From Flavobacterium sp. J49 (lineage in GTDB: Bacteria > Bacteroidota > Bacteroidia > Flavobacteriales > Flavobacteriaceae), in the NCBI RefSeq assembly GCF_011742145.1, contig NZ_JAAQQU010000105.1, positions 62,001 to 126,000 on the forward strand: 64,000 bases of DNA, read 5' to 3'. Shown here piece after piece: positions 1 to 64,000 of the stretch. Below the pieces are notes generated by a model. It was not told the origin of the DNA, searched no databases, and saw nothing but the letters and a program-made list of their open reading frames with translations. Position numbers and translations under genes: made by a program. Each line of letters starts with the position of its first letter. The first letter of the stretch is position 1.

Positions 1-125
1 ACACGATTGTTTCTGGTAGGATCGGTAAAGTTAATCGTGGTATGGCCAATTTGAAACGGTTGAGCCCAACCGATTGGAGTAATACCTATAAGAAAAAGAG
101 CAACAAACAACTTAACAGGTTTCAT
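1..125 (-). CDS. Secreted protein, 5' end only (cut by window edge)
   Basis: An ATG at 123-125 on the minus strand opens a frame of 41 codons that runs off the left edge without a stop. It begins with a basic residue, a hydrophobic stretch and an Ala-Gln cleavage-like site, so it reads as a signal peptide. The mature start (PFQIGHTTINFTDPTRNNR) resembles the N-terminus of secreted dienelactone-hydrolase/PAF-acetylhydrolase-like alpha/beta hydrolases, in which a 'DPtRnR' motif precedes the first strand. That family guess rests on about 20 residues only. It is transcribed divergently from the methyltransferase gene. Confidence 0.55.
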   Translation of the reverse strand, partial: MKPVKLFVALFLIGITPIGWAQPFQIGHTTINFTDPTRNNR

Positions 126-197
126 TTTGAGAGAATTAATCAAATCAAATATAGGGAATTCTGATTCCAAACTGTTTTTAGCTTGTTAATTTTAAGC

Positions 198-224
198 TTG
201 GATAACAAAAAAGGAATATCTTTG
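198..224 (+). promoter_or_regulatory. Promoter of RsmB-type gene
   Basis: TATCTTTG at 217-224 matches the Bacteroidetes -7 consensus TAnnTTTG exactly. TTG at 198-200 could be the -33 box, with a slightly short 16-bp spacer. It lies inside the longest possible open frame (from TTG 183), which is why the ATG at 246 is taken as the true start. Confidence 0.6.
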
Positions 225-245
225 CACGCTTATTTTTTTTACAAC

Positions 246-1466
246 ATGCGATTACATCGAAATTTAGTTTACACCACCATTGATTCCTTAAACGCTATTT
301 TCAACGAAGGCGAATATGCCGATAAAGTGGTAGCTCGTGCCTTAAAAAAAGACAAACGTTGGGGAAGCTCTGACCGTAAATTTGTGGCCGAAACCATCTA
401 CGAAATCGTCCGTTGGAAAAGACTTTATATGGAAATTGCCGGCGTAAAAGAACCTTTCGACCGTGACCAATTATGGCGATTATTTGCCGTTTGGGCTGTG
501 TTGCGCGGTTATCCGATTCCCGATTGGAGACAACTCGAAGGCACACCGGAACGCAAAATCAAAGGCCGATTTGATGAATTGTCCAAAATCAGAAAGATGC
601 GGGAGTCTATTCCGGATTGGATGGATGAATTGGGTGTAAAAGAATTAGGCGAAGAGGTTTGGACCAAAGAAATTGCGGCGCAAAACAAACAAGCACAAGT
701 AATTCTTCGAGTAAATACTTTAAAAACGACCAAAGAAAAACTTCGCGCCATTTTAATGGATTTAAACATCGAAACCGAGTTTTTAAAAGACCAACCCGAT
801 GCTTTAGTGCTTAAAGAAAGAGCTAATGTATTTTTAACCGATGCCTTCAAAGAAGGTTTGTTTGAAGTACAAGACGCCTCTTCTCAGTTAGTCGCTGCTT
901 TCCTCGACGTTCAACCCGGAATGAGAGTGGTAGATACTTGTGCCGGTGCCGGTGGTAAAACATTACACATGGCTTCGCTAATGCAAAACAAAGGGCAATT
1001 GATTGCCATGGATTTGTATGAAAGCAAACTCAAACAATTAAAATTAAGAGCCAAAAGAAACGGCGCTTTCAATATAGAATACCGCATTATCGACTCGACC
1101 AAAGTCATCAAAAAGCTCCACGAAAAAGCCGATAGAGTCTTAATCGATGCACCCTGCAGCGGATTGGGTGTTTTAAAAAGAAATCCGGATGCCAAGTGGA
1201 AACTCCAACCGGAATTCATTGACAACATCAAAAAAGTACAAGCCGAAGTTTTAGAAAATTACTCTAAAATCGTAAAGCCCGGCGGCAAATTGGTTTACGC
1301 CACTTGCTCGGTCTTACCTTCTGAAAATCAGGAACAAGTTAAGCATTTCTTGACTACCGAAATCGGGAAATCATTTACCTTTGTAAAAGATACCAAAATT
1401 TTAGCCCAAGACACCGGATTCGATGGTTTCTACATGGCCTTATTAGAACGAAAAAAAGAAGCATAA
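246..1466 (+). CDS. RsmB/NOP-family RNA (cytosine-5) methyltransferase
   Basis: A 406-residue cytosolic enzyme that uses S-adenosylmethionine to make 5-methylcytosine in rRNA (or tRNA). The SAM loop DTCAGAGGKT lies at residues 230-239. Motif IV DAPCSGLG has Cys304, and motif VI has Cys354 in ATCS; the Cys pair is the catalytic couple of the family. The N-terminal third (about 1-130) is helical and NusB-like in position. The frame stays open to TTG 183, but that extension crosses a perfect -7 box, so ATG 246 is chosen. The endonuclease gene follows after 5 bp and may be cotranscribed. Which base is modified cannot be read from sequence. Confidence 0.9.
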   Translation: MRLHRNLVYTTIDSLNAIFNEGEYADKVVARALKKDKRWGSSDRKFVAETIYEIVRWKRLYMEIAGVKEPFDRDQLWRLFAVWAVLRGYPIPDWRQLEGTPERKIKGRFDELSKIRKMRESIPDWMDELGVKELGEEVWTKEIAAQNKQAQVILRVNTLKTTKEKLRAILMDLNIETEFLKDQPDALVLKERANVFLTDAFKEGLFEVQDASSQLVAAFLDVQPGMRVVDTCAGAGGKTLHMASLMQNKGQLIAMDLYESKLKQLKLRAKRNGAFNIEYRIIDSTKVIKKLHEKADRVLIDAPCSGLGVLKRNPDAKWKLQPEFIDNIKKVQAEVLENYSKIVKPGGKLVYATCSVLPSENQEQVKHFLTTEIGKSFTFVKDTKILAQDTGFDGFYMALLERKKEA

Positions 1467-1471
1467 ACCCT

Positions 1472-2551
1472 ATGAAAAAAATCTTTACCCTTTTATTATT
1501 AAGCAGTGTTTTTTTGGGGTTTGCCCAAATACCGGCAGGATATTACAATACCGCAACAGGAACCGGGTACACTTTAAAAACACAACTTTTCAATATCATT
1601 AACGATCACAACGATAGAGGTTATGCAGGTTTATACGTTACCTATACTACGTCTGACATCGATATTTACTACGAAAACAACGGTTCGATGCTCGATATGT
1701 ATACCGAAAATCCAACCGGATCCGAATGTGAATTTATTTATGGTGGCGGTTTACAAGACGACGGAACTTTAGGGAATAACGAATGTGAAAGATACAACCG
1801 AGAGCACATCATTCCGCAATCGGTATTTGGTTCTGCTACGCCTATGTATTCCGATGCGCATTTTGTTGTGCCGTCTGATAAATATGTCAATGCACAAAGA
1901 GGTGATTTGCCTTTTAGTAAAGTGAATGTTGCCAACAACACTTACTCTAATGGCGGCAAAAGAGGCTCTAATTTAAACTCAGGCTACTCTTCCGGATACA
2001 ACGGAACCGTGTTTGAACCCATAAATGAATTTAAAGGCGATATTGCCCGAATGATTCTTTATTTTGCCACAAGATACGAAGATCAGGTTGCCGGATGGAC
2101 TTATACCATGTTCAACGGCACCAGCACTCAAGTGTTTACGAATCAATCATTAAACGTGTTGCTGACATGGAACGCGCAAGATCCGGTGAGTCAGAGAGAA
2201 ATTGACCGCAACAATGCAATTTATGCTCGTCAAAACAACCGAAATCCATTCATTGACAACAACAATTACGTAACGCAAATTTGGGGTTTACCATTAGCAA
2301 CTAACACTTTTGAAGATTTAAATGCCGTTACGATATACCCAAATCCAACAACTGATATCCTCAATATTGAGTCTTCGATTGTATTGGATAAAATTGAAAT
2401 TATCACCATCAACGGTCAGGTATTACAGCAAATCAAAAACCCGACTTTGGACAATAACACCTACTCCATCAGTAATTTGCCAAAAGGATTTTACTTTTTA
2501 AAAATAGCATCGGGTTCGGATTCAGTAACCAAAAAAGTATTGGTTAACTAA
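1472..2551 (+). CDS. Secreted endonuclease I family nuclease with T9SS sorting domain
   Basis: A 359-residue exported nuclease related to EndA/Vibrio Dns. Residues 1-19 are a signal peptide ending Phe-Ala-Gln. The catalytic block REHIIPQS (110-117) and the DAHFVVPSDKYVN segment (128-140) match the endonuclease I active-site region, with an R-G-D and R...Y pattern further on. The last ~75 residues begin IYPNPTTD and end KKVLVN, a type A T9SS C-terminal domain, so the protein should cross the outer membrane and be anchored or released there. Likely role: degrading extracellular DNA for nutrients. It is followed by a strong terminator. Confidence 0.9.
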   Translation: MKKIFTLLLLSSVFLGFAQIPAGYYNTATGTGYTLKTQLFNIINDHNDRGYAGLYVTYTTSDIDIYYENNGSMLDMYTENPTGSECEFIYGGGLQDDGTLGNNECERYNREHIIPQSVFGSATPMYSDAHFVVPSDKYVNAQRGDLPFSKVNVANNTYSNGGKRGSNLNSGYSSGYNGTVFEPINEFKGDIARMILYFATRYEDQVAGWTYTMFNGTSTQVFTNQSLNVLLTWNAQDPVSQREIDRNNAIYARQNNRNPFIDNNNYVTQIWGLPLATNTFEDLNAVTIYPNPTTDILNIESSIVLDKIEIITINGQVLQQIKNPTLDNNTYSISNLPKGFYFLKIASGSDSVTKKVLVN

Positions 2552-2575
2552 GTTTAAACTGAAATATTTAAAAGA

Positions 2576-2606
2576 AACGCTGTTGAATTTCAACGGCGTT
2601 TTTTTA
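2576..2606 (+). terminator. Intrinsic terminator after endonuclease gene
   Basis: A 10-bp stem AACGCTGTTG/CAACGGCGTT (one G-T pair), 5-nt loop, then a run of T. Confidence 0.85.
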
Positions 2607-2666
2607 TTAGACTCTTTATTAATTTATTAAAATCCGTACAAAAAAGTACAGAAAACGTTGATTTCC

Positions 2667-2697
2667 TTTGAACTTTAACGCTTCTTTACTATCTTTC
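2667..2697 (+). promoter_or_regulatory. Promoter of DUF349 gene
   Basis: TTTG at 2667-2670, exactly 19 bp, then TATCTTTC at 2690-2697 (one mismatch to TAnnTTTG). This sits within the upstream part of the longest open frame and sets the start at ATG 2734. Confidence 0.65.
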
Positions 2698-2733
2698 GCC
2701 CTCAAATGTGTAACCCTTAAAACATTTATACAA

Positions 2734-4977
2734 ATGTTAGAAGAAAAGAATGATAACCTGCAAGATGCAGATGGAAATGTAGTAAACGAGTCATTGGAAG
2801 TGACCACTACTGAAAATCAGGAAACTATAGCCGAAGATGCAAGTCAGGAGTTGGAAGCTGGAAGTACTGCTGTTGAAGCAACTACCGAAGAAGTCTCCGA
2901 AGTGACAGAAGTTGTTGAAGTAGCTGAAGTAGCTGTGGAAGAAACGACAGAAGTCGTTTCAGAACCGGAAGCTGTGGCTGAAGAACCAACTGTAGAAGTA
3001 GCGGTTTTAACCGAAGCGCTTACTGAAGACGAATTGGAAGTAGCGGCTGAAAAAGAAGCTCTAGTGGAAGAAACCGTTGAAGTGGCCGAAACTGTGGCTG
3101 AAGAAGCTCCGCAAACCGAAGTAGAATTGACTGCCGAAGAAGTAGCCGATGATACACCTGTTTTGGAAACCAAAGGTGATGCTGTAATGGATGCCATTCA
3201 GGAAGTGAATGCTGAAGAAGGTGAAGATGAATCTTTAAAAGAGCGTCACGATATCCCGATGTTGGATTACGAAACTTTATCCATGGAGCAATTGGTGGAC
3301 GAGTTGGGTGATTTAGTCGTGGTAGAAAAAGTGATGTCGGTTAAAGACCATGTGGAAGAATTGAAAAAAGCATTCTTGTCAAAATACCACCACTTTATTG
3401 AGGAGAAAAAAGACGAATTCCACGCCGAAAATCCGGATACTACAGAAGATTTCCATTATCATTTTCCGCTTAAAATAAAATTCGACCAATTATATACCCA
3501 ATATAGAGAGAAGAAAAACACGCACTTCAAAAGCTTGCAAAACAGTCTGAAAACCAATTTAGACAACCGTTTGGCTATCGTTGAAGAGTTAAAACAATTA
3601 ATCAATTCTCAAGATAGTATTTCGTCTGCGTTAAAGCAATTCAACGAAATCAGAGAGCGTTGGAAAACGGCTGGTCCGATTCCGAAAGACAAATACAACC
3701 ACGTTTGGAACAATTACCACTTCCACGTTGAAAACTTCTATGACTTTTTACACTTAGACAGAGAAGCCCGTGATTTGGATTTCAAACACAACTTAGAACA
3801 AAAACAAAAAATCATTGCGCGTGTAGAAGAATTGGTTCACGAGGAAGACATCAACAAGGCTTTCCGTGAATTGCAAGACTTACACCGCATTTGGAAAGAA
3901 GATATCGGTCCGGTTTCCCGCGACCAACGTGAGGAAATTTGGAACCGATTCAGCGAATTGACCAAACAAATGCACGACAAACGCGAAAGTCTATATGAAA
4001 AACTTCGCGAAGGAGAAACGGCCAATTTAGAAAAGAAAAAAGACATCATCGCTCAGATTGAAGTCTTGGCCCAAGAAAAAGTGAACTCTCATTCGGCTTG
4101 GTTAGGCCAAATTGAAAAAGTGGAAGCGTTGAGAAATCAGTTCTTCGCCGCCGGAAAAGTGCCTTCTGAAGTGAATGAAGAAACTTGGACCGCCTTTAAA
4201 AATGCCGTGAGAAGTTTCAACGTGTTGAAAAACTCATTCTACAAAGACATCAAAAAAGACCAAAACGATAACCTTTCCAAAAAACAAGCGTTGGTGGCCA
4301 AAGCCAATGAGTTAAAAGAGAGCACCGATTTTGCAGCCACTACGCCATTAATGAAACAAATTCAGGAAGAGTGGAAAACCATTGGTCACGTACCGAGAAA
4401 ATTCTCCGACAAACTTTGGGCCGAATTCAGAGCCGCTTGTAACGAGTATTTCGAGAAACTGAAAGAGCAAAAATCAGAAGTGAATGTAGAAGAAGTAGAA
4501 GCCTTTGAAAAGAAAAAAGCCTACTTAGAAACTTTGAGAGCTTTTGAATTAATTGGCGACCACAAAACCGACTTAGACGCCATCAAAGCCCACATCGAAA
4601 CTTGGAAAAGTTTTGGTAAAGTGCCATTTGCCCGTCGTCATATTGAAGGGAAGTTCAATAAAATATTGGATGCATTATTCGAAAAACTAAGCTTGAGCAA
4701 AAAAGAAAACGAGATGACGCGTTATGCCAATCGCTTGGATAACTTAGCCGGTAGCGATACCCGCAAACTCGACAACGAGAAAGTATTCTTGATGCGTAAG
4801 ATTGACGAAGTACAAGGGGAAATTTTCCAATTGGAAAACAACATCCAATTCTTTGCCAATGCCAAAGCGGATAACCCGATGGTGAAAGAAGTGAAGAAAA
4901 ACATAGACTTCAAAAAAGAAGAGTTGGCCACGCTGAAAGAAAAGCTGAAACAACTGAGAAATTTGAAAACAGAATAA
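2734..4977 (+). CDS. DUF349 domain protein with acidic N-terminus
   Basis: A 747-residue protein with several tandem DUF349 units, each a helical block carrying W..G.(V/I)P....LW..F, e.g. WKTAGPIPKDKYNHVW, WKEDIGPVSRDQREEIW and WKSFGKVPFARRHIEGKF. Residues ~10-165 are a low-complexity acidic tract of Glu, Val, Ala and Thr, probably disordered. No signal peptide or membrane segment. DUF349 proteins are common in Bacteroidetes and have no settled biochemical role; the coiled helical repeats suggest a binding scaffold. The open frame extends to TTG 2668, but the promoter lies there, so ATG 2734 is used. It converges on pyrB across a shared terminator. Confidence 0.85.
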   Translation: MLEEKNDNLQDADGNVVNESLEVTTTENQETIAEDASQELEAGSTAVEATTEEVSEVTEVVEVAEVAVEETTEVVSEPEAVAEEPTVEVAVLTEALTEDELEVAAEKEALVEETVEVAETVAEEAPQTEVELTAEEVADDTPVLETKGDAVMDAIQEVNAEEGEDESLKERHDIPMLDYETLSMEQLVDELGDLVVVEKVMSVKDHVEELKKAFLSKYHHFIEEKKDEFHAENPDTTEDFHYHFPLKIKFDQLYTQYREKKNTHFKSLQNSLKTNLDNRLAIVEELKQLINSQDSISSALKQFNEIRERWKTAGPIPKDKYNHVWNNYHFHVENFYDFLHLDREARDLDFKHNLEQKQKIIARVEELVHEEDINKAFRELQDLHRIWKEDIGPVSRDQREEIWNRFSELTKQMHDKRESLYEKLREGETANLEKKKDIIAQIEVLAQEKVNSHSAWLGQIEKVEALRNQFFAAGKVPSEVNEETWTAFKNAVRSFNVLKNSFYKDIKKDQNDNLSKKQALVAKANELKESTDFAATTPLMKQIQEEWKTIGHVPRKFSDKLWAEFRAACNEYFEKLKEQKSEVNVEEVEAFEKKKAYLETLRAFELIGDHKTDLDAIKAHIETWKSFGKVPFARRHIEGKFNKILDALFEKLSLSKKENEMTRYANRLDNLAGSDTRKLDNEKVFLMRKIDEVQGEIFQLENNIQFFANAKADNPMVKEVKKNIDFKKEELATLKEKLKQLRNLKTE

Positions 4978-4980
4978 CAA

Positions 4981-5009
4981 AAAAGCCTCGAATTATCGAG
5001 GCTTTTTTT
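4981..5009. terminator. Bidirectional terminator, DUF349 / pyrB
   Basis: AAAGCCTCG/CGAGGCTTT stem with a 6-nt loop, A-tract on one side and T7 on the other, between convergent genes. The pyrB stop codon overlaps its edge. Confidence 0.9.
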
Positions 5010-5937
5010 ATTGTTGTATTTTAGAAGCTAAGAGATAAATCACCGCCATTCGTATGGCCACACCGTTTTCCACCTGGTCCAGGATCACCGATTGTTGGGA
5101 ATCGGCTACGTCTGAAGTGATTTCGACCCCACGGTTAATCGGTCCGGGGTGCATGATGACAATTTCTTTGTTGAGCGAATCCAATAAAGCTTTGTCCACT
5201 CCGTATTGTTGGGCATATTCTCGAGTCGATGGGAAATAGTTCACATCCATACGTTCGTTTTGCACGCGAAGCATGTTCGCCACATCGCACCATTCTAACG
5301 CTTTTCTCAAATTGGGCTCAACCGTTACGCCAAGACTTTCGATGTATTTTGGAATCAAAGTTTTCGGGCCACACACTTTCACTTCGGCACCTTGCATTTG
5401 TAGCGCGTAGATGTTGGATAAGGCTACTCTCGAGTGCAATATATCGCCTACGATGACCACCTTTTTCCCGCCTACTTCGCCCAGTCTTTCTCGGATAGAA
5501 TAACTGTCGAGCAAGCCTTGCGTTGGGTGTTCGTGGGCACCGTCTCCGGCGTTGATGATACTGGCTTTTACATTTTGGGACAAGAAGTAAGCCGCACCCG
5601 GATTGGCGTGACGCATCACGACCATATCGACTTTCATCGATAAGATGTTGTTGACCGTATCAATCAATGTTTCTCCTTTTTTCACAGAAGATTGCGCTGC
5701 TGAAAAACTGATGACATCCGCAGACAATCTTTTTTGTGCCAATTCAAAAGAGAGTTTGGTACGTGTACTGTTCTCAAAAAAGATATTGGCAATGGTAATG
5801 TCGCGCAGCGAAGGCACTTTCTTAATCGGGCGGTTAATCACTTCTTTGAAATGATCGGCCGTCTCAAAAATCAAGTCGATGTCTTGCTTTTGCAGGTATT
5901 TAATCCCTAGTAAATGGTTGACTGACAGTTCGGACAT
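5008..5937 (-). CDS. pyrB: Aspartate carbamoyltransferase catalytic subunit
   Basis: A 309-residue cytosolic enzyme that joins carbamoyl phosphate and aspartate, the first committed step of pyrimidine synthesis. The carbamoyl-phosphate loop FFENSTRTK (53-61) carries S-T-R-T. HPTQGLLD at 137-144 and HPGPINRG near residue 265 complete the aspartate/phosphate site. The length is normal for a catalytic chain. No regulatory pyrI chain is adjacent. It lies 75 bp downstream of pyrR in the same direction, the usual pyrR-pyrB pair. Confidence 0.96.
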   Translation of the reverse strand: MSELSVNHLLGIKYLQKQDIDLIFETADHFKEVINRPIKKVPSLRDITIANIFFENSTRTKLSFELAQKRLSADVISFSAAQSSVKKGETLIDTVNNILSMKVDMVVMRHANPGAAYFLSQNVKASIINAGDGAHEHPTQGLLDSYSIRERLGEVGGKKVVIVGDILHSRVALSNIYALQMQGAEVKVCGPKTLIPKYIESLGVTVEPNLRKALEWCDVANMLRVQNERMDVNYFPSTREYAQQYGVDKALLDSLNKEIVIMHPGPINRGVEITSDVADSQQSVILDQVENGVAIRMAVIYLLASKIQQ

Positions 5938-6012
5938 TTTTTAGTTGTAAGTTGTATTTTAAATGTTGTTGTTTCTTTTAAACTTCGTACCTCGTACTTC
6001 TACCTTAGTACT

Positions 6013-6546
6013 TTAAACCAAGTACACCGCATCTTCTCCATCCTTTTCTTTCCAGGACACGATTACTTTTTCATTATTTATCGCATCCACCTGACGGCCA
6101 CGGTAATCGGGTTGTATCGGCAAATGGCGGCTGAATCTTCGGTCGATGAGGACCAAAAGTTCTACTTCTGACGGTCGGCCAAAGGACTGCACGGCGGTTA
6201 AGGCCGCATTGATACTTCTTCCGGTGAATAGCACATCGTCAATAAAAACCACTTTTTGGTCTTCTACCAAAAAATCAATTTGGGTCTTGTTGGCTTCCAA
6301 TTGCTTTTCGCCCCGACGGAAATCATCGCGGAAAAAAGTGATGTCTAAGAATCCTAATTGAACGTCCTTGATTTGGTAATCATTTTCCAATAAAGCCTTG
6401 ATACGATTGGCCAAATAAGTGCCTCGAGGTTGTATGCCTATTAAAACAGTGTTGGAAAAATCGAGGTGGTTTTCGATTAACTGACAAGCCAAACGATGGA
6501 GTATGATATTGACTTCTTTGGAAGTGAGCAATACTTTTTGACTCAT
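6013..6546 (-). CDS. pyrR: PyrR: pyrimidine operon regulator / uracil phosphoribosyltransferase
   Basis: A 177-residue type I phosphoribosyltransferase fold. The PRPP loop VVFIDDVLFTGRS is at 99-111, preceded by the flexible FFRDDFRRGEKQ hood segment typical of PyrR. PyrR proteins convert uracil to UMP, and in Gram-positives bind pyr mRNA to control attenuation. No clear PyrR-type attenuator was seen in the 75-bp pyrR-pyrB gap, which instead holds short ACTTCGTACTT-like repeats, so RNA-level regulation here is unproven. It is the first gene of the pyrR-pyrB unit and has its own promoter. Confidence 0.93.
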   Translation of the reverse strand: MSQKVLLTSKEVNIILHRLACQLIENHLDFSNTVLIGIQPRGTYLANRIKALLENDYQIKDVQLGFLDITFFRDDFRRGEKQLEANKTQIDFLVEDQKVVFIDDVLFTGRSINAALTAVQSFGRPSEVELLVLIDRRFSRHLPIQPDYRGRQVDAINNEKVIVSWKEKDGEDAVYLV

Positions 6547-6565
6547 GGTAGTGTTGTTTGGGTGG

Positions 6566-6597
6566 TAAAAGTAGGGATTTTTTTTAAGCGAGGCAAA
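6566..6597 (-). promoter_or_regulatory. pyrR-pyrB promoter
   Basis: Read on the minus strand: TTTG (6597-6594), 20 bp, TACTTTTA (6573-6566), then about 20 nt to the pyrR ATG. Confidence 0.65.
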
Positions 6598-6604
6598 TTT
6601 GTTT

Positions 6605-6656
6605 GGTTGTCGGTTGTGCGTTGTCCGTTGTCTGTTGTCGGTTGTCAGTTGTTGGT
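6605..6656. repeat. GTTGTC-type low-complexity repeat
   Basis: About 50 bp of imperfect 7-8-mers around GTTGTCG, abutting the 173-bp repeat. The same motif recurs inverted at 22079-22096. No coding potential seen. Confidence 0.6.
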
Positions 6657-6826
6657 TATGGATTCGTCAGTTCGAGTGTTTTTTGTGGCGTGCAACAGAA
6701 CAAAAAATGACCCGAGGTTTCAGCCGAATTGAGCGAAGCTAATCGAGAACCGTTGCATCACATAGCGTTACAAAGTTCCGAAAGGCGTTATTGAAGAAAA
6801 CTTCTTGTTCATAGTGCATACTTTTC
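6654..6826 (+). repeat. 173-bp dispersed direct repeat, copy 1
   Basis: Aligns without gaps to 12178-12350 (constant offset 5524) with 3 mismatches in 173. It can fold: a TGTGG..TGCAAC arm near 6685-6697 pairs with GTTGCATCACA near 6754, and AGC-GAA-GCT forms an inner hairpin. It has no open frame of note. It resembles intergenic repeats I associate with Flavobacterium genomes, from memory and unchecked. The rest of the pyrR-to-7006 gap, about 6827-7005, is leader sequence with a possible -7 box TACCTTTA at 6889-6896. Confidence 0.9.
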
Positions 6827-7005
6827 AGTAGTGAAAAAAATGTGCAACTTATTGACTATTGCAAATACTTTCACATCTAATTAATTCCTACCTTTATGAC
6901 TGCCAAACCATTACACTACTGAAGCTAATGGCAGCATTTATATAAATGTTGTAATTGGCTGTGGCTTGAAGACACAGTTTTACTATTAACTTTAAACCTT
7001 AAGTC

Positions 7006-7488
7006 ATGAAAAAACTACTGTCCTTTTGCATTGTTCTACTGGTTTGTTGGGAAATGAGTGCCCAAAACAAATTGTTTGTCAGAGTCTATGACCTTGAAGG
7101 CCATAAAGTAAACAAAGGTTATATCCTTGCGGTTAACGACTCTTTATTAATCCTCGAAAAAAACAAAAGTCCCCTAGAGATTCGGGTAAAAACCATCGGA
7201 ATGATTAAAACCAAACGCTCAACCGGTAACAATGTTTTAATTGGCACCATATCCGGGGCCATTGTCATGGGCGGAATCGTTGCGGCTTCCGCTGATCCTG
7301 ACAATTGGATTTTGGATTACACCCCGGCCGAAGGCGCGATAATAGGTGCTTTTATTGGTGCTCCTGCGGGTGCTGCGGTTGGTCTGATGACTACTGTCTT
7401 TAAGAAACCTAAAACTTTTATTATCGATGGTGATTTAGAGAAATGGAAGGTATTCTTGGAACATCTGGTCGAGAAAAAACCTAAATAA
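7006..7488 (+). CDS. Exported glycine-zipper-like protein, unknown function
   Basis: 160 residues. A signal peptide covers residues 1-19 (ends MSAQ). The mature part first has a beta-rich stretch with charged residues (about 20-70), similar in feel to proteins that bind or sense ligands at the envelope. Two glycine/alanine-rich hydrophobic segments follow (~74-92 and ~108-128), resembling a glycine-zipper hairpin. A basic C-terminus follows. No catalytic motif is visible. It is the first of four genes lying between the two 173-bp repeats, and a possible -7 box TACCTTTA lies 110 bp upstream. Function not recognised. Confidence 0.75.
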   Translation: MKKLLSFCIVLLVCWEMSAQNKLFVRVYDLEGHKVNKGYILAVNDSLLILEKNKSPLEIRVKTIGMIKTKRSTGNNVLIGTISGAIVMGGIVAASADPDNWILDYTPAEGAIIGAFIGAPAGAAVGLMTTVFKKPKTFIIDGDLEKWKVFLEHLVEKKPK

Positions 7489-7553
7489 ACAAAAACGGGT
7501 ATGGTATTTTTTTATATTTTTATGGATACCAACCATTTAAAACCAAATCAACA

Positions 7554-8945
7554 ATGATAAAACTAAAAATCACCATCGCACTCCTTTTAATGGTTGAGTT
7601 GACCTTCGGGCAAGACCGAGTTCAAAAGATAGACAGTTTGCTCCATGCTATGTATGCCGATAAAAAAATAAACGGTAATTTTCTCATTGCGGAACAAGGC
7701 AAGGTGATTTACAAGAAATCCTTTGGCTTAGCCAATGAAGAAACCAAAGAACCACTCAACGAAAACTCGATTTTTGAATTGGCCTCGGTTTCCAAACAGT
7801 TTACCGCTATGGCCATTGCCCTATTGCAAGAAAAAGGCAAGTTGAACCTTGACGATAAGATGTCGAAATTCATACCCGAGTTGGCCTTTTATAACAATAT
7901 CACCATAAAAAACCTAGTGTACCACACCAGCGGGCTTCCCGATTATATGGAGCTTATGGAAACCCGATTTGACAAAAGCAAAATAGCCACCAATAAAGAT
8001 ATTGTTGCACTCTTTGCCAAAGAACAGCCCAAATTAGTATTTGACACCAACACCAAATGGGAATACAGCAATACCGGTTATGCCTTGTTGGCTACCATTA
8101 TTGAAAAAGCTTCCGGGATGTCTTATGCCGACTATTTGCAAAAAGCCATTTTCACCCCTTTAAAAATGACCAACACTTTTGTGTACACCCGCAGGTTTGC
8201 GCCCAAAAAGGTAACCAATTATGCCTATGGTTATGTGTATTCAGAAGAATTAAAAAAGCACATTCTTCCCGATGACTTGCCCGAAACCAAAATGGTAGTG
8301 TGGATGGATGGCATTGTGGGTGACGGAACGGTCAACTCCACCGCCAATGATTTGTTACTATGGGACCGCGCTTTGTATACCAACAAACTACTGTCTAAAA
8401 GCGGCATGGAGCAAGTGTTCACGGCGGGTACATTGGCAAACGGTACTGCCACAAAATACGGATTCGGTTGGATGTTAGATAACCATCCTGATTTTGGTAA
8501 GACGGCAAACCATGGCGGTGGTTGGCCGGGCTATAAAACCTATATCGACCGTCACCTTGACAATGACAAAACCATCATCATGTTGCTCAATCATGAAGAC
8601 GCAAAAAACCCTGTCAACTCTATCAGAAACATTCTTTACAACAAGCCTTTGCCGGTAAAAAAAGAAAGAAAAGAAATCACGCTGACCAACGAACAACTTC
8701 AGAAATTTATTGGCACCTATGAATTACAACCGGGTTTTGAAATGAAAATCTCCACCGACAAAGACCAGTTATTCGCGCAATTGACCGGACAGAATGCGTT
8801 TCCTATTTTTGCCGAAAATGAAACCCAGTTTTTTCTAAAAGTAGTCGACGCCCAAATTCACTTCGTTCCCAACGAAACAGGCGCCATCACCGGTTTGGTT
8901 TTATTGCAGAATGGGAATAAAATTGAAGCCAAGCGAATTCAGTGA
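7554..8945 (+). CDS. Exported serine hydrolase, beta-lactamase class C fold
   Basis: 463 residues with a signal peptide at 1-19. The penicillin-binding/beta-lactamase triad is visible: S-x-x-K at Ser78-Lys81, Y-x-N at Tyr171-Asn173, and H-G-G at 320-322. Residues about 375-463 form an extra beta-rich C-terminal domain common in esterase and peptidase members of this superfamily. Family members include esterases, D-aminopeptidases and PBP-like enzymes, so antibiotic resistance should not be assumed. It lies 65 bp after the preceding gene and 39 bp before the alpha/beta hydrolase, and probably shares a transcript with the latter. Confidence 0.88.
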   Translation: MIKLKITIALLLMVELTFGQDRVQKIDSLLHAMYADKKINGNFLIAEQGKVIYKKSFGLANEETKEPLNENSIFELASVSKQFTAMAIALLQEKGKLNLDDKMSKFIPELAFYNNITIKNLVYHTSGLPDYMELMETRFDKSKIATNKDIVALFAKEQPKLVFDTNTKWEYSNTGYALLATIIEKASGMSYADYLQKAIFTPLKMTNTFVYTRRFAPKKVTNYAYGYVYSEELKKHILPDDLPETKMVVWMDGIVGDGTVNSTANDLLLWDRALYTNKLLSKSGMEQVFTAGTLANGTATKYGFGWMLDNHPDFGKTANHGGGWPGYKTYIDRHLDNDKTIIMLLNHEDAKNPVNSIRNILYNKPLPVKKERKEITLTNEQLQKFIGTYELQPGFEMKISTDKDQLFAQLTGQNAFPIFAENETQFFLKVVDAQIHFVPNETGAITGLVLLQNGNKIEAKRIQ

Positions 8946-8984
8946 TAACCGCAAGTATGGTAAACCTAATTAGCGAACTACTTT

Positions 8985-10010
8985 ATGAAATATATCTTTC
9001 TCCTTTTTATCTCGTTTTCTTTAGTAGCCCAACATAAAGAGGCTCATACAGTATTATCGCCCGAGCTGAGTGCACAATTCGTCAAAGATTCTCTGGCCTA
9101 CGCAACTTTTGAAAAAGAACACGGAAAGTACATTCAAACCCCTAATGTAAACCTGCACTATTTAGAATGGGGCAATCCAAAACATCCCACCTTGGTTTGG
9201 GTGCACGGCAGCTATTCCAACGGCACTGAAATTATTGGTATGATAGAGGCTTTTGTAAAAAACAATTTGCACGTTATTGCCATTGATTATTACGGCCATG
9301 GCAAAACACCCATTCCGCAAAAAGAAGTCTCACTCTACCACGTAGCCGATGATATCAAATGGTTGCTAGACGCCAAAAAGATACCCTCAACCTACATCGC
9401 CGGATGGTCAAGAGGTGGTTCTATTGCCACAGCTTTTTATGATGCTTATCCCGAAAGGGTCAAAGGAATCATCTTGATAGACGGCGGTGCCGCCAACTGG
9501 ATCAGAAAAAGACAACTGTTGAGCGAGGAAACCCTAAACGCCGCCTTTGAACAAAGCAACAAAGACTACTTTTCTTCGCTGCGGGAGCTATACCAAGCCA
9601 ATTACAGTGCGGATTATCCGTTATGGAACGTGTACAATTTCAGCTTTTTCGGCAAAGAAAAAAAAGGTTGGACCCGCAATCCTTATCTGCAAGAGTGGCT
9701 GCAGGACGACACGGTTGAATTGCAAAAACGACAGTTTTACCAACCCACCAACAGCAGTTTGTTCAACCAGTCGACCACCTTGATGCTGCCCGAAATTATC
9801 TATCGGAATTTGAAAACCAAAATGCTGATTATCGATCCCACCAAAGACGATGCCGCTGGTTTCTTTGCTTATGCTGAGGAATATGAAAAAATTAAAGCAC
9901 TCCATCCCCATTTGGTCACCATTTCAAAATACCCCAATGCCACACACGGTGTCATTTTTCAAGAACCAACAAAGCTTCAGAACGAAATCATTGATTTTAT
10001 AAAGCCGTAG
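8985..10010 (+). CDS. Exported alpha/beta hydrolase
   Basis: 341 residues with a signal peptide (1-15, SLVAQ). Oxyanion-strand motif VWVHGSYSNG near residue 72, and nucleophile elbow GWSRGG with Ser at about 143. Candidate acid Asp lies in the IIDPTKDDAAG segment and the catalytic His in NATHGV near the C-terminus, so the triad looks complete. The substrate is unknown; the fold covers esterases, epoxide hydrolases and C-C hydrolases. It follows the beta-lactamase-fold gene by 39 bp, so the two exported hydrolases may work together. Confidence 0.85.
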   Translation: MKYIFLLFISFSLVAQHKEAHTVLSPELSAQFVKDSLAYATFEKEHGKYIQTPNVNLHYLEWGNPKHPTLVWVHGSYSNGTEIIGMIEAFVKNNLHVIAIDYYGHGKTPIPQKEVSLYHVADDIKWLLDAKKIPSTYIAGWSRGGSIATAFYDAYPERVKGIILIDGGAANWIRKRQLLSEETLNAAFEQSNKDYFSSLRELYQANYSADYPLWNVYNFSFFGKEKKGWTRNPYLQEWLQDDTVELQKRQFYQPTNSSLFNQSTTLMLPEIIYRNLKTKMLIIDPTKDDAAGFFAYAEEYEKIKALHPHLVTISKYPNATHGVIFQEPTKLQNEIIDFIKP

Positions 10011-10102
10011 CGCTGCAAAGACTAGTGGTAAAAAATAATAGGGAGAATTGACATAAGTAAGAATAATTTTTAAAAATAATTTTTAGATTACCATAATTCT
10101 GA

Positions 10103-10110
10103 TATTTTTG
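10103..10110 (+). promoter_or_regulatory. -7 box of M48 protease gene
   Basis: TATTTTTG matches TAnnTTTG; the ATG follows 22 nt later. No good TTG box is visible upstream. Confidence 0.5.
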
Positions 10111-10132
10111 GAATGTCTAAAAATCCTTATTT

Positions 10133-12178
10133 ATGCCAACCGTTAAAATTTCGCCTAAATTTAAGTCACAAGCCTATAAAGCTATCTTTTCCATAGTGCT
10201 ATTCATTATTGTTTATATGCTGCTGCTTGTTTTGGCCGTTGGTATATTTGTGGGTTGTGGTTATGGTGCCATCACCATGATTGGATTCAAACCTTCGTTT
10301 ATCACTTTGATGTTGGGTATCGGCATCATTGGCGTAGGCTTTTTTATCCTCTTTTTTATGGTGAAATTTTTATTTGCCAAAAACAAAACGGATTACTCCT
10401 ATCTGACCGAGATTAACCTTAAAGATGAACCCGAATTGTACAACATGATTCAGGAACTCGTAGATGAAATTGGCACTGATTTTCCCAAGAAAATATACAT
10501 TTCGCCACAAGTCAACGCTTCTGTATTCTATGATTCAGGTTTTTGGAGCATGTTCTTTCCGGTTAAAAAAAACCTGCACATCGGAATGGGCTTGGTCAAT
10601 GCCACAACAGTAACGGAACTCAAAGGAATTTTGGCGCACGAGTTTGGCCATTTTTCACAAAAATCGATGAAAGTGGGCAGCTATGTTTATAATGTAAATA
10701 AAATCATTTACAACCTTCTTTATGAGAATGATGATTATGGCAACGTTGTTTCTTCTTGGGCCAACAAGAGCGGCTATTTTGCCTTTTTAATTCACATTGC
10801 TTTTGCCTTTAACCGAATGATACAATACGTGCTTCAATTCATGTACAAAATTGTGAATGTGAATTATATGGGATTGTCGAGAGAAATGGAGTTTCACGCC
10901 GATGAGATTGCGGCCAACACTGTGGGTTCTGAACCTATGATTAACTCTATGTTGAGAATGGATTTGGCTTCCAACTCCTTTGATAATGTGCTTGATTATT
11001 ACAATCGAAACATAGAAAAGTCGGTGACTACTTCGAATATTTTTCCCCAACATACTTTGGCGATGAACTTCATGGCCAACAGCAACAAGATCGCCATAGA
11101 GCACAATTTACCCAAAGTAGAAAGCGATTTCTATGAGCGTTTTAACAAGTCGAAACTCGTGGTTAAGAACCAGTGGGAATCCCATCCGGCCACGGACGAA
11201 AGGGTTATGGCGTTTAAAAAACTGAATGTTTCTTTGAAACACACCGACAACAGACCGGCCAATGTGTTGTTTCACAATGCGGGTCAGACGCAGGAAAAAG
11301 TCACCAAAAAGATGTTTGAAGCAATAGTATACCCGGAACCCCCTACTGAGGAGGACATCAGCCACTTTGAAACCTCCATCAAAAAAGACTATGAGGACAA
11401 CAAGTATCCTGAGTTGTACAATGGTTATTATGACAACCATTCGGTGACCCTTTTGGACTTGGATACTATTTTACAAAATCCGGCCACTGACGCGACTTTT
11501 GACGAGCTGTATAACAACACTATGGTAGAACTGGTTTACAGCAAGAATGGATTGACCAACGATTTAGAAACCTTACAACAAATTGCCCGTAAAGAATTTA
11601 AAATCAAAACTTTTGATTACGACGGAAAAAAATACAAAGCGGCGGATGCCCAATTGCTCGTAGACAATCTCGAAAGAGAACTGACAGCAATGAAGGAAAA
11701 AATCAAAGCCAATGACATTGAAATCTTTAAGTTTTTTTATGCTAAAGCGCTACCAAAAGCAGCCGATTTCAAACTGCTTCAATGCTATAAAGACTTTTTT
11801 AAAGTAGAAGGTCTGCATGAGAAAAAGGTTCAGTTCTACATTGATATGTTTGAAAAGTTTTCGTTTAGTTATGAGCAAAACCAAATAGAAGACATCAACA
11901 ACCGCATGAGCAATTATTATGTTTTTGAATCAAAATTCAAAGCGGAATTAAAGGAAACGATAGCAGACGAACTTTACCAAAAAGCCATTACACCCGAATT
12001 CAAAACCCAATTTGAGGCGTATTTAGACAAAGACTTGTCTTATTTTGACGGCGCCCAATATGACAATGAAGCCATCATAACCAAGAACAACATTCTCTTT
12101 GCTTATTTCTCGGTGTTGCAAAGGAGTTATTTTCTCAACCACAAAGCCATTTTAGATTTTCAGATTTCGTTGTTGTAG
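10133..12178 (+). CDS. M48-family membrane metallopeptidase
   Basis: 681 residues. Two N-terminal membrane helices (about 18-42 and 54-80). Zinc motif HEFGH at 169-173; Glu253 in the downstream E-F-H-A-D is the likely third ligand. These are the HtpX/Ste24-type features of peptidase family M48. The C-terminal ~400 residues are a long, charged, mostly helical extension not found in short HtpX proteins. M48 enzymes commonly act in envelope quality control. The stop codon TAG touches the first base of the second 173-bp repeat, so that repeat is immediately downstream. Confidence 0.88.
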   Translation: MPTVKISPKFKSQAYKAIFSIVLFIIVYMLLLVLAVGIFVGCGYGAITMIGFKPSFITLMLGIGIIGVGFFILFFMVKFLFAKNKTDYSYLTEINLKDEPELYNMIQELVDEIGTDFPKKIYISPQVNASVFYDSGFWSMFFPVKKNLHIGMGLVNATTVTELKGILAHEFGHFSQKSMKVGSYVYNVNKIIYNLLYENDDYGNVVSSWANKSGYFAFLIHIAFAFNRMIQYVLQFMYKIVNVNYMGLSREMEFHADEIAANTVGSEPMINSMLRMDLASNSFDNVLDYYNRNIEKSVTTSNIFPQHTLAMNFMANSNKIAIEHNLPKVESDFYERFNKSKLVVKNQWESHPATDERVMAFKKLNVSLKHTDNRPANVLFHNAGQTQEKVTKKMFEAIVYPEPPTEEDISHFETSIKKDYEDNKYPELYNGYYDNHSVTLLDLDTILQNPATDATFDELYNNTMVELVYSKNGLTNDLETLQQIARKEFKIKTFDYDGKKYKAADAQLLVDNLERELTAMKEKIKANDIEIFKFFYAKALPKAADFKLLQCYKDFFKVEGLHEKKVQFYIDMFEKFSFSYEQNQIEDINNRMSNYYVFESKFKAELKETIADELYQKAITPEFKTQFEAYLDKDLSYFDGAQYDNEAIITKNNILFAYFSVLQRSYFLNHKAILDFQISLL

Positions 12179-12350
12179 GTTATGGATTCGTCAGTTCGAG
12201 TGTTTTTTGTGGCGTGCAACAGAACAAAAAATGACCCGAGGCTTCAGCCGAATTGAGCGAAGCTAATCGAGAACCGTTGCATCACATAGCGTTACAAAGT
12301 TCCGAAAGGCGTAATTGAAGAAAACTTCTTGTTCAAAGTGCATACTTTTC
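12178..12350 (+). repeat. 173-bp dispersed direct repeat, copy 2
   Basis: Near-identical to 6654-6826, same orientation. Begins at the last base of the M48 stop codon. After 12350 the two copies diverge at once. Confidence 0.9.
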
Positions 12351-12396
12351 GGTTTTGAAAATTATGCACTCAATTCGTAATTTCTCCACCCTAACT

Positions 12397-12438
12397 CCTT
12401 ATCCCTTATCCCTTATCCCTTATCCCTTATCCCTTATC
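12397..12438 (+). repeat. Six tandem CCTTATC heptamers
   Basis: Six exact 7-bp units in a row. The motif recurs in degraded form at about 22918-22940. Noncoding. Confidence 0.9.
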
Positions 12439-12439
12439 C

Positions 12440-12473
12440 GTAATTCATAATTCGTAATTCATAATTCGTAATT
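12440..12473 (+). repeat. GTAATTCATAATTC tandem repeat
   Basis: Two exact 14-bp units plus a 6-bp partial. Noncoding. Confidence 0.85.
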
Positions 12474-12478
12474 TCTTC

Positions 12479-12554
12479 TCCCTTCGTGCCTCGTACTTCC
12501 AACTTCGTACTTTTCGTTTTTCCCTTCGTGCCTCGTACTTCCAACTTCGTACTT
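12479..12554 (+). repeat. 34-bp direct repeat, period 42
   Basis: The 34 bp at 12479-12512 recur exactly at 12521-12554. The unit is built from CTTCGTGCCTCGTACTTCC-like words, also found at 5985-6010 and inverted at 31391-31420. Confidence 0.9.
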
Positions 12555-12613
12555 CCCTTCTCTTCCCAATTCCTACAAAAAAATCCCTCTTCCTTCCCCT
12601 CTAAAAAACGCAC

Positions 12614-12701
12614 CCTGACGAATCCTCAAAATCATCAGGACGAATTAATCAACTGAGCCTGATGAATTGACAAAATCATCCTGCTGAATTGATCAACTCA
12701 T
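12614..12701 (+). repeat. Four degenerate 22-bp tandem repeats
   Basis: Four contiguous 22-bp units starting CCTGACGAAT, CAGGACGAAT, CCTGATGAAT and CCTGCTGAAT; units 1 and 3, and 2 and 4, are the more alike pairs (44-bp super-period). Together with the arrays above it fills most of the 540-bp gap at 12179-12719, which holds no gene. Confidence 0.8.
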
Positions 12702-12822
12702 CAGGTACTTTCTGAGGCCTTGTATTTACTGGGGCTCCCGAGGGGTAAAATGCCGTTTCGGGGTAAATTGCGATATGTTAAATTTGTAAGAATAAAAAAA
12801 CTGCCAATGTGTAAGTATTTGC

Positions 12823-12830
12823 TATCTTTA
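12823..12830 (+). promoter_or_regulatory. -7 box of unknown secreted-protein gene
   Basis: TATCTTTA, one mismatch to TAnnTTTG, 22-40 nt before candidate starts 12852, 12861 and 12870. Confidence 0.45.
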
Positions 12831-12869
12831 CCCTATTGTGATTTTAAAAAAATGATAAACATGGCTTCT

Positions 12870-13796
12870 ATGAAATATATCAACCTAATCCTTTTTACAG
12901 TATTTGTAAACCATTGCTTTGCGCAAAAGAAAGAAACCATAAAAATCCCAAACGGCATCGTATACAATTACTGTGATCCGAAAAAAATTGAAGAAGCTAA
13001 AAATCTAATCACAAACAATTTATCCAATACTGCTAATTATGAAATTCTTCAACAAAACTTGATTATTGGTCCTGAGTTATGGAAGCGATTCAGAAATAAT
13101 GAAAACATCCAAAAAATTCAAAAAGGAAGAGTCGAATTCCATGTTGACAATTTGGTTTTGGATGGAAAAATGAGTCAAGATATTAATGATTCCAAAATTA
13201 TTTGGGATGAGTTTAAAAAAGAAGTTGCCCAAGAGTACACGATTAGAAAAGCCAATGAACAGGAATTAAAATACTATTGGTCGGTTATTTCTTTTGATAT
13301 AGATGAGCCTTTATTAATTATTGAAACGAAGGAACACAATTATATTTTAAACTTATTGAAAAAGGATTTAAAGCTCATGTGGTTAGACGAAGCGCCCAGA
13401 ACAAAAGGGTACACCATTTATGAAAATGGAGAAGAAAAAACAACCATTTCGAAAGGTGAAAAAGAAACCAAACTGGAAAGCATTGTTTTTTTAAATGATG
13501 ATGAAACATTAAAGAAGAACACTAGTGTTAAAGACTTGTCTTTGATTCTTGAAAAATGCAGCAATATTTTTAATACCCTATTTAAAGACTCGACCAAAGA
13601 AGGAAAAATAATGCTTCAATTTGAACTCACTAAAAAAGAAACATTCATAACCTTTAGTATTAAAGATGATGTTGACCTTGATATCATGAAAGAATTTGAA
13701 AAGCAAATCAATGCAGAGAAGTTTCCCCACTCTAAAAAAGACCCTATCCAATTTCAAATGCTTTTCAAAATTAATTCCTATAACGAAACAGAATAA
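12870..13796 (+). CDS. Exported protein of unknown function
   Basis: 308 residues from ATG 12870; the in-frame ATGs at 12852 and 12861 would add 6 or 3 residues. The open frame reaches back to 12720, but that part crosses the -7 box and does not look like protein. From 12870 the protein starts with a clean signal peptide (MKYINLILFTVF... ending CFAQ). The mature protein is lysine-rich, mixed alpha/beta, with no motif I recognise. Base composition is more AT-rich than flanking housekeeping genes, consistent with acquired DNA. It sits between tandem repeats and the cassette-like ATPase gene. Confidence 0.65.
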   Translation: MKYINLILFTVFVNHCFAQKKETIKIPNGIVYNYCDPKKIEEAKNLITNNLSNTANYEILQQNLIIGPELWKRFRNNENIQKIQKGRVEFHVDNLVLDGKMSQDINDSKIIWDEFKKEVAQEYTIRKANEQELKYYWSVISFDIDEPLLIIETKEHNYILNLLKKDLKLMWLDEAPRTKGYTIYENGEEKTTISKGEKETKLESIVFLNDDETLKKNTSVKDLSLILEKCSNIFNTLFKDSTKEGKIMLQFELTKKETFITFSIKDDVDLDIMKEFEKQINAEKFPHSKKDPIQFQMLFKINSYNETE

Positions 13797-13872
13797 AAAC
13801 CATTAACCGACTTCATCACTTGTTTTTTTGCAATAGCAAAACACCAATAACCACCTACTCCCGACCAATAAA

Positions 13873-13901
13873 CCAAAAAACCCGATAAGCGGATTTTTTT
13901 T
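13873..13901 (+). terminator. Probable terminator
   Basis: A-tract, CCG-ATAAG-CGG core hairpin extended by A-T pairs with one mismatch, then T7. Short GC stem, so moderate support. Confidence 0.5.
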
Positions 13902-13982
13902 ACAAGAAATGAAAGGGATTGGTGGGGATTATTTATATTTGGGGAGATAGACTAAAATAAAGAGTATCGCTAGTAAATTTTT

Positions 13983-14014
13983 ATAGCGACTATATGGAAG
14001 TTAGTGGCAATTTT
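13983..14014 (+). repeat. Left inverted repeat of the ATPase cassette
   Basis: ATAGCG, 11 nt, then GTTAGTGGCAATTTT. Its reverse complement, ATAGCG-N10-GTTAGTGGCAGTTTT, lies at 16041-16071 with one mismatch in the 15-bp core. Confidence 0.75.
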
Positions 14015-14044
14015 CAGAAACTCTTACAATAAAAACAACAAAAC

Positions 14045-16039
14045 ATGACAACAACTTTATTTAATCAGCTACTAAAAAAAGGTGAAAATGACATCGTAGA
14101 TTTCAAAGAAATAGGATATTTTACTGAATCTCCAAGCGCTTCAAAAAAAGATAAAGATGCAGAGTTTATAAAGGATCTCGTTTCATTTACCAATACAGTT
14201 AGAGAAGAAAACGCATATATTTTGATAGGTGTTAAGGACAATGGAGAGAAAGTTGGTATTGCAGATAATGAATTTACAGACGGAGCTGTTCTTCAATCAA
14301 AAATTAAAGATAAAATATTACCAATACCTAAGTTTAACACATATCCTTTCGTTGATGATAATGGGTTAAAATTTCAGATTATAGAAATTCCTATTGAAAA
14401 ATACTCAAGTCCTTGCCAACCAACTGTTGCTATCGGTACCACACTTGAGAGAAACAGTGTGTATATCAGGAGAAATACTAGTAATGAAAAAGCTGGATAT
14501 GATGAAATTGTTAGACTTTCGGAATGGTTGAAAACAATTCCTGCTAAAGCAAGTTCAAATTCAAAAGCTAATACAATTGCTAAAAACCAAGATAATTCGT
14601 TTCAATTTGATGAAATAACAATTCAACAACTGTTTGGAAACGAAGCAGCAGAAGACGAAGATGTGGAAAGATTAAAAGAGTATTATTTCAAGAACGAGAT
14701 TTTCAACAAAATAGCAGTTGACTTACCGCTTAGAATTTTGGTGGGACATAAGGGAATAGGCAAATCTGCTCTATTCAACGTGGCAATGTCTGAAGACAAA
14801 GACGCTGACAAACTTCCAATAAAAATTAAACCTAATGATGTAGCACAAATAGGAAAAGGTTTGACCGACTTTTCAGATATTATCAGAAATTGGAGAGCGG
14901 GATTATTTACAATTCTTTTTAAAAAAACATTTTCCTACTTTGGTATTAATATCAAACAAGAAGACCTATTTAATTTTGAAAACTTTGAAGGGAATTTTGT
15001 AGATTTAATTGTTGAAAGACTTGAAGAATCAATAGATGGTGGATATGTTCCTGAAAAAAATCTCGATTCATTGGAAAATTTCTTGTCTAATCCTTCCATC
15101 AACATTTATATTGATGACTTAGATCGTGGCTGGGAAGGTACAAAATCCGATATTACTAAAATATCCGCCCTACTAAATGCTGTAAGAGATATAATTAGTG
15201 AAGAAAATCGAAGATTACATTTCAAAATTTCATTAAGATCCGATGTATATTTTTTATACAGAACCTCAGATGAAAGTACAGATAAAACACAAAGTTCGGT
15301 TATCTGGTATAAATGGTCATACCATGAAATTCTTGCTTTACTAGTTAAACGGGTAAGAACTTATTTTAAGAAACCGGTTGATGAAGGACTTTTAAGAAGC
15401 TCACATCAAGCAGATCTCGCAAAAAATTTATCGGGCATTATTGAACCAATATTTTCTGGCCAAGGTAAATGGGAAAGTCGCGAAACATATCGAGTTCTTC
15501 TTTCAGTCATACGAAAAAGACCGAGAGATTTAGTAAAGCTCTTGACACTTGCCGCAAGAAATGCCGAGAACAGAAAATCTCCAATTATTGCAACTCAAGA
15601 CTTAAAAGCTATTTTCGATGAGTATTCGCTTGATAGAATTCAAGATACTATTAACGAATATAAATCAGAATTACCCGGAATTGAGCGGTTAATTTTTGGT
15701 ATGAAACCAGATCGTAAAACTGCAAAAACATCTGATAGTTTTTACTATACAACACAAGGCTTGCTTTCAAAAATTAATAAAATTAGAGAACGTGGAGAAT
15801 TTAGATTCTCCAATGGGAAACCTGCTGACGCTAGACAGCTTGCTGCATTTTTATATAAAATCAATTTTCTAACGGCAACAAAATTAAAGGACGATGGGTT
15901 TATCGAACGGAAAGATTTTGAAGAAAACCGATATCTTGTCCCTAAATTTGAAGATTTTGGATATGATTGGGAAGTTCACATGGCTTTTAGATGGGGACTT
16001 CAACCTAGTGATCAAAATAGTATTTACACAGTTCTTTAG
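14045..16039 (+). CDS. AlbA_2 (Schlafen-type) domain fused to P-loop ATPase, Sll1717-like
   Basis: 664 residues. The N-terminal ~160 match the AlbA_2/'divergent AAA-4' domain: E-N-D-I-V-D-F-K-E start, then LVSFTNTV and a YILIGVKDNGE strand-turn. After a linker, FGNEAAEDED leads into an ATPase with Walker A GHKGIGKSA (about 236-244) and Walker B YIDDLDRGW (about 357-365), the pattern I know from Sll1717-family P-loop ATPases. The C-terminus (about 560-664) looks like a small helical or winged-helix module. Such fusions are common in defence-associated genes, and an antiphage role is a reasonable but untested guess. It stands alone between inverted repeats. Confidence 0.8.
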   Translation: MTTTLFNQLLKKGENDIVDFKEIGYFTESPSASKKDKDAEFIKDLVSFTNTVREENAYILIGVKDNGEKVGIADNEFTDGAVLQSKIKDKILPIPKFNTYPFVDDNGLKFQIIEIPIEKYSSPCQPTVAIGTTLERNSVYIRRNTSNEKAGYDEIVRLSEWLKTIPAKASSNSKANTIAKNQDNSFQFDEITIQQLFGNEAAEDEDVERLKEYYFKNEIFNKIAVDLPLRILVGHKGIGKSALFNVAMSEDKDADKLPIKIKPNDVAQIGKGLTDFSDIIRNWRAGLFTILFKKTFSYFGINIKQEDLFNFENFEGNFVDLIVERLEESIDGGYVPEKNLDSLENFLSNPSINIYIDDLDRGWEGTKSDITKISALLNAVRDIISEENRRLHFKISLRSDVYFLYRTSDESTDKTQSSVIWYKWSYHEILALLVKRVRTYFKKPVDEGLLRSSHQADLAKNLSGIIEPIFSGQGKWESRETYRVLLSVIRKRPRDLVKLLTLAARNAENRKSPIIATQDLKAIFDEYSLDRIQDTINEYKSELPGIERLIFGMKPDRKTAKTSDSFYYTTQGLLSKINKIRERGEFRFSNGKPADARQLAAFLYKINFLTATKLKDDGFIERKDFEENRYLVPKFEDFGYDWEVHMAFRWGLQPSDQNSIYTVL

Positions 16040-16040
16040 T

Positions 16041-16071
16041 AAAACTGCCACTAACAGCTATTATCCGCTAT
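16041..16071 (-). repeat. Right inverted repeat of the ATPase cassette
   Basis: AAAACTGCCACTAAC, 10 nt, CGCTAT: reverse-complement counterpart of 13983-14014. It begins two bases after the ATPase stop codon. A separate 12-bp palindrome AACTACGTAGTT sits further on at 16126-16137. Confidence 0.75.
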
Positions 16072-16207
16072 GGAAGGTTTTTTTTGAGTTATACCTATTT
16101 TTCATATAAAAATTAATCAACCAGAAACTACGTAGTTGCATTTGAATCGCAAAAAAGACTAATGACCACTATAAGTCAAAACAAATTATTGTAACTTATT
16201 CTTAAAA

Positions 16208-16235
16208 CAAAAAACCGCCCTATCAGGCGGTTTTT
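16208..16235. terminator. Terminator of ABC-F gene (bidirectional)
   Basis: ACCGCC/GGCGGT stem with A- and T-tracts on the two sides, just past the ABC-F stop codon. Confidence 0.85.
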
Positions 16236-16240
16236 CTATC

Positions 16241-17935
<1,695 letters not shown>

Positions 17936-17984
17936 TTAGTGTTCCGTTTTTTTATTATATTAGACACCTGTTAAACCGCAATTC

Positions 17985-18722
17985 ATGACCTTTCCTTTTC
18001 AGTTCAATCTTTTTGGCGATGCGGTGAATTATCATATTGTATTTGAAACACTGGCTTTTTTTATAGGCGTTCGCCTTTACTATCATTTAAAGAAAGGTAT
18101 AGCCGACCAGATTTCCGACATCAATCGGCTGTGGATTATGCTGGGCGCTATGATAGGCGCGCTCATAGGCTCGAGAGTGATTGCAATGTTGGAAAATCCG
18201 ACCGAAATCATGCACCAAACCTGGTTGACCTTTTACCAAAACAAAACGGTTGCCGGTGGTTTTTTGGGCGGCTTGTTTGGCGTAGAACTGATGAAAAAAA
18301 TCATAGGCGTGAAAACCGCTTCGGGTGATATTTATGTCATTCCGATTATAGTGGCGGTTTTTATAGGCAGAATCGGTTGTTTTAGCATGGGCGTTACCGA
18401 AAACACCTATGGCATAGCAACCAATTTCATCTTTGGGATGGATTTGGGCGACGGCAAGCTCCGACATCCGGTAGCGCTTTATGAAATGGCCTATATGGTG
18501 TTGCTGTTGGGGTTGTTCCAAAAGATCAAACTCAAAGAAATGCGCAACGGTGACCGATTCAAATTGTTTATGGTTTTGTACTTTTTGTACCGTTTTTTAG
18601 TCGAATTTATCAAACCGTATCATCCGTTATTTTTAGGAATGAGCAGTATTCATTGGAGTGCGCTTTTTCTTTTTGCTTATTATTACCAATTTATTTTAAG
18701 ACTCCTTCGCTATGCCCAATAG
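17985..18722 (+). CDS. Lgt-like polytopic membrane protein with altered catalytic residues
   Basis: 245 residues, about seven membrane helices. It carries the prolipoprotein diacylglyceryl transferase frame: GRIG at 128-131, HPVALYE at 161-167 and RFLVEF at 203-208. Key Lgt residues differ: the position of the conserved Asn after GRIG is Cys132, and the HGG motif reads AGG (90-92), so the essential His is missing. It therefore probably does not lipidate preproteins but keeps an Lgt-type lipid-binding fold. The last 11 bp overlap the start of the radical SAM gene, implying translational coupling and a shared, likely lipid-directed, task. It is not expected to be the housekeeping Lgt. Confidence 0.82.
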   Translation: MTFPFQFNLFGDAVNYHIVFETLAFFIGVRLYYHLKKGIADQISDINRLWIMLGAMIGALIGSRVIAMLENPTEIMHQTWLTFYQNKTVAGGFLGGLFGVELMKKIIGVKTASGDIYVIPIIVAVFIGRIGCFSMGVTENTYGIATNFIFGMDLGDGKLRHPVALYEMAYMVLLLGLFQKIKLKEMRNGDRFKLFMVLYFLYRFLVEFIKPYHPLFLGMSSIHWSALFLFAYYYQFILRLLRYAQ

Positions 18723-20100
18723 AGATTATATTTACTACGACTACACCAAGAGCCTTTGTCCGGAATGTTTGCATACCATTGATGCCAAAATTGTCTTTCA
18801 GGACGATAAGGTTTGGATGCTCAAACACTGCAAAACCCACGGTGATACCAAGGTGATGATCGCCGATGATGTGGAATACTACCGACAAATCAGAAACTAC
18901 AACAAGCAATCGGAAGTGCCTTTGAAATTCAATACCAAAGTGCATTACGGCTGTCCGTATGATTGTGGTTTGTGCACCGACCATGAGCAACATTCATGTT
19001 TGTCAATCGTAGAAGTCACTGACCGATGTAATTTGGCTTGCCCAACGTGTTACGCGAGTTCGGGACCCAATTACGGTCGACACCGCACCTTGGAAGAAAT
19101 CGAAAAGATGTTTGACATTATTGTGGCCAATGAAGGCGAACCCGATGTGGTGCAGATTTCGGGTGGTGAACCCACGGTGCATCCGCAATTCTTTGAAATT
19201 ATGGACATGGCGAAAAGCAAACCGATACGCCATTTGATGTTGAATACCAATGGGATTCGCATTGCTAAAGACATTTCGTTTGTAGAAAAACTGGCGAGTT
19301 ACATGCCCGACTTTGAAATCTACTTGCAGTTTGACAGTTTCAAACCTGAGGTTTTAGAGAAACTCCGCGGCGAAGATTTGACGGAAGTTCGTAAAAAAGC
19401 GATAGCTAATTTGAATCAGTTCAACCTATCGACCACGTTAGTCATCACGCTCCAAAAAGGCGAAAACGATGATGAAATCGGGAAGATATTAGAGTATGCT
19501 GTGCAACAAAAATGTGTGCGTGGCGTAACGTTCCAACCTACCCAAGTAGCCGGAAGAAACGACAATTACAACGACCACCAAGGCAGAATCACCTTAACCG
19601 AAGTGCGTCGAAAAATCTATGAGCAATACCCGATATTCACGCCACAGGATTTGATTCCGGTGCCGTGTAATCCCGATGCTTTGTGTATGGCGTATGCGTT
19701 AAAAATAGACGGCGAGATTATGCCGATGACCAATTTGATTAATCCCGAAGATTTGTTGAACAATTCAAAAAACACCATTGTTTTTGAAAACGATGAAAAA
19801 TTGAAAACCCACATGCTCAACTTGTTCAGTACGGGCATTTCAGTTGATTGTGCCGAAGAAGAGTTTGGCGAATTGATGTGTTGTTTGCCAAGGGTAAAAT
19901 CGGACAGTTTACATTATGAAAATCTTTTTCGTATTATTATCATGAATTTTATGGATGCGCATGATTTTGATGTCAGAGCGGTGAAAAAATCCTGTGTTCA
20001 CATCGTGGACAAAAGAGGGAAAATTGTCCCTTTTGAAACGATGAACCTGTTTTACCGAGACAACAAGATAGACGACATCAGAAAAGAATTAAATTATTAG
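18712..20100 (+). CDS. Radical SAM enzyme of the Tes/MJ0619 (COG1964) type
   Basis: 462 residues. The radical SAM cluster motif is C106-x3-C110-x2-C113 (TDRCNLACPTC), followed by the SAM-binding ISGGEPT. The N-terminus carries the hallmark of this family: CPEC at 16-19, C40..H43, then GCPYDCGLC (80-88) and Cys96, sites for extra metal centres. More Cys near 316-324 and 352-371 fit auxiliary clusters. Relatives include archaeal tetraether lipid synthase, which couples lipid tails, and MJ0619, linked to pterin methylation; many bacterial members are unassigned. The overlap with an Lgt-like membrane protein makes a lipid substrate attractive, but this is inference. Confidence 0.85.
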   Translation: MPNRDYIYYDYTKSLCPECLHTIDAKIVFQDDKVWMLKHCKTHGDTKVMIADDVEYYRQIRNYNKQSEVPLKFNTKVHYGCPYDCGLCTDHEQHSCLSIVEVTDRCNLACPTCYASSGPNYGRHRTLEEIEKMFDIIVANEGEPDVVQISGGEPTVHPQFFEIMDMAKSKPIRHLMLNTNGIRIAKDISFVEKLASYMPDFEIYLQFDSFKPEVLEKLRGEDLTEVRKKAIANLNQFNLSTTLVITLQKGENDDEIGKILEYAVQQKCVRGVTFQPTQVAGRNDNYNDHQGRITLTEVRRKIYEQYPIFTPQDLIPVPCNPDALCMAYALKIDGEIMPMTNLINPEDLLNNSKNTIVFENDEKLKTHMLNLFSTGISVDCAEEEFGELMCCLPRVKSDSLHYENLFRIIIMNFMDAHDFDVRAVKKSCVHIVDKRGKIVPFETMNLFYRDNKIDDIRKELNY

Positions 20101-20102
20101 TC

Positions 20103-20306
20103 ATGGGGAATCTATTTTTGATGTCGGATTTTTTAAATTGGATAATCCTGTTTTTGCTGTTTGCCAGTCCGATTGCGTTTGTTATAGGTATAATTTTAAT
20201 AGCCGTTTCAAAAGACACTCGGAAATTCGGAATTAAGTTACTCATTGGTTCGGTAATAACTTTCATCATTGGCTTTGGAACATGTTTGGCCAGTATGAAT
20301 ATATAG
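20103..20306 (+). CDS. Small two-helix membrane protein, copy A
   Basis: 67 residues, two hydrophobic helices (about 12-34 and 45-63) separated by a charged loop SKDTRKFGIKLL. It starts 2 nt after the radical SAM stop codon, so almost certainly cotranslated. The second half (DTRKFGIKLLIGSVIT..IIGFGTC) matches the next small protein closely. Both conserve a Cys at the end of helix 2. Function unknown; a membrane anchor or partner for the radical SAM enzyme is possible. Confidence 0.7.
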   Translation: MGNLFLMSDFLNWIILFLLFASPIAFVIGIILIAVSKDTRKFGIKLLIGSVITFIIGFGTCLASMNI

Positions 20307-20345
20307 GTTGAAAATAATTTTCGAAGAACTAAATTATAATAAAAG

Positions 20346-20537
20346 ATGCTGATTGTACTATTTCTACTGGTCATTATAATATTCATGAGCATTATTGCTT
20401 TTTTAATAGGATTGTACAAAGTGCTCTTTGATAAAGAAGACCGAGCATTCGGGATAAAGCTGCTGACCTATTCGGTAATCACAATGATTATCGGTTTTGG
20501 AAGTTGTACTGCTTTGCTTGAATCCGGAGCCATTTAA
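20346..20537 (+). CDS. Small two-helix membrane protein, copy B
   Basis: 63 residues, two hydrophobic helices. Shares D-x-R-x-FGIKLL-x2-SVIT-x-IIGFG-(S/T)-C with the gene 39 bp upstream, so the two arose by duplication. No other homology recognised. Probably the last gene of the Lgt-like/radical SAM unit, since the next gene has its own -7 box. Confidence 0.65.
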   Translation: MLIVLFLLVIIIFMSIIAFLIGLYKVLFDKEDRAFGIKLLTYSVITMIIGFGSCTALLESGAI

Positions 20538-20577
20538 CTTTAACGATAGATTAACAGTTAAATCCAATCCAACTGAA

Positions 20578-20585
20578 TATTTTTG
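20578..20585 (+). promoter_or_regulatory. -7 box of thioredoxin-fold lipoprotein gene
   Basis: TATTTTTG, perfect match to TAnnTTTG. It overlaps the TTG that would open the longest frame and so fixes the start at ATG 20604. Confidence 0.6.
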
Positions 20586-20603
20586 TTTACTAGTTTCTAT
20601 TCA

Positions 20604-22013
20604 ATGCACAATTACAGAAATTTAAAAGTTTTTGCTTTACTTATCCCTTTAATCACGCTTTTGAGTTCGTGTAAAAACGAATTTAAAGGAAGTGACTATG
20701 TTGCCTATTTTGGCGGAGAAATAGTCAATCCCAACAGTCCGTATGTGCTTTTCTGCAAAGACAATGAAGTAATTGACTCGATTAAATTAGACAAAAACAA
20801 CCGCTTTTTTGTGCAATTTGATTCTTTAGCACCGGGTTTGTATACGTTTAAACACGAACCGGAATACCAATACGTTTATTTTGACAAGAACGACAGTTTG
20901 ATGGTGCGTGTAAACACCCGAGACTTTGACAATTCGGTTGTATTTTGTGGTCGTGGCGATCAAAAAAACAACTTCCTCATGGAGCAATATTTGAAAAATG
21001 AGAAAGACAAAAACAGATTGTTTGAAGCCTTTGATTATGATATAGACCAATTCACCAAAGCCATTGATTCCTCCTACCAGTTGGCCACTAAGTTTTATAC
21101 TGCCAAAAAAGAGGAAATCAAATGGAGCGAAGAATTTGATGAATATGCCAAAGCTGCTTTAGATTTTCCTTACTATTCCCGAAGAGAATTGTATCCGATG
21201 GTTCACAAAATCAGAACCGGAAACGATGTGTATGAAAAAATACCGGCAGACTATTACAATTTCAGAAAAGACATCGATTGCAACAATGTGGCACTTTCGA
21301 CCTTTTCGCCTTTTGTGATGTATTTGTCGCACATGTTGAACAACATGGGTTCCATCAATTACCACAACCATTTTTCGGAAGTGGATTTGGCGCTAAAAAC
21401 CAACATCAACAAGATGAATATAGCCGATACGTTGATTAAAAACGAAAAGGTAAAAAACACCATACTCAACAATATCGCCTTCACCTACTTGCTGGAAGAC
21501 CAAAACATGGTGAACAACCAAACGTTTTTGGCTACTTACCACAAATTCTCTACTGATAAGAGTCAGAAAAATGAAATCACCAAAATCGGCGATGCCATAC
21601 AATTGCTCAAAGCCGGTGGTAAACTTCCCGAAGTTACCCTGTTAGACCGTAAGGGAAACAAAATAAAAGCTTCAACTTTTGCCAACAAAAAGACGGTGAT
21701 TTTCTTTTGGACAGCCAATGCGGTTTCGCATTTAGAAGCGGTACACAAAAAAATATTAGCCATTCAAAAAGCGCACCCCGAGTATCAATTTGTGGGGATT
21801 AACATCAACGATACCCAAGACGAATGGAAAACATTTTTGAGAAAATATAAATTTGACAGCATCACCGAATTGCGTTGCGATGATTTTGAAGACATTAAAG
21901 CCAAATGGGTTATAACTAAAATTCACCGAACCATTGTTTTAGGCGACAACGGCTTGGTTAAAAATGCATTCACCAATGTGTTTGAGTTGAACTTTGAAGA
22001 AGAACTTAAATAA
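20604..22013 (+). CDS. TlpA/AhpC-like thioredoxin-fold lipoprotein lacking the CxxC
   Basis: 469 residues from ATG 20604. The signal peptide ends in the lipobox L-L-S-S-C (Cys near residue 24). Residues ~30-110 form a beta-sandwich like the DUF4369 domain often seen in front of Bacteroidetes TlpA domains, and the middle is helical. The C-terminal ~140 residues are a thioredoxin fold (VIFFWTANAVSHLEAVHKKI... FVGININD), but WCxxC is replaced by WTANAVSH, so no redox-active pair is present. Probably a periplasm-facing binding or structural protein rather than a thiol oxidoreductase. A strong terminator follows. Confidence 0.8.
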   Translation: MHNYRNLKVFALLIPLITLLSSCKNEFKGSDYVAYFGGEIVNPNSPYVLFCKDNEVIDSIKLDKNNRFFVQFDSLAPGLYTFKHEPEYQYVYFDKNDSLMVRVNTRDFDNSVVFCGRGDQKNNFLMEQYLKNEKDKNRLFEAFDYDIDQFTKAIDSSYQLATKFYTAKKEEIKWSEEFDEYAKAALDFPYYSRRELYPMVHKIRTGNDVYEKIPADYYNFRKDIDCNNVALSTFSPFVMYLSHMLNNMGSINYHNHFSEVDLALKTNINKMNIADTLIKNEKVKNTILNNIAFTYLLEDQNMVNNQTFLATYHKFSTDKSQKNEITKIGDAIQLLKAGGKLPEVTLLDRKGNKIKASTFANKKTVIFFWTANAVSHLEAVHKKILAIQKAHPEYQFVGININDTQDEWKTFLRKYKFDSITELRCDDFEDIKAKWVITKIHRTIVLGDNGLVKNAFTNVFELNFEEELK

Positions 22014-22033
22014 TAGTGCTCAGTGTTCAGTAT

Positions 22034-22069
22034 AAAAAAAGCGTCTCGATTTTCGAGACGCTTTTTTTT
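22034..22069. terminator. Bidirectional terminator
   Basis: GCGTCTCG/CGAGACGC stem extended by A-T pairs, with A7 before and T8 after, between convergent genes. Confidence 0.92.
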
Positions 22070-22103
22070 ATAATCATAGTTGCCGACAACCGACAACTTG
22101 AAC

Positions 22104-22760
22104 TTATTGATTCCCTTTAGCATAATCGGCTAAGAATTGTGCCAAACCGATATCTGTTAATGGGTGTTTTAATAATCCTGTGATAGACGATAATGGTCCG
22201 GTCATCACATCAGCACCAATTTTAGCACAGTTAACCACGTGCATGGTGTGACGAATGGAAGCCGCTAAGATTTGCGTTTCAAATCCGTAGTTGTCATAAA
22301 TATCGCGAATTTCTTGGATCAAGCCCAAACCGTCAGTAGAGATATCATCCAATCTTCCTAAGAAAGGTGATACATAAGTTGCTCCGGCTTTGGCAGCCAA
22401 TAAAGCTTGTCCGGCAGAGAATACTAAAGTAACATTGGTTTTGATACCTTTATCAGAGAAATATTTACAAGCTCTCACACCGTCTTTGGTCATTGGAATT
22501 TTGACCACGATTTGCTCGTGCAATTCAGCCAATTCCTCACCTTCTCTAACCATACCTTCATAATCAGTAGCGATTACTTCGGCACTTACGTCACCGTCAA
22601 CGATGTTACAAATGTCAACATAATGCTTTAAGATGTTGTTTTTTCCGGTAATGCCTTCTTTAGCCATCAACGACGGATTAGTAGTTACGCCATCAAGAAC
22701 GCCAAGTCCTTGTGCTTCTTTAATCTCGTTTAAGTTGGCTGTGTCGATAAAAAATTTCAT
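22104..22760 (-). CDS. fsa: Transaldolase / fructose-6-phosphate aldolase family
   Basis: 218 residues, the short (TalC/FSA) subfamily of class I aldolases. The Schiff-base Lys lies in VVKIPMT (about 84-90), preceded by the conserved [12 protein letters not shown] near residues 26-37 and followed by TNVTLVFS near residue 110 and SPFLGRLDD. It acts in the non-oxidative pentose phosphate pathway or as a fructose-6-phosphate aldolase; sequence cannot separate the two. The 5' untranslated region appears about 105 nt long and contains a foldable repeat element. Confidence 0.9.
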
Positions 22761-22798
22761 AGTGTAATGTTTTGTAAAAAGTTGTGTTTTTAAATGTT

Positions 22799-22860
22799 GG
22801 GCGTTCCCCTTCGGGTCAGGCTATCCGCAGTGCATGGCACTTGCTCCTATCCTTAACGCA
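22799..22860. repeat. Structured REP-like element in fsa leader
   Basis: About 62 bp: GGGCGTTCCCC start, AGTGC-ATG-GCACT inner hairpin (22829-22841), and AACGC near the end pairing with the initial GCGTT. Elements of this form (GCGTTCCCC..CCTTAACGC) are, from memory, dispersed in many Flavobacterium genomes. Confidence 0.6.
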
Positions 22861-22869
22861 AAATCAGTG

Positions 22870-22877
22870 CAAAAGTA
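22870..22877 (-). promoter_or_regulatory. -7 box of fsa gene
   Basis: TACTTTTG on the minus strand, a perfect -7 box, placing the structured element inside the transcript leader. Confidence 0.55.
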
Positions 22878-22941
22878 CAACACCTAATTTGAAAAAGGAA
22901 ACTTATTTTCTGCTAATAACTTATCCCTTATCTATTTTAGC

Positions 22942-23751
22942 TTATCCGTTTAATTTATAATGATTCATCAGCATTTTTTCATAAACCCTATCGGGTAAAA
23001 TCCTTTTCAAAACGATAGAGAACTTTTGCATAAACGCCCCAACTTTATAGTGCAATTTAGGATTCTTATCGTTGATGATTTGGTAAATTGCCATCGCCAT
23101 TTCGTCGGGATTGCTGCCGCTGTCTACGTGTTCGTCCATTTGTTTTAGCGTATCGCCATAAGTGGTTTCATAGGCAGAACCGGCAAGTAACGGCGCATGG
23201 TATCTTCCTGAGGCAATATTCGTAGCAAAATCGCCCGGGGCAACATTCACTACGTTGATTCCAAACGATTTTACTTCCATACTAATCGCTTCGGTAATGA
23301 TTTCCAGAGCGCCTTTAGAGGCCGAATACACGCTGCGGTAAGGCAAACCCATATAACCGGCTATAGAAGTAATATTGATGATTAAACCCGATTTTTGTTC
23401 GCGCATTTGCGGTAAAACGGCTTTGATGACTTCTATTGGGCCAAAAAAATTGGTTTCAAAATTATTTTTGATTTCCTCCGTTGGAATTTCTTCTAAGGGT
23501 CCGGTGATACCCACGCCGGCATTATTGATGACCACATCAATTCTTTTTGAAACGGAAATTACTTTATCCACGGCATGTTTAATGCTTTCGGCATTGCGAA
23601 CATCCAAAGCAATTAAGGGAAATAATGAATTGGTGATTTTTTCAGGGTTGCGACTAGTGCCGTAAACCGTGAAGCCTTTGTGAAATAAAAACTCGCCTAT
23701 CGCCTTTCCAATTCCGGAAGAAGCTCCTGTAATCAGTACCACTTTACTCAT
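22942..23751 (-). CDS. Short-chain dehydrogenase/reductase
   Basis: 269 residues, classical SDR. NAD(P) loop TGASSGIG (7-14), NNAGVG near residue 75-80, catalytic Ser in ITSIAGYMG and Tyr-x3-Lys in YSASKGAL. A basic residue (Arg) in TSRNPEK suggests NADP(H) preference. Substrate unknown. It lies 39 bp downstream of the dipeptide epimerase in the same direction, so the two may be cotranscribed. The short gap to fsa contains CTTATCC-type repeats. Confidence 0.88.
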   Translation of the reverse strand: MSKVVLITGASSGIGKAIGEFLFHKGFTVYGTSRNPEKITNSLFPLIALDVRNAESIKHAVDKVISVSKRIDVVINNAGVGITGPLEEIPTEEIKNNFETNFFGPIEVIKAVLPQMREQKSGLIINITSIAGYMGLPYRSVYSASKGALEIITEAISMEVKSFGINVVNVAPGDFATNIASGRYHAPLLAGSAYETTYGDTLKQMDEHVDSGSNPDEMAMAIYQIINDKNPKLHYKVGAFMQKFSIVLKRILPDRVYEKMLMNHYKLNG

Positions 23752-23790
23752 GTTACGCTTGTCATTTTATGGGTTAAAGATAAAATTCTT

Positions 23791-24789
23791 TTAGTGTATT
23801 CTGATACCCAAACCGTGATTTTCACTCAGATGGATTTTACCATTGACAATCTGACTTCCTTTGGCGATGTCGTTGGCAATTAAATTGGCGCCGTCTAAAT
23901 CGGCATAATCACACCAGGGCGCTAAAACCGCTCCGGCTGAAATGCCTATGGTGGATTCGGTCATACAACCAATCATAATGTTGAAGCCTAATGCTCGGGC
24001 TTTTGAAATCATTTCCAACGCCGGTGTCAATCCGCCGCATTTAACCAGTTTGATATTGATGCTTTTATAATGCGGCACCAAATCATTCAAAACCGTGATG
24101 TCTTGGCAATCTTCATCAGCCATCCAATTGGCAAATTGGTCAGCGTGCAAATGGGAATAGTGCTCTACTCCTATTTTCATGGGTTGTTCCAAATAGGTGA
24201 ATTCAGAAACTTTTTGATTGTTCTCAAGCCAAAGACATTCTTCAGCTGTAAAACTGCCGTTGGAATCTAAAGCGATGTTTTTATTCAGTTGAAGCAATTG
24301 TGTGATATCGCTTTCGCTAAAATGGTTGCACTTCACTTTAAACTTAGACCAAGCCGATTGATTTATTTTTTTAATTTGATTTTCAGCCGAATCCACACTA
24401 ATGGTAATCGACGATTCCGGCAATTGATGGTCATGGATTTGATTGAGTTGCAAAAAGCTTTGTCGCTCGAGTTTACCAAACAAATCCCAATACGCACAAT
24501 CTAAGGCGGAACGCAGAAAACTTGGTAAATTCAAAGACAAGAGAAAAGCATAAAACCCGGTGGGATGAATTGTTTTTTGGCTTTCAATTTGGGTTTTAAC
24601 TTTGGCCAATAATTGTTCAAAATCGCCCAAATTAATATCGTAATAATCGATTGAAGTACATTCGCCGTAGCCCTTTTCACCGTGACTTTGCAATGTTACG
24701 ATTAAGGCTTCTCTGAAAGTATAATTCCCATAGGCTATGGCAAAGGTTTCTTTGAGATTGAATTTTACTATTTGCCATGATAAAACCAT
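23791..24789 (-). CDS. Dipeptide (L-Ala-D/L-Glu type) epimerase, enolase superfamily
   Basis: 332 residues. Enolase-superfamily signature: K-x-K in KFKVKC (about 141-146), metal ligands in LDSNGSF, YLEQPM and ADEDCQD, and the second catalytic Lys in NIKLVKCGG, with the C-terminal CMTES loop characteristic of dipeptide epimerases. Likely role: recycling of muropeptide L-Ala-D-Glu or related dipeptides. The frame extends to a TTG at 24849, but that extension is the tail and terminator of the SRP RNA, so ATG 24787-24789 is used. The start codon lies only about 8 nt beyond the RNA terminator, leaving no room for an ordinary promoter. Confidence 0.87.
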   Translation of the reverse strand: MVLSWQIVKFNLKETFAIAYGNYTFREALIVTLQSHGEKGYGECTSIDYYDINLGDFEQLLAKVKTQIESQKTIHPTGFYAFLLSLNLPSFLRSALDCAYWDLFGKLERQSFLQLNQIHDHQLPESSITISVDSAENQIKKINQSAWSKFKVKCNHFSESDITQLLQLNKNIALDSNGSFTAEECLWLENNQKVSEFTYLEQPMKIGVEHYSHLHADQFANWMADEDCQDITVLNDLVPHYKSINIKLVKCGGLTPALEMISKARALGFNIMIGCMTESTIGISAGAVLAPWCDYADLDGANLIANDIAKGSQIVNGKIHLSENHGLGIRIH

Positions 24790-24795
24790 ATCGAG

Positions 24796-24828
24796 TAAAA
24801 ATAAAAAATCCCGACAAACTTCGGGATA
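24796..24828 (-). terminator. Terminator behind SRP RNA
   Basis: ATCCCGA/TCGGGAT stem (24808-24827) with T-rich tail in minus-strand reading. A T9 run directly after the RNA (24835-24843) could also end transcription. Confidence 0.7.
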
Positions 24829-24844
24829 CTTTTTGAAAAAAAAT

Positions 24845-24938
24845 GGCAAGCGACCTACATCGCACCGCTACAACCACATACCTTTGCTATGTTCCCATCC
24901 TGGAGGATTTTGCAGGAGCTGGTCGTGTAGGACTTGCC
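24845..24938 (-). ncRNA. ffs: Bacterial small SRP RNA (4.5S type)
   Basis: About 94 nt. The 5' end GGCAAG pairs with the 3' end CTTGCC. The central loop carries the SRP signature: CCTCCAGGATGGGAA and CATAGCAAAGGTA, with the 3' strand GCGATGTAGGTCGC corresponding to the GGGATGTAGCTGGC strand of E. coli 4.5S RNA. It binds Ffh and directs ribosomes making membrane proteins to FtsY. It has a perfect promoter and a T-run/hairpin end. The exact ends are inferred from pairing. Confidence 0.87.
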
Positions 24939-24942
24939 GCTG

Positions 24943-24972
24943 CAAATATACAATCTTTTTATTTTTTTGCAA
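24943..24972 (-). promoter_or_regulatory. ffs promoter
   Basis: Minus strand: TTG (24972-24970), 19 bp, TATATTTG (24950-24943), five nt before the RNA 5' end. Both boxes are consensus, as expected for a highly expressed stable RNA. Confidence 0.8.
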
Positions 24973-25000
24973 GAATTTAAGAGCAATATAAATATATTTG
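24966..25000 (+). promoter_or_regulatory. Glutaminyl cyclase gene promoter
   Basis: TTTG (24966-24969), 23 bp, TATATTTG (24993-25000). The -33 box abuts that of ffs in the palindrome TTTGCAA, making a back-to-back divergent promoter. Confidence 0.65.
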
Positions 25001-25024
25001 TGAGTGAAAAATTAAATCCGAAAA

Positions 25025-26071
25025 ATGAAAGCTTATAACCTATTCATAACCACTTTTTTAGCCCTAAACATCATTGGTTGTGACAACCAAAAAGACAAGG
25101 AAAGCTATTTCAGCTTTGATGAAAACACTTTAAAGGCGATGTATCAAGCCAATGAAAAAGTTGATTTTACTTTGGTAAATACCCATAATAAAGCCATCGA
25201 TAGTGTGGTTTATTTTGCCAACAATAAAAGAGTAAGTTCGGTAAAAGGCGGCGGGAAATTCACGTTGGATTTAACCGGAAAAAAATTGGGTTACCAAAAT
25301 ATCAAAGCCTTGGTCTATTTTGAAGGCGATACCGTTTCCACCAAGACTCGCGTAGAAGTAGCAGCAGCTGTTGCTCCTAAATTACTAAAATATACTGTGG
25401 TTAATACTTATGACCATGATGTTGATGCCTTTACAGAAGGTTATGAATTTTATAGAGATACTTTAGTGGAAAGCACCGGACAAAACGGAAAATCATATTT
25501 TGCTAAAGTAGATTACAAAACCGGAAAAGCTTATAAAAAAGTTGATCTTGACCAACAGTACTTTGGAGAAGGTATCACCATCATTAATGATAAAGTTTAT
25601 CAATTAACTTGGCAAAATGGAGAAGGATTTGTATACGATGCCAAAACGATGAAAAAAATAAAGTCGTTCAAATACGACAAGACCGTTGAAGGTTGGGGCA
25701 TGACCAATGACGGCAAAATGATTTACCATTCCGACGGTACCGAAAAAATTTGGACCATGGATCCGGAAACCCTTAAATTAGTTGACTTTGTAAATGTATA
25801 CACCAATGACAGCAAGATCAAAAGTGTCAACGAATTGGAATGGATTAACGGAAAAATCTATGGCAACATTTGGCAAAAAGATGCCATAGCGGTTATCAAT
25901 CCACAAAGCGGTGCTGTGGAAGCCGTATTGGATTTATCGGCTTTGCGCGCTAAAGTAACCAACAAAGAAGCGGAAGTGTTAAACGGAATCGCTTATCGCA
26001 AAGCAACCAACACGATTTTTGTCACCGGTAAAAATTGGAATAAGACTTTTGAAATTAAGGTTAGTGAATAA
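25025..26071 (+). CDS. Glutaminyl-peptide cyclotransferase (plant/bacterial beta-propeller type) lipoprotein
   Basis: 348 residues. The signal peptide ends I-I-G-C (Cys19), a lipobox. Residues ~115-348 form the five-bladed propeller glutaminyl cyclase fold: VDAFTEGYEFYRDTLVESTG, QQYFGEGITII, KTVEGWGMTNDG, VNELEWINGKIYGNIW and EAEVLNGIAY are the blade signatures. It converts N-terminal Gln to pyroglutamate on exported proteins, which is common in Bacteroidetes where many signal-peptidase products start with Gln, as several in this window do. The N-terminal ~90 residues are an extra Ig-like or beta domain. Divergent from ffs. Confidence 0.9.
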   Translation: MKAYNLFITTFLALNIIGCDNQKDKESYFSFDENTLKAMYQANEKVDFTLVNTHNKAIDSVVYFANNKRVSSVKGGGKFTLDLTGKKLGYQNIKALVYFEGDTVSTKTRVEVAAAVAPKLLKYTVVNTYDHDVDAFTEGYEFYRDTLVESTGQNGKSYFAKVDYKTGKAYKKVDLDQQYFGEGITIINDKVYQLTWQNGEGFVYDAKTMKKIKSFKYDKTVEGWGMTNDGKMIYHSDGTEKIWTMDPETLKLVDFVNVYTNDSKIKSVNELEWINGKIYGNIWQKDAIAVINPQSGAVEAVLDLSALRAKVTNKEAEVLNGIAYRKATNTIFVTGKNWNKTFEIKVSE

Positions 26072-26134
26072 ATTTTAAATCACTTTCCAACCTTTTGGTT
26101 CCAATGATACTCTTTAAATAAAAAGACTATCATT

Positions 26135-26806
26135 ATGACCAAAATAAATATTTCTATTCCGCAGCCTTGCCATGAAAATTGGGACCGAATGACTGCTGTT
26201 GACAAAGGAAGATTCTGTGCTTCTTGTCAAAAAAAAGTTCACGATTTTACCAAAGCCAGCGACCGTGAAATTGTAACCGCATTTCAACAAAACCAAAATC
26301 TTTGCGGTCGGTTTTTAAATTCTCAACTCGACCGTGATTTGGTAAAACCCAAAGAAAAAAGCCCAATTTGGTTGGCTACTACGGCTACTATTGTTAGCTT
26401 GATTGGTATCGGAACCCATGAGGTTACTGCTCAGGAACCGGTAAAAACAGAACAAACCGACAACAGAATGTTGGGGAAATTTATCATTACACCAAAATCA
26501 GAAGAAGTTAAAGTATCAGGAATTGTAAAAGATAGTACCGGACCTTTACCAGGTGCTGTCGTCCTAATAAAAGGAAGTAATACTTTCACTCAAACAGATA
26601 TTGACGGAAAGTTTACCATTAAAGCTAAGAAAGGAGATACTTTGGTTTTTAATTATGTAGGCTATGGATCAGAAGAAATAATAGTAAATAATACTGAAAC
26701 CGAAATTATTGAAATCAAAATACTAGAAGCATATACGGGATTAATAGAAATTAAACGTACATTCTTCGGACGCATCTTCCACTCTATTGGCAATTGGTTC
26801 CGATAA
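26135..26806 (+). CDS. Membrane protein with Cys-rich N-terminus and carboxypeptidase-regulatory-like domain
   Basis: 223 residues, no signal peptide. The N-terminus has a conserved Cys pattern (Cys12, Cys28, Cys31 in GRFCASC, Cys56), possibly a metal site facing the cytoplasm; one membrane helix follows (about 78-97). Residues ~127-200 form a CarboxypepD_reg-like beta-sandwich (VSGIVKDSTGPLPGAVVLIK.. ..DTLVFNYVGYG) that would face the periplasm. This arrangement recurs in Bacteroidetes, but its function is unknown to me. An imperfect hairpin (26106-26131) ends three bases before the start codon and might dampen translation. Confidence 0.75.
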   Translation: MTKINISIPQPCHENWDRMTAVDKGRFCASCQKKVHDFTKASDREIVTAFQQNQNLCGRFLNSQLDRDLVKPKEKSPIWLATTATIVSLIGIGTHEVTAQEPVKTEQTDNRMLGKFIITPKSEEVKVSGIVKDSTGPLPGAVVLIKGSNTFTQTDIDGKFTIKAKKGDTLVFNYVGYGSEEIIVNNTETEIIEIKILEAYTGLIEIKRTFFGRIFHSIGNWFR

Positions 26807-26809
26807 ATA

Positions 26810-26838
26810 AAAAATCCCGAGTACTTCGGGATTTTTTA
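26810..26838. terminator. Bidirectional terminator
   Basis: ATCCCGA/TCGGGAT stem with A- and T-tracts between convergent genes. Confidence 0.9.
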
Positions 26839-26842
26839 TTTA

Positions 26843-27424
26843 CTATTTTTTGGCTACAAACTCCATTTTAGCGACATCATAAACCCATCTGTTTTGTTGG
26901 TTTTTACTCTTTTGGGTCACTGAACCATCTGGATTCAGAATAAACTCAAAACCGTCTCTTCTGATTTTCTCCTGGGTTTCTGTAGCGGCTGTTCCGCCTA
27001 AAGAAACTATTTCAGTAATATGATTGGTCGTTTGTGTATTGGAAAACACTTGTTTTTTATTGGCAATTTCATAAATCACCGAATAGACATTGGTAATGTC
27101 TTCTGTTTTTTTATTGGTTTTGATTTGTACCATTTCGGTCCACGTCAGTAAATACAATTTGGTTCCGTTTGCGGTAAAAGCAGTCAGTTTACAATTGGTT
27201 GGCGCAAATTTGGCATCAGCTGCCTTAACAATCATGGCATCTTTCTCTTTGCCGTTTTCATTAATCGTCACCTGAAAGTTTCCTTTTTTGACTTCGGCGA
27301 CCAAGTTATCTACTTTGGCTAAACCTGAAGTAGCGCCAGTTTTCTTGGTAACAGGTTTCTTTTTTTGACTGTAGGCATTGACACTTAACAAAGCAATTAA
27401 TACCAATACAAAGATTCTCTTCAT
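26843..27424 (-). CDS. Exported protein of unknown function
   Basis: 193 residues. Signal peptide 1-20 (NAYSQ), then a Lys/Thr-rich linker (KKKPVTKKTGATS) and a single mostly beta domain of about 150 residues. It ends with NRWVYDVAKMEFVAKK. No catalytic motif or repeat. Likely periplasmic or outer-membrane associated. It has its own terminator. Confidence 0.7.
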   Translation of the reverse strand: MKRIFVLVLIALLSVNAYSQKKKPVTKKTGATSGLAKVDNLVAEVKKGNFQVTINENGKEKDAMIVKAADAKFAPTNCKLTAFTANGTKLYLLTWTEMVQIKTNKKTEDITNVYSVIYEIANKKQVFSNTQTTNHITEIVSLGGTAATETQEKIRRDGFEFILNPDGSVTQKSKNQQNRWVYDVAKMEFVAKK

Positions 27425-27484
27425 GGGTTACAATTTTGGGTTAAACTGGAATCGAATATACAAAATAATTGATAGGAACTGTGC

Positions 27485-27523
27485 TAAATAATAAAGCCGC
27501 CTTACTGTAACAGCAAGACGGCT
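27485..27523 (-). terminator. Rhodopsin gene terminator
   Basis: A 13-bp stem AGCCGTCTTGCTG/CAGTAAGGCGGCT (two G-U pairs), 3-nt loop, T-rich tail in minus-strand reading. Confidence 0.85.
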
Positions 27524-27543
27524 CCAACCAATTAACTTAAAAT

Positions 27544-28269
27544 TTAGTCTTTTGTTGATTTTACGGCCAAGTTATAAATCACTAAACCGAATCCGATTTT
27601 GTTGATAGCATCCGCTATGTTGTAAGCAACATCTACATTGCCTTTTCCTATGATGCCGGTATACCAACCATCGGTACCTAACATATAACCTAAAGGATAG
27701 ATTGCCCAGCCTACTAATACAAACCAACATAAAATTTTGTGAGAAGCTAGAACTTCACCACCGGCAGCTTTAGCCAATTTAGAAGCTTCTCCCATCCAGA
27801 TTTCATAAACAATAGCAAAGTAAGCAATCCCTGAAACCAATCCCCAAACCCAAGCGTTGGTTGGATCAACCGCTTCACCAAAGTAACCGGTTACCAACAT
27901 CACTAATGAGTAGACAATCATTTTCCAAAGCAAGGACTGTTTTGCGCCTGCAATTTTTAAAATTAAATAGAATTCTAAACACATCAGTGGCACGGTTAAA
28001 ACCCAGTCAACATAACGAAAGAATGTTGGTGATTCACCAAAGCTTGCCCAATAATCTCTCATATAGAAATAGTGAACAGCAGCAATAAAAGTAATTAAAC
28101 CTGAAACTAGAACAGAAACACGCCATTTTTTATCAAATTGGCTTAAGGATAAAAAGAAAAAAGCGGATGCAGCCATCATAGCCATACATCCAATAAAGAA
28201 AGTAAAACCAACATAATCAGTTGGCAACATTTTCGCAATGAGCGGTGTGGATAAAAATAAATTTGTCAT
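27544..28269 (-). CDS. Proteorhodopsin, green-type proton pump
   Basis: 241 residues, seven membrane helices. Retinal Schiff-base Lys224 in INKIGFG. Helix C RYVDWVLTVPLMCLE gives Asp88 (acceptor), Thr92 and Glu99 (donor), the D-T-E set of outward proton pumps rather than the N-D-Q set of sodium pumps. His66 matches the His that tunes the acceptor in proteorhodopsin. Met96 occupies the spectral tuning position, typical of green-absorbing flavobacterial forms. It uses retinal made by the Blh enzyme encoded divergently at 28384. In light it would add proton motive force. -7 box TAGATTTG at 28308-28301; strong terminator downstream. Confidence 0.95.
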   Translation of the reverse strand: MTNLFLSTPLIAKMLPTDYVGFTFFIGCMAMMAASAFFFLSLSQFDKKWRVSVLVSGLITFIAAVHYFYMRDYWASFGESPTFFRYVDWVLTVPLMCLEFYLILKIAGAKQSLLWKMIVYSLVMLVTGYFGEAVDPTNAWVWGLVSGIAYFAIVYEIWMGEASKLAKAAGGEVLASHKILCWFVLVGWAIYPLGYMLGTDGWYTGIIGKGNVDVAYNIADAINKIGFGLVIYNLAVKSTKD

Positions 28270-28292
28270 GATTAAAAAGAATTAGGATTATT

Positions 28293-28365
28293 TGTTTAAT
28301 CAAATCTATAAAACTTTAAACAAAAAAAATAATTATGTTTAACCTTTTTTATTTAACTTTAAACA
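28293..28365. promoter_or_regulatory. Twin 30-bp palindromes in the rhodopsin/blh divergent promoter
   Basis: Two copies of TGTTTAA-N16-TTAAACA: 28293-28322 and 28336-28365, separated by 13 bp. The four half-sites fall at 22, 21 and 22-bp steps, about two helical turns, in alternating orientation. The rhodopsin -7 box (TAGATTTG, minus, 28308-28301) lies inside the first palindrome. A weak -7 for blh (TATTTAAC, 28350-28357) lies at the equivalent position in the second. Neither promoter has a TTG -33 box, which fits dependence on an activator. A LitR/CarH-like light regulator is one candidate; this is a guess. Confidence 0.7.
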
Positions 28366-28383
28366 AAATAAATATCTATCGGA

Positions 28384-29292
28384 ATGACAAATTCTAACAA
28401 TTTCGGCATTGTGTTGAGTTTTTTTGGGTTATGGATAACCACTTATTTTTCTATTGAATATCAACAAATTATAGGATTTGCAATAATTTTCTTATTCGGA
28501 ATACTACATGGATCCAATGATTTGCAATTAATTTCAAAAATTAACAACGATAGTTCAGCTACTATTGGTAAAAAAATACTGACTTACTATATTGCATTTG
28601 TATTATCGGGGATTGTGCTATTCTACAGTTTGCCAAAAATAGCTTTGCTGTTATTCATTTTAATAAGTGCTTATCATTTTGGAGAGCAACATTGGAATAA
28701 GTTGAGTACAAAAAAAACGCTCTCAGTAGAGGTTGTTTTTCAGACATTATATGGATTATTTATTCTGTTCCTTTTATTTTATTTTCATCAAGGCGAAGTA
28801 AATAAGATCATGGAGCAGATTATAAAAGAATCCATTCAGTTTGTCAACTATACTAACTGTCTTTTTGTGATTGGAGTTCTTTTGTTGGTGAGCAGCTTTG
28901 TCCTATTTAAAAACAATTCAAATTTTCGAAGTGAAATCTTAGCCAATATCGTTTATTTAATTTTGTTTGGTATTCTATTCCGAAATTCAAATTTAATTTG
29001 GGCATTTGCCATCTACTTTGTTGTTTGGCATAGCTTACCTTCAATTAAAGAGCAGATTGTTTTTTTGTATGGACAATATTCCTTGAAAAACTTTATGCGT
29101 TACTTTAAAGCAGCCTTTGGTTATTGGCTCTTTTCATTAATTGGTATAATGCTACTTTATATTTTTTTTAAAGATCAGGAAATTTTCAAAGCGCTGTTTT
29201 TTTCCTTTTTAGCCGCCATAACATTTCCCCATACTCTTGTTATCATGAAGATGCCAAACACTGCTAAAGATGAAGGTAAGGTTTTAAAATAA
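28384..29292 (+). CDS. blh: Brp/Blh family beta-carotene 15,15'-dioxygenase
   Basis: 302 residues, polytopic membrane protein. Conserved His-bearing motifs of the family are present: GILHGSNDL (about 39-47), SAYHFGEQHW (about 96-105), VVWHSLPS (about 217-224) and FPHTLVI near 282. These His bind the iron that cleaves beta-carotene to two retinals. It supplies chromophore for the divergent rhodopsin. No carotenoid synthesis genes lie in this window, so the substrate must come from a pathway encoded elsewhere. It ends at a bidirectional terminator shared with dnaK. Confidence 0.92.
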   Translation: MTNSNNFGIVLSFFGLWITTYFSIEYQQIIGFAIIFLFGILHGSNDLQLISKINNDSSATIGKKILTYYIAFVLSGIVLFYSLPKIALLLFILISAYHFGEQHWNKLSTKKTLSVEVVFQTLYGLFILFLLFYFHQGEVNKIMEQIIKESIQFVNYTNCLFVIGVLLLVSSFVLFKNNSNFRSEILANIVYLILFGILFRNSNLIWAFAIYFVVWHSLPSIKEQIVFLYGQYSLKNFMRYFKAAFGYWLFSLIGIMLLYIFFKDQEIFKALFFSFLAAITFPHTLVIMKMPNTAKDEGKVLK

Positions 29293-29320
29293 AAAAACCG
29301 TTCCAAAAATGGAACGGTTT
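29293..29320. terminator. Bidirectional terminator, blh / dnaK
   Basis: ACCGTTCC/GGAACGGT stem with A- and T-tracts. Confidence 0.9.
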
Positions 29321-29347
29321 TAATACTTAGTACTAATGTTTTAATAC

Positions 29348-31234
29348 TTATTTCACTTCTTCGAATTCTACATCTTGAGTGTTATCGCCTTGAGCTTCTG
29401 CTTGCGGTTGGGCTTCTTGCGCTTGACCTTCACCTTGTGCTTTGTACATTTCTTCGGAAGCATTTTTCCACGCTTCGTTGATTTTGTCTAAAGCAGGTTG
29501 GATAGTCGCCACATCTTTGGATTCGAAAGCTACTTTCAATTCGTCTAAAGCGGATTGGATAGCCGTTTTGTTTCCTTCAGACAATTTATCGCCAAACTCA
29601 CCCAATTGTTTTTCCGTTTGGAAAATCATGCTGTCAGCTTCGTTTAATTTATCTGCTTTTTCTTTGGCTTGTCTGTCTGACTCAGCGTTCATTTCCGCAT
29701 CTTTTTTCATTCTTTCGATTTCTTCCGGTGTCAATCCTGAAGAAGCTTCGATACGAATGTCGTGCGATTTTCCGGTTCCTTTATCTGTAGCCGACACTTT
29801 AATGATACCGTTGGCATCGATGTCGAAAGTTACTTCAATTTGAGGCACACCTCTTGGTGCAGGCGGAATACCGTCTAAGTGGAAACGACCGATTGTTTTA
29901 TTGTCCGCAGCCATGGTTCTTTCTCCTTGGATCACGTGGATTTCAACGCTTGGCTGGTTGTCAGCGGCAGTTGAGAATACTTGTGATTTTTTGGTTGGAA
30001 TGGTAGTATTTGACTCGATTAATTTAGTCATTACATTCCCCATAGTTTCAATTCCTAGCGATAAAGGCGTAACGTCAAGCAACAATACATCTTTTACATC
30101 TCCTGTTAAAACACCACCTTGAATGGCAGCACCAATCGCTACTACTTCATCCGGATTAACTCCTTTAGATGGTTTTTTGCCAAAGAATTTCTCTACTTGT
30201 TCTTGGATTACCGGGATTCTTGTAGAACCACCTACCAAGATTACTTCGTCGATATCAGAAGTGGATAAACCTGCATCTTTCAAAGCTTTAATTACAGGTT
30301 CCATAGAACGTTTTACTAAGCTTTCAGCCAATTGCTCAAATTTAGCACGCGTTAATGTTTTCACTAAGTGTTTCGGACCTGAAGCGGTAGCCGTAACATA
30401 AGGCAAGTTGATTTCAGTTTGTGTTGAAGATGACAACTCGATTTTTGCTTTTTCAGCAGCTTCTTTTAAACGTTGTAATGCCATTGGATCTTTACGCAAA
30501 TCAACACCTTCTTCGCTGTTGAATTCGTTAGCCATCCAATCGATGATTACCTGGTCAAAGTCGTCACCACCTAAGTGTGTATCTCCATTAGTAGACAATA
30601 CTTCGAAAACACCGTCACCTAATTCAAGGACAGAGATATCAAAAGTTCCTCCACCTAAATCGTATACGGCAATTTTTTGGTCTTTACCTGCTTTGTCTAA
30701 TCCGTAAGCCAAGGCCGCAGCAGTTGGCTCGTTGATGATACGCATTACTTTAAGACCTGCGATTTCACCGGCTTCTTTCGTAGCTTGACGTTGCGCATCG
30801 TTAAAGTAAGCCGGAACGGTAATTACCGCTTCGGTAACAGCGTGACCTAAATAGTCTTCAGCAGTTTTCTTCATTTTTTGAAGTGTCATGGCTGACAATT
30901 CTTGTGGTGTGTATAATCTTCCGTCAATATCCACACGTGGTGTGTCATTGTCACCTTTTACCACTTTATAAGCTACAGTTGAAGCTTCTTTAGCACTTTC
31001 AGTGTACTTGTTTCCCATAAAACGTTTGATAGACGCTATGGTTTTGGTTGGGTTTGTCACCGCTTGTCTTTTCGCAGGATCTCCTACTTTAATTTCGCCA
31101 CCTTCTACAAAAGCAATTACAGAGGGTGTTGTTCTTTTACCTTCTGCGTTAGCAATTACAACTGGTTCTCCACCTTCCATAACGGCCACACAAGAGTTGG
31201 TTGTACCTAAGTCGATACCAATAATTTTTCCCAT
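29348..31234 (-). CDS. dnaK: Chaperone DnaK (Hsp70)
   Basis: 628 residues, full length. ATPase domain begins [22 protein letters not shown] with the later signatures [14 protein letters not shown] and [11 protein letters not shown]. The substrate domain begins near residue 385 ([15 protein letters not shown]). The acidic, Gln-rich tail ends VEFEEVK. It folds client proteins with DnaJ and GrpE, which are not adjacent here. No CIRCE element was seen; instead a sigma-54-like promoter with TGTCA/TGACA boxes lies upstream. Confidence 0.98.
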
Positions 31235-31313
31235 TTTTATTTTCTCCTTTTAATTTATTTTTGATTATTCCTCTACGAGTGAATAGTACTTTGTGTTGTA
31301 CGTTTTCGAAAAT

Positions 31314-31386
31314 GTCAACTATTGTGCCAAGCAGTCATCAGGAATAAATTGTCAGTTTTGGGTAAATTAGGCTGACAAGATGACAT
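31314..31386 (-). promoter_or_regulatory. Sigma-54-like dnaK promoter with TGTCA boxes
   Basis: Minus strand: TTGGCAC (31330-31324), then TTGAC (31318-31314), i.e. GG-N8-TTG, close to the -24/-12 consensus (TGGCAC-N5-TTGCW). Just upstream are TTGTCAG (31378-31372) and CTGACAA (31355-31349), an inverted pair with a 16-bp spacer, plus TGTCA at 31386-31382. The same arrangement precedes clpC. No TAnnTTTG box is seen in this 186-bp gap. Confidence 0.5.
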
Positions 31387-31390
31387 TTTA

Positions 31391-31420
31391 AGTACGAAGT
31401 TAGAAGTGTGAAGTACGAAG
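31391..31420 (-). repeat. ACTTCGTACTT-word repeat
   Basis: Minus-strand CTTCGTACTTCACACTTC type sequence, same family as 12479-12554 and 5985-6010. Confidence 0.6.
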
Positions 31421-31981
31421 TTATGTCCTGATTTTATTGGGTTTGGAATAATAGAAAATGAGGAGACTGGTAATGATGAAAGCGTAATATCCCCATTTGA
31501 TTTGGCGGATATGGTCGAAGGAACTTTCTAAAAATATAATGTAGAATAAAGTTAATACAATCAGAATGCTATTTGTCAATGCCAATTTATGCAACAGTTT
31601 AGTTTTTTTTGTAAACGATATTATTATTATTGAAAGTGAAATCAAAACTATAAAGTCGAAAAGTAAAGAAATAAGAATATACAATTCTTTATACCAATTT
31701 TGATTCTGGAAAAATTTTGAGCATTCTGTTTTAAATTCATCAAAAGTAGTATCAATTATTCCTCCAATGGTAAAGCTGGCGATTTCGAAACCAGTAAATG
31801 CCACATCATTTATTACAAAATCGTAAACATCTTCTGAAAAGGTATTTTCTCTTTGTATTGGACTTCCATCATTATTAACTCTAACGAACCCATATTTTCC
31901 ATCACACGAATCATAAAACGGTGCCAACAATAATAAAAAACCAAGTAAGGTCAAAATTCTGAGTGTTCTGGTACTTTTCAT
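31421..31981 (-). CDS. Membrane protein of unknown function
   Basis: 186 residues from ATG 31981; the longer frame from TTG 31993 adds only four residues. About four membrane helices: residues ~8-24, then after a large extracytoplasmic loop with two Cys (~25-100), three helices at ~101-121, ~129-150 and ~160-177. No family recognised. Codon use is AT-rich. The stop codon directly abuts a repeat of AGTACGAAG words (31391-31420). Confidence 0.65.
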   Translation of the reverse strand: MKSTRTLRILTLLGFLLLLAPFYDSCDGKYGFVRVNNDGSPIQRENTFSEDVYDFVINDVAFTGFEIASFTIGGIIDTTFDEFKTECSKFFQNQNWYKELYILISLLFDFIVLISLSIIIISFTKKTKLLHKLALTNSILIVLTLFYIIFLESSFDHIRQIKWGYYAFIITSLLIFYYSKPNKIRT

Positions 31982-32037
31982 AAGAGAATGCAATTGGGGT
32001 TCTTAAGCCAATCTTAAGAAAACTTTACAAAGTACAT

Positions 32038-32070
32038 GCCAAAAAAAATTCCCAACCTTGTGAGTTGGGA
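32038..32070 (-). terminator. rho gene terminator
   Basis: TTCCCAAC/GTTGGGAA stem with 7-nt loop, followed by T8 in minus-strand reading. Confidence 0.85.
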
Positions 32071-32078
32071 ATCTATCG

Positions 32079-33827
32079 TTAATCGTTCATCGAAATGAGG
32101 AACTCATCGTTGTTTCTGGTTTTCTTGATTTTATCATTAATGGTATCCATTGCTTCAACCGGATTCATATCGGCTAAGAACTTGCGCAAAATCCACATTC
32201 TTTGGAGTGTTTTCTCATCTAATAATAAGTCATCACGACGCGTGCTTGACGAAGTCAAATCGATAGCCGGGAAAATTCTGCGGTTGGCTATTTTTCTGTC
32301 CAATTGCAACTCCATGTTACCTGTTCCTTTAAATTCTTCGAAGATTACCTCGTCCATTTTTGAACCGGTTTCGGTTAAGGCTGTGGCAATAATACTTAGT
32401 GAACCTCCGTTTTCTACGTTACGAGCTGCACCAAAGAAACGTTTTGGTTTTTGCAAAGCATTGGCATCAACTCCACCCGATAATACTTTACCGGATGCCG
32501 GTTGCACCGTATTGTAAGCTCTGGCCAAACGCGTAATCGAATCTAACAAAATCACCACATCGTGACCACATTCTACCAAACGTTTTGATTTCTCTAAAAC
32601 GATATTGGCAATTTTTACGTGTTCCATCGGCTCTCTGTCGAAAGTGGAAGCAATTACTTCTCCACGAACGCTGCGTTGCATATCGGTTACCTCTTCCGGT
32701 CTTTCATCAATCAGCAATACAATTAAATATACTTCTGGATGATTGGCGGCAATGGCATTGGCAATGTCTTTTAACAACATGGTTTTACCCGTTTTGGGTT
32801 GGGCCACAATCATACCACGCTGACCTTTACCGATGGGTGAAAACAAATCCATAACTCGGGTAGAAACACTGGCTTGTTTATCGGCGATGTTGAATTTTTC
32901 TTTTGGAAAAATCGGGGTTAAGTGTTCGAAAGAAACTCGGTCACGAACCACTTGCGGGTCATGCCCGTTGATTTTTAAAACTTTTACCAAAGGGAAGAAT
33001 TTCTCTCCTTCTTTAGGCGGACGTACCACTCCTTTTACTGTATCACCGGTTTTCAAACCAAACAATCTGATTTGAGAAGTTGACAAGTAAATATCATCCG
33101 GAGAAGCTAAGTAGTTGTAATCGGAAGAACGTAAGAAACCGTAACCGTCAGGCATCATTTCTAAAACGCCTTCACTTTCTATAATTCCATCAAATTCATA
33201 ATCTGAATCGCGGAAATTGGGGTGTTTTTTTCCTTTAAAATTGGGATTATTATTGTTGGCACCGTTACCGTTACCGTTTCCATTTTGATTTTGGTTTTTA
33301 TGTTTTGGCTCGCGATTGCCGTCGGTATTTTGGTTTGGATTAGATTCTGTCTGTTCAACAGCGAGTTTTTCGGCAACTTCTACTTCACTATCGGTTGGTT
33401 GCTGTGAAGCTATCGGAGTATTATTCTTCTTTTTATCGAAAGGTTTTTTGAACTTAGGGTTTTTATTTTCAAAAGCCGGTTTTTGCTCTGCCCGTTCGCT
33501 ATCGCTTGGGTCTTCTACTGCTAGAGCGGTTGGTTCTTCATTAGCAAACAAATCACTTTGATTGTTTTCCTGGGATTTCTTAGTTTCAGGTATAATTCGG
33601 GCTCTTTTGGTTTTATTATCAGTTGGTTTTTGCTTTGCCGGTTCACTTTCCTTCGGGTCTGTAGTGGCTTTGGGTGGCGTTTCGGCAACAGCTTTGCTTT
33701 GGTGTTCCAAAATTTGCGCAATCAGCGTGTCTTTTTTGGCACCGGTAACTTTAATGGTTTTGGCTAATTTAGCAATATCTTGAAGCTCAGAAAGCTTCAT
33801 TTCTTTTAAGGCGGAAATATCAAACAT
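32079..33827 (-). CDS. rho: Transcription termination factor Rho with long disordered insertion
   Basis: 582 residues, against ~420 in E. coli. Residues 1-45 are the Rho N-terminal helical (SAP-like) domain. Residues ~47-207 are a low-complexity insertion rich in Lys, Asn, Pro, Glu, with [10 protein letters not shown] near 181. The cold-shock-like RNA-binding domain is at ~213-290, and the ATPase has Walker A AQPKTGKT (342-349) and the [13 protein letters not shown] arm. Rho is an RNA-dependent helicase that ends transcription. A disordered insertion is typical of Bacteroidetes Rho and has been reported to drive phase separation in a gut Bacteroides. It has its own intrinsic terminator. Confidence 0.96.
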
Positions 33828-33985
33828 GGATATTGTTTTGATTTAATTTTTGTTTTGGAAAATACTACAAATGTGGGTAGAAAATATTGGTATAGAAAAG
33901 TCCGAAGATGAAGTACTTGCGGATTTGTTATGCAATAATACAAATAAAATTTTACCATGCAATAGTATTTTTTAAAAAGAAACTA

Positions 33986-33993
33986 TATTTTTG
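33986..33993 (+). promoter_or_regulatory. -7 box of DUF4293 gene
   Basis: TATTTTTG, perfect TAnnTTTG, 20 nt before ATG 34014. Confidence 0.55.
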
Positions 33994-34013
33994 TCCAACA
34001 TTTTTTGATAATT

Positions 34014-34421
34014 ATGTTTAGAGTACAGACTTATTATTTGATAGCTTGTCTAATCGTTACAGGAGTTTTACCTTTTGTGTTTCCTTTATGGAAAGATGCA
34101 TCGGGTAAATCATTCTATTTTATGATGGATATTGCTTACACTGCACTGTTCGGATTGAGTAGTACGCTGTCCTTATTGAGCATCTTATCTCACGCAAAAA
34201 GACAACAACAATTTGTCATGGGCAGATTGAATATGATATTGAATTTAATTTTATTAGGATTATTTGTGTATCGAACACTAAGCGCATCTGGAGAAGCCGC
34301 GGTTTCTGAGAAAGGTGTTGGGATGTTCCTACCTATTCTTTCTATCGTACTTTTGGTTTTGGCCAACAAAGCCATCAAAAAGGATGAAGATCTCGTAAAA
34401 TCTGTGGATCGATTGCGATAA
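34014..34421 (+). CDS. DUF4293 membrane protein
   Basis: 135 residues. Four predicted membrane helices (about 5-22, 36-56, 70-86, 104-119). The start MFRVQTYYL and the end ANKAIKKDEDLVKSVDRLR are the hallmarks of DUF4293, a family essentially confined to Bacteroidetes and commonly found next to rho, as here. Function unknown. A TTG at 34005 could extend it by three residues, but ATG 34014 fits family alignments and the promoter. Confidence 0.85.
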   Translation: MFRVQTYYLIACLIVTGVLPFVFPLWKDASGKSFYFMMDIAYTALFGLSSTLSLLSILSHAKRQQQFVMGRLNMILNLILLGLFVYRTLSASGEAAVSEKGVGMFLPILSIVLLVLANKAIKKDEDLVKSVDRLR

Positions 34422-34450
34422 ACCTATAAACTTAGTTTTTTAGTGCTGCG

Positions 34451-34479
34451 AAAAACCCGAACGAAAGTTTGGGTTTTTT
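34451..34479 (+). terminator. DUF4293 gene terminator
   Basis: ACCCGAAC-GAAA-GTTTGGGT hairpin with tetraloop, A-tract before and T6 after. Confidence 0.85.
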
Positions 34480-34763
34480 ATTTTTCACAAAGCGAAGTTT
34501 ACACAACCAAACTATAAGGTTTACAACTAATATCCACTAGGCATTCTCCTCTTAATATCAAAGGTTTTTTATTTTTACCCACTCCCAATTTTTCAGTGGT
34601 GTTTGCGAAAAATAACGAAGTGAATTTTATATGGCATACAGATAACACTGATTTGACTAATTAACATAGATTAAAACAAATCTGTGCAAATCCGTTTAAT
34701 CCGTTCTAATTTGTGGCTAAACTAATAACAAAGACTGAACACTTATTTCTGAACACTGAACAA
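34480..34763. other. Intergenic stretch, no gene seen
   Basis: AT-rich. Part of it (about 34640-34720) carries AATCTGTGCAAATCCG and TAATTTGTGGCTAA words of the sort dispersed in Bacteroidetes intergenic DNA; the second word recurs in the hairpin at 56783-56846. The last 30 bp contain GAACACTGAACA repeats. Confidence 0.5.
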
Positions 34764-35258
34764 CTATTTTTTTCCCAATTCTACTATTTCTAAATTCTGA
34801 ATTTTGAAACCCTCAATTTCAAAACGTAGCATTGTCCGTACCTGATGGAATCCATAAATACCACAAGCGCCCGGATTCATGTGTAACAAATTGAGCTTTT
34901 TATCAAACTGCACTTTCAGAATATGCGAATGGCCGCAAATAAATAACTTCGGTGGATTATTTTGAATTTCTGCGCGAATGGCCTGGTTGTATTTACCGGG
35001 ATAACCGCCAATATGGGTAATCCAAACATCTACCTCTTCACAAAGAAAACGATTGTGCAACGGAAATTCCATACGCGCTTTATCATCATCAATATTTCCG
35101 TATACACAGCGCAGCGGTTTTATCGCTTTGATGGTATCGGTCACTATTAAATCCCCAATATCTCCGGCATGCCATACTTCATCGGCTTGACGGACGTATT
35201 TCAAAATTGACTCATCCAAGTGACTATGGGTATCGGAAAGCAGTAGGATTTTTTTCAT
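34764..35258 (-). CDS. YfcE/MJ0936-type metallophosphoesterase
   Basis: 164 residues. Calcineurin-like dinuclear metal site: SDTHSH (6-11), WHAGDIGD, YGNIDD, ITHIGG and CGHSHI, ending with LHMNPGACG. These small enzymes hydrolyse phosphodiesters in vitro; physiological substrates are unclear. The open frame continues upstream to 35384, but MKKILLLSDTHSH at 35258 is the family start. Divergent from truA; the 127-bp gap contains a 13-bp perfect inverted repeat (35283-35295 / 35345-35357). Confidence 0.88.
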   Translation of the reverse strand: MKKILLLSDTHSHLDESILKYVRQADEVWHAGDIGDLIVTDTIKAIKPLRCVYGNIDDDKARMEFPLHNRFLCEEVDVWITHIGGYPGKYNQAIRAEIQNNPPKLFICGHSHILKVQFDKKLNLLHMNPGACGIYGFHQVRTMLRFEIEGFKIQNLEIVELGKK

Positions 35259-35385
35259 AGAGTTGCAAAGTGGCATCGTAGCAAAGTTACAAAGTAAAAT
35301 TAGTATATTTTTTGAGAAAACTTTAAGCTTCTCCCAACCCAAAAACTTTGTAACTTTGGCATTTTGAAACTCTGGAACTTTCACA

Positions 35386-36123
35386 TTGAGATATTTTATC
35401 GAATTAGCTTATAAAGGAACCCATTACCACGGCTGGCAATACCAACCCGATGCCGTTTCCGTGCAAGAAACACTCAATAAAGCTTTATCTTTATTGCTAA
35501 AAAAAGAGATTGATATTGTAGGTGCAGGCCGAACAGACACCGGTGTTCATGCCAAAAAAATGTATGCCCACTTTGATTACGAAACCGAGATAGACAGCCA
35601 AAATTTGGTCCACAAACTCAACTCTTTTCTACCCAAAGACATCGTCATTTTCAATATCATAAAAGTGCACGATGAAGCACACGCTCGCTTCGATGCTACC
35701 AAAAGAACCTATGAATACCATATTCATACTTTCAAAGATGCTTTTGAAACCGATGGCAGTTGGCTGCACCAGTTGCCTTTGAATGTTGACAAAATGAATG
35801 AAGCTTGTCAAATTCTTTTCAAACACCGTGACTTCGAATGTTTTTCTAAAACGCATTCCGATGTCAGAACGTTTAATTGTGTTATTTTTGAAGCCCATTG
35901 GCAACAAGAAGGCAATAAATTGGTTTTCACCATAGCTGCCGATCGATTTTTACGCAATATGGTTCGCGCCATCGTAGGAACCATGATTAATATTGGCTTG
36001 GGCAAAATAACCTTAGCCGATTTTGAAAAAATAATTGAAAGCAAAGACCGTGGCAAAGCCGGATTTTCGGTACCGGCACACGGTTTATATTTAACCCAAA
36101 TTGATTACGACTATATAAAATAA
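35386..36123 (+). CDS. truA: tRNA pseudouridine(38-40) synthase
   Basis: 245 residues. Starts MRYFIELAYKGTHYHGWQYQ; catalytic Asp in GAGRTDTGVHA (about residue 52), plus RTYEYHI and FLRNMVRAIVG. It isomerises uridines at positions 38-40 of the tRNA anticodon stem. The start is a TTG: the first upstream in-frame stop is at 35365-35367 and no ATG or GTG lies between, so a non-ATG start is forced if the conserved N-terminus is kept. Only 1 bp separates its stop from the ABC transporter ATG. Confidence 0.93.
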   Translation: MRYFIELAYKGTHYHGWQYQPDAVSVQETLNKALSLLLKKEIDIVGAGRTDTGVHAKKMYAHFDYETEIDSQNLVHKLNSFLPKDIVIFNIIKVHDEAHARFDATKRTYEYHIHTFKDAFETDGSWLHQLPLNVDKMNEACQILFKHRDFECFSKTHSDVRTFNCVIFEAHWQQEGNKLVFTIAADRFLRNMVRAIVGTMINIGLGKITLADFEKIIESKDRGKAGFSVPAHGLYLTQIDYDYIK

Positions 36124-36124
36124 T

Positions 36125-37882
36125 ATGCAGGCAAAAGCATTCGATACTAATTTATTCAAACGCATTTTAAAATACACCAAACCTTATAAAGCAAGGTATT
36201 ACGGAGTGATTTTATTTGCCGTTTCGCTTTCGGTATTTGCCGCACTTCGCCCTTACTTGTTAAAGCAAACCGTTGACGAATACATCAAGCCTAAAGACGA
36301 ACACGGACTGCTGTTTTATGTTACCATCATGGGTATCGTATTGCTTTTGGAAACGTTGTCACAATTCTATTTTGTGTATTGGGCCAATTGGCTCGGACAA
36401 GATATTATCAAAGATATCCGCACCAAATTATTCAAGCACATGCTGAGTTTCCGAATGAAGTATTTTGACCATGCACCTGTTGGGCAATTGGTCACGCGTT
36501 CGGTTTCTGATATTGAACAAATTGCCCGCATTTTTAGCCAAGGTTTGTTCATGATTATCAGTGATTTGCTGAAAATGATAGTAGTGCTGATTTTTATGTT
36601 CTACATGAATTGGCGTCTGACTTGGATAGTGATTTTGGCGATGCCGATTTTGGTTTACGTCACCCGAATCTTTCAACGAAAAATGCAAGTGGCTTTTGAA
36701 GAAGTGCGAAATCAGGTAGCCAATATGAATACGTTTGTGCAAGAACGCGTGACGGGTATGAAAATCGTTCAGCTTTTCAACCGAGAACAAATTGAATACG
36801 AAAAGTTCAAAGAAATCAACCAAAAACACAATAAGGCTTGGATTAAAACCATTTTATACAACTCTATCTTCTTCCCTATCGCCGATATTATTTCGTCGCT
36901 AACACTAGGTGCCGTAGTGCTTTATGGTGGTTTTCATATTTTAGATGGCGATAAATTTACCACGTTTGGCGATTTGTTTTCGTATACGATGTTCATCGGA
37001 ATGTTGTTCAACCCATTGCGTCAAATTGCGGATAAGTTCAACGAGATGCAAATGGGTATGATTGCTGCTAATCGTGTTTTTGATATTTTAGATACCAACA
37101 AAGATGTACAAGAAGACGGAACCGTAGTCGCCAATCACTTCAAAGGCAACATCCGTTTTGAAAATGTCCGCTTTAGCTACAACGACAAAGAAGAAGTCTT
37201 AAAAGGCATCAACTTGAATGTTAAGGCCGGAGAAACCATCGCCATCGTAGGTGCCACAGGCGCCGGAAAATCTACCATCATCAACTTATTGAATCGTTTT
37301 TACGAAATCAATTCGGGCGTGATTTATGTCGACGATCAAAACATTAATGCTTTCGAATTGGAAAGTTTACGCCAACAAATTGCCATCGTTTTACAAGACG
37401 TTTTCCTTTTTGCCGATACCATTCACAACAATATTACGCTCAACAATCCGAATATTTCCAGAGAAGAAGTGATTGAAGCCGCAAAGAAAATCGGCGTGCA
37501 TAAATTCATTAAAACGCTACCCGGCGGTTATGAGTATGATGTGAAAGAACGCGGCGTAATGTTGTCTTCCGGCCAACGTCAATTGATTGCTTTTCTGAGA
37601 GCTTATGTGAGTAATCCGAGTATTTTAATTTTAGATGAAGCGACTTCATCCATTGACACCTACAGTGAAGAATTAATCCAAAAAGCCACGGATAGAATCA
37701 CCCAAGGTCGTACCTCTATCATCATTGCTCACCGTTTGGCAACGATTATGAATGCCGATAAAATCATTGTGATGGACAAAGGTCAAATCGTAGAAGAAGG
37801 TACACACCAAGAACTGCTTACCAAAGAAAAAGGATATTATAAAAATTTATACGATTCACAGTTTGCCACCGAAGTGGAATAA
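36125..37882 (+). CDS. ABC transporter, fused permease-ATPase (MsbA-like)
   Basis: 585 residues, a half-transporter. Six membrane helices in residues ~15-310 (type IV exporter), then one nucleotide-binding domain: Walker A GATGAGKST (about 375-383), signature LSSGQRQ, Walker B ILILDEATSS and H-loop IIAHR. Homodimers of this type export lipids, peptides or drugs. It lies between truA (1 bp) and FkbH (7 bp), so it may flip or export a product of the downstream acyl-ACP pathway, though such exporters also sit after truA by chance. Confidence 0.9.
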   Translation: MQAKAFDTNLFKRILKYTKPYKARYYGVILFAVSLSVFAALRPYLLKQTVDEYIKPKDEHGLLFYVTIMGIVLLLETLSQFYFVYWANWLGQDIIKDIRTKLFKHMLSFRMKYFDHAPVGQLVTRSVSDIEQIARIFSQGLFMIISDLLKMIVVLIFMFYMNWRLTWIVILAMPILVYVTRIFQRKMQVAFEEVRNQVANMNTFVQERVTGMKIVQLFNREQIEYEKFKEINQKHNKAWIKTILYNSIFFPIADIISSLTLGAVVLYGGFHILDGDKFTTFGDLFSYTMFIGMLFNPLRQIADKFNEMQMGMIAANRVFDILDTNKDVQEDGTVVANHFKGNIRFENVRFSYNDKEEVLKGINLNVKAGETIAIVGATGAGKSTIINLLNRFYEINSGVIYVDDQNINAFELESLRQQIAIVLQDVFLFADTIHNNITLNNPNISREEVIEAAKKIGVHKFIKTLPGGYEYDVKERGVMLSSGQRQLIAFLRAYVSNPSILILDEATSSIDTYSEELIQKATDRITQGRTSIIIAHRLATIMNADKIIVMDKGQIVEEGTHQELLTKEKGYYKNLYDSQFATEVE

Positions 37883-37889
37883 ATAAACC

Positions 37890-39611
37890 ATGAAGACTTT
37901 CCAACAGCTGAAAAAAAACCTAAAACAGGATTTCTCCTCGCTAAAAACCATCAAGTTGGCAGTTTTAGGAGATACGGCTACGCAATTTCTAACGCAAGCC
38001 ATCAGAGGTTTGGGGTATGATAAAGGTTTTGATATTCAAATTTGGGAAGCCGATTTCGATCAGATTGCACTTCAAATCAGCGACAGTGAATCGGAATTGT
38101 ATGCCTTTCAACCCGAACTGGTTTTGATTTTTCAATCTTCGCATAAATTATTAGCCAAATACAATAAGCTCAAACCGGAAGCTCATGCCGTGTTGGCTTT
38201 ACAAGAGTTAGAGTCGATTGACTTTATGATTTCCACCCTAAACTCACAGTTAGATTGCAAAATCATCTATTACAATTACACCGAAATTGACGATGCTGTT
38301 TTTGGTAATTATGCTCAAAAAATTGAATCTTCTTTCTTGTTCCAATTGCGAAAATTGAACTTTGAGTTAATGACATTTGCCACGCAACATTCTAATTTTT
38401 ATTTGTGTGACTTGTCTTCGATTCAGAACCAGATTGGCAAAAGCAATTTCTTTCAGAGTTCGATTTATGTCAATACCGAAATGGTGTTGAGTTTGGATGC
38501 CTTACCAATCGTAGCTTCACGAACATTAGACATTATCGAATCGCTCCAAGGCAAGTTCAAAAAATGTGTGATTTTAGATTTAGACAACACCACTTGGGGC
38601 GGCATCATCGGTGATGACGGGATTGAAAATATCCAAATCGGAAGTTTGGGTATCGGCAAAGCGTTTTCGGAATTTCAATATTGGATAAAAAAATTAAAAA
38701 ACCGCGGAATTATTGTCGCCGTTTGCAGCAAGAACACCGAATCGGTCGCCAAAGAACCTTTTGAAAAACATCCCGACATGGTGTTGCGACTGGAAGACAT
38801 TTCGGTTTTTGTCGCCAATTGGGAAAACAAAGCCGACAACATTCGCCACATCCAAAGCATTCTGAATATTGGGTTTGACAGCATGGTTTTTTTGGATGAC
38901 AATCCGTTTGAACGCAACATCGTTCGAGAGAATCTACCCGAAGTCACTGTGCCCGAATTGCCTGAAGATCCGGCGGAATACTTAGAATATTTATACACTT
39001 TGAATCTTTTTGAAACGGTTTCCTTTTCAGAAGAAGATTCGGAGCGCACCAAAATGTACCAAATTGAAGCCCAAAGAGCGAAGGTCCAACAAAAATTCAC
39101 CAACGAAGAAGATTTTTTGCAAAGCCTCAACATGGTTTCGTTGGTAGAGCCTTTTAATAAATTCAACCAACCGCGAGTAGCGCAATTGTCGCAGCGCTCC
39201 AACCAATTCAATTTGAGAACTGTTCGCTACACGGATGCTGGTATTGAGAAAATTGGCACTTCGGAAAACCATTTTACGTTTACCTTCACGTTGGAGGATA
39301 AATTTGGTGATAACGGTTTGATTTGCGTGATTATTTTGAAAAAAGAAAATGAGCAAACCGCTTTTATCGACACTTGGTTCATGAGTTGTCGCGTATTAAA
39401 GCGCAGCATGGAGAATTTTGTCTTAAACACGATTGTCGATTTTTGTAACCAAAAAGGTTTCGCAACACTCAAAGGCGAATACCTTCCAACGGCTAAGAAC
39501 GAAATGGTGGCTGATCATTATGCCAATTTAGGGTTTGAACAAGCTGCTCCTTTTTGGATCTTAAAAACATCCGATTATATTCCCAAAAAAACTTATATTT
39601 CGAAAAAATAA
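37890..39611 (+). CDS. FkbH-type HAD-IIIC protein
   Basis: 573 residues. Residues ~20-210 form an SGNH-like N-terminal half. The HAD domain starts CVILDLDNTTWGG with Asp230 and Asp232, followed by GIIVAVCSKN and MVFLDDNPFER. The C-terminal ~140 residues are GNAT-like (EYLPTAKNEMVADHYANLGFE). In polyketide systems FkbH takes 1,3-bisphosphoglycerate, removes phosphate and loads the glyceryl group onto an acyl carrier protein. The next gene, 4 bp away, encodes just such a carrier, so the same reaction is likely here. Confidence 0.88.
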   Translation: MKTFQQLKKNLKQDFSSLKTIKLAVLGDTATQFLTQAIRGLGYDKGFDIQIWEADFDQIALQISDSESELYAFQPELVLIFQSSHKLLAKYNKLKPEAHAVLALQELESIDFMISTLNSQLDCKIIYYNYTEIDDAVFGNYAQKIESSFLFQLRKLNFELMTFATQHSNFYLCDLSSIQNQIGKSNFFQSSIYVNTEMVLSLDALPIVASRTLDIIESLQGKFKKCVILDLDNTTWGGIIGDDGIENIQIGSLGIGKAFSEFQYWIKKLKNRGIIVAVCSKNTESVAKEPFEKHPDMVLRLEDISVFVANWENKADNIRHIQSILNIGFDSMVFLDDNPFERNIVRENLPEVTVPELPEDPAEYLEYLYTLNLFETVSFSEEDSERTKMYQIEAQRAKVQQKFTNEEDFLQSLNMVSLVEPFNKFNQPRVAQLSQRSNQFNLRTVRYTDAGIEKIGTSENHFTFTFTLEDKFGDNGLICVIILKKENEQTAFIDTWFMSCRVLKRSMENFVLNTIVDFCNQKGFATLKGEYLPTAKNEMVADHYANLGFEQAAPFWILKTSDYIPKKTYISKK

Positions 39612-39615
39612 AAAC

Positions 39616-39858
39616 ATGGACAGACCGACCATTTTAAAAGAAGTAACCGACGTATTTATCGATGTGTTAGACAACGAAGACATTGTTTTGACCGATGAAA
39701 CTCAGGCGACTGATGTTGACGATTGGGATTCGTTGAATCATATTCAATTGGTTGTTGGGATTGAAAAACACTTCAAAATCAGGTTTACTTCCAAAGAAAT
39801 TCAAAGCTGGAAAAATGTGGGCGAAATGATTACTTGTATCCAAGAAAAAGGAATTTAA
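39616..39858 (+). CDS. Acyl carrier protein
   Basis: 80 residues. The phosphopantetheine site is D-S-L in DDWDSLNHIQLVV (Ser near residue 38). It is acidic with a helical pattern typical of ACPs. It differs from the housekeeping fatty-acid AcpP and sits between FkbH and MaoC-like genes, so it is a dedicated carrier. Its stop codon TAA shares its last base with the ATG of the next gene (TAATG), implying coupled translation. Confidence 0.9.
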   Translation: MDRPTILKEVTDVFIDVLDNEDIVLTDETQATDVDDWDSLNHIQLVVGIEKHFKIRFTSKEIQSWKNVGEMITCIQEKGI

Positions 39859-40250
39859 TGTATACAATTGAGGACACCTTTACCGATAGTTTTACCGTTA
39901 CCGATGAAATTTATCATGGGTTCATCACTTTATTTAAAGACCAAAATCCATTGCATACCGACGCGACATTTGCCACCGAAAAAGGTTTCAAGGCCGAAGT
40001 GATGCACGGAAATATTTTAAACGGTTTCCTCTCCTATTTTATTGGCGAAGGTTTGCCTACCAAAAATGTGATTATTCATTCGCAGGAAATTCAATATAAA
40101 AACCCGGTTTATCTCCATGATGCTTTATACTTTAAAGCTACTGTCGTTGGTTTTTACGAATCGGTGAATGCGGTGGAATTCAAATTTGAGTTCAAAAATT
40201 CGGAAGCCAAAGTTGTGGCCAAAGGTAAAATTCAAATCGGTTTGCTATGA
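39858..40250 (+). CDS. MaoC-like hotdog dehydratase
   Basis: 130 residues from ATG 39858. The hydratase motif is visible: KDQNPLHTD (Asp, Asn, His) followed by FATEKGFKAEVMHGNILNGF. MaoC-type enzymes hydrate or dehydrate (R)-3-hydroxyacyl thioesters. The open frame begins at TTG 39834 inside the ACP gene, but the overlapped TAATG start matches the domain start. Its last four bases overlap the SDR ATG. Confidence 0.86.
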   Translation: MYTIEDTFTDSFTVTDEIYHGFITLFKDQNPLHTDATFATEKGFKAEVMHGNILNGFLSYFIGEGLPTKNVIIHSQEIQYKNPVYLHDALYFKATVVGFYESVNAVEFKFEFKNSEAKVVAKGKIQIGLL

Positions 40251-40969
40251 AAATACTTATTACAGGTGGTGCCTCGGGTTTGGGCGAATCCATTACCCGA
40301 ACTTTAGCGAAAAATAGTAGCAACACGGTTTACTTCACCTTCAGCCAATCTTCGGCGAAAGCCCAACAATTGGAAGCTGAATTCAACAATACCATTGCCC
40401 TCGCTTGTGATTTTGCTGATGAAAAAGCAGTGGAAACTTTGGCCCAAAAAATAGCCGAACTCAAATTGGATGTTCTCGTTCACAACGCGTATTCGGGGGA
40501 TTATCTCAAAACCCATTTTCACAAGATAGAAACTGGTAATTTCTTGACCGATTTTAAAGTCAATGTCATGCCTGTCGTTGCATTGACTCAAGCCGCTATC
40601 AATAGTTTCCGAAAGCAAAAAAGCGGTAAAATCATTACGGTTTTGACTTCGGCATTAGCAGATGTTCCACCGGTTGGTTCGGCAGTGTATACCTCGAACA
40701 AAGCTTATTTGGCTAAACTGACGGAAGTTTGGGCCCATGAAAATGCAAAGTTCAACATTACTTCCAATTCGGTTTCGCCGGCTTTTATGGAAACCGCCAT
40801 GACCTCGGGAACGGATGAGCGCATCAAAGAACAAATGATCGAAAGCAATCCGGCGAAGCGATTATTGACTACGGAAGAAGTCGCGGAAGCAGTTGCATTT
40901 TTGGTCAATGACACAACCCAAATCAACGGAAAAGATTTTGTGATTAACGCCGGCGATAAACTAAAATAA
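40247..40969 (+). CDS. SDR oxidoreductase, FabG-like
   Basis: 240 residues. TGGASGLG (6-13) cofactor loop, HNAYSG in place of NNAG, Ser in VLTSALA, catalytic YTSNK, and the C-terminal INGKDFVINAGDKL resembling FabG's INGGMYM. Probably reduces a 3-ketoacyl-ACP or related thioester on the dedicated carrier. ATGA overlap with the upstream gene; the MBOAT gene follows after 8 bp. Confidence 0.87.
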   Translation: MKILITGGASGLGESITRTLAKNSSNTVYFTFSQSSAKAQQLEAEFNNTIALACDFADEKAVETLAQKIAELKLDVLVHNAYSGDYLKTHFHKIETGNFLTDFKVNVMPVVALTQAAINSFRKQKSGKIITVLTSALADVPPVGSAVYTSNKAYLAKLTEVWAHENAKFNITSNSVSPAFMETAMTSGTDERIKEQMIESNPAKRLLTTEEVAEAVAFLVNDTTQINGKDFVINAGDKLK

Positions 40970-40977
40970 CAACGCTT

Positions 40978-42429
40978 ATGGTTTTTAATTCTATTCCATT
41001 CGTTTTATTTTTTACCGCTTTCTTCTTGCTTTATTGGTTGGTGGTCAATAGAAATCTGAAAGCCCAAAACTTACTTTTATTACTCGGAAGCTATTTCTTC
41101 TACGCTTGGACCGATTGGCGGTTGTTGTCGTTTTTGATAGCCTTTTCGGGGTTGAATTACTTTTTGGGACTCAAAATAGAAAACGCAACCCACGAAAAAA
41201 CCAGACGTATTTACCTTTACCTTGGCTTACTGCAAGGCATTGGCGGTTTATTATTTTTCAAATACTACAATTTTTTTGTCACATCGTTTACCGAAGCTTT
41301 TCATTCGATTGGGATTTCGCTTAGTTTGACTACTTTGAACTTGATTGTGCCTTTAGGCATCAGCTTTTTCACGTTCAGAACGATTAGTTATTTATTGGAT
41401 ATCGACAAAGGAAAAGCCGAAGCTTCAAAGGATTGGCTGGTGTTTTTTAACTACGTTGCGTTCTTTCCTTCGATACTTTCGGGACCGATTGACAAGGCTA
41501 AAACTTTTATCCCACAGTTAGAAAGTAAAAGAGAGTTTAACTATCACAATGTCGTCGATGGCTTGCGACAAATACTTTGGGGTTTGTTTAAAAAAGTGGT
41601 GATTGCTAACAATTGTGCGGTGATTACCAATGACGTTTTTGCTAACTATCAAAGTTTGCCTGCGAGTTCGCTTGTGATTGGCATGTTTTTGTATACGATT
41701 CAAATCTATGCTGATTTTTCGGGTTATTCCGATATGGCGATTGGTGTCGCGCGCTTGCTTGGGTTTAAAATCACTAAGAATTTCGACTTTCCGTTCTTTG
41801 CCCAAAACATAGCCGACTTTTGGAGAAGATGGCACATATCGTTAACGAGTTGGCTGACCGAATATGTGTTTACACCGCTCAGCATTTACTTCCGAGATTA
41901 TGCTAATTACGGTTTGATACTGGCGATTGTTATCAATTTCACACTTATTGGAATTTGGCACGGTGCCAATTGGACTTACATCCTATTCGGGTTTCTTCAC
42001 GGTGTTTATTACATTCCTTTGATTTTGAAAGGAACGATGAACAAGAAGAAAAAGTTAACCAATACCGGATGGAAGGAACTGTTTAATATGGTCAAAACTT
42101 TTACTTTGGTGATGCTGACTTTTGTCATTTTTAGAGCCACAAGCGTTACCGAAGCGTTTGATTTTTACAGCCATTTAGGTTCCAAATCGCTTTTACAAAT
42201 ACCGGTTTTGAATGGCGTTTCTTTGCTTTACTTTGGTTCGATTTTGACCTACATCCTTTTTATGTTGGTGATGGAATGGAAAGCCAAAATGAGTGAGCAT
42301 GCGCTGGAACACTTTGGTACAAACCAACCCAAAATAGTGCGTTGGTTAAGCTATTGTGTGCTCATTATGGTAATTTATTATTTTTCGAGTGCGGTTTCGA
42401 ATCAGGATTTTATTTATCTGCAATTTTAA
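40978..42429 (+). CDS. MBOAT-family O-acyltransferase (AlgI-like)
   Basis: 483 residues, about 11 membrane helices. Motifs: DFSGYSDMA (246-254), FWRRWHISLTSW (281-292), and the conserved His328 in GIWHGANW. Members such as AlgI and DltB take an acyl group from a cytoplasmic donor (for DltB, a carrier protein) and pass it across the membrane to a polysaccharide or teichoic acid. With an ACP and acyl-modifying enzymes in the same operon, the donor is probably the locus's own acyl-ACP. The stop codon directly abuts the next ATG. Confidence 0.9.
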   Translation: MVFNSIPFVLFFTAFFLLYWLVVNRNLKAQNLLLLLGSYFFYAWTDWRLLSFLIAFSGLNYFLGLKIENATHEKTRRIYLYLGLLQGIGGLLFFKYYNFFVTSFTEAFHSIGISLSLTTLNLIVPLGISFFTFRTISYLLDIDKGKAEASKDWLVFFNYVAFFPSILSGPIDKAKTFIPQLESKREFNYHNVVDGLRQILWGLFKKVVIANNCAVITNDVFANYQSLPASSLVIGMFLYTIQIYADFSGYSDMAIGVARLLGFKITKNFDFPFFAQNIADFWRRWHISLTSWLTEYVFTPLSIYFRDYANYGLILAIVINFTLIGIWHGANWTYILFGFLHGVYYIPLILKGTMNKKKKLTNTGWKELFNMVKTFTLVMLTFVIFRATSVTEAFDFYSHLGSKSLLQIPVLNGVSLLYFGSILTYILFMLVMEWKAKMSEHALEHFGTNQPKIVRWLSYCVLIMVIYYFSSAVSNQDFIYLQF

Positions 42430-43371
42430 ATGAAACAGTTTTTTAAAAATAGTGCCTTATTTGCTTTGCTGTTGACAGGAATTTTACTGCTCATCCAAAT
42501 AGCAGTTTCCTTCAGAATCAAAGGCAAAACGGTTACGGGTTACGATACTTTGGAACTGACTTCAAACGTGAATGCCGATTTGGTTTTTATGGGAAGTTCG
42601 AGATGTTGGGCGCATTTTGACCCAAAATTTTTTGAAGAAACGTACCAATTAAAATCGGTTAATATCGGGATGAATGGCCATTCCGATTTGATGGCTTCGA
42701 GATTGCGATTGCAAAACTATTTGGCCCAAAACAAAGCGCCGAAGTTTGTCTTGCTTAACATTGACCCGTTTATCAGCGCGGGAAGTTTGGAACACAACAC
42801 CAAAATGGTCAACAAAAACGACTATGCCCGATTTGCGTTCTTCCCCAAAGAAGAAGACCAACCCTTTATGGATTATTTCCAGTTTGATGCGGCCGAACGT
42901 TACATACCGTTATATGCTTTGTTCAAATACCAAATGTTTATCGATTGTGTGACATTGCAAAAATCAAACGCCTTTCCGAAAGGTTTTGAGCTCAATGATG
43001 AGCAATGGGATACCCTAAAATACCCGATTTCGGATATCAATAAAAAGTATTTTTTCAAGCCGAAAGACCTGCCGGGTATAACCCAAGCGATGAAAGAACT
43101 GAATGATTTGTGTCAAAAAAATAACATTCGTTTGATGGCCATACAAACACCGGTTTACCAAATTACCTATGATGCCCTTGCTTTTGAAAGACCGAAAACC
43201 ATTTGTCAAAAGCTTGACATTCCGTTTATTGACGCCAACTACGAATCTATCCGAAACAAAACCGACTATTTTTACAATGCCATTCACCTCAATAAAAAAG
43301 GGGTTCAAGAAATGAATAAACGTCTCAAGAATGAAAAAGAATTGAATACAATTCTCAAAATAAATCCATAA
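42430..43371 (+). CDS. Membrane-anchored SGNH-like protein, MBOAT partner
   Basis: 313 residues. One N-terminal helix (about 8-28), then an extracytoplasmic domain. Block I is GSSRCWAHF (Ser56/Ser57) and block II is NIGMNGHS. The C-terminal D-x2-H of SGNH hydrolases reads N283-A-I-H286, so the usual Asp is Asn. DltD/AlgJ/AlgX-type partners of MBOATs have this fold and carry out or assist the final transfer of the acyl group outside the membrane. Last gene of the operon; lpdA follows 38 bp later and is probably separate. Confidence 0.8.
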   Translation: MKQFFKNSALFALLLTGILLLIQIAVSFRIKGKTVTGYDTLELTSNVNADLVFMGSSRCWAHFDPKFFEETYQLKSVNIGMNGHSDLMASRLRLQNYLAQNKAPKFVLLNIDPFISAGSLEHNTKMVNKNDYARFAFFPKEEDQPFMDYFQFDAAERYIPLYALFKYQMFIDCVTLQKSNAFPKGFELNDEQWDTLKYPISDINKKYFFKPKDLPGITQAMKELNDLCQKNNIRLMAIQTPVYQITYDALAFERPKTICQKLDIPFIDANYESIRNKTDYFYNAIHLNKKGVQEMNKRLKNEKELNTILKINP

Positions 43372-43409
43372 ATTCGCAGTCACAAATAATCAAAGAAAAT
43401 TTTAAAATA

Positions 43410-44798
43410 ATGAAATACGATATTATTGTTTTAGGAAGTGGTCCGGGCGGTTATGTTACGGCAATCCGCGCGTCACAATTAGGCTTTAAAGTTGCCGTAA
43501 TTGAAAAAGAAAACCTTGGTGGGATTTGTTTGAATTGGGGTTGTATACCAACAAAAGCCCTTTTAAAATCGGCTCAGGTTTTTGATTACCTAAAACATGC
43601 ATCAGATTACGGTTTGACCGTAAAAGAATTTGACAAAGATTTCAATGCGGTTATCGCCCGTTCACGCGGTGTAGCTGACGGTATGAGTAAAGGTGTTCAA
43701 TTCTTGATGAAGAAAAATAAAATCGATGTGATTGATGGTTTCGGAAAAGTAAAACCCGGAAAAAAAGTAGCGGTAACTGCCGCTGACGGAAAAGTAACGG
43801 AATACACTGCCGACCATATCATCATAGCTACCGGTGCGCGTTCGAGAGAATTGCCTAATTTGCCGCAAGATGGTGTAAAAGTAATTGGCTACAGACAAGC
43901 GATGACTTTACCAAGTCAGCCGAAAAAGATGATTGTCGTGGGTTCAGGTGCTATTGGTGTTGAGTTTGCTCATTTTTATAATTCAATGGGAACTGAAGTC
44001 ACTATTGTTGAGTTTATGCCGAATGTAGTTCCGGTAGAAGACGAAGACATCTCAAAACAATTTGAGCGTTCGTTGAAAAAATCGGGTATTACCGTAATGA
44101 CCAATTCCTCAGTAGAAAGAATTGACACCTCAGGAAATGGCGTTAAAGCCTTTGTAAAAACCGCTAAAGGCGAAGAAGTTTTGGAAGCGGATATTTTGCT
44201 TTCGGCTGTGGGTATCAAAACCAACATTGAAAACATTGGCTTAGAAGAAACCGGAATTAAAACGGATAAAGATAAAATTTTGGTAAACGATTTCTACCAA
44301 ACGAATGTTCCGGGTTACTATGCTATTGGTGATGTTACACCGGGACAAGCTTTGGCACACGTAGCTTCTGCGGAAGGTATTCTTTGTGTGGAAAAAATCA
44401 AAGGTTTACATGTTGAGCCTCTGGATTACGGCAACATTCCGGGTTGTACTTATGCTACGCCTGAGATTGCTTCGGTTGGGATGACCGAAAAACAAGCCAA
44501 AGAAAAAGGATACGAATTAAAAATCGGGAAATTCCCGTTCACGGCTTCAGGTAAAGCCAAAGCCGCCGGAACTCCGGATGGATTTGTCAAAGTGATTTTT
44601 GATGCCAAATACGGTGAATGGTTGGGTTGTCACATGATTGGCGCCGGAGTTACCGATATGATTGCGGAAGCTGTTGTAGCGCGTAAATTAGAAACCACAG
44701 GACACGAAATCTTAAAAGCGGTTCACCCGCATCCAACGATGAGTGAAGCGGTGATGGAAGCTGTCGCAGAAGCTTACGGAGAAGTGATTCACTTGTAA
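43410..44798 (+). CDS. lpdA: Dihydrolipoyl dehydrogenase
   Basis: 462 residues. FAD loop GSGPGGY (9-15), redox-active Cys40/Cys45 in GGICLNWGCIP, NAD loop VVGSGAIGVEFA, and the C-terminal HPHPTMSEA dimer motif with the catalytic His. E3 component of pyruvate and 2-oxoglutarate dehydrogenase complexes; the other subunits are not in this window. Strong terminator after it. Confidence 0.97.
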   Translation: MKYDIIVLGSGPGGYVTAIRASQLGFKVAVIEKENLGGICLNWGCIPTKALLKSAQVFDYLKHASDYGLTVKEFDKDFNAVIARSRGVADGMSKGVQFLMKKNKIDVIDGFGKVKPGKKVAVTAADGKVTEYTADHIIIATGARSRELPNLPQDGVKVIGYRQAMTLPSQPKKMIVVGSGAIGVEFAHFYNSMGTEVTIVEFMPNVVPVEDEDISKQFERSLKKSGITVMTNSSVERIDTSGNGVKAFVKTAKGEEVLEADILLSAVGIKTNIENIGLEETGIKTDKDKILVNDFYQTNVPGYYAIGDVTPGQALAHVASAEGILCVEKIKGLHVEPLDYGNIPGCTYATPEIASVGMTEKQAKEKGYELKIGKFPFTASGKAKAAGTPDGFVKVIFDAKYGEWLGCHMIGAGVTDMIAEAVVARKLETTGHEILKAVHPHPTMSEAVMEAVAEAYGEVIHL

Positions 44799-44815
44799 TA
44801 TTAAAAAATAAAGCA

Positions 44816-44848
44816 TAAAAAAACCATCCGAAAAGGATGGTTTTTTTA
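44816..44848. terminator. Bidirectional terminator
   Basis: AAACCATCC-GAAAA-GGATGGTTT hairpin with A- and T-tracts between lpdA and the TPR gene. Confidence 0.9.
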
Positions 44849-44871
44849 TGCAAAATTTAAATGTAATGAAA

Positions 44872-46185
44872 TTACATTTTAGCTTTTAAAGCTTTGTACT
44901 TGTCAGTCATTTCTAATGCGTTGTATACGCTCAATAGTGTTTTCTTTGCCGGTTCATTTTGCGGTTCCAATTCTACTGCTTTTTCAAGATATGGCAAAAC
45001 AGATTTGAAATTTTTCTCACGTTCAGCTTTAAGCACTTCATAACGTTTGTTGTCTTTTTCTGAAGTTCCTAACTTATTGATTTCAGTTACAAATTTATCA
45101 TCAGCTCTAAGTCTTAATTCGGCTAAGTTTAAGTTAGCGTTGAAATAATTTGGATTAAGTTCAAGTGCTTTTTTATAGTACTTCTCTGCTTCATCAATCT
45201 TATTCGCATTTCCGGCAATCACACCCAAATTATATATCAAATCCACATTGTTTGGATTTTTATCCAATGCTTCATTAACCAATTTAGTATAGGTTACAAA
45301 ATCATTCATTTTTAAATACAAATCGGCTTCAGTTAAGATCAAAGATGGATCTTCCGGATTGGCTTGACGTGCCTCAGCTACTGCGGCTTTAGCTTCTTCT
45401 ACTCTTCCTTTGTCTACTAAGATAAGGGCTATATTCTTGAAAATTTCCCCTCTTCTTGACGGTGTCTTTTCTTCTCTAGGTTTGATATGAGTCCCTGATT
45501 TTACCGCTGCATCTCTTAAAACTTTACTGCCTCCAAAAGATTCTTCTTTATTGTCGGATTTAGTAGAAGCAAAATATACTGTAGTTTCTCCGGTGTAGTT
45601 CAGCTTTTTTAGTTCATAGTAATGCTCTAAAGCCAAGTCATAATTTACGGCATTGATGGCGTAACTCGCAGCAAAAAACAAATTGTCCTGGTCCTTTTTA
45701 TCCATTAAGTAAGACGAATACAATACATTTGAAGCCTCTTGGAATTTTTGTTGGTTGGCCAAATTAATCGCAAGATTGATAATTTCATTTTTGTACAACT
45801 GGACTTTCGCTAAAATGTCGTCTGTGTATACTTTTTTACCTGATTTTTTCTCAAACTCCAAAGTAGCGTTTAATCCTTTCTCTATTTGTTCTACTGTTTT
45901 GGCAGTAACAATTTGAGATTTTTGATCCTCTGTGGCCAATGGCCCCAAAGCAGAAATCTCTACTAAAGGCAACATGGCTTTGAAAAAACCGGCATAAACC
46001 TTATCCGATTCCTCGGTAGCCAAACCTTCTAACTTGGTCAAATTGGCTTTATACTCCGATACATCGGCAGGTTTAGGTGCTTCTTTGGTATAAATTTTCT
46101 TCAAAACTTTTAACTCATCTTTTTGAGCAAAAGTAGAAACAGAAACTAGTATTGTTGAAGCCAATACAATGTGTTTAATTTTCAT
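44872..46185 (-). CDS. Exported tetratricopeptide-repeat protein
   Basis: 437 residues. Signal peptide 1-20 (VSTFAQ). Low-complexity helical N-terminal half, then clear TPR units around 285-380 (NPNNVDLIYNLGVIAGNANK, DEAEKYYKKALELNPNYFNA). Acts as a periplasmic protein-interaction scaffold; partner unknown. Starts 16 bp after gyrA ends and has no visible promoter of its own, so probably cotranscribed with gyrA. Confidence 0.85.
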   Translation of the reverse strand: MKIKHIVLASTILVSVSTFAQKDELKVLKKIYTKEAPKPADVSEYKANLTKLEGLATEESDKVYAGFFKAMLPLVEISALGPLATEDQKSQIVTAKTVEQIEKGLNATLEFEKKSGKKVYTDDILAKVQLYKNEIINLAINLANQQKFQEASNVLYSSYLMDKKDQDNLFFAASYAINAVNYDLALEHYYELKKLNYTGETTVYFASTKSDNKEESFGGSKVLRDAAVKSGTHIKPREEKTPSRRGEIFKNIALILVDKGRVEEAKAAVAEARQANPEDPSLILTEADLYLKMNDFVTYTKLVNEALDKNPNNVDLIYNLGVIAGNANKIDEAEKYYKKALELNPNYFNANLNLAELRLRADDKFVTEINKLGTSEKDNKRYEVLKAEREKNFKSVLPYLEKAVELEPQNEPAKKTLLSVYNALEMTDKYKALKAKM

Positions 46186-46201
46186 GTGGTATTATTTTAA
46201 A

Positions 46202-48772
46202 TTATTCTTGGGTTTCTTCTGTAGTATCTTCCGAAGTTGTTTCGGCATTGCTAACATCTGTAATGTCACCGCTGCTTTCGAATTCGCCTTCTACTACTTC
46301 TTCTTCATCCTCTTTCATTACTTTGGTTACCGCTGCAATCGAATCGTTTCCTTTGATATTAATCAATCGAACGCCTTGTGTAGCTCTTCCCATTACTCTT
46401 AAATCAGACACTTCCATTCTGATGGTTAATCCCGATTTGTTGATAATCATCAAATCGTCTTCATCTGTTACGGCATTAATCGAAATCAATGCTCCGGTTT
46501 TTTCTGTGATATTCAAAGTTTTAACCCCTTTTCCTCCACGGTTAGTGATACGGTAAACATCTTCTCCGTCTTCATCAACCAACTTGGTTCTTTTTCCGTA
46601 ACCGTTTTCGGTAACAACTAAAAGCTGGGTGTCATTGATATCATCCTTGTTTACAGAAACCATACCAATTACTTCGTCTTTATCATCGGCCAACGTAATT
46701 CCACGCACTCCTGAAGCGGTTCTTCCCATAGGACGGGTTTTTTCTTCTTCGAAACGCACCAACTTTCCGGATTTCACGGCTACTAAAACTTGGCTTTCAC
46801 CGTTGGTCAATTTCGCTTCTAATAGCTCATCATCTTCTCTGATGGTAATCGCGTTGATACCATTTTGACGCGGACGAGAATATTGTTCTAAAGGCGTTTT
46901 TTTCACTTGACCTTGTTTGGTCGCCATGATTACATAATGACTGTTGATGTACTCTTCGTCTTTTAAGTCTTGGGTACAAATGAACGCTTTTACCTTATCA
47001 TCACTTTCGATGTTGATTAAGTTTTGAATCGCACGACCTTTGCTCGTTTTGCTGCCTTCCGGAATTTCGTAGACACGCATCCAGAAACATTTTCCTTTTT
47101 GGGTAAAGAACAATAAATATTGGTGATTGGTCGCTACAAATAAATGCTCTAAGAAGTCTTGGTCACGAGTACCGGCACTTTTTTGTCCGACACCACCTCT
47201 GTTCTGAGTTTTGTATTCAGATAAATTGGTACGTTTGATATAACCCGCATGTGAAATCGTAATCACCACATTTTCATCGGCAATTAAGTCTTCGATACTC
47301 ACATCACCACCACTGTATTCAATAGTAGAACGACGAGCATCTCCATATTTATCTTTGATTTCAACCAACTCGTCTTTGATCAATTGCATTCTCAATTCTT
47401 TGCTGGCTAATAAATCTTTCAAGTGCTGGATTAACTTCATGATTTCTTCGTATTCCGCTCTTAACTTGTCTTGTTCCAGACCGGTTAATTGACGCAAACG
47501 CATTTCAACAATAGCACGGGCTTGAATATCGGATAACGTAAAACGTTCAATCAATTTGGAACGCGCTTCGTCTCCGTCTTTGGAAGAACGGATTAAAGCA
47601 ATTACTTCATCAATATTGTCGGAAGCAATGATCAAACCTTCTAAGATGTGTGCTCTTTCTTCTGCTTTGCGCAATTCGAATTGGGTTCTTCTTACTACTA
47701 CATCGTGACGGTGTTCAACGAAATAGTGGATCAAATCTTTCAGATTCAGCATTTGCGGTCTTCCATTCACCAAGGCAATATTATTCACGCTGAAAGAAGA
47801 CTGTAATTGGGTGTATTTATAAAGTGTATTCAATACCACATTTGGCACCGCATCACGCTTTAATTCATATACGATACGCATTCCGCTTCTGTCCGATTCG
47901 TCACGTATATTGGAAATACCTTCGATTTTCTTTTCATTAATTAAGTCAGCCGTTTTCTTAATCATCTCGGCTTTATTCACTTGGTATGGTATTTCGGAAA
48001 CAATAATCGCTTCTCTTCCGTTGGATTCTTCAAACGCTACTTTGGCACGAATGACAATTCTACCACGGCCTGTTTTGAATGCTTCACGAACGCCTTCATA
48101 ACCATAAATCACACCACCGGTTGGAAAATCGGGTGCTTTGATGTGCGTGATTAATTCGTCAATCTCTATGTCATTATTATCGATGTAGGCTAAAGTACCG
48201 TCAACGACTTCTGTTAAGTTATGTGGCGGCATATTGGTGGCCATACCCACGGCAATTCCCGACGCTCCGTTGATTAACAAATTCGGAACTCTGGTCGGCA
48301 TTACTTTAGGCTCATACAAGGTATCGTCAAAGTTCAATTGGAAATCCACTGTCTCTTTGTCTATATCTGCCATAATGTCTTCCGACATTTTTTTCATTCT
48401 GGCTTCGGTATAACGCATTGCAGCCGGACTATCGCCATCCACAGAACCGAAGTTACCTTGACCGTCAATTAATAAATAGCGCAAACTCCATTCTTGAGCC
48501 ATACGAACCATGGCATCATAAACAGAAGTATCGCCGTGCGGGTGGTATTTACCCAATACTTCTCCAACAATTCTCGCGGATTTCTTGTGCGCTCTGTTTG
48601 AAAAAACGCCTAAATCATACATTCCATATAACACTCTTCGGTGTACCGGTTTTAAACCGTCACGCACGTCAGGTAGCGCTCTTGAGACAATTACAGACAT
48701 CGAATAATCGATGTAAGCTGATTTCATTTCATCTTCGATGTTAATAGGAATTAACTTTTCTCCGTCAGACAT
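46202..48772 (-). CDS. gyrA: DNA gyrase subunit A
   Basis: 856 residues. Catalytic Tyr121 in [10 protein letters not shown]. The quinolone region reads [10 protein letters not shown], with Thr82 and Asp86 at the positions of E. coli Ser83 and Asp87; Thr is common in this phylum and is not in itself a resistance mark. The C-terminal beta-pinwheel has GyrA-box-like repeats, and the tail from ~825 is acidic. Introduces negative supercoils with GyrB. Confidence 0.97.
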
Positions 48773-48943
48773 ATTTTATAAATTATTAATAAAAAATTAG
48801 TTTAAATTCAAAACGTGCTAATATAGGATATTTATAGCTTTTAGTGCTAAAATTAGTCCACAAATTTCAATGATTTATTAACAAAACAGAGGCTTTTTAC
48901 AAACATTCTTTTTACGCAATTTTTACAAAATTTATGGTGTAGA

Positions 48944-48986
48944 AATAAAAAAATCCGTTTCGAGTTTTTTGGACACGAGACGGATT
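48944..48986 (-). terminator. Terminator of the T9SS lipase-like gene
   Basis: AATCCGT/ACGGATT stem extended past one mismatch by TCG/CGA, followed by T-rich tail in minus-strand reading. Confidence 0.75.
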
Positions 48987-49008
48987 TAAAATCATACTTA
49001 TTTATATT

Positions 49009-52000
49009 CTAAGGAACTGCTATTTGATGACTTTCGGGCACTCCGTTAATGTAAATTTTAAGCACATAAATTCCTGTATTTAAACCACTAACTGAAAAAG
49101 TGGCTTGATTATTAACGATACTTATTTCCCCTTTAGAAAGTCCCATTAAATCAAAAAGTTCTCCGGTAATAATATCTGTTGCGCTTGGCACAACTTCTGC
49201 ATTTTCTAAATCAACATTCACGATGCTTGATGATGGATTGGGAAAGACTTTATAAATTGATTGTCCGGGGCTTATATTAAAAGTCAAATATTCCCATCTT
49301 CCCCAGCCACAACTACTATTTCGAGCTCTTACTCTTACACCAGTTGATCCGTAGCCTAATAATTTCAGAATGCAATTATTGCGAATACTTGGCTCTCGTA
49401 TTTGAATTTTTGAGTTGATTACTTCCCATTGCCAATTACTTTGATCGGCTGCATCTGCACTAGACATTCCGTTGAAGTGAGCTGTTATTCTGTCGTCGAC
49501 ATTATTTCGTGGCACATTCGCATAAACTTGTCCGGAACAAAAATCAAGACCACCAACAGTATTACAAGTAAAATAATTCAAGCTTGGTCCGCCTGCATGT
49601 AAATATTTTGTTGATTGCATACCATTTTCAAAAGTAGCCGTGATTGATGCTTCATCATCACTAACGCCGGTTACCGTAATACTATAAGGTGTTTGGGCAT
49701 TCACCATGACATTAGAGGCTGTCCAAGTTGCTCCGGATGGAAAACGACATTCACCATTGTTTAGCAGGAATGTTTTGGTTTGGCCTATACACAATTCATC
49801 AGAGCCTGAAATAGCGTCCTCTAACGGCAAAGGATAAACCGGTATTTGAGGATTTCCTGCGAGTTCTTGCAGCAACCAGTCAACACATTCTTTTGTAAAC
49901 GAAGTATGAGGTGTGTTTTTTGAAGTCCCAAAATAACTATCAAAGGGTGTTTCTTCTGCACAAATTAAATTGTATTCTAACGGATGGGCCCAATTTTGAT
50001 TTGGGAATTTATGTGCCAAAGCAGAAAAAGTAGGGATGAAAGAATGAATTGGGTTGAATTCTCTTAATGACCATTTGCTACCTCCAAGGTGCTGACTTAA
50101 TTCATAAATAAAATTTTCAAAACTCCAATCACCAAAACTATTTATAGAATTACCTGGTATAGTGTTTGTCGCTAAAGTTGGATATGCGATTTGTCCTTGC
50201 GCATCAAAAAAACCTCCGGGTACATTATCCATTACTCCTCTTGTATTTAAATTTGTCGCAATAGTAGTTTTATCATCAACAAATTTCTTAAATCTACTCA
50301 CCCTGGTTGTTGAACCGATTGAACCCATGAATTGACTCTCCAATGAAGCAATATGAATATACCATGTTATTGATCCAACAGGCAAAGAAACACGAACTCT
50401 TTGAAAACCTCTTATGTTTAATACTTTTTCTCCATCTTCGGCAAATTTAATTTCATTTCCATTATTGTTAATCAAGGGCTGTCCATTTATACCTCTAACT
50501 TCTTTTGAACCTGATAACGAACCATTGACTACCGCAATTTTTCTTAAATTTATCGGCCAACCTCCAGAACCGATACTCCCGTTATTATTTTGATTATCAT
50601 AATGCATTTTAAAGTAATCATTACCCCTGTCAAAAGACATGCCTTGTGATATTGTTTGTGCATTAAGCAAACTTGGTTCAGCAATATGATAATTATAATT
50701 ATAGGGATTAGGTGAAAGCGAAGGATATAAAGGATTTGGTTCTTGTTTTTTCCCATGAAACTCTATAAGTTGTTGTTTTGCTGCAGGAGAATTAAGTTGA
50801 TTTACATAAAACTCATTGGCTACATTTGAACTTGATTTAACCAAACTTAATAAGGCTTGGTCACCTAGCGGAATATTAGCCCCAAGATGGGGACTATCAA
50901 CACTTACCCATAAATATACATGATGCTGCCACTCGGGTAAAGCCGTTTCTTGAAACTTTTTCTCCATGTAGCTTAACGCATAGCGTGAGATTTGACCAGC
51001 CATACTTGGCGCAATAATCGCTATTTGATGGATACTCGAATTGGCAATTAATTTTTGTTTAACATCTTTCAGTAGTTTAACAACAGACGTAGCATTGCTC
51101 TCAATGTAATAGGCCCCGCCATCAATAGTTACAGGTTGACCATTGACTAAATTAGTAGTTTGGTAATTTGGAAAATTAACGATGATGACATCGTAGCCTT
51201 CATTACGAAGAATATCAAGTAAAGGATTTGGCTCATTGTTTTCATAATATACCATCATATCCACTATAGACTTATGCTTAAGTGGGTCAAAAACACCATT
51301 GGTTTTATATTTGTTGGCACATTCGGCATCTTGTTCACAATCGCAGTCTTCAATTCTTCTTTTGTCACCCGGATCAAAACCATCAATAATAACAATGGGC
51401 TTTTGTATTAATTTTTGAGTATTATTTTGAGAATAGTACACCCTGTAACTTATCTGGTTTTTTATTTTCGGGTCGCTATTTAGGTAACCCATAGAAGTCT
51501 CATCGGCAGGAACGAAATTAAAATCTTCACGTAAAGCATCGATTCCGCCACAACTGGAAAGACTAAAAGTGTCTAAATCGGTATTCCTAAAATAAATTTC
51601 TCCATTTGTTTCTAAAGTAGTATTGTCATTGTATTGTAGGTTGCATTTTATAGTTTTAGTACCATTAATTGTGTAAGCAATAACAACTTCTTGCGTCATA
51701 AATTCACCTCCTACTATTATGTTTTTTATAATGCCTTCCCCAAAGTCAATCGTCAAATTTTTAATGAGCTTGTTACCATTGGTAAAATAGAAATCTTTAT
51801 TAAATCGAAAAACGAGGTTCTTACCATTAACAGCATTTTTTAATGGAGCAATAATCGTATTATGCATCATATAAAACGGAACTCTGTCAGGAATTTGCAT
51901 AAACTTTCGAGCAATACTGTCCAACTTTAATCCACCATTTTCGGGAGATTCCTCATGATAGTTCAAAACATTGAATTGAGTATTCAATATTCCCACATTT

Positions 52001-52329
52001 ACAACGTTATCATTAAGGTAATCATTTCTTAAACTAATAGTAAGTGAATCCAACGAAATGAATTTTTGAGCATTACTGGCACGGTACAATTCTAATAAAC
52101 TTTGTTTAAAATAACTGAAGTTGGCAGTATTGCATGTGTCTTTACTGTTGAAATTGTAAAGGTTAGCAAAAGGAGTAGTTCGTTCATAGATAATACCACT
52201 GGTAACTAGTGATTTATCTATATTCACTAAAAGTGAATCGAGTGGTTTTGGCGCAGCAGCGTCATCGTCTTGTGCTTTTGCATGTAAAAAAAACAACATA
52301 CAGAAAGCCAGAAAAAATAATTTTTTCAT
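49009..52329 (-). CDS. Large exported lipase/esterase-like protein with T9SS domain
   Basis: 1106 residues. Signal peptide 1-19 (HAKAQ). Residues ~310-520 contain alpha/beta-hydrolase features: VIIDGFDPGDKRR near 313, a nucleophile-like APSMAGQ near 441 (instead of GHSMGG), and VDSPHLGANIP near 477, a phrase common in lipases. Ig-like or PKD-like beta regions fill ~830-1000. The last ~80 residues begin YKVFPNPSSS and form a T9SS sorting domain. So it is probably a surface or secreted hydrolase; whether the atypical Ser is catalytic is open. Own terminator downstream. Confidence 0.75.
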   Translation of the reverse strand: MKKLFFLAFCMLFFLHAKAQDDDAAAPKPLDSLLVNIDKSLVTSGIIYERTTPFANLYNFNSKDTCNTANFSYFKQSLLELYRASNAQKFISLDSLTISLRNDYLNDNVVNVGILNTQFNVLNYHEESPENGGLKLDSIARKFMQIPDRVPFYMMHNTIIAPLKNAVNGKNLVFRFNKDFYFTNGNKLIKNLTIDFGEGIIKNIIVGGEFMTQEVVIAYTINGTKTIKCNLQYNDNTTLETNGEIYFRNTDLDTFSLSSCGGIDALREDFNFVPADETSMGYLNSDPKIKNQISYRVYYSQNNTQKLIQKPIVIIDGFDPGDKRRIEDCDCEQDAECANKYKTNGVFDPLKHKSIVDMMVYYENNEPNPLLDILRNEGYDVIIVNFPNYQTTNLVNGQPVTIDGGAYYIESNATSVVKLLKDVKQKLIANSSIHQIAIIAPSMAGQISRYALSYMEKKFQETALPEWQHHVYLWVSVDSPHLGANIPLGDQALLSLVKSSSNVANEFYVNQLNSPAAKQQLIEFHGKKQEPNPLYPSLSPNPYNYNYHIAEPSLLNAQTISQGMSFDRGNDYFKMHYDNQNNNGSIGSGGWPINLRKIAVVNGSLSGSKEVRGINGQPLINNNGNEIKFAEDGEKVLNIRGFQRVRVSLPVGSITWYIHIASLESQFMGSIGSTTRVSRFKKFVDDKTTIATNLNTRGVMDNVPGGFFDAQGQIAYPTLATNTIPGNSINSFGDWSFENFIYELSQHLGGSKWSLREFNPIHSFIPTFSALAHKFPNQNWAHPLEYNLICAEETPFDSYFGTSKNTPHTSFTKECVDWLLQELAGNPQIPVYPLPLEDAISGSDELCIGQTKTFLLNNGECRFPSGATWTASNVMVNAQTPYSITVTGVSDDEASITATFENGMQSTKYLHAGGPSLNYFTCNTVGGLDFCSGQVYANVPRNNVDDRITAHFNGMSSADAADQSNWQWEVINSKIQIREPSIRNNCILKLLGYGSTGVRVRARNSSCGWGRWEYLTFNISPGQSIYKVFPNPSSSIVNVDLENAEVVPSATDIITGELFDLMGLSKGEISIVNNQATFSVSGLNTGIYVLKIYINGVPESHQIAVP

Positions 52330-52376
52330 AAATTTGTTTGCTTTTGGTTAATAATATATTTGTTAATCATCAATAA

Positions 52377-52407
52377 GGGATTGTCTTTGCCGAGACAATC
52401 CTTTTTT
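52377..52407. terminator. Hairpin between lipoprotein and lipase-like genes
   Basis: Nine-bp stem GGATTGTCT/AGACAATCC, 6-nt loop. T6 follows on the plus strand; in the direction of the genes (minus) the tail is only CCCTTATT, so termination there may be partial. Confidence 0.6.
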
Positions 52408-52408
52408 A

Positions 52409-53011
52409 TTATGGAAAATAAGTTTGCATTAACGTCAGACTGTTCACATCAAATCTTCCTTTTGTTATTTCAATTTCATCATTAGGGTTATTTATGTTTC
52501 GCAATTTGCAATCAAAACTTCCTGATATAATTGTCCCTTCAGCAGTACTCTGAGTTAGTCTTTTAATTGTGAAATTACCTGAATTTTCATATGATATGTA
52601 TTGCTGATACGAATTGGTTTTGTCGTCAAAAATTGTACAATGCAAGTAGTTTTGATCAAGACCATCAATACTATTCATACCGTTAGACTCATTTAAAACA
52701 TAATTTCCAATACTGTTAACTTCATCCATGTGTAACAATAAGGTAGCACTTGTAGAACTTTTGTAATCTCTTATTTCGAGTTCTCTGTAGTAACTAGAGT
52801 TAGGAATACCTCCCCATAAAATGGCTCCCCACAATGGAAAAACCAAACTATTATTTCCGCTTCTAGGTACTAATAATTTCCCATCAATTAAACACCCAAA
52901 AGTGTTAGCGCCCGTTTGCGTTTCCGGCGGTAAACCGTCTCCCGGATTGCTGTCGCCACTGCAGGCAATGAGTAGCATTGTTGTAATCAACATTAATACA
53001 GTTTTTTTCAT
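52409..53011 (-). CDS. DUF6252-like lipoprotein
   Basis: 200 residues from ATG 53011. Signal peptide ends L-L-I-A-C (lipobox). The mature part starts NTFGCLIDGKLLVP and is a single beta-rich domain ending ITKGRFDV, reminiscent of the DUF6252 family of flavobacterial lipoproteins. The open frame extends to 53074 but would put residues before the signal peptide. No enzymatic motif. It lies between a beta-barrel gene and the lipase-like gene, all in the same direction. Confidence 0.72.
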   Translation of the reverse strand: MKKTVLMLITTMLLIACSGDSNPGDGLPPETQTGANTFGCLIDGKLLVPRSGNNSLVFPLWGAILWGGIPNSSYYRELEIRDYKSSTSATLLLHMDEVNSIGNYVLNESNGMNSIDGLDQNYLHCTIFDDKTNSYQQYISYENSGNFTIKRLTQSTAEGTIISGSFDCKLRNINNPNDEIEITKGRFDVNSLTLMQTYFP

Positions 53012-53096
53012 GTCATTATGTTTTTGGTTAATAATTAATTTTAAATATTCCTGAATTCTTATAAGAAATGGCAACTAAAAGATGGCTGGTTATTTC

Positions 53097-53771
53097 TTAA
53101 ATCACACTAAAAAAGCAACGCTTATAACCAACATTTACAAGTGTATTAGTTAAATATTTTCTCCCATCATCAAAAATATTTAATCCTCCATTTTGTTTTC
53201 CTTTGTTGCCACCAATAAAACTTTCAACACTAATAAACACTGCATCTTTATCATTGATAAAATAATTCAATCCATAACCGGCAAATAAACTATAGCTATA
53301 ATTTGAGAAGTTTTCAGTAATAGCGGGTGAATAATCACTGTATTCACTTTTAGTTTCTATACTCAAAGCATATCCGAGTTTTAGAAATCCGGCAAAATTT
53401 TTATACAGTCTAAATTCCCATTTTATATCCATTGGAATCATAATAGCTTCTCCCATAAATCTTCCGGAATTATAGGCTGTTTTATTTGAAAAATTTATTG
53501 AACTGCCATCATCTGAAAATGAAGCCCCTATTTTGTAATATTTTATTCTCCCGGATACACTCCAATGTCTGGCAAAATAATATTCCGCTAATAAACCACC
53601 TTGAAAAGATGTCGTTGGTTCATTAAACTCAAAAGAACTAATGGTATTACTCCCGACTTCAATTCCAAAATATAGTTTACCTTTTGGATTTACAATGCTG
53701 TCTTTTTCTTGAGCAAATAAACCGGTTGAAAAACACACTAACAATATTACTAAGCAATTAATCTTTAACAT
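53097..53771 (-). CDS. Outer-membrane beta-barrel protein
   Basis: 224 residues. Signal peptide 1-20 (GLFAQ). The mature part shows alternating amphipathic strands with aromatic girdles (GKLYFGIEVGSNT, GGLLAEYYFARHWSVSGRIKYY, GFLKLGYALS, SLFAGYGLNYFI, NVGYKRCFF), typical of a small 8-10-strand barrel. It ends with a hydrophobic Phe-rich strand. Function unknown. Confidence 0.78.
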   Translation of the reverse strand: MLKINCLVILLVCFSTGLFAQEKDSIVNPKGKLYFGIEVGSNTISSFEFNEPTTSFQGGLLAEYYFARHWSVSGRIKYYKIGASFSDDGSSINFSNKTAYNSGRFMGEAIMIPMDIKWEFRLYKNFAGFLKLGYALSIETKSEYSDYSPAITENFSNYSYSLFAGYGLNYFINDKDAVFISVESFIGGNKGKQNGGLNIFDDGRKYLTNTLVNVGYKRCFFSVI

Positions 53772-54132
53772 TTTTTTAAAATTTATTAAGATTATACTAT
53801 CAAAATTATTAAACTAAAATATATTACAGGTCTACTTTAAGTGTACATTTCTAAAAAATAGATTAAAGTTCTTATTTATTTCCCCAGTTTAAATTTTTAT
53901 CAAACTAAATATATAAAGAAAAAATAAGAAAAAGCGTATTTTTTGAAAAGTATTACAATTTTAAAAACTAATAATCAGCACTATACAAAATCCATTAAGA
54001 CATACAATCTCTGTATACTATTATTTTGTCGCATTTAAAACTAGACTGACTCAAGACATTTTATTAACAAAACAGTCTATTTTTTTAGTTAATAAAATAG
54101 TAACCCAACTGCTTTTATTATTGGCTTTTTTT
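53772..54132. other. AT-rich intergenic stretch, no gene seen
   Basis: About 360 bp with very low GC. Contains a 10-bp inverted repeat TTTTATTAAC (54059-54068) / GTTAATAAAA (54088-54097) and AGACTG/CAGTCT nested around it. In DNA this AT-rich the significance is doubtful. Upstream of the clpC control region. Confidence 0.4.
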
Positions 54133-54174
54133 TTGTCAATTAGCTGACAGTACTTTTAGACGGAATGATTTTTG
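54133..54174 (+). promoter_or_regulatory. Sigma-54-like clpC promoter with TGTCA boxes
   Basis: TTGTCA (54133-54138) and CTGACAG (54144-54150) form a tight inverted pair. GG (54162-54163), 8 nt, TTG (54172-54174) has the same GG-N8-TTG spacing as the dnaK promoter. No TAnnTTTG box fits. The start codon is 50 nt downstream. Confidence 0.45.
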
Positions 54175-54223
54175 TTAGAACCATTCATAATAACTAAATT
54201 TACAATACCAATAATATATTTAT

Positions 54224-56767
54224 ATGGATGATAATTTTTCACCAAGAGTCAAAGATGTTATAACCTACAGCAAGGAAGAAGCATTGCGCTTAGGCCATGA
54301 TTTTATTGGGACAGAACATTTGATGCTTGGTATCCTGAGAGATGGAAATGGTAAAGCGATTGCTATTTTAAATAACCTGTCTATAGATTTAGATCATTTG
54401 AGAAAAAAGGTCGAAATCTTAAGTCCGGCCAATCCTAATATAGAAATCAGCAACGAAAAGAAGAATTTACACTTGACCCGTCAAGCGGAACGCGCCTTAA
54501 AAACAACGTTCTTAGAAGCCAAAGTATTCCAGGCTACTTCAATAAGTACAGCCCACCTGCTTTTGTGTATACTAAGAAATGAAAATGATCCAACAACCAA
54601 ACTGCTACACCGTCTCAAAATAGACTATAATGTAGTTAAAGAACAGTATTTGAATATGACACCAAACGAAGAAGATTTTACAGATAACTTGCCCCGAAAC
54701 GAGTCATATAACGACGATTCCGGTCAAGATGACAGTTTGAAAGAAGGCAGCTTTAACAATCCGGCAAACAAAACCAATAAAAAATCGAAAACTCCGGTTT
54801 TGGATAACTTTGGACGTGACTTAACCGAATTGGCTGAAGAAGGCAAACTCGATCCTGTTGTGGGTCGCGAGAAAGAAATTGAGCGTGTATCTCAAATCTT
54901 AAGCCGAAGAAAGAAAAACAATCCGTTACTAATCGGTGAACCGGGTGTTGGTAAATCTGCCATCGCCGAAGGTTTGGCCTTACGCATCATTCAAAAGAAA
55001 GTATCGCGTATTCTTTTCAATAAAAGAGTCGTAACCCTTGATTTAGCTTCCTTGGTTGCCGGTACCAAATACCGCGGACAATTTGAAGAAAGAATGAAAG
55101 CCGTAATGAACGAATTGGAGAAAAACGATGACATCATTTTGTTCATAGACGAAATCCATACCATAGTGGGTGCCGGTGGTGCCACAGGTTCTTTAGATGC
55201 ATCGAATATGTTTAAACCGGCGTTAGCGCGTGGCGAAATACAATGTATCGGTGCCACAACGCTCGACGAATACCGTCAATACATTGAAAAAGACGGCGCG
55301 TTAGAAAGACGTTTCCAAAAAGTAATTGTAGAACCTACTTCGGTAGAAGAAACGATTACCATTTTGAACAACATCAAAAACAAATACGAAGACCATCACA
55401 ACGTAATTTACACCGACGAAGCAATTGAAGCATGTGTAAAATTGACGAACAGATACATGTCAGAGCGTTTCCTTCCGGACAAAGCAATTGATGCTTTAGA
55501 CGAAGCGGGTTCGAGAGTTCACATTACCAATATTGATGTGCCAAAACAAATTTTGGATTTGGAACGCCAATTGGAAGAAGTACGCGACTTGAAAAATTCT
55601 GTGGTTAAAAAACAGAAATATGAAGAAGCAGCCAAATTACGCGACGACGAAAAACGCTTAGAAAAAGACTTAGCCATTGCCCAAGAACAATGGGAAGAAG
55701 ATTCTAAAAACAACCGAATCCGAGTAACAGAAGACAACGTAGCCGATGTGGTATCCATGATGACCGGAATTCCGGTGAATCGTATTGCCCAAACCGAAAG
55801 CAACAAATTGGCTCACTTACCTGAATTGATTCAAGGAAAAGTAATTGGTCAAAATGAAGCGGTGCTTAAAATTTCTCGTTCTATTCAACGCAATCGTGCC
55901 GGGTTAAAAGACCCAAATCGCCCAATTGGTTCGTTTATTTTCTTAGGACAAACCGGTGTTGGTAAAACACAATTGGCGAAAGTTTTGGCTAAAGAATTAT
56001 TCGACTCTGAAGATGCTTTGATTCGCATCGACATGAGTGAATACATGGAAAAATTCGCCATCTCCAGATTAATCGGTGCGCCTCCGGGCTACGTGGGTTA
56101 TGAAGAAGGCGGACAATTGACGGAGAAAGTTAGAAGAAAACCATACTGTGTGGTGCTTTTGGACGAAATCGAAAAAGCGCATCCGGATGTGTTCAATATG
56201 ATGTTACAAGTGTTGGATGACGGTTATTTGACTGACAGTTTGGGTCGAAAAATCGATTTCAAAAACACAATTATCATCATGACTTCCAATGTGGGAGCGC
56301 GTCAACTGAAAGACTTCGGTCAAGGTGTAGGTTTTGGCACCGCTGCCAAAGTAGCACAAGCCGATGATCATTCGAAAAGTGTGGTAGAAAATGCGTTGAA
56401 AAAAACCTTTGCGCCTGAATTCTTAAACCGAATTGACGACGTTATCGTATTCAACCCGTTGGAAAAACACGACATCGATTTGATTATTGAAATCGAATTG
56501 AAAAAATTGTACGCTCGTGTGGAAGAGTTAGGCTATAAATTGAACCTTTCTGATACAGCCAAAGCGTTTATTGCCGACAAAGGTTTCGACAAACAATTTG
56601 GTGCACGACCGTTAAAACGTGCCATTCAAAAATATGTAGAAGATGCTTTAGCCGAAGAGATTATCACTTCGAAAATAGCCTCAGGCGATGAAATCTTTAT
56701 GGATTTAGACGAAACAGCTCAAGAGTTGACTGTTACCATTCAGAAAGCAGAAAAGCCAACAAAATAA
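54224..56767 (+). CDS. clpC: Clp protease ATP-binding subunit ClpC
   Basis: 847 residues. Double Clp_N repeat at ~1-145, first AAA+ domain with Walker A GEPGVGKSA, a coiled/UVR-type segment (KQKYEEAAKLRDDEKRLEKD), and second AAA+ domain with GQTGVGKTQ. The presence of the UVR-like middle and the N-terminus FSPRVKDVITYSKEEA identify ClpC rather than ClpB or ClpA. It unfolds proteins for ClpP; clpP is not in the window. Likely stress-induced. Confidence 0.95.
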   Translation: MDDNFSPRVKDVITYSKEEALRLGHDFIGTEHLMLGILRDGNGKAIAILNNLSIDLDHLRKKVEILSPANPNIEISNEKKNLHLTRQAERALKTTFLEAKVFQATSISTAHLLLCILRNENDPTTKLLHRLKIDYNVVKEQYLNMTPNEEDFTDNLPRNESYNDDSGQDDSLKEGSFNNPANKTNKKSKTPVLDNFGRDLTELAEEGKLDPVVGREKEIERVSQILSRRKKNNPLLIGEPGVGKSAIAEGLALRIIQKKVSRILFNKRVVTLDLASLVAGTKYRGQFEERMKAVMNELEKNDDIILFIDEIHTIVGAGGATGSLDASNMFKPALARGEIQCIGATTLDEYRQYIEKDGALERRFQKVIVEPTSVEETITILNNIKNKYEDHHNVIYTDEAIEACVKLTNRYMSERFLPDKAIDALDEAGSRVHITNIDVPKQILDLERQLEEVRDLKNSVVKKQKYEEAAKLRDDEKRLEKDLAIAQEQWEEDSKNNRIRVTEDNVADVVSMMTGIPVNRIAQTESNKLAHLPELIQGKVIGQNEAVLKISRSIQRNRAGLKDPNRPIGSFIFLGQTGVGKTQLAKVLAKELFDSEDALIRIDMSEYMEKFAISRLIGAPPGYVGYEEGGQLTEKVRRKPYCVVLLDEIEKAHPDVFNMMLQVLDDGYLTDSLGRKIDFKNTIIIMTSNVGARQLKDFGQGVGFGTAAKVAQADDHSKSVVENALKKTFAPEFLNRIDDVIVFNPLEKHDIDLIIEIELKKLYARVEELGYKLNLSDTAKAFIADKGFDKQFGARPLKRAIQKYVEDALAEEIITSKIASGDEIFMDLDETAQELTVTIQKAEKPTK

Positions 56768-56782
56768 GATAGTTTAATCTTA

Positions 56783-56846
56783 ATAAGCCACAAATCACAC
56801 AGATTCCCGCCAATTAATTAGTGAGAATTCGTGTAATTTGTGGCTT
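56783..56846. terminator. Long imperfect hairpin between clpC and the RimK fusion
   Basis: 23-nt arms starting TAAGCCACAAAT and ending ATTTGTGGCTTA with three mismatches and an 18-nt loop, followed by AAAATTTTT. It could end clpC transcripts, but its arm words also occur at 34640-34720, so it may be a mobile-type repeat used as terminator. Confidence 0.55.
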
Positions 56847-56860
56847 AAAATTTTTATAAA

Positions 56861-58228
56861 ATGCCACTAAACAAAATCATCCTAGGTTCCGAAGAATGGT
56901 GTTCGTTTCCAGAACTCGGAATTCCTGCCATCAAAGCCCGCGTAGATTCGGGAGCCAAAACTTCGGCATTGCATGCCATTAACATTGCTCCGTTTGTAAA
57001 AGATTCCGAAAACTGGGTCAAATTCGACATTAATCCCATTCAAAATAACCTCAAAACCGTCATTCATTGCGAAGCCAGATTGGTGGACAAACGCATTGTT
57101 AAAAGTTCGAGCGGTTTTCGTGAGCAACGTTATGTGATTAAAACCAATTTGTGCATTGGTACGGATACATGGGAAATTGAAATGACCTTGACGAACCGAG
57201 ATTCCATGGGTTTCCGCATGTTATTGGGTCGTGAAGCCATGAGTGGGAGAATTTTGGTTGACCCGGAACAGAAATACTTATTGGGACAAACTTCCACGGA
57301 AAGTTTAAAAGATTTATACCAAAATTCTATAACCATTAAATCCGGTTTGCGCATCGGTGTTTTGGCCAGTAATCCCGAATTGTACAGCAACAAACGCATC
57401 ATGGAAGCCGGCGAAATGCGTGGGCACGAAATGCATTTTTTGAACATCAAGGAATGTTATATGAAACTCGATGCCGACAAACCCGAAATTCATTACCGCG
57501 GTGGAAAAATACTAGACAATTTCGATGCGATTATTCCGAGAATTCGTCCGAGCATTACCTTTTACGGTTGTGCTTTAACGCGTCAGTTTGAAGCGATGAA
57601 AGTTTTTTGTTTGAATTCCGCGGCAGCAATAACCCAATCCCGCGACAAGCTGTTTTCACTACAATTACTGTTACACCACGGCGTTGACATTCCAACTACC
57701 GGATTTGCCAATTCACCTTTGGATACTGATGATTTGATTAAAATGGTTGGCGGTTCTCCACTAATTGTAAAACTTTTAGAAGGTACACAAGGAAAAGGCG
57801 TGGTTTTGGCAGAAACCAAAAAAGCAGCGGAATCGGTAATCAATGCCTTCAAAAGTCTGAATGCCAATATTCTGGTACAAGAATTTATCAAAGAGGCTAA
57901 CGGAAAAGATTTACGTCTTTTTGTTGTAGATGGAAAAGTCGTTGCGGCCATCCAACGCGAAGCTGCGGCGGGTGAATTCAGAGCCAACATCCACATGGGC
58001 GGAACCGCTTCGGTAATCAAACCCACTCCGGAAGAAAAGAAAATCGCCATCAAGGCCGCCAAAGCCATGGACTTAAAAGTGGCCGGTGTCGATATCATTC
58101 GTTCTTCCAAAGGTCCGCTATTGTTAGAAGTCAACTCTTCACCAGGATTAGAAGGCATCGAAGGCGCCACCAACAAAGACATCGCCGGAGAAATGATTAA
58201 GGCGATTGAGAAGAATTTTAAAAAATAA
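56861..58228 (+). CDS. rimK: Retropepsin-like domain fused to RimK-type ATP-grasp ligase
   Basis: 455 residues. Residues 1-~145 match the 'ATP-dependent zinc protease' (RimB-like) aspartic-protease fold: LPELGI-like [25 protein letters not shown] with Asp29-Ser-Gly. Residues ~165-455 are RimK: ATP-grasp [29 protein letters not shown] and [14 protein letters not shown]. RimK adds glutamates to the C-terminus of ribosomal protein S6 (or makes poly-glutamate); RimB can trim such tails. The fusion would place adding and trimming activities in one chain. It lies 93 bp after clpC. Confidence 0.88.
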
Positions 58229-58245
58229 TAAAGAAAACAAACAGC

Positions 58246-58833
58246 ATGAATAAAAACCGACTCGAAGCCTTCAGCGATGGTGTTTTAGCGATTATCATTA
58301 CCATCATGGTGTTGGAATTTAAAGTCCCAACGGAAACTACTTTTGAAGCGGTAATTCCGTTGTTTCACAAGTTTTTGAGTTATATTTTGAGTTTTATTTA
58401 TGTTGGCATTTATTGGAATAACCACCATCACATGATGCATACTGTGAAACGCGTTAACGGAACTATTCTTTGGGCCAATTTACATTTACTTTTTTGGTTG
58501 TCATTGATACCGTTTGCCACTGCTTGGATTGGCGAGCATCACTTTGCTCCATTTCCGATGATGTTATATGGGTTTATTTTATTGATGAATGCCATTGCTT
58601 ATTTTATACTGCAAAGTGTGATTTTAAAACACCATGGTGAAGATTCTATACTGTCTAAAGCAATCGGGAAAGATTTTAAAGGCAAAGCGTCGGTTGTTTT
58701 ATACTTAATTGCGGTTTTTGCTTCCAACTATTACACCGAAATTTCCGGCGCCATTTATATTTTAGTTGCGCTAATGTGGTTGGTACCCGATAAAAGGATT
58801 GAAAAAATCTTAAACGAAAACGAAAAGTCATGA
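58246..58833 (+). CDS. TMEM175-family (DUF1211) potassium channel
   Basis: 195 residues, six membrane helices. The N-terminus RLEAFSDGVLAIIITIMVLE contains the F-S-D filter motif (residues 10-12) that defines TMEM175 channels; bacterial members form tetrameric K+ channels without the classical TVGYG filter. Its last four bases overlap the next gene, implying coupling. Confidence 0.88.
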   Translation: MNKNRLEAFSDGVLAIIITIMVLEFKVPTETTFEAVIPLFHKFLSYILSFIYVGIYWNNHHHMMHTVKRVNGTILWANLHLLFWLSLIPFATAWIGEHHFAPFPMMLYGFILLMNAIAYFILQSVILKHHGEDSILSKAIGKDFKGKASVVLYLIAVFASNYYTEISGAIYILVALMWLVPDKRIEKILNENEKS

Positions 58834-59189
58834 ACTTACTCTCTCAAATTATCATCGGATTTATTGCAGTATTGCACATATACATTCTGTGGCTCGAAAT
58901 GTTCGCTTGGACGACTCGCGGACGCAAAGTGTTTAAATCCATTCCGGCAGACCAATTTGAAAAGACCAAAGTCATGGCGGCCAATCAAGGTTTGTACAAC
59001 GGTTTTTTGGCTGCAGGTTTGATTTGGTCGCTACTGATTTGCGATGTGACTTGGAGTCAAAACGTAGCGTTATTTTTCTTAAGTTGCGTTCTTGTGGCCG
59101 GAATTTACGGTGCGCTGACCGCTTCTAAAAGAATATTCTTTGTACAAGCGGTTCCTGCAATTTTGGGATTATTGAGCTTGCTCTTTTAA
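58830..59189 (+). CDS. DUF1304 membrane protein
   Basis: 119 residues, four membrane helices. Motif NQGLYNGFLAAGL near residues 50-62 and the Trp/Glu-rich first helix (WLEMFAW) identify DUF1304, a small integral membrane family of unknown function. ATGA overlap with the TMEM175-type channel gene suggests a joint role, but none is known to me. Confidence 0.83.
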   Translation: MNLLSQIIIGFIAVLHIYILWLEMFAWTTRGRKVFKSIPADQFEKTKVMAANQGLYNGFLAAGLIWSLLICDVTWSQNVALFFLSCVLVAGIYGALTASKRIFFVQAVPAILGLLSLLF

Positions 59190-59326
59190 GCTACTAAAAC
59201 TATCAGAAAAGTATACTCTCTTCTTTAAAAACTTCGCCATCGCTCACCTAGGAATTATAGAAATCATTTCGGTTTTGGTATAAGCATTAATCTAAAGGAT
59301 TGAATGAACTTTGATTAAAAGATAAG

Positions 59327-59725
59327 ATGCTACCAAAAAACACCAAAAACTCAGAAAAAAATAGCACCACAGGATTGCCCAAGTCCAAAACGCATATCAT
59401 TCTTGAAATCGTAGAATATGTCCCCGATACGATTGTTTGCAAAACAATTATAAAAAATATTGGCGGAAAATTATCTGCGGTTGCTTTTGATGAAGGTGAA
59501 AAATTTTGTGAAAAAACAACCCAATATGACACCTTTGTTCAAATCATTGATGGAGAAGCAGAAGTAACCATCGGTAATAAACATTGCATACTACATTTAG
59601 GAGAAAGCATAATTATCCCCATAAACACTGCACATTGTTTTAAAGCCAACAATGAATTCAAAATGATAACTACCATTATAAAACACAGTCTTAAAAGAAC
59701 GGCTTTAGCAACTAAAAGCTCCTAA
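59327..59725 (+). CDS. Small cupin-fold protein
   Basis: 132 residues. Cupin motif 1 region DEGEKFCEKTTQYDTFVQIIDGEAEVTIG lacks the usual two His of metal-binding cupins, while motif 2 (PINTAHCF) retains one His. So metal binding is uncertain. Such short cupins bind small ligands or shape regulators. The first ~25 residues look disordered. It converges on hutH with only 21 bp between them. Confidence 0.8.
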   Translation: MLPKNTKNSEKNSTTGLPKSKTHIILEIVEYVPDTIVCKTIIKNIGGKLSAVAFDEGEKFCEKTTQYDTFVQIIDGEAEVTIGNKHCILHLGESIIIPINTAHCFKANNEFKMITTIIKHSLKRTALATKSS

Positions 59726-59746
59726 ACATCCTTTTACTGCTATGCC

Positions 59747-61249
59747 CTAATCCTCCAAGTCAATCATAAAGCTATTCAAGAACGCCACTGAGTTTTCAAT
59801 GTCGTAGTGCAGAATGCGGTCTTCTTTGACCAAAGGCACTTCAGCTCTGTACGATTTCAAAAACGATTCAATAAACTCACTTGATTTCAAAGGCTGTCGG
59901 AAAGCAATGGCCTGAGATGCATTCATCAACTCAATGGCTAAAATGCGTTCCAAGTTTTCCATAATACGCAGCGTTTTCGTCGCTGCATTGGCACCCATAC
60001 TTACATGGTCTTCCTGTCCGTTTGAAGAAACGATGCTATCCACACTTGCAGGAGTAGCCAATTGTTTGTTCTGACTGGCAATACTCGCCGCGGTATATTG
60101 CGGAATCATAAACCCTGAATTCAAGCCCGGATTGTCGACCAAGAATGCCGGTAAACCGCGCAAACCTGAAATCAGTTGGTACGTTCTTCTTTCGGAGATG
60201 CTTCCCAATTCGGCCAAAGCCAAACCTAAAAAGTCTAAGGCTAAAGCCAAAGGCTGCCCGTGGAAATTTCCTCCGGAAATGATTACGTCTTCGTTTTTAA
60301 AGATATTAGGGTTATCGGTAACCGAATTGATTTCGGTTTTGAATACTTTCTTTACATAATCAATCGTGTCTTTCGAAGCACCGTGAACCTGAGGAATACA
60401 TCGGAAAGAATACGGATCTTGTACGTGTGCTTTAGGTTGGGCAATAATTTGACTATCCTCCAACAGTTCTCTCATTCTCTTGGCCGTTACAATTTGCCCT
60501 TTGTGCGGTCGAACATAATGAATCAATTCGTCAAACGGTTCAATTCTGCCATCAAATCCCTCTAAAGAAATTGCCGAAATCAAATCGGCCAAATAGGAAT
60601 ATTTCATCGCTTTCAGCAAAATGTAACTGCCGTAAGCACTCATGAATTGGGTGCCGTTTAAGAGCGCCAAACCTTCTTTAGACTGTAATACAATCGGTTG
60701 CCAACCCATTTTTTCCAATACCTTTTTCGCCGGTTGACGGAATCCGTCGTAATACACTTCGCCTTCGCCCAATAAGGGCAATGACAAATGGGCCAACGGT
60801 GCTAAATCACCGCTTGCGCCTAGTGAACCTTGTGTATAAATAACGGGTAAAATATCATTATTATAAAAATCAACCAAACGCTCTACTGTTTGCAATTGAA
60901 CGCCTGAATGTCCGTAACTCAAAGACTGAATTTTAAGCAACAACATGATCTTCACTATCTCTGAAGGTACTTCTTCACCGGTGCCGCAAGCATGCGATTT
61001 CACCAAGTTTTCCTGAAGCTGAGACAAATTCTCATTCGAAATTTTCACATTACACAGCGAACCAAAACCGGTATTAATTCCATAAATCGGTGTTTCATTA
61101 GCCGCCATCTTTTGATCTAAATAATCACGACATTGTTGAATGTTGATTTTGGCTTCTTCCGAAAGGGCTAAAGTTTTATGTTCCGAAATGATCTCTTGTA
61201 AAGTCTCTAAAGTCAATACTTCCGTACTGATGTAATGCGAATGCTCCAT
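59747..61249 (-). CDS. hutH: Histidine ammonia-lyase
   Basis: 500 residues. The MIO cofactor forms from Ala145-Ser146-Gly147 in GASGDLAPLAH. YGINTGFGSL (56-65) and the SSNGQEDHVSMG segment near residue 400 carry other active-site residues. It deaminates histidine to urocanate, the first step of histidine use. Other hut genes are not adjacent. Divergent from the thr leader region. Confidence 0.95.
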   Translation of the reverse strand: MEHSHYISTEVLTLETLQEIISEHKTLALSEEAKINIQQCRDYLDQKMAANETPIYGINTGFGSLCNVKISNENLSQLQENLVKSHACGTGEEVPSEIVKIMLLLKIQSLSYGHSGVQLQTVERLVDFYNNDILPVIYTQGSLGASGDLAPLAHLSLPLLGEGEVYYDGFRQPAKKVLEKMGWQPIVLQSKEGLALLNGTQFMSAYGSYILLKAMKYSYLADLISAISLEGFDGRIEPFDELIHYVRPHKGQIVTAKRMRELLEDSQIIAQPKAHVQDPYSFRCIPQVHGASKDTIDYVKKVFKTEINSVTDNPNIFKNEDVIISGGNFHGQPLALALDFLGLALAELGSISERRTYQLISGLRGLPAFLVDNPGLNSGFMIPQYTAASIASQNKQLATPASVDSIVSSNGQEDHVSMGANAATKTLRIMENLERILAIELMNASQAIAFRQPLKSSEFIESFLKSYRAEVPLVKEDRILHYDIENSVAFLNSFMIDLED

Positions 61250-61443
61250 TTTTGGTGAGGATTAAAACCCCAAAATTCCGCAAACGATTGTTAAAAAGCA
61301 ACAAATTGGTCGAGTATTTTTTGAGAATTTATTAAAAAAGTCGGCTTTAGAATATTGATACCAACAAAATCACATTGGTTACAAATAATTATTGCGATAT
61401 TCTTAAAAATTTAAGGAAACCTTTTTTAATTCTTAAAAAGTCA

Positions 61444-61451
61444 TACATTTG
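61444..61451 (+). promoter_or_regulatory. -7 box of thr leader transcript
   Basis: TACATTTG, perfect TAnnTTTG, about 7-16 nt before the candidate start codons of the leader peptide. Confidence 0.6.
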
Positions 61452-61457
61452 AAAAAC

Positions 61458-61562
61458 ATGATGTCAATGCTAGCTCAATATCAATTCTCTTTTACAACCA
61501 AAACTTTGGTTGCTTCTTCGGCTACAACCACATCAACAACTACAACCCCGTTTGGGGTATAA
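61458..61562 (+). CDS. thrL: Threonine-rich leader peptide of thrA
   Basis: 34 codons and stop. From ATG 61458 (or 61461, 61467) the peptide reads MMSMLAQYQF.. and contains ten Thr, including the near-continuous run T-T-T-S-T-T-T-T just before P-F-G-V. Ribosome stalling on Thr codons when threonine is scarce is the classical way such leaders control aspartokinase/homoserine dehydrogenase genes. The stop codon overlaps a hairpin. thrA starts 88 bp downstream. Too short for usual gene finders. Confidence 0.82.
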   Translation: MMSMLAQYQFSFTTKTLVASSATTTSTTTTPFGV

Positions 61563-61566
61563 TTTT
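61496..61566 (+). promoter_or_regulatory. Candidate thr attenuator hairpins
   Basis: AACCA/TGGTT (61496-61511) and ACCCC-GTTT-GGGGT (61545-61558) can form. GGTTG (61508-61512) can instead pair with CAACC (61525-61529) in the Thr-codon region. The last hairpin is followed by only ATAATTTT, so it is a modest terminator. A further CTTTC-GCAA-GAAAG hairpin lies near 61592-61605. Confidence 0.5.
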
Positions 61567-61650
61567 CACATATAATCCACTTGACATGTCCTTTCGCAAG
61601 AAAGCAAATCACTCATAACTCATCATTAATAACTCATAACTAAAAAAGTC

Positions 61651-64000
61651 ATGATAGTATTAAAATTCGGCGGTACTTCGGTTGCCAATGCTGAAAATAT
61701 TTCAAAAACCATAACGATAGTTGCCAACAAAAGCAAAGAAAACCAACTCGCCGTAGTTGTTTCTGCCTTTAGCGGCGTAACCGATTTATTGATTTTGGCC
61801 GGAAAAACTGCCGGTGCGAAAGACAAAGGATACAAAGACATCGTTAATCAAATCGAGAAAAAACACAAAGACGCCATAGACGAATTGATTCCGCTCAGCG
61901 AACAAAGCGAGATTATTGATACCATTAACCATGACATCAACCATTTAAAAACGCTATTGGACGGTTGTTACCTTTTGGGAGAATTATCAAGCAGAACGGC
62001 GGATATAGTGGCCGGTTTTGGCGAACTGTTGTCGTCACAGATTATTGCGGTAGCGCTAAAGCAAAAAGTAAGCAACTCAGCTTTTAAAGACAGTCGCGAA
62101 GTGATTAAAACCAATTCCAACTTCGGAAAAGCAGCCGTAGATTTTGAGGCAACCAATCAATTAATAGTAGATTATTTCAAAAACAATACTACTCAAGTAA
62201 CCTTGTTTCCCGGATTTATTGCGTCCTCATTTGATGGAAATACCACTACTTTAGGCCGAGGCGGTTCCGATTACACGGCAGCGATTATTGCCGCAGCGGT
62301 AAAAGCCGAAGTCTTGGAAATTTGGACCGACGTAAACGGAATGTTCACTGCCAATCCGAAAAGCGTAAAACAAGCCCAACCCATAGAAACCATCTCCTAT
62401 CAGGAAGCAATGGAGTTGTCGCATTTTGGCGCCAAAGTATTATATCCGCCAACCATTCAGCCGGTGTTGAAAGACAACATTCCGATTTTTATCAAAAATA
62501 CTTTCGAGCCTGAAGCTTACGGAACATTGATTTCCAATAACCCGGAAGCATCAAGCAACCCCATAAAGGGAATAACCCACATTGACAATATTGCTTTATT
62601 AACCTTAGAAGGTTCAGGTATGATAGGCGTTGCGGGCTCGTCCAAGCGTTTGTTCGAAGTTTTGTCTAATGAAAACATCAACGTGATTTTTATAACTCAA
62701 GCTTCTTCGGAACATTCGATTTGTGTCGGAATTCTAAATACTGATGCCGACAAAGCCAAAACCGCTATCGACAAAGCATTCGAAATGGAAATTGCCCAAG
62801 GCAAAGTCGACCCAACTATCGTCGAAAAAGATTTATGCATCGTAGCATTAGTAGGTGAAAGCATGAAAAACCACCAAGGCATCAGCGGCAAAATGTTTAG
62901 CACATTAGGCAAAAACAATGTCAACATTCGCGCGATAGCACAAGGCGCTTCGGAAAGAAATATCTCGGTGGTGATTAATGAGAAAGACGTGAAAAAAGCA
63001 CTGAATACGTTACACGAACGCTTTTTTGAAGACAATACCAAACAGTTGAATTTGTTTGTCATGGGCGTTGGTAACGTAGGCGAAAAATTCATTGACCAAA
63101 TCAGTCAGCAAAAGAAATTCCTCAAAGAAAACCTCAAAATTAATGTGCGCGTCATCGCTTTATCGAATTCCCGCAAAATGGTTTTCGATGAAGAAGGCAT
63201 CAACTTGAAAGACTGGAAAGAGACTTTAGAAAATGGTGAAAAAGCGAATCCAAGTGGATTCATCGCACGAACCAAAGAGTTAAATTTACGCAACAGCATT
63301 TTCGTAGACATTACTGCGAATCAAGATATCGCGGGCATTTACGACCAATTCTTAGGCCAGAATATAGCTGTAGTCACTTGTAACAAAATAGCCTGTTCCT
63401 CGGAATACAACCACTATAAAAACCTTAAAAACTTATCCCGAAAATACAACGCGCCATTCTTATTTGAAACGAATGTCGGAGCCGGTTTGCCTATCATTGA
63501 TACGCTAAAACACTTAATTGCGTCGGGTGATAAAGTGAATAGAATCAATGCAGTATTGTCGGGAAGTTTGAATTTTATTTTCAATAATTTCAGCGACACT
63601 TACAGCTTTCACGATGTAGTAAAAGAAGCAGGTGTTCAAGGTTTTACAGAACCTGACCCAAAAATTGATTTAAGTGGTGTTGATGTCGCCAGAAAGATAC
63701 TAATCCTCATTCGCGAAAGCGGTTACGAAATGGAAATGGAAAACATTACCAACAATTCATTTCTGCCTAAAGAATGCATGGACACAACGAACAACGAGGA
63801 TTTTTTCAAATCATTAAACAAACACGCGAGTCATTTTGATAATCTTTTGGCAGAAGCTAAATCCAAAGACAGTCGCTTGAAATTTGTAGCCTCTTTCGAA
63901 AATGGTAAAGCCAGCGTTGGTTTACAATTTATTCCATCTGACAGTCCGTTTTACAACTTAGAAGGAAAAGACAATATCGTCGAGTTTTATACCAATCGTT
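61651..64000 (+). CDS. thrA: Bifunctional aspartokinase / homoserine dehydrogenase I (3' end missing)
   Basis: 783 codons are present before the window ends; the family length is about 815-820. Aspartokinase domain starts MIVLKFGGTSVA, with TLGRGGSDYTA and the WTDVNG loop. ACT repeats follow at ~305-450 (threonine binding). Homoserine dehydrogenase starts near residue 466 (LFVMGVGNVGEKF) and contains NVGAGLPIIDTLKHL and GSLNFIF. It phosphorylates aspartate and later reduces aspartate semialdehyde to homoserine, committing carbon to threonine and methionine. The Thr-rich leader suggests attenuation as well as feedback control. Confidence 0.96.
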   Translation, partial: MIVLKFGGTSVANAENISKTITIVANKSKENQLAVVVSAFSGVTDLLILAGKTAGAKDKGYKDIVNQIEKKHKDAIDELIPLSEQSEIIDTINHDINHLKTLLDGCYLLGELSSRTADIVAGFGELLSSQIIAVALKQKVSNSAFKDSREVIKTNSNFGKAAVDFEATNQLIVDYFKNNTTQVTLFPGFIASSFDGNTTTLGRGGSDYTAAIIAAAVKAEVLEIWTDVNGMFTANPKSVKQAQPIETISYQEAMELSHFGAKVLYPPTIQPVLKDNIPIFIKNTFEPEAYGTLISNNPEASSNPIKGITHIDNIALLTLEGSGMIGVAGSSKRLFEVLSNENINVIFITQASSEHSICVGILNTDADKAKTAIDKAFEMEIAQGKVDPTIVEKDLCIVALVGESMKNHQGISGKMFSTLGKNNVNIRAIAQGASERNISVVINEKDVKKALNTLHERFFEDNTKQLNLFVMGVGNVGEKFIDQISQQKKFLKENLKINVRVIALSNSRKMVFDEEGINLKDWKETLENGEKANPSGFIARTKELNLRNSIFVDITANQDIAGIYDQFLGQNIAVVTCNKIACSSEYNHYKNLKNLSRKYNAPFLFETNVGAGLPIIDTLKHLIASGDKVNRINAVLSGSLNFIFNNFSDTYSFHDVVKEAGVQGFTEPDPKIDLSGVDVARKILILIRESGYEMEMENITNNSFLPKECMDTTNNEDFFKSLNKHASHFDNLLAEAKSKDSRLKFVASFENGKASVGLQFIPSDSPFYNLEGKDNIVEFYTNR

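Follow-up and report, generated by a model that had tools for sequence, protein, structure and literature searches.

A four-gene cassette of Flavobacterium sp. J49 combines a divergent paralogue of the prolipoprotein diacylglyceryl transferase (Lgt), a radical SAM (rSAM) enzyme homologous to Tes and two membrane microproteins with a Cys near their C-terminus, and these microproteins are probably the target of the Lgt-like/rSAM pair. The gene content of the cassette, its borders, the near-strict co-occurrence of the Lgt-like and rSAM genes and the specificity for the module of microproteins with a near-invariant Cys are established. The cassette lies in the window, the whole 64,000-nucleotide stretch of DNA that was analysed, and comprises the following features.

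17985..18722, + strand: Lgt-like seven-helix membrane protein, 245 aa, a divergent paralogue of prolipoprotein diacylglyceryl transferase
18378..18380, + strand: codon of Cys132, which stands where the GRxGN signature of Lgt has its Asn
18712..20100, + strand: rSAM enzyme, 462 aa, COG1964 / Tes-TrsS superfamily (the label COG1964 is taken over from the original prediction)
20103..20306, + strand: small membrane protein S1, 67 aa, with Cys61 near the C-terminus (..FIIGFGTCLASMNI); candidate substrate
20346..20537, + strand: small membrane protein S2, 63 aa, a paralogue of S1 with Cys54 near the C-terminus (..MIIGFGSCTALLESGAI); candidate substrate
17861..20582, + strand: whole cassette as insertion unit, between an ABC-F gene and a TlpA-like lipoprotein gene

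Genomic organization and distribution of the cassette

The Lgt-like and rSAM reading frames overlap by 11 bp, and gaps of 2 bp and 39 bp separate rSAM from S1 and S1 from S2; an ORF check bore out these spacings together with the coordinates and motifs of the original prediction. The cassette is flanked on one side by the divergently oriented ABC-F gene, which starts at 17860 on the − strand, and on the other by the TlpA-like lipoprotein gene (20583), and it occupies a site that stands empty in relatives, the starts of the flanking genes being only ~100–270 bp apart, without the cassette, in 13 of the 24 non-window Flavobacterium loci. The TlpA-like lipoprotein gene was considered as a member of the module and rejected, as it is present in 33/71 genomes of the genus with a distribution independent of the module.

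The functional coupling of the Lgt-like and rSAM genes that had been proposed for the window is strongly supported by their co-occurrence in 71 Flavobacterium and 296 Bacteroidota genomes, in counts that come from loci related by descent and hence are not independent. Both genes are found in the same 10 of the 71 Flavobacterium genomes and neither in the other 61. Flavobacterium aquidurense and F. hydatis are among the species with the module (L058 and L073). Across the Bacteroidota, the rSAM gene is detected (E ≤ 1.2e-119) in 24 of 296 genomes, all 24 of which carry the Lgt-like gene (E ≤ 1e-30), and a single one of the 272 remaining genomes (G076) has the Lgt-like gene at this threshold without the rSAM gene. 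The two genes lie within 1.2 kb of each other in 22 of the 24 genomes and on different contigs in the last two (G093 and G329). Furthermore, the pair recurs in a second phylum, in Mycobacterium and Nonomuraea, where plasmid-collection records were covered, and the plasmids of M. avium and M. branderi display the same cassette architecture. The Nonomuraea record is 11.9 Mb long and possibly a chromosome despite its plasmid label. Distances between Lgt-like proteins correlate with those between rSAM proteins (r 0.95, 86 loci), a crude measure that we do not count as evidence because it is confounded by species relatedness. No description of the Lgt-like/rSAM pair was found among the open-licence PMC papers searched.

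The Lgt-like protein

A Pfam profile search assigns the first protein to the LGT family (PF01790, 64.9 bits versus a cut-off of 24.9), and the protein falls under the NCBIfam Lgt equivalog cut-off (36.7 versus 334 bits). Its AF2 model (pLDDT 85.4) has E. coli Lgt (5azb) as sole PDB match at E ≤ 0.001 (Foldseek, E 3.3e-6, TMq 0.59). The canonical lgt gene expected elsewhere in the genome is present on another contig (194.9 bits), so that the Lgt-like gene is a paralogue and its product is not the sole Lgt of the cell.

Along with the fold, the Lgt-like protein shares with E. coli Lgt the pocket residues R143, E151, E202 and R239, whose equivalents R129, E139, E167 and R203 are invariant in 86 homologues. 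It differs by two substitutions, already read from the window in the original prediction, that extend to the whole set of homologues: A90-G91-G92 stands where Lgt has HGG (H103 in E. coli), and Cys132 replaces the Asn of GRIGN (N146). The HGG-His position is occupied by Val (39), Ala (35), Met (10), Leu (1) or Ile (1) and by His in 0/86, while the Cys132 position is a Cys in 86/86 homologues and in 12 distant Lgt-like sequences as well (G288, G192, G329, G093, G076, Persicobacter, G180, G214, G155, M. avium, M. branderi and Nonomuraea), with the pattern GC..GCCYG in this region of distant homologues. Since an equivalent of His103, essential in E. coli according to Mao 2016 (PMC4728403), is absent in 86/86, thiol transfer may not be the activity of the Lgt-like protein at all. 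In addition, the position of Y26 of E. coli Lgt aligns to His17, E21 is new and invariant, and the long insertion that separates G163 from L202 in the canonical flavobacterial Lgt is absent. The invariant new residues and the co-occurrence with rSAM argue against a simple duplicate of lgt, which was rejected.

The rSAM enzyme is distinct from Tes and TrsS

The rSAM enzyme carries the Pfam domains Radical_SAM and Zn_ribbon_HMPTM, with no Pfam match to a SPASM domain at E ≤ 0.001. Three Cys motifs can be recognized: a rubredoxin-type CX2CX20CX2H (C16/C19/C40/H43), an N-terminal cluster CX3CX2C (C81/C85/C88, residues 81–88) and the radical SAM CX3CX2C (C106/C110/C113, residues 106–113). The protein shares homology with the lipid-tail enzyme Tes (224 bits to the structure 7tol) and is neither Tes nor TrsS proper, since it misses both NCBIfam cut-offs. 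Its best NCBIfam match is TrsS, a radical SAM (seleno)protein (NF045646), with 330.7 bits for a cut-off of 490 that is passed by 0/395 Bacteroidota genomes; the Tes model gives 283.3 versus 450 bits. In the same phylum, a Tes-type gene above the cut-off (G125, L146) comes without a Lgt-like partner. Five relatives without a Lgt-like gene (M. vanbaalenii and four haloarchaea) adjoin a methyltransferase instead.

All three motifs are common to the rSAM enzyme and to Tes/GDGT-MAS (MJ0619, 7tol). Met439 and Tyr459 of Tes are described as fully conserved across 1000 homologues from archaea (PMC9433317); the former is retained as M411 whereas the latter is replaced by I431, both invariant in a 9-row alignment. 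Besides, Ser427 replaces one Cys in the C-terminal domain, C319 is opposite a Ser of Tes, and the invariant C390 and C391 belong to a stretch that does not align to Tes. The original prediction had set Tes apart from another relative linked to pterin methylation, a split that has to be given up: MJ0619 itself is the tetraether synthase (GDGT-MAS), and Lloyd et al. (PMC9433317) were unable to corroborate its older pterin-methylation role.

In a phylogenetic tree flagged for long branches and odd composition, the Lgt-coupled rSAMs fall on one side of a branch with a support of 88/87 (below star), which leans towards a single origin, short of proof. The AF2 model of rSAM is poor (pLDDT 58.5) and was left out of the evidence. 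A defence system was also considered and rejected: PADLOC gives rSAM two viperin-model matches (best 3.3e-15), which cover its radical SAM core, and the other three proteins of the cassette have no match at E ≤ 0.01.

Microproteins with a near-invariant C-terminal Cys

S1 is predicted to form two hydrophobic helices and matches neither a Pfam nor an NCBIfam family at E ≤ 0.001. The dN/dS of S1 (0.09) and S2 (0.18) relative to F. buctense reveals purifying selection and thus real genes. Microproteins are found in 1–4 copies per module and are weakly conserved beyond the last helix. The 13 strong matches (E ≤ 2.8e-8) in the 71 Flavobacterium genomes all lie directly downstream of rSAM, in 2–4 tandem copies, and two matches, both marginal, lie away from the module.

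When the nearest hydrophobic small ORF past the rSAM stop was picked regardless of Cys, a [GAS]-x-C motif was present within its last 26 residues at 63 of 64 loci (from 117 distinct loci, 51 being without such an ORF and 2 cut too short). The Lgt-like and rSAM genes are separated by 150–700 bp at 43 loci; 36 of these gaps hold one small ORF, with a Cys in the last 12 residues in 36/36, four contain a pair of Cys-ended ORFs and three are without any. The motif occurs in 54/381 other hydrophobic small ORFs used as control, and in 122/182 ORFs of a looser positional set that includes spurious ones. Any Cys near the end is found in 169/182 of the latter and in 189/381 controls, so it is the motif and its position, not Cys alone, that set the microproteins apart. 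A wider search (1.2–1.3 kb either side, any small hydrophobic ORF) gave a Cys-ended ORF at 107/117 rSAM loci, a count on which we do not rely because such a window also picks up chance ORFs; it moreover missed the M. avium pair seen elsewhere in the analysis. At L074, the first small ORF is without Cys and the second has one, and the stretch read contains no such microprotein at L147/L138 (G155), L166 (Nonomuraea) and L069 and L139 (G093).

The microproteins match bacterial lipoprotein precursors in charge, uncharged run and Cys spacing, without the lipobox. The uncharged run ahead of the Cys has a median of 16 residues (quartiles 15–19), compared with 14 (13–15) in 44 lipoprotein-type signal peptides of the same loci, chosen with an early Lys/Arg required, and a Lys/Arg precedes the run in 151 of the 154 microproteins left after removal of two ORFs judged non-genes. 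A strict lipobox [LVI][ASTVI][GAS]C is seen in only 4 of 156 small proteins. As a [GAS].{1,2}C filter stands behind the lipobox and spacing sets, their Cys column is 100% by selection; the unselected Cys counts are the 63/64 loci and the 36/36 gap ORFs. The cassette also resembles RiPP-type radical SAM maturase cassettes in its small, variable and often repeated precursor-like genes beside an rSAM gene, but here the candidate precursors are predicted membrane hairpins and an Lgt-fold protein is the partner enzyme.

Proposed function and alternatives

The microproteins seem to be the substrate because they are module-specific, tandemly duplicated and almost invariant in their C-terminal Cys, so a protein is a likelier target of the module than the bulk lipid of the membrane, and the modification may itself be a lipid. 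As a tentative model, with slightly less than an even chance of being correct, we propose a self-contained post-translational modification cassette in which the Lgt-like protein lipidates the microprotein Cys and rSAM functionalises the lipid or the peptide. We infer that the microproteins would reside in the inner membrane as two-helix hairpins whose Lys/Arg-rich loop lies on the inside and whose last helix points outwards, placing the Cys at the outer face, a geometry that would equal that of a lipoprotein signal peptide prior to the Lgt step; the charge pattern fits this topology. The Lgt-like protein, its phosphatidylglycerol-binding pocket kept and its thiol/peptide site presumably rebuilt, would be an active transferase moving a diacylglyceryl (or similar lipid) group onto the Cys of lipobox-less substrates. 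The rSAM enzyme could next take an H atom from the peptide or from the lipid tail attached to it and create a new C-C or C-S bond. Against the cassette model, a cytoplasmic rSAM and an outward-facing Lgt site would work on opposite membrane faces; the lipobox is near-absent, microproteins are missing at some loci, and G076 has the Lgt-like gene without rSAM. A lipid-stapled microprotein would carry a diacylglyceryl group on the outer-face Cys, with rSAM acting from the inner face to join its tail carbon-to-carbon with that of an inner-leaflet phospholipid, an idea that we consider very improbable.

The original prediction had the Lgt-like protein presenting a lipid to rSAM. In this explanation, the former binds a membrane phospholipid, the latter modifies its tails and the small proteins are accessory subunits. 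It agrees with the retained lipid-pocket residues, with the loss of the His to which action on the peptide thiol is ascribed and with the homology of rSAM to Tes, but the near-invariant Cys, the 1–4 copies and the signal-peptide-like spacing of the small membrane proteins are left unexplained, and Ile431 in place of Tyr459 and the missed Tes cut-off also weigh against it; lipid presentation is thus a credible though unlikely contender. The microproteins could otherwise be structural or redox subunits that anchor a membrane rSAM complex with its substrate elsewhere, their Cys pairing with Cys132 or binding a metal or cluster. The invariance of Cys132 and the GC..GCCYG pattern would suit such a role, whereas a copy number that varies and low conservation beyond the last helix are better suited to substrates, and among the five most frequent residues of every Cys-anchored column there is no other Cys and no His, making this role distinctly doubtful.

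That the module brings an extra Lgt-family protein into a genome already equipped with Lgt would be in keeping with a pair modifying other proteins in trans, for example a subset of ordinary prolipoproteins, with the microproteins as regulators; we hold little belief in this, given the loss of the HGG His and, two marginal matches aside, the confinement of the microproteins to the module in the 71 genomes. As for chance neighbours, a decayed second lgt next to an unrelated rSAM gene, the loss of two signature residues, the His and the Asn of Lgt, would be expected, but the two genes co-occur even when unlinked, are found in two phyla and show dN/dS of 0.14 and 0.02; the co-occurrence counts refute this explanation, whose probability is negligible.

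Implications

Bacterial Tes homologues have been proposed for the synthesis of membrane-spanning brGDGT lipids by Zeng et al. (PMC8941075). Caution is called for in taking bacterial COG1964 genes as brGDGT markers, given that, in the 296 Bacteroidota genomes, a Lgt-like gene accompanies the COG1964/Tes-homologue gene in 25 of 26 carriers. With a clear candidate substrate, the function of the cassette is directly testable by mass spectrometry. A lipid staple, if true, would give a bacterial protein a covalent anchor that spans the membrane, a protein-attached bacterial counterpart to the tetraether lipids of archaea. More generally, if the Lgt fold does have another role, linked almost always to a Tes-family rSAM and usually to Cys-ended microproteins, two phyla would possess a type of protein (lipid) modification that is new.

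Organization of the cassette and partnership of its two enzymes

ORF calling of the window reproduced exactly the reading frames, overlaps and gaps of the original prediction, and the cassette consists of four genes:

17985-18722, + strand: Lgt-family membrane protein (PF01790, 64.9 bits), hereafter Lgt-like
18712-20100, + strand: radical SAM protein (rSAM) with an N-terminus that is HMPTM zinc-ribbon/rubredoxin-like in Pfam
20103-20306, + strand: small membrane protein S1, with a Cys near the C-terminus (Cys61)
20346-20537, + strand: small membrane protein S2, with a Cys near the C-terminus (Cys54)

The host is a Flavobacterium, and its rSAM is 97% identical to that of F. buctense. Neither S1 nor S2 has a match in Pfam or NCBIfam at E<=0.001; both evolve as genes, with dN/dS values against the F. 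buctense locus of 0.09 and 0.18, next to 0.14 for the Lgt-like gene and 0.02 for the rSAM gene.

The expected co-occurrence of the two enzymes was borne out. Among 71 Flavobacterium genomes, the rSAM is found in 10, the Lgt-like gene in the same 10 and neither in the other 61. Furthermore, 26 of 296 Bacteroidota genomes hold such an rSAM at E<=1e-50, and all 24 with E<=1.2e-119 also encode an Lgt-like protein (E<=1e-30), on a separate contig in two of them (G093 and G329); six further rSAM-bearing genomes of a 395-genome Bacteroidota set were left out of this count. As for the two weaker rSAMs, that of genome G155 directly adjoins a more distant Lgt-like gene (3.6e-21), and genome G125, whose protein exceeds the NCBIfam Tes (tetraether lipid synthase) cut-off (493.8 versus 450), has no Lgt-like gene. 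Genome G076 carries an Lgt-like gene of this family alone (L171:4653-5498); a search for the rSAM gave nothing there at E<=1e-50.

Tes-type genes with no Lgt-like partner nearby occur in two genomes of the phylum, at L146:5864-7321 (G125, assigned by the Tes cut-off) and L205:5107-6582 (G359, assigned by sequence judgement). At the latter locus, no Lgt-like gene lies within the 12 kb examined. Both are candidate bacterial membrane-spanning-lipid synthases.

An Lgt fold with a rebuilt active site

The AF2 model of the Lgt-like protein is confident (pLDDT 85.4), and at E<=0.001 it resembles a single PDB fold, that of E. coli Lgt. Across 86 homologues, R129, E139, E167 and R203 are invariant (R143, E151, E202 and R239 of E. 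coli Lgt, with roles as given in PMC4728403). The predicted loss of two Lgt residues holds throughout this alignment: the HGG His position is occupied by V, A, M, L or I (His in 0/86), and the GRxGN Asn is replaced by Cys132 in 86/86, while two residues, H17 and E21, are newly invariant. Judged from these homologues, the active site is rebuilt and maintained by selection, and a reading as decay was rejected. A canonical lgt, anticipated elsewhere in the genome, is present (G000:C91, 194.9 bits).

GRxGC and the absence of the HGG His extend to twelve remoter members, among them the Mycobacterium and Nonomuraea proteins. In two Bacteroidota families the signature is GRxGCFFxGCCYG, and these three Cys, seen in distant partners at L144:8906-9733, L145:5858-6625 and L206:7471-8298, point to a thiol-rich active site. 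At the F. davisii locus L046, the Lgt-like gene matches over residues 10-108 only beside a full-length rSAM gene, a possible case of module decay in that strain.

A sister enzyme of tetraether lipid synthase

The rSAM scores below both NCBIfam cut-offs (TrsS, 330.7 versus 490; Tes, 283.3 versus 450), and its best solved relative by sequence is Tes (7tol). The window's protein has all the motifs that PMC9433317 describes for this enzyme (GDGT-MAS), namely rubredoxin, N-terminal cluster and rSAM, and Met439 is retained as M411. Tyr459, reported there to be strictly conserved across 1000 archaeal homologues, is replaced by Ile431, and one C-terminal-domain Cys aligns with Ser427. C319, C390 and C391 are further invariant Cys of the window's rSAM family (alignment of 9 rows). 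By sequence, the rSAM is thus a sister enzyme of Tes, with a reaction not deducible from Tes because of these residue differences and its own invariant Cys.

Small membrane proteins ending in a conserved Cys

Microprotein ORFs were picked by position and hydrophobicity alone, as the nearest small ORF 3' of the rSAM gene. Of 117 distinct rSAM loci, 51 had no such ORF and 2 were too short; in the remaining 64, [GAS]-x-C occurs within the last 26 residues in 63, compared with 54/381 other hydrophobic small ORFs of the same DNA. Any Cys near the end is found in 189/381 of these controls versus 169/182 of a looser module set. Many of the 51 loci belong to Weeksellaceae, in which the small ORF instead separates the Lgt-like and rSAM genes. 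Among 43 loci with a 150-700 bp intergenic gap, 36 have it filled by one small ORF, always with a Cys in the final 12 residues (36/36), four hold two Cys-ended ORFs and three none. The first small ORF at L074 has no Cys, and no such gene was seen in the DNA examined at L069, L139, L147 and L166.

The Cys typically lies in I-G-F-G-T-C in Flavobacterium, S-L-G-I-C-G in other Flavobacteriaceae, S-G-x-[VI]-C-G in Chryseobacterium and A-G-[IY]-C-T-G in M. avium, 1-13 residues from the C-terminus (156 sequences). Ahead of the Cys comes an uncharged run (median 16), and K/R stands before that run in 151/154, similar to lipoprotein-type signal peptides of the same loci (median 14; K/R in 42/44, early K/R being required in their selection); unlike lipoprotein precursors, only 4/156 have a strict lipobox. 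Run against the 71 genomes, a Flavobacterium-type profile gave 13 strong matches. Every one follows the rSAM gene directly, as 2-4 tandem copies in five of the ten module genomes; the profile did not reach the other five. Two marginal matches (E ~2e-4) lie away from the module, one in a module-negative genome.

Proposed function

By the charge pattern, the last microprotein helix would carry its Cys to the inner membrane's outer face, the site of Lgt action. There, the Lgt-like enzyme most likely adds a lipid group to this Cys, for which it would use the retained phosphatidylglycerol pocket together with a new thiol/peptide site, and the Tes-type rSAM would next functionalise the lipid tail or the peptide. 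We hold this sequence of events, taken whole, to be somewhat short of an even chance, although it leads our list; for its rSAM step, however, an opposite-face problem remains. The original prediction, that the Lgt-like protein presents a lipid to the rSAM, we regard as rather unlikely. That the microproteins are structural or redox subunits appears more doubtful still.

Spread and insertion site

Plasmids pS2b of M. avium and pJCM12687 of M. branderi carry an lgt-like gene, two small membrane genes and an rSAM gene in a row; among plasmid records, Persicobacter has the Bacteroidota gene order and Nonomuraea the Lgt-like/rSAM pair. In a tree of 28 rSAMs, the 22 Lgt-coupled ones fall on one side of a branch (support 88/87, not starred). 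The rSAM relatives of M. vanbaalenii and four haloarchaea neighbour a methyltransferase gene, with no Lgt-like gene at L164 and L167 and none annotated at the others. At L164, L167, L172, L173 and L174, the COG1964-type rSAM gene lies directly 5' of the methyltransferase gene, and some of these plasmid loci have redoxin/DUF547 or CcdA/disulfide oxidoreductase genes nearby. This is a different association, perhaps TrsS-like.

Two cassette versions exist within Flavobacterium. The rSAM of the window shares 80% identity with its Cloacibacterium counterpart and ~68-70% with versions in other Flavobacteriaceae genera, and G228, of the same genus, encodes at L114 a LEVGNL-type small protein, the type of those other genera. 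Such coexistence in one genus, with likeness outside it, suggests that the cassette has been transferred.

The downstream TlpA-like gene is found in 33/71 genus genomes, and 25 loci were compared. The ABC-F start lies ~100-270 bp from it in 13/24 non-window loci; in the other 11, either the module is present or ABC-F is missing, ~1 kb off, beyond the stretch read or on a different contig. Twelve of the 13 short-interval genomes lack the module, and G508 carries it elsewhere. In the window, this interval is 2.7 kb and holds exactly the four cassette genes. From the empty and filled intervals, the module is therefore gained or lost as one unit whose borders are those of the four genes. The TlpA-like gene (20583-22013), whose product has a TlpA/AhpC-type thioredoxin fold and begins like a lipoprotein (LLSSC), was dismissed as a member by its genus distribution and is a neighbour only. 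Elsewhere in the window, 14045-16039 encodes a Schlafen AlbA_2 domain fused to a Sll1717-family P-loop ATPase, a partial match to the candidate defence model PDC-S50 (1.3e-11).

Our searches of the open-licence PMC literature listed no paper on the Lgt-like/rSAM pair. The components belong to known superfamilies, and their combination is a novel form of small-protein modification cassette, in which an Lgt-fold enzyme likely acts as maturase and membrane hairpins as its precursors.
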